DNA of 37,183 nucleotides from Flavobacteriaceae bacterium (GTDB lineage Bacteria > Bacteroidota > Bacteroidia > Flavobacteriales > Flavobacteriaceae). Position 1 is the first letter of the stretch. Every line of letters begins with the position of its first letter. The stretch is from contig JALWUJ010000159.1 in the NCBI GenBank assembly GCA_027080135.1, positions 1 through 37,183 of the forward strand. Direction: 5' to 3'. Shown here one piece after another: positions 1-37,183 of the stretch. The position numbers and the translations under genes are program-made. Below the pieces are notes generated by a model, which did not search any database, had not been told where the DNA came from, and saw only the letters and a program-made list of their open reading frames with translations.

Positions 1-1700
1 ACTTTTAGCTGCAAACTTTTATTTCCATTCCATTCATTTTTATCAATAGTATAGGCTGCTTTAAAAAGTTTCTTTTTAGAAATTAAATCAAGTTTATCTC
101 CTAATCCAAAACCAATACCTACTATTTTATTTTGGTTGCTTCGGCTCCGTTCAGTAACCGAAATAGGTAGAATTACCGTAAACCGAAGATGCGTTTTCTC
201 TGCTCCTACTTGTTTTCCGTAGCCAGTATCTTGTAGGTTTTCTGTCATAAAAACAGGTGTCATATTTCCTGGTCCAAAAGGAGCAAACTGAGATAAAATC
301 CGGTAGAACTTTGGTGTGATGTCTGTTAAGTTGATTTGAGCATCGATTTTAATTTCAGGAATTAGCATTTTAGGATCGATGGTTTCTGAAACTACTTTTT
401 CAAACTGAGCTTTAAAGACTTCGTAGTTTTCTTCTAATAAAGTTAAACCTGCTGCGTATTTATGACCTCCAAATTGTTCGATATATTCCGAGCAGCCTTC
501 CAAAGCATTATAAACATCAAAACCCTTTACACTTCTTGCCGAAGCTGCCAATACATCGCCACTTTTGGTAAAAACTAAGGTGGGTCTGTAGTAAGTTTCT
601 GTTAATCTGGAGGCTACAATTCCGATAACTCCTTTGTGCCAATTTTCGTTGTAAACTACGGTTGTAAACCCTTCTTTTTCATCATTCGCTTCAATTTGAT
701 GTAAAGCTTCCATGGTAATTTGTTTGTCTGCATCACGCCGGTCGATATTAAAATCGTTTATTTCTGAAGCATATTCTGTAGCTAGTTTTTCATTGGTTTC
801 AACTAAAAGAGTTACGGCGTGGTTTCCGTGTTTCATTCTTCCTGCTGCGTTAATTCTAGGAGCGATGATAAAAACCACATCGGTAATGGTAAGGGTTTGT
901 TTTTTAATCTGTTTTATAATGGCTTTAAAACCTTCACGTGGCTTTTGGTTTATTACTTGCAATCCGTGATAAGCAAGGATTCTATTTTCGCCCACAATAG
1001 GGACAATATCTGCTCCAATTGCCGTCGCTACCAAATCTAAATATGGGAGTAAATCGTCTATGGTTTCTCCTTTTTTAGAAGCCAAAGCCTGTATTAATTT
1101 AAAGCCCACACCACAACCACAAAGTTCTTTAAAAGGGTACTCGCAATCTTCCCGTTTAGGATCTAAAACAGCTACCGCTTTCGGAATTTCTTGTCCTGGT
1201 CTATGGTGATCACAAATAATAAAATCGATTCCTTTTTCTGAGGCATAAGCCACTTTATCGATAGCTTTAATTCCGCAGTCCAAAGCAATTATTAAAGAGA
1301 AATCGTTGTCTTCTGCAAAGTCGATTCCTTTGAATGAAATTCCGTAGCCTTCCTCATAACGGTCGGGAATATAGGTTGCCACATTGGGATAAGTTGTGAG
1401 TAGATAAGAGGAAAGTAAAGCCACGCTTGTCGTACCATCTACATCGTAATCGCCATAAACCATAATGTTTTCTTCGGCAGTAATGGCAGCTTCAATTCTT
1501 GCCACCGCTTTGTCCATATCCTTCATTAAAAAAGGATTGTGTAATTTATTTAAATCGGGTCTAAAAAAGTCTTTTGCTTCTTGAAAAGTTTCAATTCCTC
1601 TTTGTACCAATAAAGTTGCGATAGATTTTTCTACGTCTAATTTTTTTTGAAGATGTTCAACTTTAGTAAGGTCTGGTTTTGGTTTAAGTGTCCAACGCAT
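1..1700 (-). CDS. recJ: Single-stranded-DNA-specific exonuclease RecJ (3' end cut by window edge)
   Basis: This is the 5'-to-3' single-strand exonuclease of recombination and mismatch/base-excision repair, acting in the cytoplasm. Translated from ATG 1698-1700, it reads without a stop to the window edge, about 566 residues, so only the last residues are missing. Visible family marks are the DHH-superfamily motif YGDYDVDGTTS, the DHH motif itself (ICDHHRPG), the ALDCGI segment and the late GGHKYAAGL motif (DHHA1 region). All lie in the expected order. One oddity is a short in-frame insertion, read as SVTERSRSNQ, in the C-terminal OB-like part. It is encoded by a dispersed palindromic repeat at 134-159. 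The gene is divergent from the T9SS protein at 1930. The identification is secure; the exact C-terminus is not visible. Confidence 0.96.
   Translation of the reverse strand, partial: MRWTLKPKPDLTKVEHLQKKLDVEKSIATLLVQRGIETFQEAKDFFRPDLNKLHNPFLMKDMDKAVARIEAAITAEENIMVYGDYDVDGTTSVALLSSYLLTTYPNVATYIPDRYEEGYGISFKGIDFAEDNDFSLIIALDCGIKAIDKVAYASEKGIDFIICDHHRPGQEIPKAVAVLDPKREDCEYPFKELCGCGVGFKLIQALASKKGETIDDLLPYLDLVATAIGADIVPIVGENRILAYHGLQVINQKPREGFKAIIKQIKKQTLTITDVVFIIAPRINAAGRMKHGNHAVTLLVETNEKLATEYASEINDFNIDRRDADKQITMEALHQIEANDEKEGFTTVVYNENWHKGVIGIVASRLTETYYRPTLVFTKSGDVLAASARSVKGFDVYNALEGCSEYIEQFGGHKYAAGLTLLEENYEVFKAQFEKVVSETIDPKMLIPEIKIDAQINLTDITPKFYRILSQFAPFGPGNMTPVFMTENLQDTGYGKQVGAEKTHLRFTVILPISVTERSRSNQNKIVGIGFGLGDKLDLISKKKLFKAAYTIDKNEWNGNKSLQLK
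134..159. repeat. Dispersed ggtt...aacc palindromic repeat inside recJ
   Basis: The core ttcggctccgttcag (140-154) sits between ggtt and aacc ends. A sister copy with core ttcgactgtgctcaa lies at 13225-13239, also between ggtt and aacc. The recJ copy is in frame and is translated as part of the protein. Short repeats of this kind are common in flavobacterial genomes (general knowledge); their mobility mechanism is not visible here. Confidence 0.6.
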
Positions 1701-1929
1701 AGTTTTATGAAATTTCAAATGAAAAAACTCCAAATTCCAATATTTCTAAATGGATAGTAATTTATAATTTGATGTTTATTTATTGGGAAGTATAAAGAGT
1801 AAATGTAAAAATAAATGTTCAAATAACCCTAATTTTGGTTGTTTATCATTTTATTACTACATTTAATGTAATAAACTTAACTGTTTTGTGGTAAAACTAT
1901 CTCTTCAATTTATTGTAAAATATGTTATT
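1701..1929. promoter_or_regulatory. Divergent intergenic region with a -7 box for the beta-propeller gene
   Basis: The region separates recJ (-) from the T9SS protein (+). It contains TAATTTTG at 1830-1837, a full match to the Bacteroidota -7 consensus TAnnTTTG on the + strand, but no good TTTG 19-20 bases upstream of it. If used, it would give a leader of roughly 90 bases before ATG 1930. No convincing box was found for recJ. No other structure was seen. Confidence 0.35.
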
Positions 1930-3399
1930 ATGGCGACAAAATACACTTTGTTTTTCGGGATTTTCTTTATTTATTCATTTATAAGTATTGCTCAAGACGG
2001 CACATTAGATCTTTCTTTTGGAAACGGTGGCTATACTATTACAGATATTAATGGGAATGCTGATATTATAAATAATGTGGAGCAAACTTTTGATGAAAAA
2101 TTACTTGTTATTGGAACTACAGAAAACCCAAATTCAGTTAAAGTAATTTCAAAATATTTATTAAATGGAGATCTAGATTTGTCTTTTGGGAATAATGGTT
2201 TTGTTTTTCCAAGTTATAATGCGTCTGCGTATAATAATAGTAAATTAATTGTCAAACCTGATAATTCTTTTTTTGTATTGGGAAGTGAGAATGAAGACTT
2301 TTTTATTGCAAAGCACTTATCTAATGGTGTATTAGATAATACTTTTGGAGTTAATGGGCATATAACTACAAATGTTGAAGAAGATAATTTTCAAAGTGCT
2401 GTTTTACAAGACGGTGGAAAAATTATTTCTATAGGTCGTACTAAAGGAGTTACTAATTATTACCAAATTATGATGGTAAGGTACTTAGCAAATGGAAATT
2501 TAGATACAACTTTTGGCAACAATGGTATTCTGGTTCATGATGCTGGAGGAGAGTTTTTTAGAGCACGAAAAATAGCATTACAAAACGATGGGAAAATTAT
2601 TTTACAACTTGCAGAATATTCAAATTCGCCTAATAAATTAATTGTTTATCGCTTTATGCCAAACGGAAATATTGACAATTCTTTTGGTAACAACGGTAAA
2701 ATTGTCGTGATGGAAGATACTATGTTGAAAGGCGGATCCTTAGCTCTAAAACCTAATGGAAAAATTATTACTACTGCATCAAATCCAGATTCGGGCATAA
2801 CAAAAATAATTCAGTATTTACCCAATGGAACAATTGATAACTCTTTTGCTGATAATGGTGAAAAAATTATTAATTTAAATAACTTTTATACTTCAAAATT
2901 ATTTTTTCAAGGAAATAAAATATTAATTTATGGTCATATTTCAGAATTTGAAGGAACTACCCTAGTCTTAATTCGTTTAACTGAAAATGGTGAGTTGGAT
3001 TCCACCTTTGGCACCAATGGTTTTAGTTATTCTTCTACTTTTCAAAGTTATGATGTAACTATTCAATCTGATCATAAAATTGTAGCAGTTGGAAGTACCT
3101 ATTGGTATGATGGTGTAACTGATTTTGTTTTATCAAGGTATAATAATCATTTTTTAGAAACTCCTACTTATAATTTAAAAGAATTTAGTTTTTACCCAAA
3201 CCCTTCCAACGGAATATACAATATAACTCACGATTTTATCACTTCGGAAACACCATACAAAATTGTAGATATCACAGGAAAACTCATTCAATATGGATTC
3301 CTAACTGGAGTACAAAGTGAGCTAGATCTTTCTTTGGTAGAAAAAGGAGTCTATTTTTTTAATGCTTCAAATAAGACAATCAAGCTAATAAAAAAATAG
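1930..3399 (+). CDS. Secreted delta-60 repeat beta-propeller protein with T9SS sorting domain
   Basis: This is a secreted protein of unknown substrate. From ATG 1930 it has 489 residues. The first ~20 form a signal peptide (hydrophobic run ending in SIAQ). Seven delta-60 (DUF5122) units follow, each with an xxNGxLDxSFGxNG core such as NGDLDLSFGNNG and NGNLDTTFGNNG. The last ~80 residues carry the T9SS type A sorting signal (FYPNPSNGIYNI ... KGVYFF ... IKLIKK). A GTG 42 bases upstream is in frame, but it would put 14 extra residues before the signal peptide, so ATG 1930 is preferred. The stop lies 4 bases from that of the convergent OsmC gene. Such proteins are exported across the outer membrane and cleaved at the sorting domain; a role in adhesion or surface binding is inference. 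Confidence 0.85.
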   Translation: MATKYTLFFGIFFIYSFISIAQDGTLDLSFGNGGYTITDINGNADIINNVEQTFDEKLLVIGTTENPNSVKVISKYLLNGDLDLSFGNNGFVFPSYNASAYNNSKLIVKPDNSFFVLGSENEDFFIAKHLSNGVLDNTFGVNGHITTNVEEDNFQSAVLQDGGKIISIGRTKGVTNYYQIMMVRYLANGNLDTTFGNNGILVHDAGGEFFRARKIALQNDGKIILQLAEYSNSPNKLIVYRFMPNGNIDNSFGNNGKIVVMEDTMLKGGSLALKPNGKIITTASNPDSGITKIIQYLPNGTIDNSFADNGEKIINLNNFYTSKLFFQGNKILIYGHISEFEGTTLVLIRLTENGELDSTFGTNGFSYSSTFQSYDVTIQSDHKIVAVGSTYWYDGVTDFVLSRYNNHFLETPTYNLKEFSFYPNPSNGIYNITHDFITSETPYKIVDITGKLIQYGFLTGVQSELDLSLVEKGVYFFNASNKTIKLIKK

Positions 3400-3403
3400 A
3401 AGG

Positions 3404-3826
3404 TTATTCGTTAATATGAATATTAATCGAAACCTCCGCAAAAGACCGAAACATTTTAATCACACCACAGTAACGTTCTTCAGATAAAGTTACTGCTTTT
3501 TTAATTTTTTCTTCGTTTAAATCGGTTCCTGTAAAATAATAATCAATGCTTACTTTATTGTAATATTTTGGGTGTTCTGTGGTCATATTTCCATCTACTA
3601 CTACTTTAAAACTATCTACTTCCACCCGCATTTTTTTTAATAATGCCACTACATCTAATCCAGTACAACCTCCAATTGAAGACAACATTAATGCTTTAGG
3701 ATTCAACCCTTGCTTGGTGCCTCCAAAAGCAGGATCTGTTTCCATCAGTAGTGTTTTTCCGCTAGGATTATCAGATTCTAACAACATATTTTCTTTCCAG
3801 GTGGTGGTTACTTTATGATTTGCCAT
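3404..3826 (-). CDS. OsmC/Ohr family thiol peroxidase-like protein
   Basis: This is a cytoplasmic protein of 140 residues, the normal length for the OsmC family, whose members reduce organic hydroperoxides through two cysteines. The two conserved cysteines are visible at C54 (IGGCTGLDVV) and C120 (ERYCGVIKM). An upstream in-frame ATG would add 11 residues (start 3859), but MANHKVTTTW is the more usual N-terminus. The gene is convergent with the beta-propeller protein, with 4 bases between stops and no terminator. It lies beside an AhpD-like CxxC protein transcribed away from it, which fits a peroxide-defence neighbourhood. Whether it is Ohr, OsmC or a YhfA-type paralogue cannot be decided here. 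Confidence 0.85.
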   Translation of the reverse strand: MANHKVTTTWKENMLLESDNPSGKTLLMETDPAFGGTKQGLNPKALMLSSIGGCTGLDVVALLKKMRVEVDSFKVVVDGNMTTEHPKYYNKVSIDYYFTGTDLNEEKIKKAVTLSEERYCGVIKMFRSFAEVSINIHINE

Positions 3827-3960
3827 AACATTTTTTATTTGATGATTTTTAAAATGCAAATTTACAAAATACCTATTAGTATTTTATTCGAATTGTATAG
3901 ATATTAACAATCGTGAAAATCACTTTGCTTATGTTGTTTTTTTATTTGCATCTTCACGAC

Positions 3961-3992
3961 TTTGCTAGAACAAATAAAATCCTTTAGTTTTG
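3961..3992 (+). promoter_or_regulatory. Bacteroidota-type promoter of the AhpD-like gene
   Basis: TTTG at 3961-3964 is followed after 20 bases by TAGTTTTG at 3985-3992. Both boxes and the spacing fit the TTTG-N19/20-TAnnTTTG consensus. Transcription should start near 3997, giving a leader of about 20 bases before ATG 4019. This rules against the longer TTG-started reading from 3962, which would begin inside the promoter. Confidence 0.7.
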
Positions 3993-4018
3993 TTTTTTAT
4001 CAAAATAACGACATAAAT

Positions 4019-4609
4019 ATGCCTTTAGTAAATCCTTTATCGCCCGATCACAGTCCTGAAACCAAACAATTAGCAGATTTCTTTAACGAAACCCTTGGCT
4101 TTTGCCCTAATAGTGTTTTAACCATGCAACACCGACCTGAAATTAGCAAGGCATTTATCAACCTTAACAAAGCGGTAATGGCAAATGAAGGTCGCGTAAC
4201 TTCTGCCTTAAAACGTATGATTGCTTGGGTAAGTAGTAACTCGGCTGGTTGTCGTTATTGCCAAGCACATGCGATTCGTGCTGCGGAACGTTACGGTGCA
4301 GAGCAAGAACAATTGGATAATATTTGGGAATACAGAACCCACAAGGCTTTTTCGGAAGCAGAACGAGCGGCATTGGATTTTTCGTTAGCTGCTTCACAAA
4401 TTCCGAATGCGGTAAATGATGATATTAAAACACGCCTTTATCAACATTGGAACGAAGGCGAAATTGTAGAAATGTTGGGCGTAATCTCACTTTTCGGTTA
4501 CCTAAATCGCTGGAACGACTCTATGGGAACATCCATAGAAGAAGGTGCTGTAGAGAGTGGTGAGCAATATTTAGGAAAACACGGTTGGAATAAAGGAAAG
4601 CATGTTTAA
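4019..4609 (+). CDS. Carboxymuconolactone decarboxylase / AhpD-like peroxidase-related protein
   Basis: The protein has 196 residues and an AhpD-like fold. It keeps the redox signature C78-R-Y-C81-x-x-H84 (GCRYCQAHAIRAAERYG) that in AhpD-like proteins forms the reactive disulfide and proton relay. This makes a thiol peroxidase or disulfide reductase role more likely than true carboxymuconolactone decarboxylation. Members of this subgroup are usually annotated 'peroxidase-related enzyme'. The start at ATG 4019 is fixed by the promoter just upstream; an in-frame TTG at 3962 is rejected. The last ~22 codons are part of an imperfect tandem duplication whose second copy is non-coding (4611-4681). 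Adjacent to the OsmC gene in divergent orientation. Confidence 0.85.
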   Translation: MPLVNPLSPDHSPETKQLADFFNETLGFCPNSVLTMQHRPEISKAFINLNKAVMANEGRVTSALKRMIAWVSSNSAGCRYCQAHAIRAAERYGAEQEQLDNIWEYRTHKAFSEAERAALDFSLAASQIPNAVNDDIKTRLYQHWNEGEIVEMLGVISLFGYLNRWNDSMGTSIEEGAVESGEQYLGKHGWNKGKHV

Positions 4610-4681
4610 AAATAAGGTAGTAAAGAGAGAGGTAGCAATATTTAGGAAAGCATAGTTGGAATAAAGTAAAACATATTTAAA
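4541..4681 (+). repeat. Imperfect tandem duplication of the 3' end of the AhpD-like gene
   Basis: Unit 1 (4541-4610) is the last 22 codons of the gene plus the stop. Unit 2 (4611-4681) follows it directly. The last 48 bases of the two units (4563-4610 and 4634-4681) match at 42 positions without gaps. Read in the same frame, unit 2 gives QYLGKHSWNKVKHI then a stop, against QYLGKHGWNKGKHV in the gene. The start of unit 2 is more diverged and has an in-frame stop. Confidence 0.85.
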
Positions 4682-4825
4682 TACTTATAAACTTATATTT
4701 AATTGTAGGATAATTATTATAAAAAATAGTTCTTTAAACTTAATAATCAGTATTTTATCTAAAATTCACAAATAATTTATCATTTTTTTTTGAATAATAT
4801 ATATTGTGCTTCAATCATTGATTAG

Positions 4826-6694
4826 ATGAATAAGATTTCAATAATATTTTTCTTTTTATTCAGCCTTGTCTTAAATGCTCAAGTTGGAATAGGTACTACG
4901 AATCCTGATTCAAGTGCTGCATTGGAAATTAGTTCATCAAGTTCTGGGTTACTAATTCCTAAAATGACCATGGCTCAAAGAAACTCTATTCTTTCACCAG
5001 CTATTGGTTTAATGATTTATCAAACAGATAATAGTCCAGGTTTTTATTTTTATGATTCAACAAATAATTGGACACCAATTAGTAATGGATCCTCTAATAA
5101 CACAAATTGGATAATTTCTAATAACGACATATATAATTCAAATACTGGAAATGTTGGAATTGGCACTACCAGCCCTACCACTAAATTACATATAGAAGAT
5201 ACTTCTGGCGGAAATATTTTAATCAATCAAGATTTTGAAAATGGGTTATCTCCTTTTACTACTGGTGGAAATGCTAACTGGTACATACAAAATACAATTG
5301 TAAACAACGGAACAAGTGCTGCTGTTTCAGGAAATATTTCTGATTCAGAAACCTCGTATATGGAATTCAATGTTACTATTCCCTCAAGTGGGGCTAATTT
5401 AAGTTTTTTTTATAGTGTTAGTAGTGAAAATGGTTGGGATTTTTTAAGGTTTTATATTGATGGGGTTCAACAAAATGAATGGTCTGGAAATATTAATTTC
5501 ACTCAACAAACCTATCCCCTTTCATCTGGATCTCATGTATTAAAATGGTCCTACGAAAAAGATTCAAGTTTTGATGGAGGAAACGATGAAGTATATATAG
5601 ACGATGTAATAATTACTACTATTTCATCAGTTTTTAGATTGGTTGATGGCACACAATCAAACGGATTTGTGCTAACTTCAGATGCTAATGGTAATGCTTC
5701 TTGGTCAGACCCAACTGGAAGTACTGGAGATGATGGCGATTGGTCCATTTCTGGTACAAATATGTCAAATTCAAATACAGGTCAAGTATTAATTTCAAAT
5801 AGTTTAGCTGGCTCTTCTATATTATCTGTTGAAAATTTAACTTCTTCATTAACCGCTGGAAGTTATGGAATTCATGGTATTACTCATTCGGTAGATTTAA
5901 TTGGTTCATCTGGTGTTATGGGTGAAAGTGTGGCTGCTGGAAGTCATGAAATTGGTGTTATGGGAGATTATGCTTTTTGGGGAAATGCACTGGTTGGTAT
6001 TGGTTGGGGTACTTCTGTTAATGATATTCCAAATACAGGTAGTAGTAGTGGTGAAACAAATGATATTGGAGTTTTTGGTAGTGTAAATTATTCTACAGGT
6101 ATTGGAGTATATGGTTTAAATTATGACACTACTGGATATGCTGGCTATTTTGATGGGAACCTAACTATGGTTAATGGAACTAAAAATGCTTCGGTTCCAA
6201 CTTCAAAAGGAAATCAATTATTGTATTCTATGGAAAGCCCCGAAGTTTGGTTTGAAGATTTTGGACAAGCTAATTTAAAAAATGGTTTTGCACATATCAT
6301 ATTAGATGAAATGTTTCAAGAAACTGTTCGTATAGATAATGAACATCCTATGCATGTATTTTTACAAGAGCAAGGAGAATGTAATGGTCTTTATTTTATT
6401 GCAGATCCAGATGGAAAAGGTTTTATAGTAAAAGAAAAACAAAAAGGAAACTCTAATATAACTTTTTCTTATAGAATAACGGCAAAACGTAGGTTTTTTC
6501 AAGATCATCGATTTGGTGTAGATCCTTTACAACCTTTTGGCAACAACCTTTTAAATGCTAATTATGTAAAACCAAGAACTATCAGTACTGAAGATATGAA
6601 AGTGATAATATACAATGCTTCAAACGATAAAAATTCAAAAAATAGCTCTATTCACAACAATAAAAAATCGGAAAATTCTGAAAAAAAATCCTGA
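4826..6694 (+). CDS. Large secreted modular protein, flavobacterial VGIGTTNP type
   Basis: A secreted protein of 622 residues whose function is not recognised. Residues 1-18 are a signal peptide ending in LNAQ. The mature N-terminus has the motif VGIGTTNPDSSAALEIS, repeated as VGIGTTSPTTKLHIED near residue 112; this motif family is common in flavobacterial surface proteins and resembles segments of phage tail-fibre-like proteins. About residues 130-265 look like a beta-sandwich (FENGLSPF ... GNDEVYIDDVII), as in MAM or carbohydrate-binding modules. The next ~150 residues are Gly/Ser/Asn-rich. A more compact region (about 460-590) precedes a low-complexity Lys/Ser/Asn tail. There is no T9SS sorting signal and no S74 autoprotease motif. 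The stop is 5 bases from the convergent rsmI. A surface or adhesin role is inference. Confidence 0.75.
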   Translation: MNKISIIFFFLFSLVLNAQVGIGTTNPDSSAALEISSSSSGLLIPKMTMAQRNSILSPAIGLMIYQTDNSPGFYFYDSTNNWTPISNGSSNNTNWIISNNDIYNSNTGNVGIGTTSPTTKLHIEDTSGGNILINQDFENGLSPFTTGGNANWYIQNTIVNNGTSAAVSGNISDSETSYMEFNVTIPSSGANLSFFYSVSSENGWDFLRFYIDGVQQNEWSGNINFTQQTYPLSSGSHVLKWSYEKDSSFDGGNDEVYIDDVIITTISSVFRLVDGTQSNGFVLTSDANGNASWSDPTGSTGDDGDWSISGTNMSNSNTGQVLISNSLAGSSILSVENLTSSLTAGSYGIHGITHSVDLIGSSGVMGESVAAGSHEIGVMGDYAFWGNALVGIGWGTSVNDIPNTGSSSGETNDIGVFGSVNYSTGIGVYGLNYDTTGYAGYFDGNLTMVNGTKNASVPTSKGNQLLYSMESPEVWFEDFGQANLKNGFAHIILDEMFQETVRIDNEHPMHVFLQEQGECNGLYFIADPDGKGFIVKEKQKGNSNITFSYRITAKRRFFQDHRFGVDPLQPFGNNLLNANYVKPRTISTEDMKVIIYNASNDKNSKNSSIHNNKKSENSEKKS

Positions 6695-6699
6695 TATTT

Positions 6700-7371
6700 T
6701 CACTTCTTCCCATCAACAACAATCACAATTTCTCCTTTTGGAGGTTTATTGGTATAATGTTCTAATACTTCTGAAGAGGTACCACGAATAGTTTCTTCGT
6801 GAAGTTTGGTAATTTCTCTAGAAACTGAAACTCGCCTATCTTCTCCAAAATATTCTACAAATTGTGCGAGGGTTTTTAATAATTTATGAGGAGATTCGTA
6901 AAAAATAACGGTTCGGGTTTCTTCAGCTAAAATCTTTAATCTTGTTTGTCTTCCTTTTTTTACAGGGAGAAATCCTTCAAAAACAAACTTATCATTTGGC
7001 AATCCACTATTGACCAATGCAGGCACAAAAGCTGTGGCTCCAGGTAAACAATCCACTTCAATTCCTGCTTCTACACAAGCACGGGTTAACAAAAAACCAG
7101 GGTCGCTAATGGCGGGAGTTCCCGCGTCACTTATTAAGGCAATGGTTTCCCCATTTTTAATTCGTTGTACAATTCCTTCTACCGTTTTATGTTCGTTGTG
7201 CATATGGTGTGAATGCATTTGAGTAGTAATTTCGAAATGTTTTAATAATTTTCCACTGGTTCGAGTGTCTTCCGCTAAAATAAAATCTACTTCCTTTAAA
7301 ACTTCCACGGCTCTAAAGGTCATATCGTTTAAATTTCCGATAGGTGTAGGAACCAAATATAATTTTCCCAT
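6700..7371 (-). CDS. rsmI: 16S rRNA (cytidine-1402-2'-O)-methyltransferase
   Basis: RsmI methylates the ribose of C1402 in the ribosomal P site using S-adenosylmethionine. The protein has 223 residues and the tetrapyrrole-methylase-like fold. Signature segments are LYLVPTPIGNLNDMTFRAVE at the N-terminus, AEDTRTSGKLL, ISDAGTPAISDPG (SAM-binding loop) and FYESPHKLLKTL. The C-terminus PPKGEIVIVVDG is also typical. It lies 11 bases downstream of the 258-residue gene on the same strand, which suggests a shared transcript, and is convergent with the secreted modular protein. Confidence 0.95.
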   Translation of the reverse strand: MGKLYLVPTPIGNLNDMTFRAVEVLKEVDFILAEDTRTSGKLLKHFEITTQMHSHHMHNEHKTVEGIVQRIKNGETIALISDAGTPAISDPGFLLTRACVEAGIEVDCLPGATAFVPALVNSGLPNDKFVFEGFLPVKKGRQTRLKILAEETRTVIFYESPHKLLKTLAQFVEYFGEDRRVSVSREITKLHEETIRGTSSEVLEHYTNKPPKGEIVIVVDGKK

Positions 7372-7382
7372 TTAATTGAAAA

Positions 7383-8159
7383 TTAATTAAAACGTTTTTC
7401 AATAATCATCATAAATCTATTGGCAAATTCCTCTTTATCTGTCCAATTGTTATAGTCTGGTTTTACTGTATTTTTAATATAAGAGGTAACTTCAGCATAA
7501 GAAGTCATCGTATTAATTTGCGATAAAACCCGCGAATAATCCTCGGCACTTCCGTCGAATAATTGTTTAATAAATGCCAAACGATCGTTAAGACCAATGG
7601 CAATTCCTTGGTTTAATTTTTCGTTTAAAGATTTTGGTTTTTCTGAAGCGGTTGAAGTTTCAATAACAGTTTCAGTTTTACTTTCTGAAAGATTATTATT
7701 GGTTTCATCTTTACGTTCAAAAACAGGCATTTCTTGGTAATTGGAAGCAAATTCTTCTATTTCGTTTGAAAAATTTTCAGCCGTTTGTTTATCGTCGGGT
7801 TGCTGCGGAAGTATTTCCTTTAAAATCTCATCTAACTTTTTAGATTCATTGGGCATTTGAGCTACAATATCTTTAATTTTATCCATTAACGGTTCTACCA
7901 AGGCTTCATCATGAGTGGGTTGTGGAACTGGTTCTGGTTCTTTAAACCAATTTTCTTCACGATAGGTTTTAGAATCTATAGCAGGACGTTCTGGTTTTTC
8001 AAATTCTGCCTTTACACTCGAATCTAAAAATTCCAACACAGATAATTTCTCATAAAGCTGTATTAAAGTGTTTTTTGTTTTGAAAATATCTAGTTCATTT
8101 TCGGAGACAAGAATACTCTTAGCTAGTGTGTTTATTTGAGATAATAGTTTCTTTTTCAT
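7383..8159 (-). CDS. Conserved flavobacterial protein of unknown function upstream of rsmI
   Basis: No family with a known role is recognised. The 258-residue protein has no signal peptide or membrane segment and is rich in Glu, Lys and Asn. The N-terminal ~65 residues look helical. A variable acidic linker (about 70-180, with EPEPVPQP and many Glu/Ser) follows. The last ~75 residues (GIAIGLNDRLAFIKQLFDGS ... WTDKEEFANRFMMIIEKRF) look like a compact helical domain and probably hold the conserved function. It is divergent from tdk and stands 11 bases upstream of rsmI. A cytoplasmic role linked to translation or the cell cycle is guesswork based only on position. Confidence 0.75.
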   Translation of the reverse strand: MKKKLLSQINTLAKSILVSENELDIFKTKNTLIQLYEKLSVLEFLDSSVKAEFEKPERPAIDSKTYREENWFKEPEPVPQPTHDEALVEPLMDKIKDIVAQMPNESKKLDEILKEILPQQPDDKQTAENFSNEIEEFASNYQEMPVFERKDETNNNLSESKTETVIETSTASEKPKSLNEKLNQGIAIGLNDRLAFIKQLFDGSAEDYSRVLSQINTMTSYAEVTSYIKNTVKPDYNNWTDKEEFANRFMMIIEKRFN

Positions 8160-8258
8160 AACTAATTAAAATAAAGTAAATTTTCTATTTTGTTTTTATA
8201 AATTTACACAACCTTTATGTAAACGTCAAAAAATTCTGTTTTAGTTTAAAAAAAATTT

Positions 8259-8897
8259 ATGTTTCTCGAAAATACAGTAAATCAAAAAGAAAAATTTGGA
8301 TGGATAGAAGTCATCGCAGGGTCAATGTTTTCGGGTAAAACAGAAGAACTTATCCGAAGATTAAAGCGTGCAAAATTTGCAAAACAAAAGGTCGAAATTT
8401 TTAAACCTTCTATCGATACTCGCTACGATGAGGATGCGGTTGTATCGCATGATAGCAACGAAATTCATTCTACACCTGTTCCTGCGGCGGCAAATATTCC
8501 GATTTTAGCAGATAATTGCGATGTAGTTGGTATTGATGAAGCTCAATTTTTTGATGATGAAATTGTAAAAGTTTGTAACGATCTTGCCAACAGAGGCGTT
8601 CGAGTAATTGTGGCTGGATTGGATATGGATTTTAAAGGAAACCCTTTTGGACCTATGCCTGCACTTATGGCAACTGCCGAATATGTAACCAAAGTTCACG
8701 CTATTTGCACACGCACCGGAAACCTTGCTAATTACAGTTACCGAAAAGCAAAAAGTGATAATTTAGTACTTTTAGGAGAAGTAGATGAATACGAACCTTT
8801 AAGCAGATCCGCCTATTATAAAGCAATGCTGAAAGAAAAAGTTCGGAAAATGAACGTAAACGAACCTGAAGAAATTTCAAAGAAAAAGCAAGCCTAA
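8259..8897 (+). CDS. tdk: Thymidine kinase, type II
   Basis: Phosphorylates thymidine to dTMP with ATP in the salvage pathway. The 212-residue protein has the P-loop [14 protein letters not shown] (residues 21-34), the [11 protein letters not shown] magnesium/base motif and the lasso region [10 protein letters not shown] typical of type II kinases. The zinc-ribbon cysteines usual in the family are largely gone. The segment reads [16 protein letters not shown] with only one of the first pair, and no second CxxC/H pair is seen near the C-terminus. The start is 3 bases upstream of the end of no other gene, and alr follows after 3 bases, so the two are probably co-transcribed. Confidence 0.94.
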
Positions 8898-8900
8898 GGG

Positions 8901-10010
8901 ATGCCAAAAACCAACGAAACCGTTTTAGAAATTAACCTCACCGCTTTGGGCGATAATTTTCGGTATTTAAAATCGAAGCTTCTACCAAACACAAAATTTC
9001 TAGCAGTTGTAAAAGCCTATGCTTATGGAAGTGATTCGATTGAAATTGCCAAAGAATTAGAAAGATTAGAAGTTGATTATCTTGCTGTAGCTTACGTAAA
9101 TGAAGGAGTTAAACTTCGTGATGCTGGTATAAAAACGCCAATTATTGTGCTTCATCCTCAAGCAGTAAACTTCAAAACTTTAATCGATCGTTGTTTAGAA
9201 CCAAGTTTGTACAGTTTAAAAATATTTCAGGAATTTATTCGTGTTTCTGAAGAAAAAAAACAAACTAATTATCCCATTCATCTTAAATTTAACACAGGAC
9301 TGAACCGTTTGGGTTTTTCAGAAAACGATGTAGATTTTGTTACTGAAATTTTAAACGAAACCACTTCAATTAATGTAAAATCTATTTTTTCACATTTGGC
9401 GGCAAGTGAAGATGAAATGGAAAAAGATTTTTCAGAAAAACAGATTAAAACTTTCAAGAGTATTTCAGAAAACCTCTTTCAAAAGTTGAATTATCAACCT
9501 CTAAAACATCTGTGCAATACTTCGGGAATATTAAATTATTCCGAAGCACATTTTAATATGGTTAGAAGCGGAATTGGATTGTATGGTTTTAGCAATATCC
9601 CATCCGAACAAAAAAACTTTACACCTATTGCGACTTTAAAAACGGTAATTTCTCAAATTCATCAAATAGAAAAAGGAGAAACGGTAGGTTATAATCGAAG
9701 TTTTAAAAGCGATGGGGTTTTAAAAACGGCAACTATCCCAATTGGTCATGCCGACGGAATTAGTCGAGCTTACGGAAACGGAATAGGTTGGGTAACCATA
9801 CAGGGGAAAAAAGCTCCAATTATTGGGAATGTTTGTATGGATATGATGATGATTAACATTACGAATATAGATTGTAAGGAAGGTGATGAGGTTATTATTT
9901 TTGGAGAAGTTGAAACTGCTGAAAATCTTTCAGAAAATGTGAATTCTATTTCTTACGAACTAAAAACTGCTATCTCGCAAAGAGTAAAACGTGTCGTTTA
10001 TCGAAAATAA
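8901..10010 (+). CDS. alr: Alanine racemase
   Basis: Interconverts L- and D-alanine using PLP and so supplies D-Ala for peptidoglycan. The 369-residue protein has the PLP lysine K38 in AVVKAYAYGSD, the RSGIGLYGF motif, the second catalytic Tyr region (GYNRSF) and the IGNVCMDMMMIN motif of the C-terminal beta domain. It ends TAISQRVKRVVYRK, the usual C-terminus of the family. It follows tdk by 3 bases. It is not fused to MurF, unlike some Bacteroidota homologues. Confidence 0.95.
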   Translation: MPKTNETVLEINLTALGDNFRYLKSKLLPNTKFLAVVKAYAYGSDSIEIAKELERLEVDYLAVAYVNEGVKLRDAGIKTPIIVLHPQAVNFKTLIDRCLEPSLYSLKIFQEFIRVSEEKKQTNYPIHLKFNTGLNRLGFSENDVDFVTEILNETTSINVKSIFSHLAASEDEMEKDFSEKQIKTFKSISENLFQKLNYQPLKHLCNTSGILNYSEAHFNMVRSGIGLYGFSNIPSEQKNFTPIATLKTVISQIHQIEKGETVGYNRSFKSDGVLKTATIPIGHADGISRAYGNGIGWVTIQGKKAPIIGNVCMDMMMINITNIDCKEGDEVIIFGEVETAENLSENVNSISYELKTAISQRVKRVVYRK

Positions 10011-10091
10011 TTTTCTTTTCTGTTTTAAAAGTGTGTATTTCGTCGAAGTTTTTCTTATACTTGTTAACGTATTAACTCTCAATTATTAATT

Positions 10092-10499
10092 ATGTTTAAA
10101 GAATTTAAAAAATTTATAATGACGGGTAACGTCATAGATTTAGCTGTTGCTGTATTGCTTGCTGGTGCAGTTGGACTTGTTGTAAAAGGTTTTGTAAGTG
10201 ATATTATGATGCCAATAATTGGTCATTTTACTGGCGGAATGGATTTTTCTCAATTAAAATATGTCCTTACTCCAGCCGTTTTAGATGCTGATGGAGCCGT
10301 AAAAACTGCCGAAAATGCAATTATGTACGGAAACTGGATTAATGCAATTATCAATTTAATTATCGTTGGTTTTGTATTGTTTATGATTGTAAAAGCATAC
10401 AACAAAACAAAAAAACCTGTTGAGGAAGCACCTGCAGCTCCTGCTGGACCCACACAAGAAGAATTACTTGCAGAAATAAGAGATTTATTAAAAAAATAA
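10092..10499 (+). CDS. mscL: Large-conductance mechanosensitive channel MscL
   Basis: Inner-membrane channel opened by membrane tension under hypo-osmotic shock. At 135 residues it has the normal length. The N-terminal amphipathic segment FKEFKKFIMTGNVIDLAVAV leads into TM1 with the DIMMPIIG exit. A periplasmic loop, TM2 (WINAIINLIIVGFVLFMIVKAYN) and a Pro/Ala linker to a C-terminal bundle helix (TQEELLAEIRDLLKK) follow. It is followed by a strong terminator at 10551-10587. An upstream TATACTTG (10056-10063) is one base from the -7 consensus and may be its promoter. Confidence 0.96.
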   Translation: MFKEFKKFIMTGNVIDLAVAVLLAGAVGLVVKGFVSDIMMPIIGHFTGGMDFSQLKYVLTPAVLDADGAVKTAENAIMYGNWINAIINLIIVGFVLFMIVKAYNKTKKPVEEAPAAPAGPTQEELLAEIRDLLKK

Positions 10500-10550
10500 T
10501 GTAAAGTAGAACCGCTACATTACACATTCTAACCAAATGTTTTTAACAAA

Positions 10551-10587
10551 ACCCTCCTAAGCTTTAGGCGTAGGAGGGTCTTTTTTT
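10551..10587 (+). terminator. Rho-independent terminator after mscL
   Basis: A 9-bp perfect stem (accctccta 10551-10559 with taggagggt 10571-10579) and an 11-base loop are followed by c and seven T (10581-10587). This is a textbook intrinsic terminator separating mscL from asd. Confidence 0.9.
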
Positions 10588-10622
10588 AGGTTTTTATTCT
10601 GAAAATATTAGTTGCTAAACAG

Positions 10623-10630
10623 TATTTTTG
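10623..10630 (+). promoter_or_regulatory. -7 box of asd
   Basis: TATTTTTG matches TAnnTTTG fully. No clear TTTG is present 19-20 bases upstream, so only half of the promoter is seen. It lies just after the mscL terminator and would give a leader of about 40 bases for asd. Confidence 0.45.
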
Positions 10631-10674
10631 CAACAGTATTAATCTCTTAATTTTCCGTTTAAAACGGGCTCGAC

Positions 10675-11664
10675 ATGAAAGTAGCTGTAGTTGGTGCCAC
10701 CGGAATGGTAGGTACCATAATGATTAAATTATTGGAAGAACGAAATTTTCCTGTTTCTGAACTGCTTTTGGTAGCATCAGAAAAATCAGTTGGAAAAGAG
10801 CTTCTATTTAAAGGAAAAGCCATTAAAATAATGGGCTTAGAAACAGCAGTTTCCAAAAAACCTGATATTGCTATTTTTTCGGCAGGAGGTTCTACATCTT
10901 TAGAATGGGCTCCAAAATTTGCTGAGATTGGTACTACGGTAATCGATAATTCTTCTGCTTGGCGTATGGATCCTTCCAAGAAATTAGTGGTGCCAGAAAT
11001 CAATGCTTCCCAACTTACTAAAGAAGACAAAATTATTGCCAATCCTAATTGTTCTACAATACAAATGGTGATGGCTTTGGCACCTCTTCATAAAAAATAC
11101 CAGATGAAACGCGTGGTGGTTTCTACCTACCAATCGGTTTCTGGAACAGGTATAAAAGCTGTTAATCAGTTAGAAAATGAAATAAAAGGGATTAAATCTG
11201 AAATGGCTTATCCTTACCCTATTCATAAAAACGCATTACCACATTGCGACGTTTTTGAAGCCAATGGTTATACAAAAGAGGAAATGAAATTAGCTCGTGA
11301 ACCTCAAAAAATATTAGACGATAGTGCTTTTTCTATCACTGCAACTGCTGTCAGAATTCCAACGGCTGGTGGACATAGTGAGTCGGTAAACGTGGCTTTT
11401 GAAAACGATTTTGACCTCAACGATATTCGTAGAATGTTACACGAAACTCCGGGAATAACAGTTCAAGATAATCCCGACACCAACACCTATCCAATGCCCA
11501 TTTATGCCAACGGAAAAGACGATGTTTTTGTTGGAAGAATTCGTAGAGACGAAACTCAAAAAAACACTTTAAATATGTGGATTGTTAGTGATAACCTTCG
11601 GAAAGGTGCTGCAACTAATGCTATTCAGATTGCCGAATATCTTGTTGAACAGGGTCTTGTGTGA
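10675..11664 (+). CDS. asd: Aspartate-semialdehyde dehydrogenase
   Basis: NADPH-dependent reduction of aspartyl phosphate to aspartate semialdehyde, the branch point to lysine/diaminopimelate, threonine and methionine. The 329-residue protein has the Rossmann motif VVGATGMVGTIM at its N-terminus, the catalytic C126 in ANPNCSTIQM, and the second catalytic region RIPTAGGHSESVNV with the acid/base His. The long ORF on the opposite strand (10659-11042) is a shadow. It is flanked upstream by a terminator and a -7 box, so it is probably monocistronic. Confidence 0.96.
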   Translation: MKVAVVGATGMVGTIMIKLLEERNFPVSELLLVASEKSVGKELLFKGKAIKIMGLETAVSKKPDIAIFSAGGSTSLEWAPKFAEIGTTVIDNSSAWRMDPSKKLVVPEINASQLTKEDKIIANPNCSTIQMVMALAPLHKKYQMKRVVVSTYQSVSGTGIKAVNQLENEIKGIKSEMAYPYPIHKNALPHCDVFEANGYTKEEMKLAREPQKILDDSAFSITATAVRIPTAGGHSESVNVAFENDFDLNDIRRMLHETPGITVQDNPDTNTYPMPIYANGKDDVFVGRIRRDETQKNTLNMWIVSDNLRKGAATNAIQIAEYLVEQGLV

Positions 11665-11720
11665 TAAAAGTTACTAACAATAAATAGAAAATATAGTAAT
11701 CTTGCATAAAAATTGAATAT

Positions 11721-12644
11721 ATGAAAAATCCTATTTTAATTTTACTAATTTCAATATCGCTAATAGGTTGTAACAAAACCGACGATGCTATTGAAGGCTC
11801 CGTACAAAGTAACGAAACCATTTTGGTAGACGGAAGACAACGGGAATACATTCAATTTTTACCCGAAGGTTGGTCTGAAGAAACCTCGATGCCCATTGTT
11901 TTTATGCTCCACGGGGGCACAGGTACACCAGAAGGAACCTTGGATTATGTAGATTTTAGAGCCTTGGCAAACAGTAAAAAGTTTGTCCTAATTTACCCAA
12001 AGGGAATTCAAAAAAACTGGAACGATGGTCGCCCAACAGATGCCAACCAGTTGGGAGTGGATGATGTAAATTTCTTTCGGAAGTTGATTGACAAACTCGT
12101 TGCTAATTATTCTATAAATACCAATGCTGTTTTTGTAACAGGAATTTCAAACGGAGGTTTTATGGCTTCGAGATTGGGTTGCGAATTAGGTGATAAAATA
12201 AAAGCATTTGCAGCGGTTGCTGCTACTATTGAAGCGACTATTATTGCTCCCAATTGCAATCCTAACGCACCAGTTTCAGCTTTATACATACACGGAACGG
12301 CAGACGAATTTGTTCCTTTTAACGGAGGTGAAATGGAAGCTGGTGACGGTGGTTTTGTAACCTCTCATTGGGATGCCATTGCCAAATGGAACGAAATTAA
12401 CAGTTCTTCTCTCAACCCAATTATAACTAATTTACCCGATATCGCCAACGATGGTACTACCATTATCGAAACCAAATATCAAGGAGCTAACAACAGCGAA
12501 GTAATTAGTTATGTAGTTGAAAATGGCGGACATACTTGGCCAGGTGCTTCTGGAGGACTTGATTTTTACTTAGGAAATACGAGTGAGGACATGAATGCCA
12601 AACAGGTAATCTGGGATTTCTTTGAGCGGCATATCCAAGATTAG
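11721..12644 (+). CDS. Secreted PHB-depolymerase/LpqC-like esterase lipoprotein
   Basis: An exported alpha/beta-hydrolase of 307 residues. The N-terminus ISISLIGC is a lipoprotein signal with C17 as the lipidated residue, so the enzyme is predicted to be membrane-anchored. The triad is visible: nucleophile S143 in GISNGGFMAS, D195 in GTADEFVPF and H271 in NGGHTWPG. HGGTGTPEG supplies the oxyanion region. The family (esterase PHB type, LpqC) includes poly-hydroxybutyrate depolymerases, feruloyl and acetylxylan esterases; the substrate cannot be told here. The CNPN segment suggests a possible disulfide. It is convergent with the Gre-like gene, with 87 bases between and no clear terminator. Confidence 0.88.
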   Translation: MKNPILILLISISLIGCNKTDDAIEGSVQSNETILVDGRQREYIQFLPEGWSEETSMPIVFMLHGGTGTPEGTLDYVDFRALANSKKFVLIYPKGIQKNWNDGRPTDANQLGVDDVNFFRKLIDKLVANYSINTNAVFVTGISNGGFMASRLGCELGDKIKAFAAVAATIEATIIAPNCNPNAPVSALYIHGTADEFVPFNGGEMEAGDGGFVTSHWDAIAKWNEINSSSLNPIITNLPDIANDGTTIIETKYQGANNSEVISYVVENGGHTWPGASGGLDFYLGNTSEDMNAKQVIWDFFERHIQD

Positions 12645-12731
12645 AACTTTAAAAAATTATGATAAACGACCTAAGACTTATGATAGATTTTTTTCAATAA
12701 AAGTATTGGTAGGATAATAATTCGTATGTCT

Positions 12732-13190
12732 TTACACCACTTTTTCAATTTTATAAACCTTGCCGTTAAAATTAAATTGTTCGCCTTCAGACATTCCTAA
12801 CAAGCACAATCCAATAGGAGAATTGGGAGCAACTCCTAAATAAAACACACGATTAACTTCTAATTTACCTACCGAAATACTCATAAAAAAATTAGCATGG
12901 TTGGTTTTAATAATACTTCCTAAACGGATGGTTTTTGAAGTGTTACTAATATCCACTTTATCTACTTGTCGCAATACCTTTTCAATTTCTCGCAATTGGT
13001 TTCCAGCGTTTTCACGTTCTATTTGAAGCATGGCTCTACCAGTATGGTGCTTATCGCCACTTGTACATTTGTCTTCGCTTTTTAAGGATTCTTCAATTCC
13101 CGAAATGGTTTTTTGGATGCGTTCATAACGTTCATTGACCAAGTCTTTACATTGCTGTTGTAATTCGAATTTTAGTTCTATGATGGTCAT
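12732..13190 (-). CDS. GreA/GreB-like transcription factor
   Basis: The 152-residue protein matches the two-part architecture of Gre factors. An N-terminal helical hairpin (about residues 1-80, ELKFELQQQCKDLVNERYER ... REIEKVLRQVDKV) is followed by an FKBP-like C-terminal domain (IRLGSIIKTNH ... YLGVAPNSPIGLCLLGMSEGEQF ... YKIEKVV). Homologues in Bacteroidota are often mislabelled '3-oxoacyl-ACP synthase', but no thiolase-fold feature is present. The hairpin tip reads SEDKCTSGDKHHT, unlike the acidic DxxE tip of E. coli GreA, so cleavage stimulation is uncertain and a Rnk- or Gfh-like role is possible. It follows mtgA on the same strand after 64 bases that contain a dispersed repeat. Confidence 0.78.
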   Translation of the reverse strand: MTIIELKFELQQQCKDLVNERYERIQKTISGIEESLKSEDKCTSGDKHHTGRAMLQIERENAGNQLREIEKVLRQVDKVDISNTSKTIRLGSIIKTNHANFFMSISVGKLEVNRVFYLGVAPNSPIGLCLLGMSEGEQFNFNGKVYKIEKVV

Positions 13191-13221
13191 TTGTTATAGT
13201 TTATTATTGAATCATTGTTAA

Positions 13222-13241
13222 GGTTTCGACTGTGCTCAACC
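13222..13241. repeat. Dispersed ggtt...aacc palindromic repeat between mtgA and the Gre-like gene
   Basis: The core ttcgactgtgctcaa (13225-13239) lies between ggt and acc and matches the recJ copy at 140-154 in 10 of 15 positions, sharing TTCG.CT..G.TCA. It is intergenic here, so it does not alter a protein. Confidence 0.55.
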
Positions 13242-13254
13242 AGACATATAAAAT

Positions 13255-13938
13255 CTACTTTTTAATTTCCTTTAAACTAAACGTTCCAAAATAACGCATT
13301 TGTTGTTGAATCCAATTTTTTCGAGAATTGATGTATTTTGAAACAGGATTAGCTGAATATTTTAGCGGGTTTGGTAAAATTGCCGCGATGGCTGAAGCTT
13401 GGTTTTTGTTTAACTTTTTTGCTGAAGTGTTGAACCAATAATTAGCAGCAGCCTCCGCACCAAAAACTCCTTTTCCCATTTCGATACTGTTTAAATATAC
13501 TTCTAAAATACGTTCTTTACTCCAAAGGGTTTCAATTAAAAAGGTGAACCAAACTTCCAATCCTTTCCGAAGCCAATTTCTGCCTTGCCACAAAAAAACA
13601 TTTTTGGCAGTTTGTTGCGAAATGGTACTTCCTCCTCGCATTCGTTTTCCTTCTTGGTTTTCTAAATAAGCTTCTTTTAGTGCTTTTACATCAAAACCAT
13701 TATGCTTTAAAAAATTTTGATCTTCAGAACAAATTACTGCTAATTGTAAGTTTTCTGAAATTTCAGAAATGGGTTTCCATTGGTGTTTGGTGGAATATTT
13801 TTTATCTGAATTTATAGACCTTATTGCCATTAAAGGAGTAAAAGGAACGGGAACAAATTTATAAACCAACACCCAAATAACACTTATGGCTACAAACCAT
13901 AAAAGTGTTTTTAAAAGGAATTTATAGATGCATTTCAT
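13255..13938 (-). CDS. mtgA: Monofunctional biosynthetic peptidoglycan transglycosylase
   Basis: Polymerises lipid II into glycan strands at the outer face of the inner membrane. The 227-residue protein has one N-terminal membrane anchor (about residues 8-30) and a single GT51 domain. Visible motifs are the catalytic glutamate E72 in VICSEDQNFLKHNGFD, RGGSTISQQTAKN, KERILEVYLNSIEMGKGVFGAEAAA and ILPNP. There is no transpeptidase domain, which separates it from bifunctional PBPs. The Gre-like gene lies downstream on the same strand. Confidence 0.95.
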   Translation of the reverse strand: MKCIYKFLLKTLLWFVAISVIWVLVYKFVPVPFTPLMAIRSINSDKKYSTKHQWKPISEISENLQLAVICSEDQNFLKHNGFDVKALKEAYLENQEGKRMRGGSTISQQTAKNVFLWQGRNWLRKGLEVWFTFLIETLWSKERILEVYLNSIEMGKGVFGAEAAANYWFNTSAKKLNKNQASAIAAILPNPLKYSANPVSKYINSRKNWIQQQMRYFGTFSLKEIKK

Positions 13939-14216
13939 AGAGATTGAAAGTAATATTAAATACTTAAAACACGAATTTAAAAACTAATTTCTTTTAAATT
14001 CATTTTAATTAACAAAAGCATTGTTTTTAAATAATCAAATTTAAAATTTATGTTAAAATATTTTGGAAAATCTTTTAATTTTTTATAAGTTTGAACTGTC
14101 GACTGACTAAACTAGTGATGTAAAACACATTTGCTAGCTCACCTTTTTAAGGTATTGTTTTACTCTCCCCCGCATAGTTTAAGTAAATTATTTATTAACC
14201 ATTAAATTACTTAATT
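13939..14216. other. Divergent intergenic region with a long leader for the metalloprotease gene
   Basis: The region separates mtgA (-) from the T9SS metalloprotease (+). Apart from the promoter at 14062-14093, it holds a leader of about 120 bases. The leader contains a weak imperfect hairpin around 14113-14138 (ctag ends, atgt/acat inner arms). No ORF or recognised riboswitch is seen. Confidence 0.4.
14062..14093 (+). promoter_or_regulatory. Bacteroidota-type promoter of the T9SS metalloprotease gene
   Basis: TTTG at 14062-14065 and TAAGTTTG at 14086-14093 are separated by 20 bases, a full match to the -33/-7 consensus. Transcription would begin near 14098, leaving a leader of about 120 bases before ATG 14217. 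Confidence 0.7.
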
Positions 14217-16097
14217 ATGAAAAAATTTATTTTTTATTGTATATTTATTGCTATGACTTTAAATATTAATGCCCAAGTTAATTTAGTTCCCAATGGCAAT
14301 GGTTCTTACTGTAGAACACCTTCCAACTCTTCTAATTTAATAGAGTTAGAAAATATTAGAGGGTTAGACCATGTAAACGACTTATTTAGGGTTAAGCTTT
14401 ATGTTCATCTTTTAAGAAAACAACAAGCTCCTAAATACGGACAATCTATTGAAAACGTTAATAGGTTAATGAAAGTTCTTTACGATGATTATGACCCACT
14501 AGGAATTTATTTTGTGTGGGATGGAGAGATAGATTATATAGATAACACAAATTATTTTGAACATCCGTTTTATTATACAGATCCTGCAATTTTTCCAGGT
14601 GGCACATCGCCAATTTTTAACACCAACAATCATACAGATGGCATTGATATTTATTTGTTTGATGAACTTTTAAGTCAAGACCAACCAAATGGATTTGGAT
14701 TAGCAAATGGAATTGGAGAATCTACCGAGTTAATAGTTGGAGGCTACTGGTTTGGTGATAAAGTAATCCCATTATCAAAATTAAAAGTCATCTCTCACGA
14801 AATGGGTCATGTATTGTATTTATGGCATACCCACCATGGAACTTATGTTTATATTGATGAAAACGGTAATGATTGGGAGAATGATGGAGACCCAAATTCT
14901 TGTGCGGAATTAGTGAACCCCGCAACAGACCCAAACGATCCCGACTATTTAGAACAATATGACAATAAACACCATTGTGGCGACTATATTTATGACACTC
15001 CTGCTGACCCTAATTTATTAGGAAATATGGATGGGGATACTTGTAATTATACAGGAACTTTCACAGATGCAAACGGAGATACTTACCAACCAAACACAGG
15101 TAACTTAATGAGTTATACCTACCCAACTTGTTTAGACGATTTTACCTTTGGACAAAAAAGTAGAATGAAAAATGCACTTTGGTATTTGCCTGTGTTAAAC
15201 CAAACCATTTTAACAGACTATACTTATATTAGAGCTGACCCTGGTAATGGTTGTTTTATTTGTACCTTTAATTTTTTTACCGTTTATACTTCTCACAACG
15301 CCTCGCAACTTTCTATAAGCTCCTCAAGTAATATTTTAGTTGAAACAATTAGCCAAACTAATAATACTATCTTATTACAAGTTACAAGTTTATTAGATCA
15401 AAATGCAGAAGGTGAGCAGGGTTATATAAACATAAGTTATAATAATGAGGTAATTTCTCAACCTGTATGGGTGGGGAAACCCCAAACTCTACCTGATAAT
15501 GTATTATCTGGAACGGAAACGGTATATGCTAACCAAGAATTTAATTATGGTATTGGTTTAGACAACCGATTAAAAGGGATAGATACCTACGAGTGGGTTT
15601 TTCCGGAGCCTTATGAAGAGATTGATATTTTTTATAGTAACCCAAATCCTAATATTTGGCAATACATACAATGGAGTAAATATTTTGTTTTAACTCAAGG
15701 TTTAGCTGGTAATCAAACGGGGATTGTTAGAGTTCATGGTTTAAATCCTTGTGGGCCAGGTGGCGAAGGAATAGAAAACGAAATTTGTGTTCTAAACATA
15801 AGTGATCCTGAAGGTGATACAAACTGTGACAGTGGAGGAGGTGGTGGACAAGATGAAATTATTTATTATCCCAACCCTGCCGATGATTTGTTAGCTATAG
15901 ATTTATCTTTACAAGATTATAAAGTTTATACGGTAGTCATTTACGACCAATACCAAACGGTAAAATATAGCGACCAAAGCACCAATGTAATAAAAACCAT
16001 CGATGTTTTTAACTTAAGCAATGGCACCTATTATTTGCATATTTACGATGATAATGGAGATACTATTTTAAGCAGAATACTCATTATTAATCACTAA
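14217..16097 (+). CDS. Secreted M43 (pappalysin/cytophagalysin-like) zinc metalloprotease with T9SS sorting domain
   Basis: A secreted protease of 626 residues. Residues 1-20 are a signal peptide (MTLNINAQ end). The metzincin zinc motif is H194-E-M-G-H198-x5-H204 (HEMGHVLYLWH), with catalytic E195. The M43-type downstream elements are CGDYIYDTPADPN, DTCNYTGTF and a Met-turn NLMSY (M298). Cysteines around 230-310 fit the disulfides of this family. Residues ~340-520 look like beta-sandwich domains. The C-terminus carries a T9SS sorting signal (IIYYPNPADDLLAIDLS ... LSNGTYYLHIYDD). It is therefore predicted to be released or anchored at the cell surface. Promoter and long leader lie upstream; a hairpin separates it from the LRR gene 57 bases downstream. 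The substrate is unknown. Confidence 0.88.
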   Translation: MKKFIFYCIFIAMTLNINAQVNLVPNGNGSYCRTPSNSSNLIELENIRGLDHVNDLFRVKLYVHLLRKQQAPKYGQSIENVNRLMKVLYDDYDPLGIYFVWDGEIDYIDNTNYFEHPFYYTDPAIFPGGTSPIFNTNNHTDGIDIYLFDELLSQDQPNGFGLANGIGESTELIVGGYWFGDKVIPLSKLKVISHEMGHVLYLWHTHHGTYVYIDENGNDWENDGDPNSCAELVNPATDPNDPDYLEQYDNKHHCGDYIYDTPADPNLLGNMDGDTCNYTGTFTDANGDTYQPNTGNLMSYTYPTCLDDFTFGQKSRMKNALWYLPVLNQTILTDYTYIRADPGNGCFICTFNFFTVYTSHNASQLSISSSSNILVETISQTNNTILLQVTSLLDQNAEGEQGYINISYNNEVISQPVWVGKPQTLPDNVLSGTETVYANQEFNYGIGLDNRLKGIDTYEWVFPEPYEEIDIFYSNPNPNIWQYIQWSKYFVLTQGLAGNQTGIVRVHGLNPCGPGGEGIENEICVLNISDPEGDTNCDSGGGGGQDEIIYYPNPADDLLAIDLSLQDYKVYTVVIYDQYQTVKYSDQSTNVIKTIDVFNLSNGTYYLHIYDDNGDTILSRILIINH

Positions 16098-16113
16098 AAA
16101 AAATTATTAACTT

Positions 16114-16141
16114 AGCAAGTGGCACTTTACAGCCACTTGCT
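16114..16141 (+). terminator. Hairpin between metalloprotease and LRR genes (weak terminator or attenuator)
   Basis: The perfect arms gcaagtggc (16115-16123) and gccacttgc (16132-16140), plus one A-T pair, enclose an 8-base loop. Only a broken T-run (ttaattatttt) follows, so termination is probably partial. It lies upstream of ATG 16155 and inside the rejected GTG-started extension of the next ORF. Confidence 0.6.
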
Positions 16142-16154
16142 TAATTATTTTGTT

Positions 16155-17666
16155 ATGAAAAAACAATACCTAATATTTAGTGCATTTTTGCTTTTGCAGT
16201 TATCTTTATATGCACAATACACCCAAGTACCCGACCCTAATTTTGAACAAGCTTTAATAGACGCAGGGTATGATGATATACTAGATGGACAATTTTTAAC
16301 TACTAATGCTCAAGGTGTTTTAGAACTTTTTTTTGATGAAAAACATATAAATGATATAACAGGTATTGAAGCTTTTACAGAATTGCTATCTTTGCACCTT
16401 TTTGATAACAATCTCGATACCATAGATTTATCACTACTCCCAATAGATATGCATAGTTTATTTTTGGGGAGAAATAATTTAAGCACAATAGACCTTTCAC
16501 CAATACCCAATATTGTAAATTTAAGTTTAAATACCAATAATTTTACCGAAATTGATGCCTCAAATTTAACTCAAGTTTTTGGTTTATTTGTTTCTAACAA
16601 CCCTTTAGTAAGCATTAATTTAACAAACTGTTCTAATTTACAAACTATTAGTTTTGTTAATACACCCATACAAAATATAGATTTTTCTACCAATTATAGT
16701 CTTAGAAAAGTTGTTTGTTATGATAGCCAAATAACCTCTTTAGATTTTACTTTTAATCAAAACTTAGAACTGATAGAATGTTATCACACACCAATAACAA
16801 GTATTAACCTACCCAACAATCCAGATTTATACCAAATACGTGCATCTAATACTTTATTAACCGCTTTAGACGTTACCAACTGCCCTGCTTTAGAAGAATT
16901 AAGCATTGGTGCTAATCCTTTAATAACTTCTTTAGACTTAACACAAAACCCTATATTAGACGATTTATGGTGTGCAGAAAACCAATTAACAGCCCTAGAT
17001 ATTACCCAAAACCCTTTGTTAACAAGGGTAGTTAGCGATGATAATTTAATAAGCTCTATAGATTTATCTAATAATATTTTATTAGATTATATAAGTATTA
17101 GCAGCAACCCATTAACTGAAATTATAAACCCTCAAGGTGCAGAAAACCTATCACAATTAATTGCAGATGAAACAAATTTAATAGAGGTAGATTTGTCATT
17201 AAACACCAATTTAATTATCGCTAGTTTTTGGAAATGCTCTAATTTACAATTTGCAAACATGAATAATGGGTTTAACGAAACATTGGCTTTGTTTATTGGT
17301 ACACAATGCCCACAATTAAGCTGTGTAGTAGTGGACGATCCTCTTGCAGATAATACTAATTTTATAATAGACGCCAACACTAATTTGGTTGCCAGTGAAG
17401 AAGATTGTGTACTTGCAAATAATGACTTTAGTTTACAAAAAGAAATCAGCCTTTACCCCAACCCAACAAAAAACATTTTTACAATAAAAAACAACAGCAA
17501 CTTTAGTATTAAAACTATAAAAATTTACTCAACACTTGGTAAACTGGTTTTACAAAAAGACGATACAAATACAAGTATCGATATTAGTCATTTACCAACG
17601 GGTTTGTATTTAGTAAAAATAGAAACTGATAAAGGAGAGTTGGTAAGAAAATTGGTAAAGGAGTAG
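16155..17666 (+). CDS. Secreted leucine-rich-repeat protein with T9SS sorting domain
   Basis: The protein has 503 residues from ATG 16155. A signal peptide ends at LYAQ (about residue 20). The body is a run of ~20-22-residue leucine-rich repeats of the NPxLxxLxLxxNxLTxLDL type (for example ALDITQNPLLTRVVSDDNLI), about 14 copies between residues 55 and 385, followed by a Cys-containing cap (CPQLSCVVVDD). The end is a T9SS sorting domain (ISLYPNPTKNIFTIKN ... LPTGLYLVKIETDKGELVRK). A GTG at 16119 is in frame, but it would place the terminator-like hairpin within the coding region and precede the signal peptide. It follows the M43 protease on the same strand and probably shares its transcript in part. 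A binding or adhesion role is inference. Confidence 0.88.
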   Translation: MKKQYLIFSAFLLLQLSLYAQYTQVPDPNFEQALIDAGYDDILDGQFLTTNAQGVLELFFDEKHINDITGIEAFTELLSLHLFDNNLDTIDLSLLPIDMHSLFLGRNNLSTIDLSPIPNIVNLSLNTNNFTEIDASNLTQVFGLFVSNNPLVSINLTNCSNLQTISFVNTPIQNIDFSTNYSLRKVVCYDSQITSLDFTFNQNLELIECYHTPITSINLPNNPDLYQIRASNTLLTALDVTNCPALEELSIGANPLITSLDLTQNPILDDLWCAENQLTALDITQNPLLTRVVSDDNLISSIDLSNNILLDYISISSNPLTEIINPQGAENLSQLIADETNLIEVDLSLNTNLIIASFWKCSNLQFANMNNGFNETLALFIGTQCPQLSCVVVDDPLADNTNFIIDANTNLVASEEDCVLANNDFSLQKEISLYPNPTKNIFTIKNNSNFSIKTIKIYSTLGKLVLQKDDTNTSIDISHLPTGLYLVKIETDKGELVRKLVKE

Positions 17667-17682
17667 ATTTTAATTTTATAAA

Positions 17683-17709
17683 CCTACAAGGTTTTAAAAA
17701 CCTTGTAGG
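17683..17709. repeat. 27-base palindrome between convergent LRR and accC genes
   Basis: The perfect arms cctacaaggtttt (17683-17695) and aaaaccttgtagg (17697-17709) surround one central base. No T-run follows on the + strand. Palindromes of this sequence type recur in many flavobacterial genomes (general knowledge), so it is better read as a dispersed palindromic repeat that may also act as a terminator or mRNA-end stabiliser. Confidence 0.65.
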
Positions 17710-17722
17710 ATGGTATAAAAAT

Positions 17723-17753
17723 GTGATAAGATAACTTATAGTCATCTTATCAC
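17723..17753 (-). terminator. Terminator-like hairpin after accC
   Basis: The perfect 10-bp arms gtgataagat (17723-17732) and atcttatcac (17744-17753) surround an 11-base loop. On the - strand the hairpin is followed by ATTTTTATA, a short U-rich tract, and lies 24 bases past the accC stop. The stem is AT-rich, so its strength is uncertain. Confidence 0.5.
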
Positions 17754-17777
17754 TAATAATAAAAAAATTATAAATTT

Positions 17778-19139
17778 CTATTCTTCTTCCTCTTCGGGTT
17801 CGTTCATTACAAAGTCATCCATAAAGGCGGTAGTATAATTTCCTTCAACATACCTAGGGTCATTCATTAATTGTAAATGAAAGGGGATGGTTGTTTTAAT
17901 ACCTTCTACTACAAACTCGTCTAAGGCACGTTTCATTTTACTAATGGCTTCTTCTCTGGTTTGTGCGGTGGTTATTAACTTAGCAATCATAGAGTCGTAG
18001 TTTGGTGGAATGGTATATCCCGCGTAAACGTGAGTATCTAATCGTACTCCGTGACCTCCTGGTGAGTGAAACTCGGTAATTTTTCCAGGACAAGGGCGAA
18101 AATCGTTATAAGGGTCTTCGGCATTAATACGGCATTCTATAGAGTGAAGTTTTGGAGTATAATTAATTCCTAGAATAGGAATGCCCGCTGCTACTTTTAT
18201 TTGTTCGCGAATTAAGTCGAAATCTATAATTACTTGTTCAGTAATAGGATGTTCTACTTGAATACGTGTGTTCATTTCCATAAAGTAGAAATTGCGGTGT
18301 TTATCTACCAGAAATTCTACAGTTCCTGCACCTTCGTATTTAATATATTCGGCTGCTTTTACGGCTGCTTCTCCCATGGCTTGGCGAAGCTCATCTGTCA
18401 TAAAAGGACTTGGAGTTTCTTCGGTAAGTTTTTGGTGTCTTCGTTGAACAGAGCAATCTCTTTCGCTTAAATGACAGGCATTTCCGTTACTATCTCCAAT
18501 AATTTGAATTTCGATATGGCGAGGTTCTTCAATTAACTTCTCTATATACATATCGTCATTTCCAAAGGCTGCTTTACTTTCTTGTCTTGCAGAGTCCCAT
18601 GCATTTTGAAGCTCTTCTTCTTTCCAAACAGCTCTCATTCCTTTTCCGCCACCACCAGCAGAAGCTTTTAACATTACTGGATAACCTGTTTTTTTAGCTA
18701 TTTTTAAACAAGTTTTAAAATCTGGAATAACACCTTCGCTACCAGGAACGCAAGGCACACCTGCTTCAATCATAGTTGATTTTGCAGAGGCTTTGTCTCC
18801 CATACGGTTAATCATTTCTGCAGAAGCACCAATAAATTTAATGTCGTGTTCTTCGCATAATTTTGAAAATTTGGCATTTTCTGCTAAAAATCCATATCCT
18901 GGATGTATGGCATCGGCATTGGTAATTTCTGCAGCTGCCATAATATTGGGTACTTTTAAATAACTTTCGTTACTTGGAGGAGGGCCAATACAAACGGCTT
19001 CGTCTGCAAAACGTACATGAAGACTATCAGCATCGGCAGTAGAATAAACAGCTACAGATTTTATACCCATTTCTCTACAAGTACGAATAATACGAAGTGC
19101 TATTTCGCCTCTATTGGCAATTAGTATTTTTTTAAACAT
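17778..19139 (-). CDS. accC: Acetyl-CoA carboxylase, biotin carboxylase subunit
   Basis: ATP-dependent carboxylation of the biotin on AccB, the first half-reaction of malonyl-CoA formation. From ATG 19139 the protein has 453 residues ([17 protein letters not shown]). ATP-grasp signatures are [40 protein letters not shown] and the active-site [15 protein letters not shown]. An in-frame upstream ATG (start 19172) adds 11 residues and lies in the intergenic run, so it is rejected. The C-terminus is a Glu-rich tail (NEPEEEEE). It follows accB by 83 bases; together they form the usual accBC unit, here behind fabH. Confidence 0.97.
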
Positions 19140-19222
19140 AATTTCAATAAATTTCAAAATTTCAAATACCAAATTCCATTTATTAGCTTGAAATTCAGTT
19201 TTTGTAATTTAGGATTTGGAAT

Positions 19223-19708
19223 CTAAGATGGATCAACCAAAAATAAAGGTTGATCAAATTCTACAGGAGTAGCGTCGTCCACTAATACTTTTACAATTTT
19301 TCCTGAAACTTCACTTTCAATTTCGTTAAAAAGTTTCATCGCTTCGATAATACAAAGTACGTCTCCTTCTTTTATTGAGTCGCCAACTTCCACAAAGGCG
19401 GGTTGGTCTGGTGCCGATTTTCGGTAAAATGTTCCAATAATAGGAGATTTAATAGTAATGTATTTTGAATCTTCATTTGCTGAAGTGGTTTCGGTAGAAA
19501 CAGGAGTACTTTCAACAGGTAATTGTACTACAGGTTGTTGTGGTGCTGTTCCTATAGATGGTACTTGTTGGATAATGGTGGTTTCACCTTTTCCGTGTCC
19601 TTCACCAGTTCTAATGGTAATTTTTACGTCATTCATTTCAAGTTTTACTTCGTTAGCACCTGATTTTGCTACAAACTTGATTAAATTTTGAATCTCTTTT
19701 AAATTCAT
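19223..19708 (-). CDS. accB: Acetyl-CoA carboxylase biotin carboxyl carrier protein
   Basis: Carries biotin between AccC and the carboxyltransferase. The 161-residue protein has a helical N-terminus (MNLKEIQNLIKFVAKSGANE), a variable Gln/Pro/Thr-rich linker (about 45-80), and a C-terminal biotinyl domain with the biotinylated lysine K125 in the motif IEAMKLFNEIE. The thumb segment SAPDQPAFVEVGD is present. It sits 23 bases after fabH and 83 bases before accC on the same strand, so it is part of one fatty-acid operon. Confidence 0.97.
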   Translation of the reverse strand: MNLKEIQNLIKFVAKSGANEVKLEMNDVKITIRTGEGHGKGETTIIQQVPSIGTAPQQPVVQLPVESTPVSTETTSANEDSKYITIKSPIIGTFYRKSAPDQPAFVEVGDSIKEGDVLCIIEAMKLFNEIESEVSGKIVKVLVDDATPVEFDQPLFLVDPS

Positions 19709-19731
19709 ATCGTTGGATTTAATATTATTAT

Positions 19732-20730
19732 TTATTTTGGGTTATATGCCCAAGTAAGATAAATAGCTCCCCAAGAAAATCCTCCTCCAAAAGCTGCAAA
19801 TACTAATTTGTCACCTTTTTTTAATTTTTTTTCGTAATCCCAAAGGCATAACGGAAGGGTTGCTGAGGTTGTGTTACCATATTTGTAAATATTCTTCATC
19901 ACCTTTTCATCGGGAAGATTCATTCTTTTTGAAGTGGCATCAATGATACGGTTATTGGCTTGGTGCGGAACTAACCATTGTATGTCTTCGCCGGTTAAAT
20001 TGTTTCTTTCTAATATTTTTTCTGAAACATCTGCCATACGAGTAACTGCAAACTTGAAAACGGTTTTGCCATCTTGAAATACCGTGTGTTGATTATTGGC
20101 AACGGTTTCTGTTGATGCGGGTAAAAGTGAACCTCCAGCATCTATTTTAAGAGATTCTCTTCCATTTCCATCAGTTCTTAATATTTCGTCTTGGAAACCT
20201 AAACCTTCGGAGTTAGGTTCAAAAAGCACTGCTCCTGCACCATCACCAAAGATAATACAAGTGGTTCGGTCTTTATAATCTATTATTGAAGACATTTTAT
20301 CTGCACCAATTAAGAGTACTTTTTTATACTTTCCTGTTTCAATATAACTTGCTGCCGTTGACATTCCGAAGAGAAAGCTTGAACAGGCCGCCATAAGGTC
20401 GTAAGAAAAGGCATTGTCGGCACCTATTTGTGTAGCAACATAAGCACCTGTGGCTGCAACGGGCATATCTGGTGTTGCAGTTGACATTATTACTAAGTCT
20501 ATTTCTTTAGGGTCTAAATTGCTTTTTTGAAGCAAATTTTTTGCAGCTTGTATAGCAAGATAGGAAGTTCCTTTGTCTTTGTCTTTTAAGATTCTACGTT
20601 CTTTAATACCTGTTCGAGCTGTAATCCACTCGTCACTGGTATCTACCATTGTTTCCAATATCTGATTGGATAAAACATAGTCTGGGACATAGCCTCCTAC
20701 AGCTGTAATTGCTGCTGTGATTTTACTCAT
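19732..20730 (-). CDS. fabH: Beta-ketoacyl-ACP synthase III
   Basis: Starts fatty-acid synthesis by condensing an acyl-CoA with malonyl-ACP. In Bacteroidota it often accepts branched primers (family knowledge). The 332-residue protein shows the Cys-His-Asn triad: C116 in AACSSFLFGM, His in WLVPHQANNRII and Asn in YGNTTSAT. The GAGAVLF and FGGGFSWGA motifs are also typical. It leads the fabH-accB-accC run. A 170-base gap holding the rpmF terminator precedes it, so it should have its own promoter. TAATTTTC near 20790 on the - strand is one base off the -7 consensus. Confidence 0.96.
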   Translation of the reverse strand: MSKITAAITAVGGYVPDYVLSNQILETMVDTSDEWITARTGIKERRILKDKDKGTSYLAIQAAKNLLQKSNLDPKEIDLVIMSTATPDMPVAATGAYVATQIGADNAFSYDLMAACSSFLFGMSTAASYIETGKYKKVLLIGADKMSSIIDYKDRTTCIIFGDGAGAVLFEPNSEGLGFQDEILRTDGNGRESLKIDAGGSLLPASTETVANNQHTVFQDGKTVFKFAVTRMADVSEKILERNNLTGEDIQWLVPHQANNRIIDATSKRMNLPDEKVMKNIYKYGNTTSATLPLCLWDYEKKLKKGDKLVFAAFGGGFSWGAIYLTWAYNPK

Positions 20731-20753
20731 AAGTTAGAATTAATTTCACAAAA

Positions 20754-20771
20754 AGAGGCAAAAATTCCTCT
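20754..20771 (-). promoter_or_regulatory. Small hairpin with U-run in the fabH leader
   Basis: On the - strand AGAGG pairs with CCTCT around an 8-base loop and is followed by TTTTTG, about 23 bases before the fabH ATG. The stem is only 5 bp. It could be a weak attenuator in the leader or chance; no partner regulator is visible. Confidence 0.25.
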
Positions 20772-20849
20772 AAACTGGGCGAAAATTACTAAAAATTAGT
20801 CAAAAACAAGCAAAAAATAGGTTGTTTTTACAAAAACCAATTTATAAAC

Positions 20850-20874
20850 AAAAAACGTTCACAAATTGTGAACG
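20850..20874 (-). terminator. Rho-independent terminator after rpmF
   Basis: The perfect arms cgttcacaa (20856-20864) and ttgtgaacg (20866-20874) are followed on the - strand by six T (20855-20850). It lies 27 bases past the rpmF stop. The single-base gap between arms means the inner pairs open to form the loop. Confidence 0.8.
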
Positions 20875-20900
20875 CTTTAATTTTTATTAAAATAGTATTA

Positions 20901-21095
20901 CTAAGCTACTTCTTCTACTGCGTCTATAACTATTTGACCACGGTAGTATAATTTACCTTCGTGCCAGTGTGCTCTATGATATAGGTGAGACTCACCAGTT
21001 GTTGGATCTGTAGCTATTTGAGGTGTTGTTGCTTTGTAATGTGTTCTTCTTTTATCTCTTCTAGTTTTTGAGATTTTTCTCTTTGGATGTGCCAT
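20901..21095 (-). CDS. rpmF: Ribosomal protein bL32
   Basis: Large-subunit ribosomal protein of 64 residues with the classic N-terminus [20 protein letters not shown]. The central segment [18 protein letters not shown] replaces the zinc-ribbon cysteines found in some phyla, so this is a zinc-free form. It sits 9 bases after DUF177 and before a strong terminator, the usual yceD-rpmF pair. Confidence 0.97.
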
Positions 21096-21104
21096 TACTT
21101 TATA

Positions 21105-21650
21105 TTATTTGTCTGTTAATAGTTTTTTTAATTCGTCCCACCTTGGGTCTGTTTTATTTTCTTCTTCAATTGAAATATTTTCCTCTTGAGGAATACTTAA
21201 TTCTTCTAATTTTTTAAGTACTACAGATTTTAATGTTCCGTCTTTTATTCCTGGATGAACCCTACGAGTGGGCATTGCCAACACAATAGATTCATAAATA
21301 TATTGCTGAATACTTATTTCATAACTTCCATGAGGTATAATAATAAGTTCTTCATTATCGTCATTAAAATCTTCACCAAACTTTACTACAAAATAGAACG
21401 ATCCTTCAATTTCTTGGTCATAAGGTTCGGTAGTTGTATCACAGTTTACATTTACAATGCCTTTAAAAGACAGGGTAAACTCCAACATGGTGTTTTTTTT
21501 ATTCAGCAGTACATCAAGATTAATGTTCACTTCATTAAAATCTTCATACTCAAAATACTCAAAGAACGATTTACTTATTTGATAGTTAAACTGGTGTTCT
21601 CCTAATTTTAATCCTACAAAAGGAATGGTAAATTCTTTCAATGCCTTCAT
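21105..21650 (-). CDS. DUF177/YceD family protein
   Basis: A cytoplasmic protein of 181 residues in the YceD (DUF177) family. In other bacteria this family is paired with rpmF and linked to 23S rRNA maturation. Typical parts are MKALKEFTIPFVGLKLGEHQ at the N-terminus, the central FKGIVNVNCDTTTEPYDQ strand region and the C-terminal DPRWDELKKLL motif. An ATG 6 bases upstream (21656) is in frame; ATG 21650 is preferred because AGG lies 9 bases before it. rpmF starts 9 bases downstream. Confidence 0.9.
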   Translation of the reverse strand: MKALKEFTIPFVGLKLGEHQFNYQISKSFFEYFEYEDFNEVNINLDVLLNKKNTMLEFTLSFKGIVNVNCDTTTEPYDQEIEGSFYFVVKFGEDFNDDNEELIIIPHGSYEISIQQYIYESIVLAMPTRRVHPGIKDGTLKSVVLKKLEELSIPQEENISIEEENKTDPRWDELKKLLTDK

Positions 21651-21696
21651 AATCATCTACCTGTTTAACATAGTTACCATATAAATAAGGCGGGTG

Positions 21697-21704
21697 CAAA
21701 GATA
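21697..21704 (-). promoter_or_regulatory. -7 box of the DUF177-rpmF operon
   Basis: On the - strand TATCTTTG (21704 to 21697) matches TAnnTTTG. Upstream, TTTA, one base from TTTG, lies 18 bases away. Transcription would start near 21692, giving a leader of about 40 bases. Confidence 0.55.
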
Positions 21705-21744
21705 AAAAATTATTTATATAGTAAATCTATTTTCACAATTCTTT

Positions 21745-22812
21745 TTAGTCAAATCTTTTTTGATGTGTTTTTGTAGAAACAGTAACCTTTAAAGGGTTTT
21801 TTGATAGGTTGCTATATTCTTTTCTTTTTTTATATATTTCGATTGCGGTAAAAAGTGCTTCATTAAAAGACTCATTGTTAGCCAAATTTTTTCCTGCTAT
21901 ATCGTAAGCAGTTCCGTGATCTGGTGAGGTTCTTATTTTGTTTAATCCTGCGGTGTAATTGACCCCCCTTCCAAAAGATAACGTCTTAAAAGGAATTAAT
22001 CCTTGGTCATGATAAGAGGCAATAATCGCATCAAAATTTTGGTAATTACTAGATCCAAAAAAACTATCTGCTGCATAGGGTCCGTAAACCAAAGTCCCTT
22101 TTTTTCTAATTTCATCTATAGTGGGTCGCAAAATTGTATCATCTTCATTCCCAATTACACCATTATCTCCGTTATGAGGGTTAATACCTAAAACGGCAAT
22201 CTTTGGTTTTCGAATTCCAAAATCTTGAATTAATGTTTCTTGAATGATATTTATTTTACTTTCAATTAATTCTTTGGTAATATTTTTTGAAACGTCTTTT
22301 ACAGCCACATGATCGGTTAAGAGGCCTACTCTTAATTTTCCTGAAATCATGAGCATTAGACTGTTGCCTTCCAATTCCTGATTTAAATAATCGGTATGTC
22401 CTGGAAATTTAAAATCGTCTGCTTGAATGTTCGATTTATTAATGGGAGCAGTAACCAAAACATCTATCGTATTGTTTTTTAATGCAGAAACTGCCGATTT
22501 TAAAGATTTAATGGCATATTCACCAATCTTTGGGTCTTCCTTCCCAAAATTAATATCTATTGGTTCTTTCCAAACATTAAAAACATTTATTTTTTTTTCA
22601 GCTATATTATTTAAGTTATCTATTCCGTGAAGGTTACATTCAATATTATAGACTTTTTTTAAATGGTTTATTATTTTAAAAGAAGCAAAAATAACAGGAG
22701 TAAAAAGTTCTAATATTCTTTGATCCTGAAGTGTTTTTAGAACTACCTCACTTCCAATTCCGTTTAAATCTCCTATGGAAATTCCAACTACAATTCTTTT
22801 TTGTTTATCCAT
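21745..22812 (-). CDS. pdxA: 4-hydroxythreonine-4-phosphate dehydrogenase
   Basis: NAD-dependent oxidation in the DXP-dependent pyridoxal phosphate pathway. The 355-residue protein has the N-terminal GISIGDLNGIGSEV motif, TAPINKSNIQ, the metal-ligand region FPGHTDYLNQE, the GINPHNGDNGVIG motif and ASYHDQGLIPFK with another metal His. The C-terminal segment RTSPDHGTAYDIAG is diagnostic. The N-terminal signature uses DLNGIG where many homologues have DPAGIG. It is divergent from ribE, another cofactor gene, across 57 bases with abutting promoters. Confidence 0.95.
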   Translation of the reverse strand: MDKQKRIVVGISIGDLNGIGSEVVLKTLQDQRILELFTPVIFASFKIINHLKKVYNIECNLHGIDNLNNIAEKKINVFNVWKEPIDINFGKEDPKIGEYAIKSLKSAVSALKNNTIDVLVTAPINKSNIQADDFKFPGHTDYLNQELEGNSLMLMISGKLRVGLLTDHVAVKDVSKNITKELIESKINIIQETLIQDFGIRKPKIAVLGINPHNGDNGVIGNEDDTILRPTIDEIRKKGTLVYGPYAADSFFGSSNYQNFDAIIASYHDQGLIPFKTLSFGRGVNYTAGLNKIRTSPDHGTAYDIAGKNLANNESFNEALFTAIEIYKKRKEYSNLSKNPLKVTVSTKTHQKRFD

Positions 22813-22835
22813 TATTTATTGAAACCTTATATGAT

Positions 22836-22856
22836 TACTTTTGTGGTACAAATGTA
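22836..22856. promoter_or_regulatory. Abutting divergent -7 boxes for ribE (+) and pdxA (-)
   Basis: TACTTTTG at 22836-22843 (+) serves ribE. TACATTTG at 22856-22849 (- strand) serves pdxA. Both fully match TAnnTTTG and lie 5 bases apart, so two polymerases could not bind at once. Neither has a good -33 TTTG at normal spacing. Predicted leaders are about 20 bases for ribE and about 30 for pdxA. Confidence 0.5.
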
Positions 22857-22869
22857 ACTAATTGAAATC

Positions 22870-23460
22870 ATGTTTACAGGAATAATTGAAGCTTTGGGAG
22901 AAATTTGTTCTCTTACAAAAGAAGGAAGTAATTTACACATTGAAGTAAAAAGCCAAATAACTTCGGAATTAAAAATAGACCAAAGTATTGCTCACAACGG
23001 TGTTTGTTTAACGGTGGTTAAAATTAACAATGACAAATACACTGTTACTGCCATAAAAGAAACGTTGGACAAAACCAATATTGGTGATTTAGAAATAGGA
23101 AGTGTAGTGAATTTAGAACGCTCAATGAAGCTAGGCGAACGATTAGATGGACATATTGTACAAGGTCACGTGGATCAAACCGCAACTTGCTCCAACATTA
23201 GGTCAGAAGATGGAAGTACATATTTTACTTTTAAATATGATGGGAAATTAGGAAATGTTACTATTGAAAAAGGATCTATAACGATAAACGGAGTTAGTTT
23301 AACAGTAGTAAATTCAAGAGAAAATGAATTTAGTGTTGCAATCATTCCTTACACTATAAAACATACCAACTTTGGTAAATTCGAAATAGGAACAAAAGTA
23401 AATTTAGAGTTTGATGTTGTAGGAAAATACTTAAAACGACTTACGCAGGGGTATTTGTAG
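22870..23460 (+). CDS. ribE: Riboflavin synthase, alpha chain
   Basis: Dismutates two 6,7-dimethyl-8-ribityllumazine molecules to riboflavin. The 196-residue protein has the conserved N-terminus MFTGIIEALGEI and two tandem lumazine-binding barrels: residues ~1-95 with SIAHNGVCLTVV, and ~96-190 with GHIVQGHVDQTA and SITINGVSLTVV. A C-terminal helix follows (NLEFDVVGKYLKRL). Its last 20 bases overlap the 3' end of the small convergent gene at 23441. No FMN riboswitch is seen upstream. Confidence 0.96.
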   Translation: MFTGIIEALGEICSLTKEGSNLHIEVKSQITSELKIDQSIAHNGVCLTVVKINNDKYTVTAIKETLDKTNIGDLEIGSVVNLERSMKLGERLDGHIVQGHVDQTATCSNIRSEDGSTYFTFKYDGKLGNVTIEKGSITINGVSLTVVNSRENEFSVAIIPYTIKHTNFGKFEIGTKVNLEFDVVGKYLKRLTQGYL

Positions 23461-23659
23461 TTTTATATTTTTTGTAAGCGATAAATGCTCCAAAAACCAA
23501 CCCAATAACAATTAGTATAACAATATTATCATCTATAGAACCTTGAGGAGGTCTTCTTTGGTTGTCAGGAGCCGGCGGACCTGAATGCTGAGCAAACATA
23601 GCCACGCTATTAGCAAAAACAACTGCTAAGGTTAATATTTTAACGATTTGGGGTCGCAT
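23441..23659 (-). CDS. Small signal-peptide/one-TM protein of flavobacterial type
   Basis: The predicted protein has 72 residues. A hydrophobic N-terminal segment ending in AMFAQ looks like a signal peptide. A short Pro/Gln/Gly-rich stretch (GPPAPDNQRRPPQGS) and then IDD lead into one membrane helix (NIVILIVIGLVFGAFIAYKK). This layout is a familiar small-protein type in Flavobacteriaceae, so it is likely real. Its function is unknown. Its 3' end overlaps ribE tail to tail by 20 bases. Confidence 0.7.
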   Translation of the reverse strand: MRPQIVKILTLAVVFANSVAMFAQHSGPPAPDNQRRPPQGSIDDNIVILIVIGLVFGAFIAYKKYKTTNTPA

Positions 23660-23927
23660 ATAGTCGTCTAAAATAACAAAATTTTATTAACAAGTGTTGA
23701 AAAGTTTGTTTTTTCTAAAATAATAACTTCTTTTCTTGTTATTTATTTTCCTAAATAAAAATTAATTTACTTTAAAAACAAACTAAGTAGGTCAATTTAT
23801 TTTTAAAAAGTTTTTGCAGAAAAAAAGTGATTCCACATAGACTCACTTTAAATAAGCTCAACACAACATTTTGTCCTATATATGTAATGTTGTTACAAAA
23901 AATTAAATAATCTTTATTTAATATTGT
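23660..23927. other. AT-rich intergenic region downstream of tRNA-Met
   Basis: No ORF is credible here. Besides the terminator at 23820-23849, it has an 8-bp inverted repeat acaacatt/aatgttgt (23863-23870, 23886-23893) without a T-run, close to the tRNA 3' end, which might help 3' processing. The rest is featureless. Confidence 0.5.
23820..23849 (-). terminator. Terminator for the mce/tRNA-Met transcript
   Basis: On the - strand AAAGTGA (23849-23843) pairs with TCACTTT (23830-23824) around 12 bases and runs into further T to 23820. It lies about 80 bases beyond the tRNA 3' end. Confidence 0.6.
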
Positions 23928-24000
23928 GGTCCCACATGGGCTCGAACCATGGACCCCCTGATTATGAGTCAGGTGCTCTAACCAACTGAGCTATGGGACC
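23928..24000 (-). tRNA. tRNA-Met (anticodon CAT)
   Basis: A complete cloverleaf can be read on the - strand. The 7-bp acceptor GGTCCCA/TGGGACC, D arm GCTC...GAGC, anticodon arm CCTGA-CTCATAA-TCAGG with CAT at 23966-23964, a GGGTC variable region and a T arm with GGTTCGAGCC are all present. CCA is not encoded. A CAT anticodon could also mean initiator or lysidine-modified Ile2. The A-T-paired first position of the D region and the overall body fit elongator Met better, but Ile2 is not excluded. It lies just beyond mce. Confidence 0.93.
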
Positions 24001-24056
24001 TATTAATTTTATTACAATTGGCTTGCAAATTTATAATACTTTATATATTAAGCAAG

Positions 24057-24470
24057 TTATTTTTCAATATTATTTATTTCTTGACATAATTCTATTAAAA
24101 CCCCATTAGTCGATTTTGGATGTAAAAAAGCAACTAACTTATTGTCTGCTCCTTTTTTAGGAGTTTCGTTAAGCACTATAAAACCTTCTTTTTTAAGGCG
24201 GTTAATTTCAGAAAAAATATCATCTACCTCAAAGGCAATGTGATGAATTCCCTCACCTCGTTTTTCAATAAACTTAGCAATAGGACTATCTTCTTTGGTG
24301 GCCTCCAACAATTCTATCTTACTTTCACCACAACTAAAAAAAGATGTTATTACTCCCTCACTGGCTACTTCTTCAGTTTTGTAATGATCGTATCCCAACA
24401 AACTTTTATAAATGGCATTTGCATTTTCAATGTTTTTTACGGCGATTCCTATATGCTCTATCTTTTTCAT
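24057..24470 (-). CDS. mce: Methylmalonyl-CoA epimerase
   Basis: Interconverts (R)- and (S)-methylmalonyl-CoA in propionyl-CoA metabolism. The 137-residue protein has the vicinal-oxygen-chelate fold in two halves: MKKIEHIGIAVKNIENA with metal His, ESKIELLEATKEDSPIAKF, GEGIHHIAFEVDDI with the second His, and GVLIELCQE with the Glu ligand. It is divergent from rbfA. TATTTTTG at 24498-24491 on the - strand is a full -7 match giving a leader of about 15-20 bases. tRNA-Met lies downstream on the same strand. Confidence 0.93.
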   Translation of the reverse strand: MKKIEHIGIAVKNIENANAIYKSLLGYDHYKTEEVASEGVITSFFSCGESKIELLEATKEDSPIAKFIEKRGEGIHHIAFEVDDIFSEINRLKKEGFIVLNETPKKGADNKLVAFLHPKSTNGVLIELCQEINNIEK

Positions 24471-24490
24471 AATTTAAATAAGTAATTGTT

Positions 24491-24498
24491 CAAAAATA
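24491..24498 (-). promoter_or_regulatory. -7 box of mce
   Basis: TATTTTTG on the - strand matches TAnnTTTG, and the mce ATG begins 20 bases beyond it. No -33 TTTG was found at normal spacing. Confidence 0.45.
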
Positions 24499-24562
24499 AC
24501 AAATCTGAAGAGTATTCTTCATAGCTTCGGAAATATATCAACCTTAAATGTATAAAATATAG

Positions 24563-24570
24563 TATTTTTG
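24563..24570 (+). promoter_or_regulatory. -7 box of rbfA, only 4 bases before the start codon
   Basis: TATTTTTG matches TAnnTTTG fully. Bases 24571-24574 (tact) separate it from ATG 24575. With the usual spacing from -7 box to start site, transcription would begin at or within the start codon, so the mRNA would be leaderless. No TTTG lies at -33. Confidence 0.45.
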
Positions 24571-24574
24571 TACT

Positions 24575-24970
24575 ATGATTGAAACAAATAGACAAAAAAA
24601 AATAGCGGGAGTTCTACAAAACGACCTTGCTGTGGTATTACAAAAAATGCTTCGCGATTCTGGACAAATGGGAATTATTATTTCGGTTTCAAAAGTTACC
24701 GTTACCACAGACCTTTCTTTGTCTAAGGTTTATACCAGTGTTTTTCCTCCTGAAAAAGCTGAATTGATAGTTAAAGAACTAAACGAATTAAAGCCAAAAA
24801 TAAAACATCAAATTGCCTTAAAAACCAAGCATCAACTTCGAAAAATGCCCGATTTGGTTTTTTTTAATGACGATTCTCTTGAATATATTAATGCTATTGA
24901 AAAAGCTGTAAAAGGAAATGAAGACCCAATAAAAGACACCGATTTACTTAAAAAACGCAAAAATTTGTAA
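24575..24970 (+). CDS. rbfA: Ribosome-binding factor A
   Basis: 30S maturation factor that binds near the 5' end of 16S rRNA. The 131-residue protein has the KH-like RbfA core: an N-terminal helix RQKKIAGVLQNDLAVVLQKM, then ISVSKVTVTTDLSLSKVYTSVFP, and the C-terminal LRKMPDLVFFNDDSLEY segment. Its stop directly abuts the TTG start of the permease gene, so the two are one transcript. The -7 box is just upstream and predicts a leaderless message. Confidence 0.94.
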   Translation: MIETNRQKKIAGVLQNDLAVVLQKMLRDSGQMGIIISVSKVTVTTDLSLSKVYTSVFPPEKAELIVKELNELKPKIKHQIALKTKHQLRKMPDLVFFNDDSLEYINAIEKAVKGNEDPIKDTDLLKKRKNL

Positions 24971-26170
24971 TTGAATTTATCGCTATACATCGCAAAACGT
25001 TACTTGTTTTCTAAAAGCAGTAAAAACGCCATTAATATTATTGCACGTATTGCAATTTTGGCTGTTGTGGTAGGTTCTTTAGCTTTATTTATTGTATTGT
25101 CTGGATTCTCTGGCTTGCGTGATTTTAGCCTTCAGTTTACCAATGTTTTTGATTCTGATTTAAAAATATATCCTTCTTATGGAAAAACTTTTTCTTTTTC
25201 TGAAAGCCAAGATTCTCAATTAAAAAATATAGATGGTATTGATGCTTTTTCAAAAATTGTTGAAGAACGTGTTTTTCTTCAATATCGGGGTAAAAACCAC
25301 ATTGCTTATATTAAAGGTGTTGATAATAATTTTATAAACGTCATTCCTATTGACAGTATTATGTTTTTAAACAAATGGTTAGTACAAAATAGAGATGAAG
25401 TGGTAATTGGTCTTGGAACCTCCCAAATTTTATCGATGGGTGTTTTAGATTATAGCAACTTACTTGAAATATACGTACCTAAACCCGGTAAGGGACAAAT
25501 TACAGATCCTGCCAATGCTTTTATTAAAAGACGTGTAGTTGCTTCAGGAATGTATAGCGTAAATCAAGATTTAGATAGTAAATATGTTTTTTCAGACATT
25601 AATTTTGCAAGATCTTTATTAAATTTAGACTCCACCAAAGTAACTTCTGTCGAAATTAAATTACTTCCAAATTCAGATGAAAAAAGAATCCGAAAAGAAA
25701 TAAATACCATTTTTTCTGAAGACACCATCATTAAAAACCGAATACAACAAAACGACGGACTTTATAAAATGTTAAATATTGAAAATCTTTTTGTTTATAT
25801 TTTTGTGAGTCTTATTGCTGCCATCGCAATTTTTAATATTGCAGGAACTATTATAATGACTATTTTGGAGAAAAGAGGAAATATGAAAACGCTTTCTTCC
25901 TTGGGATTAACCGTTTCTGAAATTCAAAAAATCTTTTTTTACAAAGGAATTTTAATGACATTAATTGGGATTTTAATTGGTCTTGGTTTAGGTGTAGTTC
26001 TTGTAATACTTCAGGAAATTTATGGTTTTGTTCCTATAACTCCTACTTTACCATATCCTGTTAGATTGAAGCTTGTTAATGTTATAATTGTTTTTATAAC
26101 TATTTTAGTTTTGGGCGGAGTTGCTTCAAAAATTGCAGCTACTAGGGTTTCAGAAAAGCTTATTTCTTAA
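24971..26170 (+). CDS. LolC/LolE-like FtsX-family ABC transporter permease
   Basis: Integral inner-membrane protein of 399 residues with the MacB/LolE architecture. TM1 (about residues 22-46, RIAILAVVVGSLALFIVLSG) is followed by a ~220-residue periplasmic domain (DSDLKIYPSYGKTFSF ... DPANAFIKRRVVASG). Three more membrane helices (about 268-292, 318-345, 365-385) form the FtsX domain. The start is TTG 24971, directly after the rbfA stop. The N-terminus NLSLYIAKRYLFSKSSKNAIN is typical, and no in-frame ATG precedes TM1. No ATPase partner (LolD) is in the window. A role in releasing lipoproteins from the inner membrane is inferred from family. Confidence 0.88.
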   Translation: MNLSLYIAKRYLFSKSSKNAINIIARIAILAVVVGSLALFIVLSGFSGLRDFSLQFTNVFDSDLKIYPSYGKTFSFSESQDSQLKNIDGIDAFSKIVEERVFLQYRGKNHIAYIKGVDNNFINVIPIDSIMFLNKWLVQNRDEVVIGLGTSQILSMGVLDYSNLLEIYVPKPGKGQITDPANAFIKRRVVASGMYSVNQDLDSKYVFSDINFARSLLNLDSTKVTSVEIKLLPNSDEKRIRKEINTIFSEDTIIKNRIQQNDGLYKMLNIENLFVYIFVSLIAAIAIFNIAGTIIMTILEKRGNMKTLSSLGLTVSEIQKIFFYKGILMTLIGILIGLGLGVVLVILQEIYGFVPITPTLPYPVRLKLVNVIIVFITILVLGGVASKIAATRVSEKLIS

Positions 26171-26176
26171 AAGTTT

Positions 26177-27169
26177 TTATTTAAACAGGTGGTCTTTAAA
26201 CTTCAAAGCTACTTCCTCTAAAGCTTTAAAAACATCGACTGATTCATCACTGGTTACCATTTTCATTCGGTATTCTTTAAAATGCGGAATTCCTCTAAAA
26301 TAATTGGTATAATGTCTTCTGGTTTCAAAAACACCTAGTTTTTCACCTTTCCAATCTATCGCCATTTGCAAATGTCTTTTAGCGGCTTCAACACGTTCTT
26401 CCATCGTTGGTTGTACTAAGTGTTCTCCTGTTTTTAAAAAATGTTTTACTTCTCTAAAAAACCAAGGATTCCCAATACTTGCACGACCAATCATACAACC
26501 ATCAAGTCCATAATTATCTCGCATTTCTTTGGCTTTTTCGGGAGTGTTTACATCACCGTTTCCAAAGACAGGAATGTGCATTCGAGAGTTGTTTTTTACT
26601 TCGGCAATCGGAGCCCAATTAGCTTCACCCTTATACATTTGTTTGCGAGTTCTTCCGTGAATAGAAATCGCTTTACAACCTACATCTTGTAGTCTTTCTG
26701 CAACTTCAACAATGCGAATAGTATCCTCGTCCCAACCTAATCTAGTTTTTACGGTTACAGGAAGGTGGGTGTGTTTTACCATTGCTTCAGTTAAAGAAAC
26801 CATTAAATCCATGTCCTTCAATATTCCTGCTCCAGCTCCTTTAGAAACCACTTTTTTTACCGGACAACCAAAATTAATATCAATTATGTCTGGGTTAGAA
26901 GCTTCTACAATCTCCACACTGCGAAGCATTGATTCTAGGTTGGCTCCAAAAATTTGAATGCCAACAGGGCGTTCTTTTTTGTAGATATCCAACTTCATAA
27001 CGCTTTTTTGAGCATCACGAATTAATCCTTCCGAAGAAATAAACTCGGTATAAACCACATCAGCACCTTGTTCTTTACACAAAGTCCGAAATGGTGGGTC
27101 GCTTACATCTTCCATTGGTGCCAGTAACAAAGGAAAGTCTGGCAATTCTATGTTACCTATTTTAATCAT
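26177..27169 (-). CDS. tRNA-dihydrouridine synthase, DusB type
   Basis: FMN-dependent reduction of uridines in tRNA. From ATG 27169 the protein has 330 residues. Signatures are LLLAPMEDVSDPPFR, the catalytic C102 in INFGCPVKKVVSKGAGAGIL, VTVKTRLGWDE, ISIHGRTRKQMYKG and VFGNGDVNT with DGCMIGRASIGNPW. An upstream in-frame TTG (27190) is rejected because a -7 box lies between it and the ATG. The stop is 6 bases from the end of the convergent permease gene. Confidence 0.94.
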   Translation of the reverse strand: MIKIGNIELPDFPLLLAPMEDVSDPPFRTLCKEQGADVVYTEFISSEGLIRDAQKSVMKLDIYKKERPVGIQIFGANLESMLRSVEIVEASNPDIIDINFGCPVKKVVSKGAGAGILKDMDLMVSLTEAMVKHTHLPVTVKTRLGWDEDTIRIVEVAERLQDVGCKAISIHGRTRKQMYKGEANWAPIAEVKNNSRMHIPVFGNGDVNTPEKAKEMRDNYGLDGCMIGRASIGNPWFFREVKHFLKTGEHLVQPTMEERVEAAKRHLQMAIDWKGEKLGVFETRRHYTNYFRGIPHFKEYRMKMVTSDESVDVFKALEEVALKFKDHLFK

Positions 27170-27177
27170 AATCCCTG

Positions 27178-27185
27178 CAAAAATA
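27178..27185 (-). promoter_or_regulatory. -7 box of dus
   Basis: TATTTTTG on the - strand (27185 to 27178) is a full match and ends 8 bases before the ATG at 27169, so the leader would be only about 3-5 bases. It supports ATG 27169 over TTG 27190. Confidence 0.45.
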
Positions 27186-27237
27186 GACAAATAAATAAAG
27201 TCTTTTTATTACATTAGTTGTTTAATATTTTTCCAAT

Positions 27238-28497
27238 ATGAAAATAAATTACTTTCTTTTATTTCTACTTGCAATTCCGTTATTTATCAATGCTCAAACT
27301 TACGAAAATGACCGCCTTTTAACAGTACGCTCAAAAGATTCGGTAAACGAGAAGCCCAGAATGAAAGGTGCTTTAGGGGTTAATATGAAGCTAAATGGGT
27401 ATTTTGATGTTTATGGAGGTTTACAAAATAGCGAAACCTTTAATATTGGTCAAATTCCTGTTTTTGGAACCGATGATTCTTCTATTTTTAAAATGGACTT
27501 ACACCAAACGCAAATTTTTATTCAAGGAGATTTTATACAAAAAAACGGAGAAAACATAAAAGCTGTTGTCGAATTCGATTTTTGGGGAGGTAGCGGGCAT
27601 ATGCGTTTACGAAAAGCTTATGTAGAAACCAACCATTGGCAAATAGGACAAAACTGGAATAATTTTGGAGATGAAGCAATTTGGCCAAATGTAATGGAGT
27701 GGGAAGGACCTCCTTCTGGAGTTTGGGCTAGAACACCACATATTAAATATTTTGGGAATTTTAAAAATGAAAATTGGATTTATGAAGCAAGTTTAGAAGC
27801 ACCAGTAATAGATTATATAGCCTTAGGAGATATAGAACCTTTGGTCGAAGAAGACAATCAAGTAGCTCCAGACCTAACCACAGCCTTAAAATATAAAAGA
27901 GATTGGGGACATTTAAGGTTTTCGTCTGTGTTACGAAATGTTCGTTATAAATTAGATGGAGAAACCAATGATTTTTTAGGTTTTGGTTTTACTTTTAGTG
28001 GAATTTATGTGACAGAAAACAAGAATAATTTTCAATTTCAATTAGTAGGAGGAAAAGGAATTAACGCTTATTTAACTAGTATAGCAGGCTTGGGTTATGA
28101 CGGTTACCCAACCTCAAACGGAGATATTAACTCAACCCCATCTTATGGAGGTTGGGCTTCTTATGAATATTTTTTTACTCCTAAATTTCATTCCAATATA
28201 GTGTTTGGTTTTACTGAATATTTCTTCGACAACATGGAACGTTTTATTTTATCTGAAGAACTTCCTAATGATCCAATTGATGACACATTAATTTTAAATG
28301 GAGATTATTCGGGAGAACATTATTATGGTATTTTTAATTTAATGTATGAGCCTTTCGAAAGAATGACGTTAGGATTGGAATTAGATTACGGTGTTAAAAA
28401 AATTGATTTTAGTGGTTTTGCCAATAATACTTTTATAGATGATAGTAAAAACAGAGATGCCATGCGAATTAGCTTTGGTTTTATGTTTTATCTATAA
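27238..28497 (+). CDS. Outer-membrane porin, DcaP-like
   Basis: A predicted beta-barrel porin of 419 residues. Residues 1-20 are a signal peptide ending in FINAQ. The mature protein has alternating amphipathic strands and the segments LNGYFDVYGGLQ, AVVEFDFWGG, RLRKAYVETNHWQIGQNWNNF and MEWEGPPSGVWARTPHIKY, which resemble the DcaP family of trimeric porins for small organic anions. The protein ends in an aromatic residue pair plus Leu (GFMFYL), usual for barrel termini. The octaheme cytochrome lipoprotein follows after 41 bases on the same strand and is likely co-transcribed. DcaP assignment is by pattern recognition; the substrate is unknown. Confidence 0.8.
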   Translation: MKINYFLLFLLAIPLFINAQTYENDRLLTVRSKDSVNEKPRMKGALGVNMKLNGYFDVYGGLQNSETFNIGQIPVFGTDDSSIFKMDLHQTQIFIQGDFIQKNGENIKAVVEFDFWGGSGHMRLRKAYVETNHWQIGQNWNNFGDEAIWPNVMEWEGPPSGVWARTPHIKYFGNFKNENWIYEASLEAPVIDYIALGDIEPLVEEDNQVAPDLTTALKYKRDWGHLRFSSVLRNVRYKLDGETNDFLGFGFTFSGIYVTENKNNFQFQLVGGKGINAYLTSIAGLGYDGYPTSNGDINSTPSYGGWASYEYFFTPKFHSNIVFGFTEYFFDNMERFILSEELPNDPIDDTLILNGDYSGEHYYGIFNLMYEPFERMTLGLELDYGVKKIDFSGFANNTFIDDSKNRDAMRISFGFMFYL

Positions 28498-28538
28498 TTT
28501 GCCTTTTTTATTTTACATTCGCTTTTTGAAGCCTTTTT

Positions 28539-30722
28539 ATGTCTAAATATTTTCAAATTTCAATTATCGTTTTTGCCTCTTTATTGCTTTTTTCTTGTAA
28601 TTCAGATTCAAAAAAAGAAGCCTATTCCAAAATTACCAAAACCGAATTTCATGATAAAGATGGGTTTGTAGGAGATAAAACTTGTACCAAATGCCATCAA
28701 AAAGAAGTGGATCTTTGGAAGGGTTCTCACCACGATTTGGCTATGCAAATTGCAAACAACGAAACCGTTTTAGGCGATTTTAATAATGTAGAAATTACCT
28801 TAGATGAGGTTCATTATTTCTTCTTTAAAAAAGGAAATGATTTTCTAGTTCGTGTAAAAGAAATTGATGGTTCAGAAAAAGAATATAGAATATCTTATAC
28901 CTTCGGTGTTACTCCACTTCAACAATATTTAGTCGATTTTGATAAGGGAAGAAAACAAGTGCTTAGAGTAACTTGGGATGTAATTAAAAAACAATGGTAC
29001 CATCAATATAAAGGCGATAAAATTCAACCACACGATTGGCTGCATTGGACCAAAACTGCTCAAAATTGGAATACTATGTGTGCCGAATGTCATTCTACTA
29101 ATTTAAAGAAGAACTACTTGGTGGAAGAAGATGCCTTCCACACCACTTGCTCATTAATTAATGTAAATTGTGAGAGTTGTCACGGTCCAGCCGAAAAACA
29201 TGTGGCTTGGGCTGAAAACCCTTCAGAAGATAAAAACACCTATATTTTAAAAGGAAAAACACAAAAAGACCAACTAAATCTTTGTGCTTCTTGTCATTCC
29301 AGAAGGGTTCGGCTTACCGAATATATGAAACCTGGGACTAAATTTGAAGACCAATATATGGTTCAGAATCTTTCGACTAATTTTTACCATCGAGACGGAC
29401 AAATAAACGATGAAGATTATGTCTATGGTTCTTTTCTTCAAAGTAAAATGTATGCCGAAGGAGTTAAATGTAACGACTGTCACAATGCACATAGTTTAAA
29501 ACTGAAATTTGAAGGAAATAAACTTTGTCTTCAATGCCATATTCCTGCAAATTACGAAACCTCAACCCATTATTTTCATAAAAAAAATACCGAAGCGAGT
29601 TTGTGTATTAACTGCCATATGACGGGTAAAAACTATATGGGAAACGATTTTAGACGCGATCATAGTTTCCGAATTCCTAGACCAGACCAAAGTGATAAAT
29701 ATGGAACTCCAAATGCTTGTATTGGCTGTCATACCGAAAAATCCAACAAATGGGCAGCCAATGTAATAAAGGATAAATTTGGGAATAAAAGAGCTCCGCA
29801 TTTTTCTGATGCCTTACTATTAAGCAGTCAAAACAATCTTACGGAACAGCAAAAAAAAGAGTTAAACGCATTTATAAACGACCTCAGATTTCCAGATATT
29901 GCCAGAGCAACTGTGATTGAAAATTTGGACTTTTATACTGCTGAAGATTATAAAACATTAATGGAAGCACTTCAAGATTCTTCTGCTCAAGTGCGATATC
30001 ATGCTTTAATGAAATTTAGAAATGTACCACCACAAGAACGCTTGTCAATTGCTTTAAAAGCAATGAAAGACTCTACTAGGTTGGTGCGAATTGGAGCTGC
30101 ACAATTGGTTATTGGTTTGGACGAAAATACTTTAAGCGGAATAGATAAAAAGAACTTTATCAACTCCCGAAGTGAATTGGAAACCATGTTGTTTACAAAT
30201 GCAGATTTTTCTACAGGTAGATTGCAATTAGCCGATTATTATTTTCAGAATAACGATATTAAAAACGCTATTAAAAATTACGAAATGGCATTGAAAAAGG
30301 ATAGTTTATTGCTTCCTGTTTTTTCAAATTTAGCTACTGCTTATAATATAGATAAGCAACCTAAAAAAGCAACCGAAACCCTTGATAAATGGATTGTTTT
30401 AGAGCCAAATAATAGTCGTCCTCACTACCTAAAAGCACTTGTACATTTTGAAAATAAGAATAATGAAGAGGCTGTTTCGGAATTAAAAAATGCCATTAAA
30501 TTAAACCCAAACGACAGTAGAGTCTTATATAATTTAGCCACTTTTTACTATCAAGAAAACAAGGAATTAAAAGCTGCTGAAAACTATATTAAAAAGGCTT
30601 TAACTATTGAAACTAACAATCAAGATTTTAAATATTTATTAGCTTTAATTTATCAAAAACAAGGAAAAATTATTCAGGCCAATGTCATTATGCAAGAGCT
30701 AAATGCTAACAAGAAACAATAG
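28539..30722 (+). CDS. Octaheme c-type cytochrome lipoprotein with HEAT and TPR domains
   Basis: An exported redox protein of 727 residues. The lipobox LLLFSC puts the lipidated cysteine at C20. Eight CxxCH haem sites are visible at C49, C181, C211, C249, C311, C330, C356 and C394 (for example CESCHGPAEKH and CNDCHNAHS), with none of the CxxCK type that marks NrfA. The spacing and the GDKTCTKCHQKEVDLWKGSHHDLAMQ start recall cytochrome c554-like domains. Residues ~430-545 look like HEAT repeats (SSAQVRYHALMKFRN), and ~560-725 hold four to five TPRs (ALKKDSLLLPVFSNLATAYN). Fusion of a multihaem domain to TPRs occurs in uncharacterised Bacteroidota and Planctomycetes proteins. The preceding porin is the likely operon partner. 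The reaction is unknown. Confidence 0.88.
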   Translation: MSKYFQISIIVFASLLLFSCNSDSKKEAYSKITKTEFHDKDGFVGDKTCTKCHQKEVDLWKGSHHDLAMQIANNETVLGDFNNVEITLDEVHYFFFKKGNDFLVRVKEIDGSEKEYRISYTFGVTPLQQYLVDFDKGRKQVLRVTWDVIKKQWYHQYKGDKIQPHDWLHWTKTAQNWNTMCAECHSTNLKKNYLVEEDAFHTTCSLINVNCESCHGPAEKHVAWAENPSEDKNTYILKGKTQKDQLNLCASCHSRRVRLTEYMKPGTKFEDQYMVQNLSTNFYHRDGQINDEDYVYGSFLQSKMYAEGVKCNDCHNAHSLKLKFEGNKLCLQCHIPANYETSTHYFHKKNTEASLCINCHMTGKNYMGNDFRRDHSFRIPRPDQSDKYGTPNACIGCHTEKSNKWAANVIKDKFGNKRAPHFSDALLLSSQNNLTEQQKKELNAFINDLRFPDIARATVIENLDFYTAEDYKTLMEALQDSSAQVRYHALMKFRNVPPQERLSIALKAMKDSTRLVRIGAAQLVIGLDENTLSGIDKKNFINSRSELETMLFTNADFSTGRLQLADYYFQNNDIKNAIKNYEMALKKDSLLLPVFSNLATAYNIDKQPKKATETLDKWIVLEPNNSRPHYLKALVHFENKNNEEAVSELKNAIKLNPNDSRVLYNLATFYYQENKELKAAENYIKKALTIETNNQDFKYLLALIYQKQGKIIQANVIMQELNANKKQ

Positions 30723-30791
30723 GGTTTAAGCCAAGAAGTATTTACCAATAGTATAAGTAATAACCCAAAATACTGTTTTTACAGATAGATT

Positions 30792-30923
30792 TTAGTTTTG
30801 TGAATAAGGGTTTCGTTTTTCCTTACATTCTTCTTCATTAAATGTTTCAATTAAACCTATTAATGTTCTTAAAAAAAAGTAGAAGGTGTTGTATCTGTTT
30901 TTTTTAAACTGTTCAAAATACAA
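30792..30923 (-). pseudogene. Possible 3' remnant of a lost gene
   Basis: On the - strand 43 codons are open up to a TAA at 30794-30792, without ATG. The reading ends FLRTLIGLIETFNEEECKEK then RNPYSQN, a mixed hydrophobic/charged helix-like composition unlike random AT-rich sequence. Its upstream end runs into the terminator hairpin, so it cannot be an intact gene. No family is recognised. Confidence 0.3.
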
Positions 30924-30951
30924 AAGCCGAATAAAAAATTATTCGGCTTTT
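30922..30951. terminator. Bidirectional terminator between cytochrome and sulfatase genes
   Basis: A 13-bp perfect stem (aaaagccgaataa 30922-30934 with ttattcggctttt 30939-30951) has a loop of 4 A. U-rich ends exist in both directions. It lies 23 bases past the stop of the sulfatase gene (-), and about 200 bases past the cytochrome gene (+). Confidence 0.85.
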
Positions 30952-30973
30952 AAAAATATTAAAACTGTCTGTT

Positions 30974-33406
30974 TTAATGACTCATCATTGCTCGTTTAGC
31001 TTCAGCTTCTAAATTTACATAAGGTGTTCCTTCAACTGTAACTCCTACAAAGTCAATTTTACCATTATTAAATTTGCTTGGGGATGGATATAATCCACTA
31101 ACAGCATCAGCACTATCATAGCCAACACAAAGACCATCTCCAGACAAGGTAAATTTAGCTGGCTGTGTTCTCATCGATCCTTCTGCAACTGCCTTACCAT
31201 CAATATAAAGTGTAGTATTACCTAAAGATTCGCCCTTATCTCCGGCTTTTTCTCTTTTAAACTCCATACCTATTGTATGCTTTCCAGGTGTAAGAGTTAT
31301 GTTTGATTCAAAAACTTGTTCTGGACTAATTCCTAAGAAATTATATACATAGTACAACTTATTGTTTTTAATAAATAGGGTGTGCCCTCCAAAGCGAGAT
31401 CCGTGAGCAAATACAACTCCTGAAGTTTTATTTGTTGTCTCAACATTTGCTAATATTTTATACGAACGACCTCTTACATTAACTGCATTACCCTCTGGTA
31501 CAGCTGCAGCATAAGGATAATAAATATATCTATCTCTTGCTGGTTCTTGCGAAGGTCTCTCCACTCCAAGAACTTCAGCAGCACTTCTGTCATCTAATGG
31601 TAAAACGTTATTTTTTTCAGCTTCAACAAACCAAGCGTCGATTAATTCTTTAAGTTTTTCAGGGTTTTCTTTTGCTAAATCTTTTGATTCTGATCTATCA
31701 ACAGCAACGTGATATAATTCCCAATCATCTTCATCAAATTTACCTACACCAGAAAGTGGAGCGTGAACAGCTGATGCTTTCCAACCATCTTTCCAGATTC
31801 CGCGAGAACCTAGCATAGCGTAATATTGAACGTGCTTTTGTGTAGCATCATTAGGCTTAGCATCGAAAGTATAAGCCATAGATACTCCGGATAATGGTAC
31901 TTGCTTAACTCCGTTAAATTCTTTTGGCATTTCAATTCCTATCACTTCTAATAAAGTAGGAACAATATCTACCGAATGATGGTATTGATTTCTAATTTCA
32001 CCTTTGGCTTTAATGCCTTTAGGCCATGAAATAACTAATGGGTCGTTAGTACCACCTGCATATTGCGAATAACGCTTAAACATTTTAAACGGTGCAGAAA
32101 AAGCAGATGCCCATCCTGTTGGATAATGCTCATAAGTTTCAGGACCTCCTAAAACGTCTAAATATTTCATATTTTCAGATAATTCGTCAGGGAAATTATT
32201 GAAAAATTTATTTTCGTTTACAGAACCGTTTGGAGAACCTTCTCCAGATGCACCATTATCGGCAGCGTATAATACAATTGTATTCTCTAGCTGTCCGCTT
32301 TCTTCTAAATAGTCGATTACTCTACCTACTTGTGCATCGGTATATTCAGAAAAACCTGCATATACTTCTGCCATTTTTGCGAATAATTTCTTTTCATCAT
32401 CGTTTAAAGAATCCCAAGGGCGAACCATATCTATGGCTTGAGCCATATCTTCTCGCATGGGGTTCATTGGTGTGTTTACGGTTCCTTCCGGAAGTATTCC
32501 TTTTTCAATCATACGACCAGTTACCCATTCTCTATACGCATCGTAACCTTCGTCAAACTTTCCTTTATATTTAGCAATATATTCTTCTGGTGCGTGGTGA
32601 GGTGCGTGATTTGCACCTGGGTTGTACCACATATACCAAGGTTTTGAAGGGTTGGTAGCTTGTTGGTCGCGTAACATACCTAAGGCGTGATCTGCTAGGT
32701 CTTTTGAAAGGTGGTAGCCTTCTTCAAATTCTTTTTCTACAAAGTGATTGTCTTCAATTAAATCTGGATACCATTGGTTGGTTTCGCCACCAATAAAACC
32801 GTAAAAACGATCCCATCCCATTTGTAATGGCCATTGTTTTTTACTTCCTCCTGAAGCTACATCTTGCTCTGGTACATTGTGATTTTTTCCTATCCAAAAA
32901 GTACTGTATCCGTTTTCTTGCAAAATCTTAGAAAGCGGAGCCACTTCTGGACCCATTCTTCCGTTCGATCCTGGAAAACCATCTGCAGCTTCTGTAATAG
33001 CTGCCATCCCATTTAGATGATGATTTCTACCTGTTTGAATAGTTGAACGTGTTGGAGAACATAAGGCTGTTGTGTGCCATTGGGTATAAGTTAAACCATT
33101 TGCAGCTAACTTATCCATGGTTGGCATATTAATAGCTCCTCCGTATGGAGACCAAGCTCCTAGACCTGTATCATCATACAAAATGAATAAGATATTTGGT
33201 GCTCCTTTTGGGGCAGACTTTGGGGTATATGCCGACCAATCTGATTCTGAATCTCGAATATCTAAGGCTATTTTTCCTTTGAATTTTGTAGCACTACTTT
33301 CATTAGTAGTGGCTTCTTTTTTGTTTTGATTACAACTAATTATTGTAGTTAAAAAAAATCCTAAAACAACAGATTTTAGGATGAAAGATAATTTTTGATT
33401 TTTCAT
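30974..33406 (-). CDS. Secreted sulfatase lipoprotein (S1 family, CSPTR type)
   Basis: Hydrolyses a sulfate ester through a formylglycine made from C116 in the motif TALC-S-P-T-R. The 810-residue protein has a lipobox TIISC with C25 lipidated. Further alkaline-phosphatase-superfamily marks are the metal site NILFILYDDTGLG (D78, D79), GRNHHLNG, WIGKNHNVPE and YAADNGASGEG. About 200 C-terminal residues (from GNAVNVRGRSYKIL) look like a beta-sandwich typical of large arylsulfatases similar to subfamily S1_4. Subfamily is by pattern only; the substrate is unknown. It lies 57 bases after the Crp-family gene on the same strand and may belong to that operon. Confidence 0.92.
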   Translation of the reverse strand: MKNQKLSFILKSVVLGFFLTTIISCNQNKKEATTNESSATKFKGKIALDIRDSESDWSAYTPKSAPKGAPNILFILYDDTGLGAWSPYGGAINMPTMDKLAANGLTYTQWHTTALCSPTRSTIQTGRNHHLNGMAAITEAADGFPGSNGRMGPEVAPLSKILQENGYSTFWIGKNHNVPEQDVASGGSKKQWPLQMGWDRFYGFIGGETNQWYPDLIEDNHFVEKEFEEGYHLSKDLADHALGMLRDQQATNPSKPWYMWYNPGANHAPHHAPEEYIAKYKGKFDEGYDAYREWVTGRMIEKGILPEGTVNTPMNPMREDMAQAIDMVRPWDSLNDDEKKLFAKMAEVYAGFSEYTDAQVGRVIDYLEESGQLENTIVLYAADNGASGEGSPNGSVNENKFFNNFPDELSENMKYLDVLGGPETYEHYPTGWASAFSAPFKMFKRYSQYAGGTNDPLVISWPKGIKAKGEIRNQYHHSVDIVPTLLEVIGIEMPKEFNGVKQVPLSGVSMAYTFDAKPNDATQKHVQYYAMLGSRGIWKDGWKASAVHAPLSGVGKFDEDDWELYHVAVDRSESKDLAKENPEKLKELIDAWFVEAEKNNVLPLDDRSAAEVLGVERPSQEPARDRYIYYPYAAAVPEGNAVNVRGRSYKILANVETTNKTSGVVFAHGSRFGGHTLFIKNNKLYYVYNFLGISPEQVFESNITLTPGKHTIGMEFKREKAGDKGESLGNTTLYIDGKAVAEGSMRTQPAKFTLSGDGLCVGYDSADAVSGLYPSPSKFNNGKIDFVGVTVEGTPYVNLEAEAKRAMMSH

Positions 33407-33463
33407 TTAAAATGTTTTTTTTATAATCAGTAAAGTTAAAACCATTTAAAATGAAAAGAAACA

Positions 33464-34054
33464 TCAATTGATAGCTTTTTGTTTTTTCTTTATTCTATGG
33501 ATGGTTAATGGAGTGATTCCTAAAAAACTAGCAATATGTTTATCGAATGTGGTTTCTATTAAAATGGGGTTCCACTTTATTAAATCTAAATATCGTTCTT
33601 CGGGTGTCATGGTTACAAAAGTATTTAACCTGTAAGAAAGTGTAAGGATAATTTCTTTTAAAAAATCTAGATAAAAATTCATTATTTTAGGGTTTTTATA
33701 TCCCAAAGTTTCCAATTCGCTAATATTAAATTTTAGAAAATGAACTTCACCAATGGACTCAATATTTAGCATTTGAGTCTCATTACTAAATATTCTTGCA
33801 TCGCCCATTAAATGTCCTTCAGCTCTTATAAAATTATTTATTTCTTGTCCTTTCTCGTTTACACTATAAGCACGAGTAACTCCTTTTAATAAAAAGATTA
33901 AGTTCTTATTTGTTTTACCACTTTTTAGAATTATTTGTTTATTTTTTGCTATCTTATATTCAGTAATTGATAAGAATAAATCAATTACTTTTTCCTCCAA
34001 GTTTGGGAAATAGTTGATAATTAAATTTTTAATATCTGAATTTGATAATCTCAT
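33464..34054 (-). CDS. Crp/Fnr-family transcriptional regulator
   Basis: A cytoplasmic DNA-binding regulator of 196 residues. The N-terminal ~115 residues form a cyclic-nucleotide-binding-like beta-barrel (KNKQIILKSGKTNKNLIFLLKGVTRAY). The dimer helix follows, then a short helix-turn-helix at the end (IASFLGITPLTIHRIKKKQ). The cAMP phosphate-binding residues of E. coli Crp are not evident, as is usual in this Bacteroidota group, so the ligand is unknown. It sits 19 bases after the HAD lipoprotein gene and 57 before the sulfatase, and is a candidate local regulator of the sulfatase locus. Confidence 0.87.
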   Translation of the reverse strand: MRLSNSDIKNLIINYFPNLEEKVIDLFLSITEYKIAKNKQIILKSGKTNKNLIFLLKGVTRAYSVNEKGQEINNFIRAEGHLMGDARIFSNETQMLNIESIGEVHFLKFNISELETLGYKNPKIMNFYLDFLKEIILTLSYRLNTFVTMTPEERYLDLIKWNPILIETTFDKHIASFLGITPLTIHRIKKKQKAIN

Positions 34055-34073
34055 TTAAATATTCAATAGGGGT

Positions 34074-35111
34074 TTATTCTAATTCAAAAGGATAAATTAC
34101 CTTCCAATCTTTTTTCATATCGATTACCGTCCAACCATCTTTTTGAGCTTGGTCTAATCCTTTATCTAATCTTCCAATGTGCGAATCACGATCATATGCC
34201 CATTCTCTTTCGTCGTCGGTGTGATGTAAATATAACATTAAACTTTTGTGTTTGTTGGAAGCTGCCCATTGCATCATTTGTAAATCGCCATCAGAATTAC
34301 CAGAAGAGAATACTGGTTTTTTACCAATTATTTTCTGAATGTTTAGTGGTTTCCCTTCTTTATCGTCAATAAAATCGAGTGCTGGTACTCTTTTAATAAC
34401 TGGGTTTCCGTTGTTATAATCGAATTCGGTTTTTATTCTTGAACCTATAATTTGTTCTTCTGGGATTCCATAAATTTCCATAACAAAAGCACGCATAAAA
34501 TCAACTCCACCTCCTGAAACTATATAGGTTTTAAAATCGTTGGCTCTTAAATACTGAAGCAATTCTAACATGGGTTGATACACCATTTTATCATAGCCCA
34601 CATTTTTGGTTGGATGTTTTGCGGTAGCAATCCAATCTTGAACATCTTTTTTAAATTCTTCGGTAGTATTTCCAGAATGTGTTGCCATTATCAATTGGGC
34701 TAATCCGTGTTCGCCTTGCTTTTTCAACTCTTCCATATCGTTTTCTAAAACGGCTTTAAAGGGTTGGTCGTTTTTCCATTCTGGATGGTCTGAAGCCATA
34801 GCTTTTACTCTGTCAATCGCAAAAAACAATTGAAAATAAGCAGGTTGTTCTGCCCATAAATTACCATCGTTATCAAAAGTAGCTATCCGATCTTTAATAG
34901 GAATAAAGTTTTCGTTTTTAGAATTGGTTACTTCATTAACATAAGCGATGATGTTCTTTTTTGAAGCCACCTTATTCCAAGAAGGAAGTGGATCTTTTAC
35001 CTCTTGTTTTGGGCTTTCTTTTTGTTGACTTTCTTTAGTCTTTGTTTCACAAGAAATAAAAATCAAACTAAAAAAAATGATTACTAAACTTGTTGTTTTC
35101 AGGTATTTCAT
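34074..35111 (-). CDS. Exported HAD-superfamily phosphatase-like lipoprotein
   Basis: The 345-residue protein has a lipoprotein signal LIFISC with C21 lipidated, so it acts outside the cytoplasm. HAD motifs are motif I IATFDNDGNLWAEQP (nucleophile D80, acid D82), the motif II region YIVSGGGVDFMRAF, motif III lysine (probably GKKPVFSSG) and motif IV GNSDGDLQMMQWA. Motif I has DNDGN where the common form is DxDGT. A Lys/Glu/Gln-rich linker follows the lipid anchor. It is 26 bases after the outer-membrane protein gene and 19 before the Crp-type regulator, so an operon is likely. HAD proteins of this type are often seen near arylsulfatases; the substrate is unknown. Confidence 0.87.
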   Translation of the reverse strand: MKYLKTTSLVIIFFSLIFISCETKTKESQQKESPKQEVKDPLPSWNKVASKKNIIAYVNEVTNSKNENFIPIKDRIATFDNDGNLWAEQPAYFQLFFAIDRVKAMASDHPEWKNDQPFKAVLENDMEELKKQGEHGLAQLIMATHSGNTTEEFKKDVQDWIATAKHPTKNVGYDKMVYQPMLELLQYLRANDFKTYIVSGGGVDFMRAFVMEIYGIPEEQIIGSRIKTEFDYNNGNPVIKRVPALDFIDDKEGKPLNIQKIIGKKPVFSSGNSDGDLQMMQWAASNKHKSLMLYLHHTDDEREWAYDRDSHIGRLDKGLDQAQKDGWTVIDMKKDWKVIYPFELE

Positions 35112-35137
35112 AATTTATTATAATTCTATAATATTTT

Positions 35138-35680
35138 TTAAAATCTTCTTGCCATTCCGAAGCCTAAATTCCAAGAATTATAGGCGTTAACTTTTAAATC
35201 GTTTGTTAGACTAGCTACAATTTCCCAATTGTCGTGGAGAATGCGATGACTATATTCGACTCCTGCTTTGATAAGAAACAGGTTTTCTTCTTTAGAAAAT
35301 TCACCTCCTGCTCCTAAGACTAAACTAAAGTTTTTTATAGGTTTAAACATTCCAACAACCGCAGATGCAATTGGTGTACTTCGTTCTAATTCAGTTCCAT
35401 CGCTATGTTCTACAACAAAGCTTTCTACAATAATATCATTGTGTAAACCGATTGCCCAACGTTCGCTGATCTCAAAATTATAGTCGATACCCCAAGAGGG
35501 TACCGAAATCCATTTTTTGTCTTCTCCTTTTATCCCTTCTGCTATTTGTGTGTGACTTACTAAAACGGCAATGGAGTGTCTTTTTTCTGATTCTTCTTCA
35601 CTTACTTCATGTTCTTTTTCTTGTGCATTAACACAAATTGTAAATAGTAAAAGTAAGCTACTTAATAATATATTTTTCAT
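35138..35680 (-). CDS. Predicted outer-membrane beta-barrel protein
   Basis: From ATG 35680 the protein has 180 residues: a signal peptide ending in CVNAQ (about residue 20), an acidic stretch (EKEHEVSEEESEKRH), then about eight amphipathic strands (WGIDYNFEISERWAIGLHND ... SLVLGAGGEFSKEE ... WNLGFGMARRF). The C-terminal Phe is typical of outer-membrane barrels. An in-frame ATG 63 bases upstream (35743) would add 21 residues and runs through the terminator hairpin, so it is rejected. It heads the OMP-HAD-Crp gene run. Function is not recognised. Confidence 0.8.
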   Translation of the reverse strand: MKNILLSSLLLLFTICVNAQEKEHEVSEEESEKRHSIAVLVSHTQIAEGIKGEDKKWISVPSWGIDYNFEISERWAIGLHNDIIVESFVVEHSDGTELERSTPIASAVVGMFKPIKNFSLVLGAGGEFSKEENLFLIKAGVEYSHRILHDNWEIVASLTNDLKVNAYNSWNLGFGMARRF

Positions 35681-35696
35681 ACTTATTATAGTAAAC

Positions 35697-35723
35697 AAAA
35701 GGCTGAGGGTATTCTCAGCCTTT
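35697..35723 (-). terminator. Terminator after the right-hand sulfatase gene
   Basis: The arms aaaggctgag (35698-35707) and ctcagccttt (35714-35723) surround a 6-base loop. On the - strand TTTTG follows. It lies 22 bases past the sulfatase stop and before the OMP start at 35680. The U-run is short, so read-through into the OMP-HAD-Crp genes is possible. Confidence 0.7.
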
Positions 35724-35744
35724 AATGATAATAATAATTTCAAA

Positions 35745-37183
35745 TTAATGGCTTTTCATTACCATTTCTTCAATTTGTTTTTCAACTTTTGAAAGACTCC
35801 AATCACCGGCTGTTTGGCTTGGTGGATAGTCCTTAAAAGTACTTAAGAAATTATAAGCATATCCTTGAATTGCTATTAGAATATATGCTCTGTCAATATA
35901 CCAATCATAATAAGTATTTGATCCTTCTAAAGCTTTTTCATATGGATCTCTCCGAAGATTAAAAAGGTATGGTGCTCTTAATTCTACAAAAGGCTCTAAC
36001 CAAATCTGTAATTGATCCGCTCTATTTACTTGAAACATTGCTTTCCAATCGCCATATCGCAGTGCGGCAATCTGTCCAGCATCATTAACATAAATAAACC
36101 CTTCTCTTGGTGATTCTTCTGTTGCACCAGTCAAATAATCTAATTGATTTACACCATCAATATAATTTTTATAAAACCTTCCGTTCATAGTCACCCCTTT
36201 TTTAGCCTTAGCAACAATATCTGGCTCGCCAGCAATTGCAGCGAAGGTAGGTAACCAATCTTCATGAGCAACAATTCCATTTAAAGTCTTATTAGCTGGG
36301 AAATGTCCGGGCCATCTTACAAAAGTAGGAACACGATACGCACCTTCCCATGAACTGTTTTTTTCTCCGTGAAATGGAGTGGTTGCAGCATCTGGCCATG
36401 TATTAAAATGTGGGCCATTATCTGTAGAGTACATAACTACAGTATTTTCTGAAATACCTAATTCATCCAATAAATCGAGTAATTCGCCTACATGTAAATC
36501 GTGTTCAACCATACCGTCTCCATATTCATCTTGTCCAGATATACCACGATGCTCTTCTTTTACATGGGTTCTAAAATGCATACGAGTACCGTTCCACCAC
36601 ACAAAAAATGGTTCGCCAGATTTTACGGTTTCTCTTATGAATTTTTTTGCTGCAGCTACTGTTTCATCATCAATAGTTTCCATTCGTTTTTTTGTAAGCG
36701 GACCTGTATCTTCAATACGTTGTCCTCCTTTTCCATCTGCCCAAGAATGTATAACCCCTCTAGGGCCAAATTTCTCTTTGAAAGTCGAGCCATCTTTTAA
36801 AACCATATCGCCTGGATAATCCATGTTTTCTGGCTCTTCTTCGGCATTTAAATGGTAAAGATTTCCAAAAAATTCGTCAAACCCATGATTGGTAGGTAAA
36901 TGTTCATCAAGATCGCCTTCATGATTTTTTCCAAACTGACCTGTGGTATAGCCTTGGCTTTTCAAAACCGTTGCCATAGTTAAATCCGACTCTTGCCATC
37001 CTTCTTTAGCACCTGGCATACCTACTTTAGTCATGCCAGATCGAACAGGAACGCTACCGCTAATAAACGCAGCTCTACCAGCAGTACAACTTTGTTGCCC
37101 ATAATAATCTGTAAACGCGATACCTTCACTGGCAATACGGTCTATATTGGGAGTCATATATCCTAACATACCACGATTGTTAT
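35745..37183 (-). CDS. Secreted-type arylsulfatase (CTAGR type), N-terminus beyond window
   Basis: The reading frame is open to the window edge, so the start and signal peptide are not visible. At least 479 residues are seen. The formylglycine site is QQSC-T-A-G-R, a CxAxR motif, about 40 residues into the visible part. Other sulfatase marks are GYTTGQFGKNHEGD, FFVWWNGTRMHFRTH and YSTDNGPHFNTWPDA. The C-terminal part contains LRRDPYEKA and ends VMKSH. It shares family with the 30974 sulfatase, but the sequences are clearly different, so they are not a recent duplication. A terminator follows, then the OMP-HAD-Crp-sulfatase genes on the same strand. Confidence 0.92.
   Translation of the reverse strand, partial: NNRGMLGYMTPNIDRIASEGIAFTDYYGQQSCTAGRAAFISGSVPVRSGMTKVGMPGAKEGWQESDLTMATVLKSQGYTTGQFGKNHEGDLDEHLPTNHGFDEFFGNLYHLNAEEEPENMDYPGDMVLKDGSTFKEKFGPRGVIHSWADGKGGQRIEDTGPLTKKRMETIDDETVAAAKKFIRETVKSGEPFFVWWNGTRMHFRTHVKEEHRGISGQDEYGDGMVEHDLHVGELLDLLDELGISENTVVMYSTDNGPHFNTWPDAATTPFHGEKNSSWEGAYRVPTFVRWPGHFPANKTLNGIVAHEDWLPTFAAIAGEPDIVAKAKKGVTMNGRFYKNYIDGVNQLDYLTGATEESPREGFIYVNDAGQIAALRYGDWKAMFQVNRADQLQIWLEPFVELRAPYLFNLRRDPYEKALEGSNTYYDWYIDRAYILIAIQGYAYNFLSTFKDYPPSQTAGDWSLSKVEKQIEEMVMKSH

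Follow-up and report, generated by a model that had tools for sequence, protein, structure and literature searches.

Does an outer-membrane porin gene lying directly beside a gene for a multihaem cytochrome mark a dedicated redox module of the bacterial envelope? The question is raised by a 37,183-nucleotide stretch of DNA from a Flavobacteriaceae bacterium (contig JALWUJ010000159.1), here called the window. As the first-pass annotation had it, an ORF for a 419-residue DcaP-related outer-membrane porin (27238..28497) is followed on the same (+) strand by one for a 727-residue octahaem c-type cytochrome lipoprotein with a HEAT/TPR solenoid (28539..30722). On the sense strand, the 41 bp from porin stop to cytochrome start (28498..28538) hold nothing terminator-like. 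A terminator-like hairpin on the - strand lies between the cytochrome gene and a convergent sulfatase gene (30921..30952), though it is not evidence alone, as two such sites were found in positions 27000-31100 and 2.3 were expected from shuffles.

The cytochrome has exactly eight CxxCH motifs and no CxxCK, matching the earlier count. They begin at residues 49, 181, 211, 249, 311, 330, 356 and 394, and read, all on the + strand, CTKCH (haem 1, 28683..28697), CAECH (haem 2, 29079..29093), CESCH (haem 3, 29169..29183), CASCH (haem 4, 29283..29297), CNDCH (haem 5, 29469..29483), CLQCH (haem 6, 29526..29540), CINCH (haem 7, 29604..29618) and CIGCH (haem 8, 29718..29732). None of 5000 residue shuffles gave eight motifs, the maximum being one. 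The N-terminus resembles a signal peptide ending in a lipobox-like LFSC (28587..28598, +), with Cys20 invariant in a 15-row alignment, suggesting a lipoprotein. Pfam families above cut-off are Cytochrome_C554 (PF13435; 45 bits against 20.8), Paired_CXXCH_1 and TPR families; HEAT_2 falls below its cut-off in the window protein (20.1 against 27.7 bits) and exceeds it in a relative, L122 (33.9 bits).

With 15 sequences AlphaFold2 modelled the haem core poorly (pLDDT 73); with 92 sequences the model was good (pLDDT 90, pTM 0.87). The HEAT/TPR half described earlier is borne out by the TPR matches and by a modelled alpha-solenoid starting at about residue 403 (residues 403-726; 29745..30716, +). 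The haem domain spans residues 43-412 (28665..29774, +), with a predicted insert of beta strands separating haem 1 from haem 2 (residues 84-155; 28788..29003, +). Foldseek and VIA-align lists of PDB matches to the 92-row model were filled by TPR chains, so the absence of OcwA, HAO, NrfA and c554 among the matches listed is no evidence against those folds. Six histidines outside the motifs (65, 221, 318, 344, 347 and 375) are kept in 91 or 92 of the 92 family rows, and a seventh, His421, in 87. The conserved histidines are thus too few for all eight distal positions. By analogy to c554, OcwA and MccA, the haem 2 site is possibly open.

The protein belongs to a large, widespread family that has no curated name. 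The nearest solved relative is OcwA of Thermincola potens: a profile of 54 haem domains matched OcwA 6i5b at E 4.1e-20, 6qvm at 9e-15, 6r2q at 2e-7, c554 at 9e-7 and MccA (4rkm) at 1e-4. The first-pass annotation named strong homology to a family with a proven reaction as a refutation; nothing with an established reaction turned up near enough to lend its function. Apparently shared with OcwA are the c554-like first haems, a beta-sheet insert that follows haem 1, and the NrfA-like last haems. However, OcwA carries nine haems plus a three-helix bundle, whereas the window cytochrome has eight and the HEAT/TPR solenoid. Motif by motif it lines up with haems 1-4 and 6-9 of OcwA (window haems 5 to 8 with OcwA 6 to 9), and OcwA haem 5 has no counterpart, there being no motif between residues 249 and 311. 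We therefore rejected equivalence to the OcwA nonahaem terminal reductase.

According to the accessible text of PMC6703420, the haem order of MccA, an octahaem sulfite reductase, is that of OcwA minus haem 5, the two share the beta-sheet domain between haems 1 and 2, and MccA contains copper. The window family has the same order and domain position, but its match to MccA is weak and best around haem 1. Cytochrome c554 (1bvb/1ft5) likewise aligns over the haem 1 region but has four haems and no solenoid. A nitrite reductase of the NrfA/ONR type was rejected, as every one of the eight motifs is CxxCH (one of the 92 rows contains a CxxCK string somewhere, which need not be a haem site). The NCBIfam decahaem families GSU2203 and DmsE match in part around window haems 2-4 and were also rejected on score (55.5 against 325 bits and 45.7 against 192.2 bits). 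The accessible sections of PMC8528874 do not describe an octahaem protein of this kind, and our literature searches found nothing on a c554-type multihaem cytochrome with a HEAT repeat.

The relation of the porin to DcaP, as first proposed, holds only as a remote one. The window protein itself scores 15.6 bits for Pfam DcaP (PF19577), under the cut-off of 27. The relation comes through its relatives: a profile of ten close porin relatives, two divergent rows left out, matches the DcaP structure 6eus at E 4e-7, and all ten members match Pfam DcaP (E up to 0.1, best 3.9e-7). The porin is thus a distant relative of 6eus and Acinetobacter DcaP1-4. Growth of Acinetobacter on di- and tricarboxylates depends on DcaP3, according to the available part of PMC12338516. 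No porin-cytochrome pair of this kind was apparent in the titles and opening abstract lines of the literature on DcaP, porins and cytochromes.

To what extent do the two genes stay together? Among 19 genomes of the genus, all five porin carriers have the cytochrome as well, while three of the eight with the cytochrome lack the porin. Within the genus the pair is also kept at a second place on the chromosome. In two genomes (G012 and G013) the cytochrome keeps its chromosomal position but the porin is absent. Aestuariibaculum sp. M13 has the pair, with a porin 60% identical to the window's and a distant cytochrome (40% identical); its sister L112 shares the neighbours, with a cytochrome that is 89% identical, but has no porin. 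A Cyclobacteriaceae MAG carries the pair with the porin downstream. In all eight cases of the pair the genes share a strand, less than 105 bp apart. Over all 92 rows of the cytochrome tree, presence of the porin requires four changes; at least three changes are forced by well-supported branches, counted against Rieske and sulfatase rows only.

We also surveyed two draws of 395 genomes each, one from the order and one from the phylum. The cytochrome is sporadic in the order (19 of 395). Both genes occur in six order genomes (19 cytochrome and 21 porin carriers; one-sided Fisher p 1.9e-4, relatedness not corrected) and in three phylum genomes (30 and 13 carriers; p 0.067). The adjacent pair, across both draws, was found only in the window's own genome, and none of 33 loci of porin relatives had a multihaem gene within 1.5-kb flanks. 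With the cytochrome found without the porin in relatives, an obligate two-gene module was rejected. Separation of the two genes in relatives, which the first-pass annotation had named as a refutation, is seen in part. The envelope redox module of the first-pass annotation survives in part: the window's two genes share a strand with no terminator-like site between them on it, and the pair recurs, yet the pairing is not fixed. The opposite reading, that the adjacency is chance or positional and reflects no shared function, is favored by the porin-less loci of G012 and G013, the solitary adjacency in the draws and the 33 porin loci. We consider it rather unlikely, as it has to accommodate the repeated label changes, the two chromosomal locations, the uniformly short same-strand gap and the co-occurrence. 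The porin looks like an occasional partner of the cytochrome rather than half of a fixed machine.

A search for further conserved neighbours, which the first-pass annotation had advised, turned up two that are commoner than the porin: sulfatases, in the draws, and cytochrome b with a Rieske protein, in one clade. Even so, among the 80 named loci, 60, those closest to the window, have no porin, Rieske or sulfatase gene as a direct neighbour. In the window the convergent neighbour of the cytochrome is an 810-residue sulfatase with a CSPTR motif (30974..33406, -). Beyond it, also on the - strand, are a HAD-type protein (34074..35111) belonging to a sulfatase/HAD group that recurs near the cytochrome, a small protein of the same group that is possibly an outer-membrane barrel (35138..35743; no Pfam match, weak NCBIfam YaiO-type match at E 0.099) and a second sulfatase with a CTAGR motif, open to the contig edge (35745..37169). 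The window thus holds two sulfatases within 6.5 kb, and the whole genome four. Close relatives of the second sulfatase lie near the cytochrome at four other loci (L043, L046, L054 and L105).

Over the two draws, 11 of 42 cytochrome loci have a sulfatase within 600 bp where 0.28 were expected, by a rule picked after the maps had been seen, with gene ends approximated and one gene per kb assumed. By genus this is 6 of 28 (P about 1e-7), and by the same rule 1 of 33 porin control loci has one. The count was made on six-frame profile matches because ORF maps picked by length, which covered 41 of the 42 loci, left the GC-rich-looking L259 without a called cytochrome.

The sulfatases and the MccA-like haem order would fit a cytochrome that itself, as terminal enzyme, reduces or oxidises a sulfur oxyanion such as sulfite, working with sulfatases and sulfur-handling genes, with the porin admitting the anion or ester. 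A Crp-type regulator, a TauE/SafE-family exporter and a metallo-beta-lactamase-rhodanese lie near the cytochrome in L073 (= L241), L075 and L098, and rhodanese/thioredoxin-like blocks in L048 and L106 (labels by Pfam on the L098, L106 and L048 copies, by similarity for the rest). These are, however, a raw count from only a few loci, the adjoining sulfatases are of different subfamilies, and the product of a sulfatase is sulfate, not sulfite. The copper site of MccA has cysteine ligands, and no cysteine outside the haem motifs reaches 80% conservation in the 92 rows, hence no MccA-type copper site. We regard a sulfur-oxyanion enzyme as improbable.

In 12 of the 80 named loci, all in one clade, a Rieske gene is immediately upstream of the cytochrome and shares its strand, and cytochrome b precedes the Rieske gene in 10 of the 12 (identities checked by Pfam on four proteins), pointing to quinol-fed electron transfer. 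Only one of the 42 loci of the two draws has a Rieske neighbour. The anammox complexes Kuste4569-4574 similarly join cytochrome b and Rieske proteins to an octahaem cytochrome c, but, as far as the accessible text of PMC12954380 describes them, theirs is HAO-like and accompanied by an NAD(P) oxidoreductase; the likeness is by description, not by sequence. Searches for a multihaem cytochrome with a Rieske protein (TPR or cytochrome b) in Bacteroidetes/Bacteroidota literature returned nothing. No quinol-oxidising gene, and so no b-Rieske operon for a bc-type complex c subunit, lies beside the cytochrome in the window, and PF00033 has no match in its genome (81% complete). Pfam Cytochrome_B was not found in the 14 flavobacterial-order genomes searched, all 14 of which have NrfD-family proteins.

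The b-Rieske neighbours and the eight haems would also suit a conduit that only transfers electrons, extracellularly or otherwise, and catalyses nothing itself. Such a role would resemble that of OcwA, a proposed surface terminal reductase in the available portion of PMC6703420. This too seems unlikely to us, given the sporadic occurrence in the order and the lack of another multihaem gene among window ORFs of at least 80 residues from position 22000 on. Acidic residues after the lipobox Cys are a surface-export signal. None of 59 rows with a lipobox-like match (of 92) has it at three or more acidic residues, a crude test of little weight as some matches are clearly false.

For the family we favor, with the balance about even, an envelope-anchored, periplasmic octahaem respiratory protein that is quinol-fed and joined here by a DcaP-type porin. 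Such a cytochrome of the c554/OcwA/MccA group would carry its HEAT/TPR half as a docking arm. In the one clade its haem wire would draw electrons from the quinol pool through the cytochrome b/Rieske complex; in flavobacteria, where no such complex turned up, they would probably come from alternative complex III or another carrier. The acceptor may then lie at or close to haem 2, or a docked partner may take the electrons over. The window's lineage has the cytochrome beside sulfatases and a HAD protein; the porin would have been added there, probably on one transcript, to let small solutes, perhaps carboxylated or sulfated ones, into the periplasm.

Much marine carbon is bound in sulfated algal polysaccharides, of which flavobacteria are among the main degraders. 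It is a long shot that the octahaem family serves extracytoplasmic Bacteroidota sulfatase systems as redox partner, acting on a sulfur oxyanion or on an aryl or uronate product once it is released, and that porins and quinol-oxidising complexes have joined it as modules again and again. The b-Rieske operons offer a direct, testable route for the cytochrome's electrons. Sulfatase adjacency this far above expectation would suggest that the degradation of sulfated polysaccharides includes a redox step or electron sink so far unrecognised.

The porin gene (27238-28497, 419 aa) and the cytochrome gene (28539-30722, 727 aa) lie on the same strand, separated by 41 bp. As the first-pass annotation had described, the second product carries eight CxxCH motifs, and its C-terminal half is of HEAT/TPR type; it also has a lipobox-like Cys20. 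Judged by sequence, the first product is an outer-membrane porin with a remote relationship to DcaP. Alone it scores 15.6 bits, under the Pfam DcaP cut-off of 27 bits. A profile from ten close relatives finds the DcaP crystal structure 6eus (E 4e-7), and each of the ten hits Pfam DcaP on its own, with E up to 0.1.

Among solved structures, the haem-domain profile best matched OcwA, the Thermincola potens nonahaem cytochrome (6i5b, E 4.1e-20), followed by 6qvm (9e-15), 6r2q (2e-7), c554 (9e-7), 28pb (9e-6), and 5ze8 and the octahaem sulfite reductase MccA (4rkm), at 1e-4 each. In the alignments the eight motifs pair with OcwA haems 1-4 and 6-9, while OcwA haem 5 has no counterpart. The structure model places strands between haems 1 and 2. 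According to PMC6703420, OcwA haems 1-4 match c554 and haems 5-9 match NrfA, its open haems are 2 and 5, a beta-sheet domain is common to MccA and OcwA, and MccA may derive from loss of haem 5. The motif pairing and the strands, read with this topology, give the window's cytochrome an MccA-type haem order, and we infer haem 2 to be a candidate open site. Classification as MccA itself was rejected because no Cys is conserved outside the haem motifs.

To place the cytochrome in its family, contigs were scanned for relatives. At least 520 were confirmed and the best 80, those nearest the window, were retained. These 80 are mostly from Bacteroidota, with others from Balneolota, Calditrichota, Thermodesulfobacteriota, Acidobacteriota, Fibrobacterota, Chlamydiota, and Pseudomonadota. 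Aligned together were 92 rows, made up of the window, 14 other loci, and 77 of the best 80; the remaining three have a core identical to that of one of the 14. Seven of the eight motifs keep CxxCH in 91 or 92 rows. The eighth does so in 90; two rows carry one or two additional residues at that site. Outside the motifs, 91-92 rows share a His at 65, 221, 318, 344, 347, and 375, and 87 rows share one at 421. NCBIfam had no model naming either of the two members searched.

The idea that the two genes stay together in relatives held in part. Within the genus, the haem domain is present in seven of 19 genomes, or eight counting a C-terminal fragment in G010. The porin is in five, all among these eight. 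The two genes stand side by side in the window and in G005, G009, and G017. In the last three their chromosomal place differs from the window's, so the pair stayed together through a move. However, G012 and G013 encode the cytochrome at the window's place without the porin, and G008 also lacks the porin. In G010 the porin runs off the end of one contig, and another contig starts with only the final third of the cytochrome; G017 carries an additional porin copy, truncated, where a contig ends.

The porin is adjacent in eight of 95 cytochrome loci (the window, L045, L046, L047, L063, L068, L113, and L087), a set that includes the best 80 of at least 520 and three repeats of the same contig. In two overlapping draws of 395 genomes each, from the order and from the phylum, only the window's genome has the adjacent pair. 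The cytochrome is carried by 19 and 30 of these genomes, the porin by 21 and 13, and both by six and three, respectively (Fisher p 1.9e-4 and 0.067, uncorrected for relatedness). None of 33 loci of other porins had a multihaem neighbor. Porin adjacency requires four changes on the 92-row tree, or three, forced by well-supported branches, against Rieske and sulfatase rows only. L113 (Aestuariibaculum sp. M13) shares 60% porin and 40% cytochrome identity with the window; its sister L112 (cytochromes 89% identical) has the same flanks and no porin. L087 has its porin downstream; this one scores 74.5 bits as a clear DcaP but shares only 27% identity with the porin of the window. We read the porin as a recurrent accessory, a sensible role because a DcaP-family porin is needed for Acinetobacter growth on di- and tricarboxylates (PMC12338516). 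At L113:2868-15806 the pair ends a series of uronate-catabolism genes (UxuA, D-mannonate oxidoreductase, LUD/Fe-S proteins, KduI), and a GH2 beta-galactosidase comes next. In G032/L057 a porin homologue with an in-frame TAG lies about 2.3 Mb from the cytochrome on the same contig.

The best 80 of at least 520 loci comprise four with a porin neighbor, 12 with Rieske, four with sulfatase, and 60 with none of these. The Rieske gene is directly upstream of the cytochrome (ORF gaps -11 to 12 bp). In 10 of the 12 loci a cytochrome b gene comes before it; the other two start at a contig end. Pfam was run on the L105, L136, and L137 proteins. All 12 fall within one 21-row clade, which also includes rows without Rieske/b and spans Bacteroidota, Calditrichota, and Pseudomonadota in a tree rooted at midpoint only. 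One of 42 cytochrome loci from the draws has these neighbors too. Pfam Cytochrome_B was found in none of 14 genomes (the window's and 13 relatives), while all 14 encode NrfD-family proteins, consistent with alternative complex III. Rieske/b complexes with octahaem cytochromes have an anammox precedent (PMC12954380).

The 42 draw loci, taken regardless of neighbors, were the window, four earlier-set loci, and 37 fetched. In 11 of them a sulfatase profile hit falls no more than 600 bp from the estimated cytochrome gene, with about 0.28 expected (P ~1.5e-15 if loci are taken as independent); counted by genus it is six of 28 against 0.27 (P ~1e-7). Expectations used the PF00884 counts of these genomes (0 to 39 per genome) and one gene per kb, and the 600-bp rule was set after the maps were seen. 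The window's own sulfatase, though the next gene, narrowly misses it (634 by estimate, ~250 bp by ORF ends). When the flanks retrieved (at most 1.5 kb) are considered, a sulfatase occurs at 12 of 42 cytochrome loci versus one of 33 porin loci. Several subfamilies are represented. Among the 80 named loci direct sulfatase neighbors (L077, L083, L106, L116) are rarer than in the draws.

In the window, the minus strand carries a block of genes (30974-37169) that converges on the cytochrome. It codes for two sulfatases of different type (CSPTR, CTAGR), a cNMP-binding (Crp-like) regulator, a HAD protein, and a small product that may belong to the outer membrane. The sulfatases score 201 and 144 bits and should be among the four PF00884 matches of this 81% complete genome, the first being seen among the matches listed. 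L043 and L054 also have the sulfatase-HAD-small protein group near their cytochrome, and L044, L047, L049, L069, and L105 have part of it. At L242:10069-17295, two large sulfatases upstream of the cytochrome, on the same strand as it, flank a DUF1254/DUF1214 protein and an ORF of 129 aa. At L052:6052-12105, DUF1800 and DUF1501 genes come immediately after the cytochrome on the same strand, and an FGE-sulfatase-domain protein precedes it directly. Fewer loci have sulfur genes (TauE/SafE, rhodanese) or uronate genes (UxuA, mannonate oxidoreductase, KduI). L073, L075, and L098 have a Crp-type regulator, a TauE/SafE sulfite-exporter family protein, and a metallo-beta-lactamase-rhodanese protein nearby. 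In L264 and L265 a seven-haem second relative lies 3' of the octahaem gene on the same strand, as tandem copies.

The porin, the octahaem cytochrome, and their neighbors are of known kinds; neither their combination nor the sulfatase link turned up in a literature search in which papers were judged mostly from listings. In the draws, the link to sulfatases gives the stronger general signal, and it lies outside the first-pass finding. Our best reading of the cytochrome is a periplasmic, envelope-anchored octahaem respiratory protein that is probably quinol-fed in at least one clade, with its solenoid read as a docking surface.
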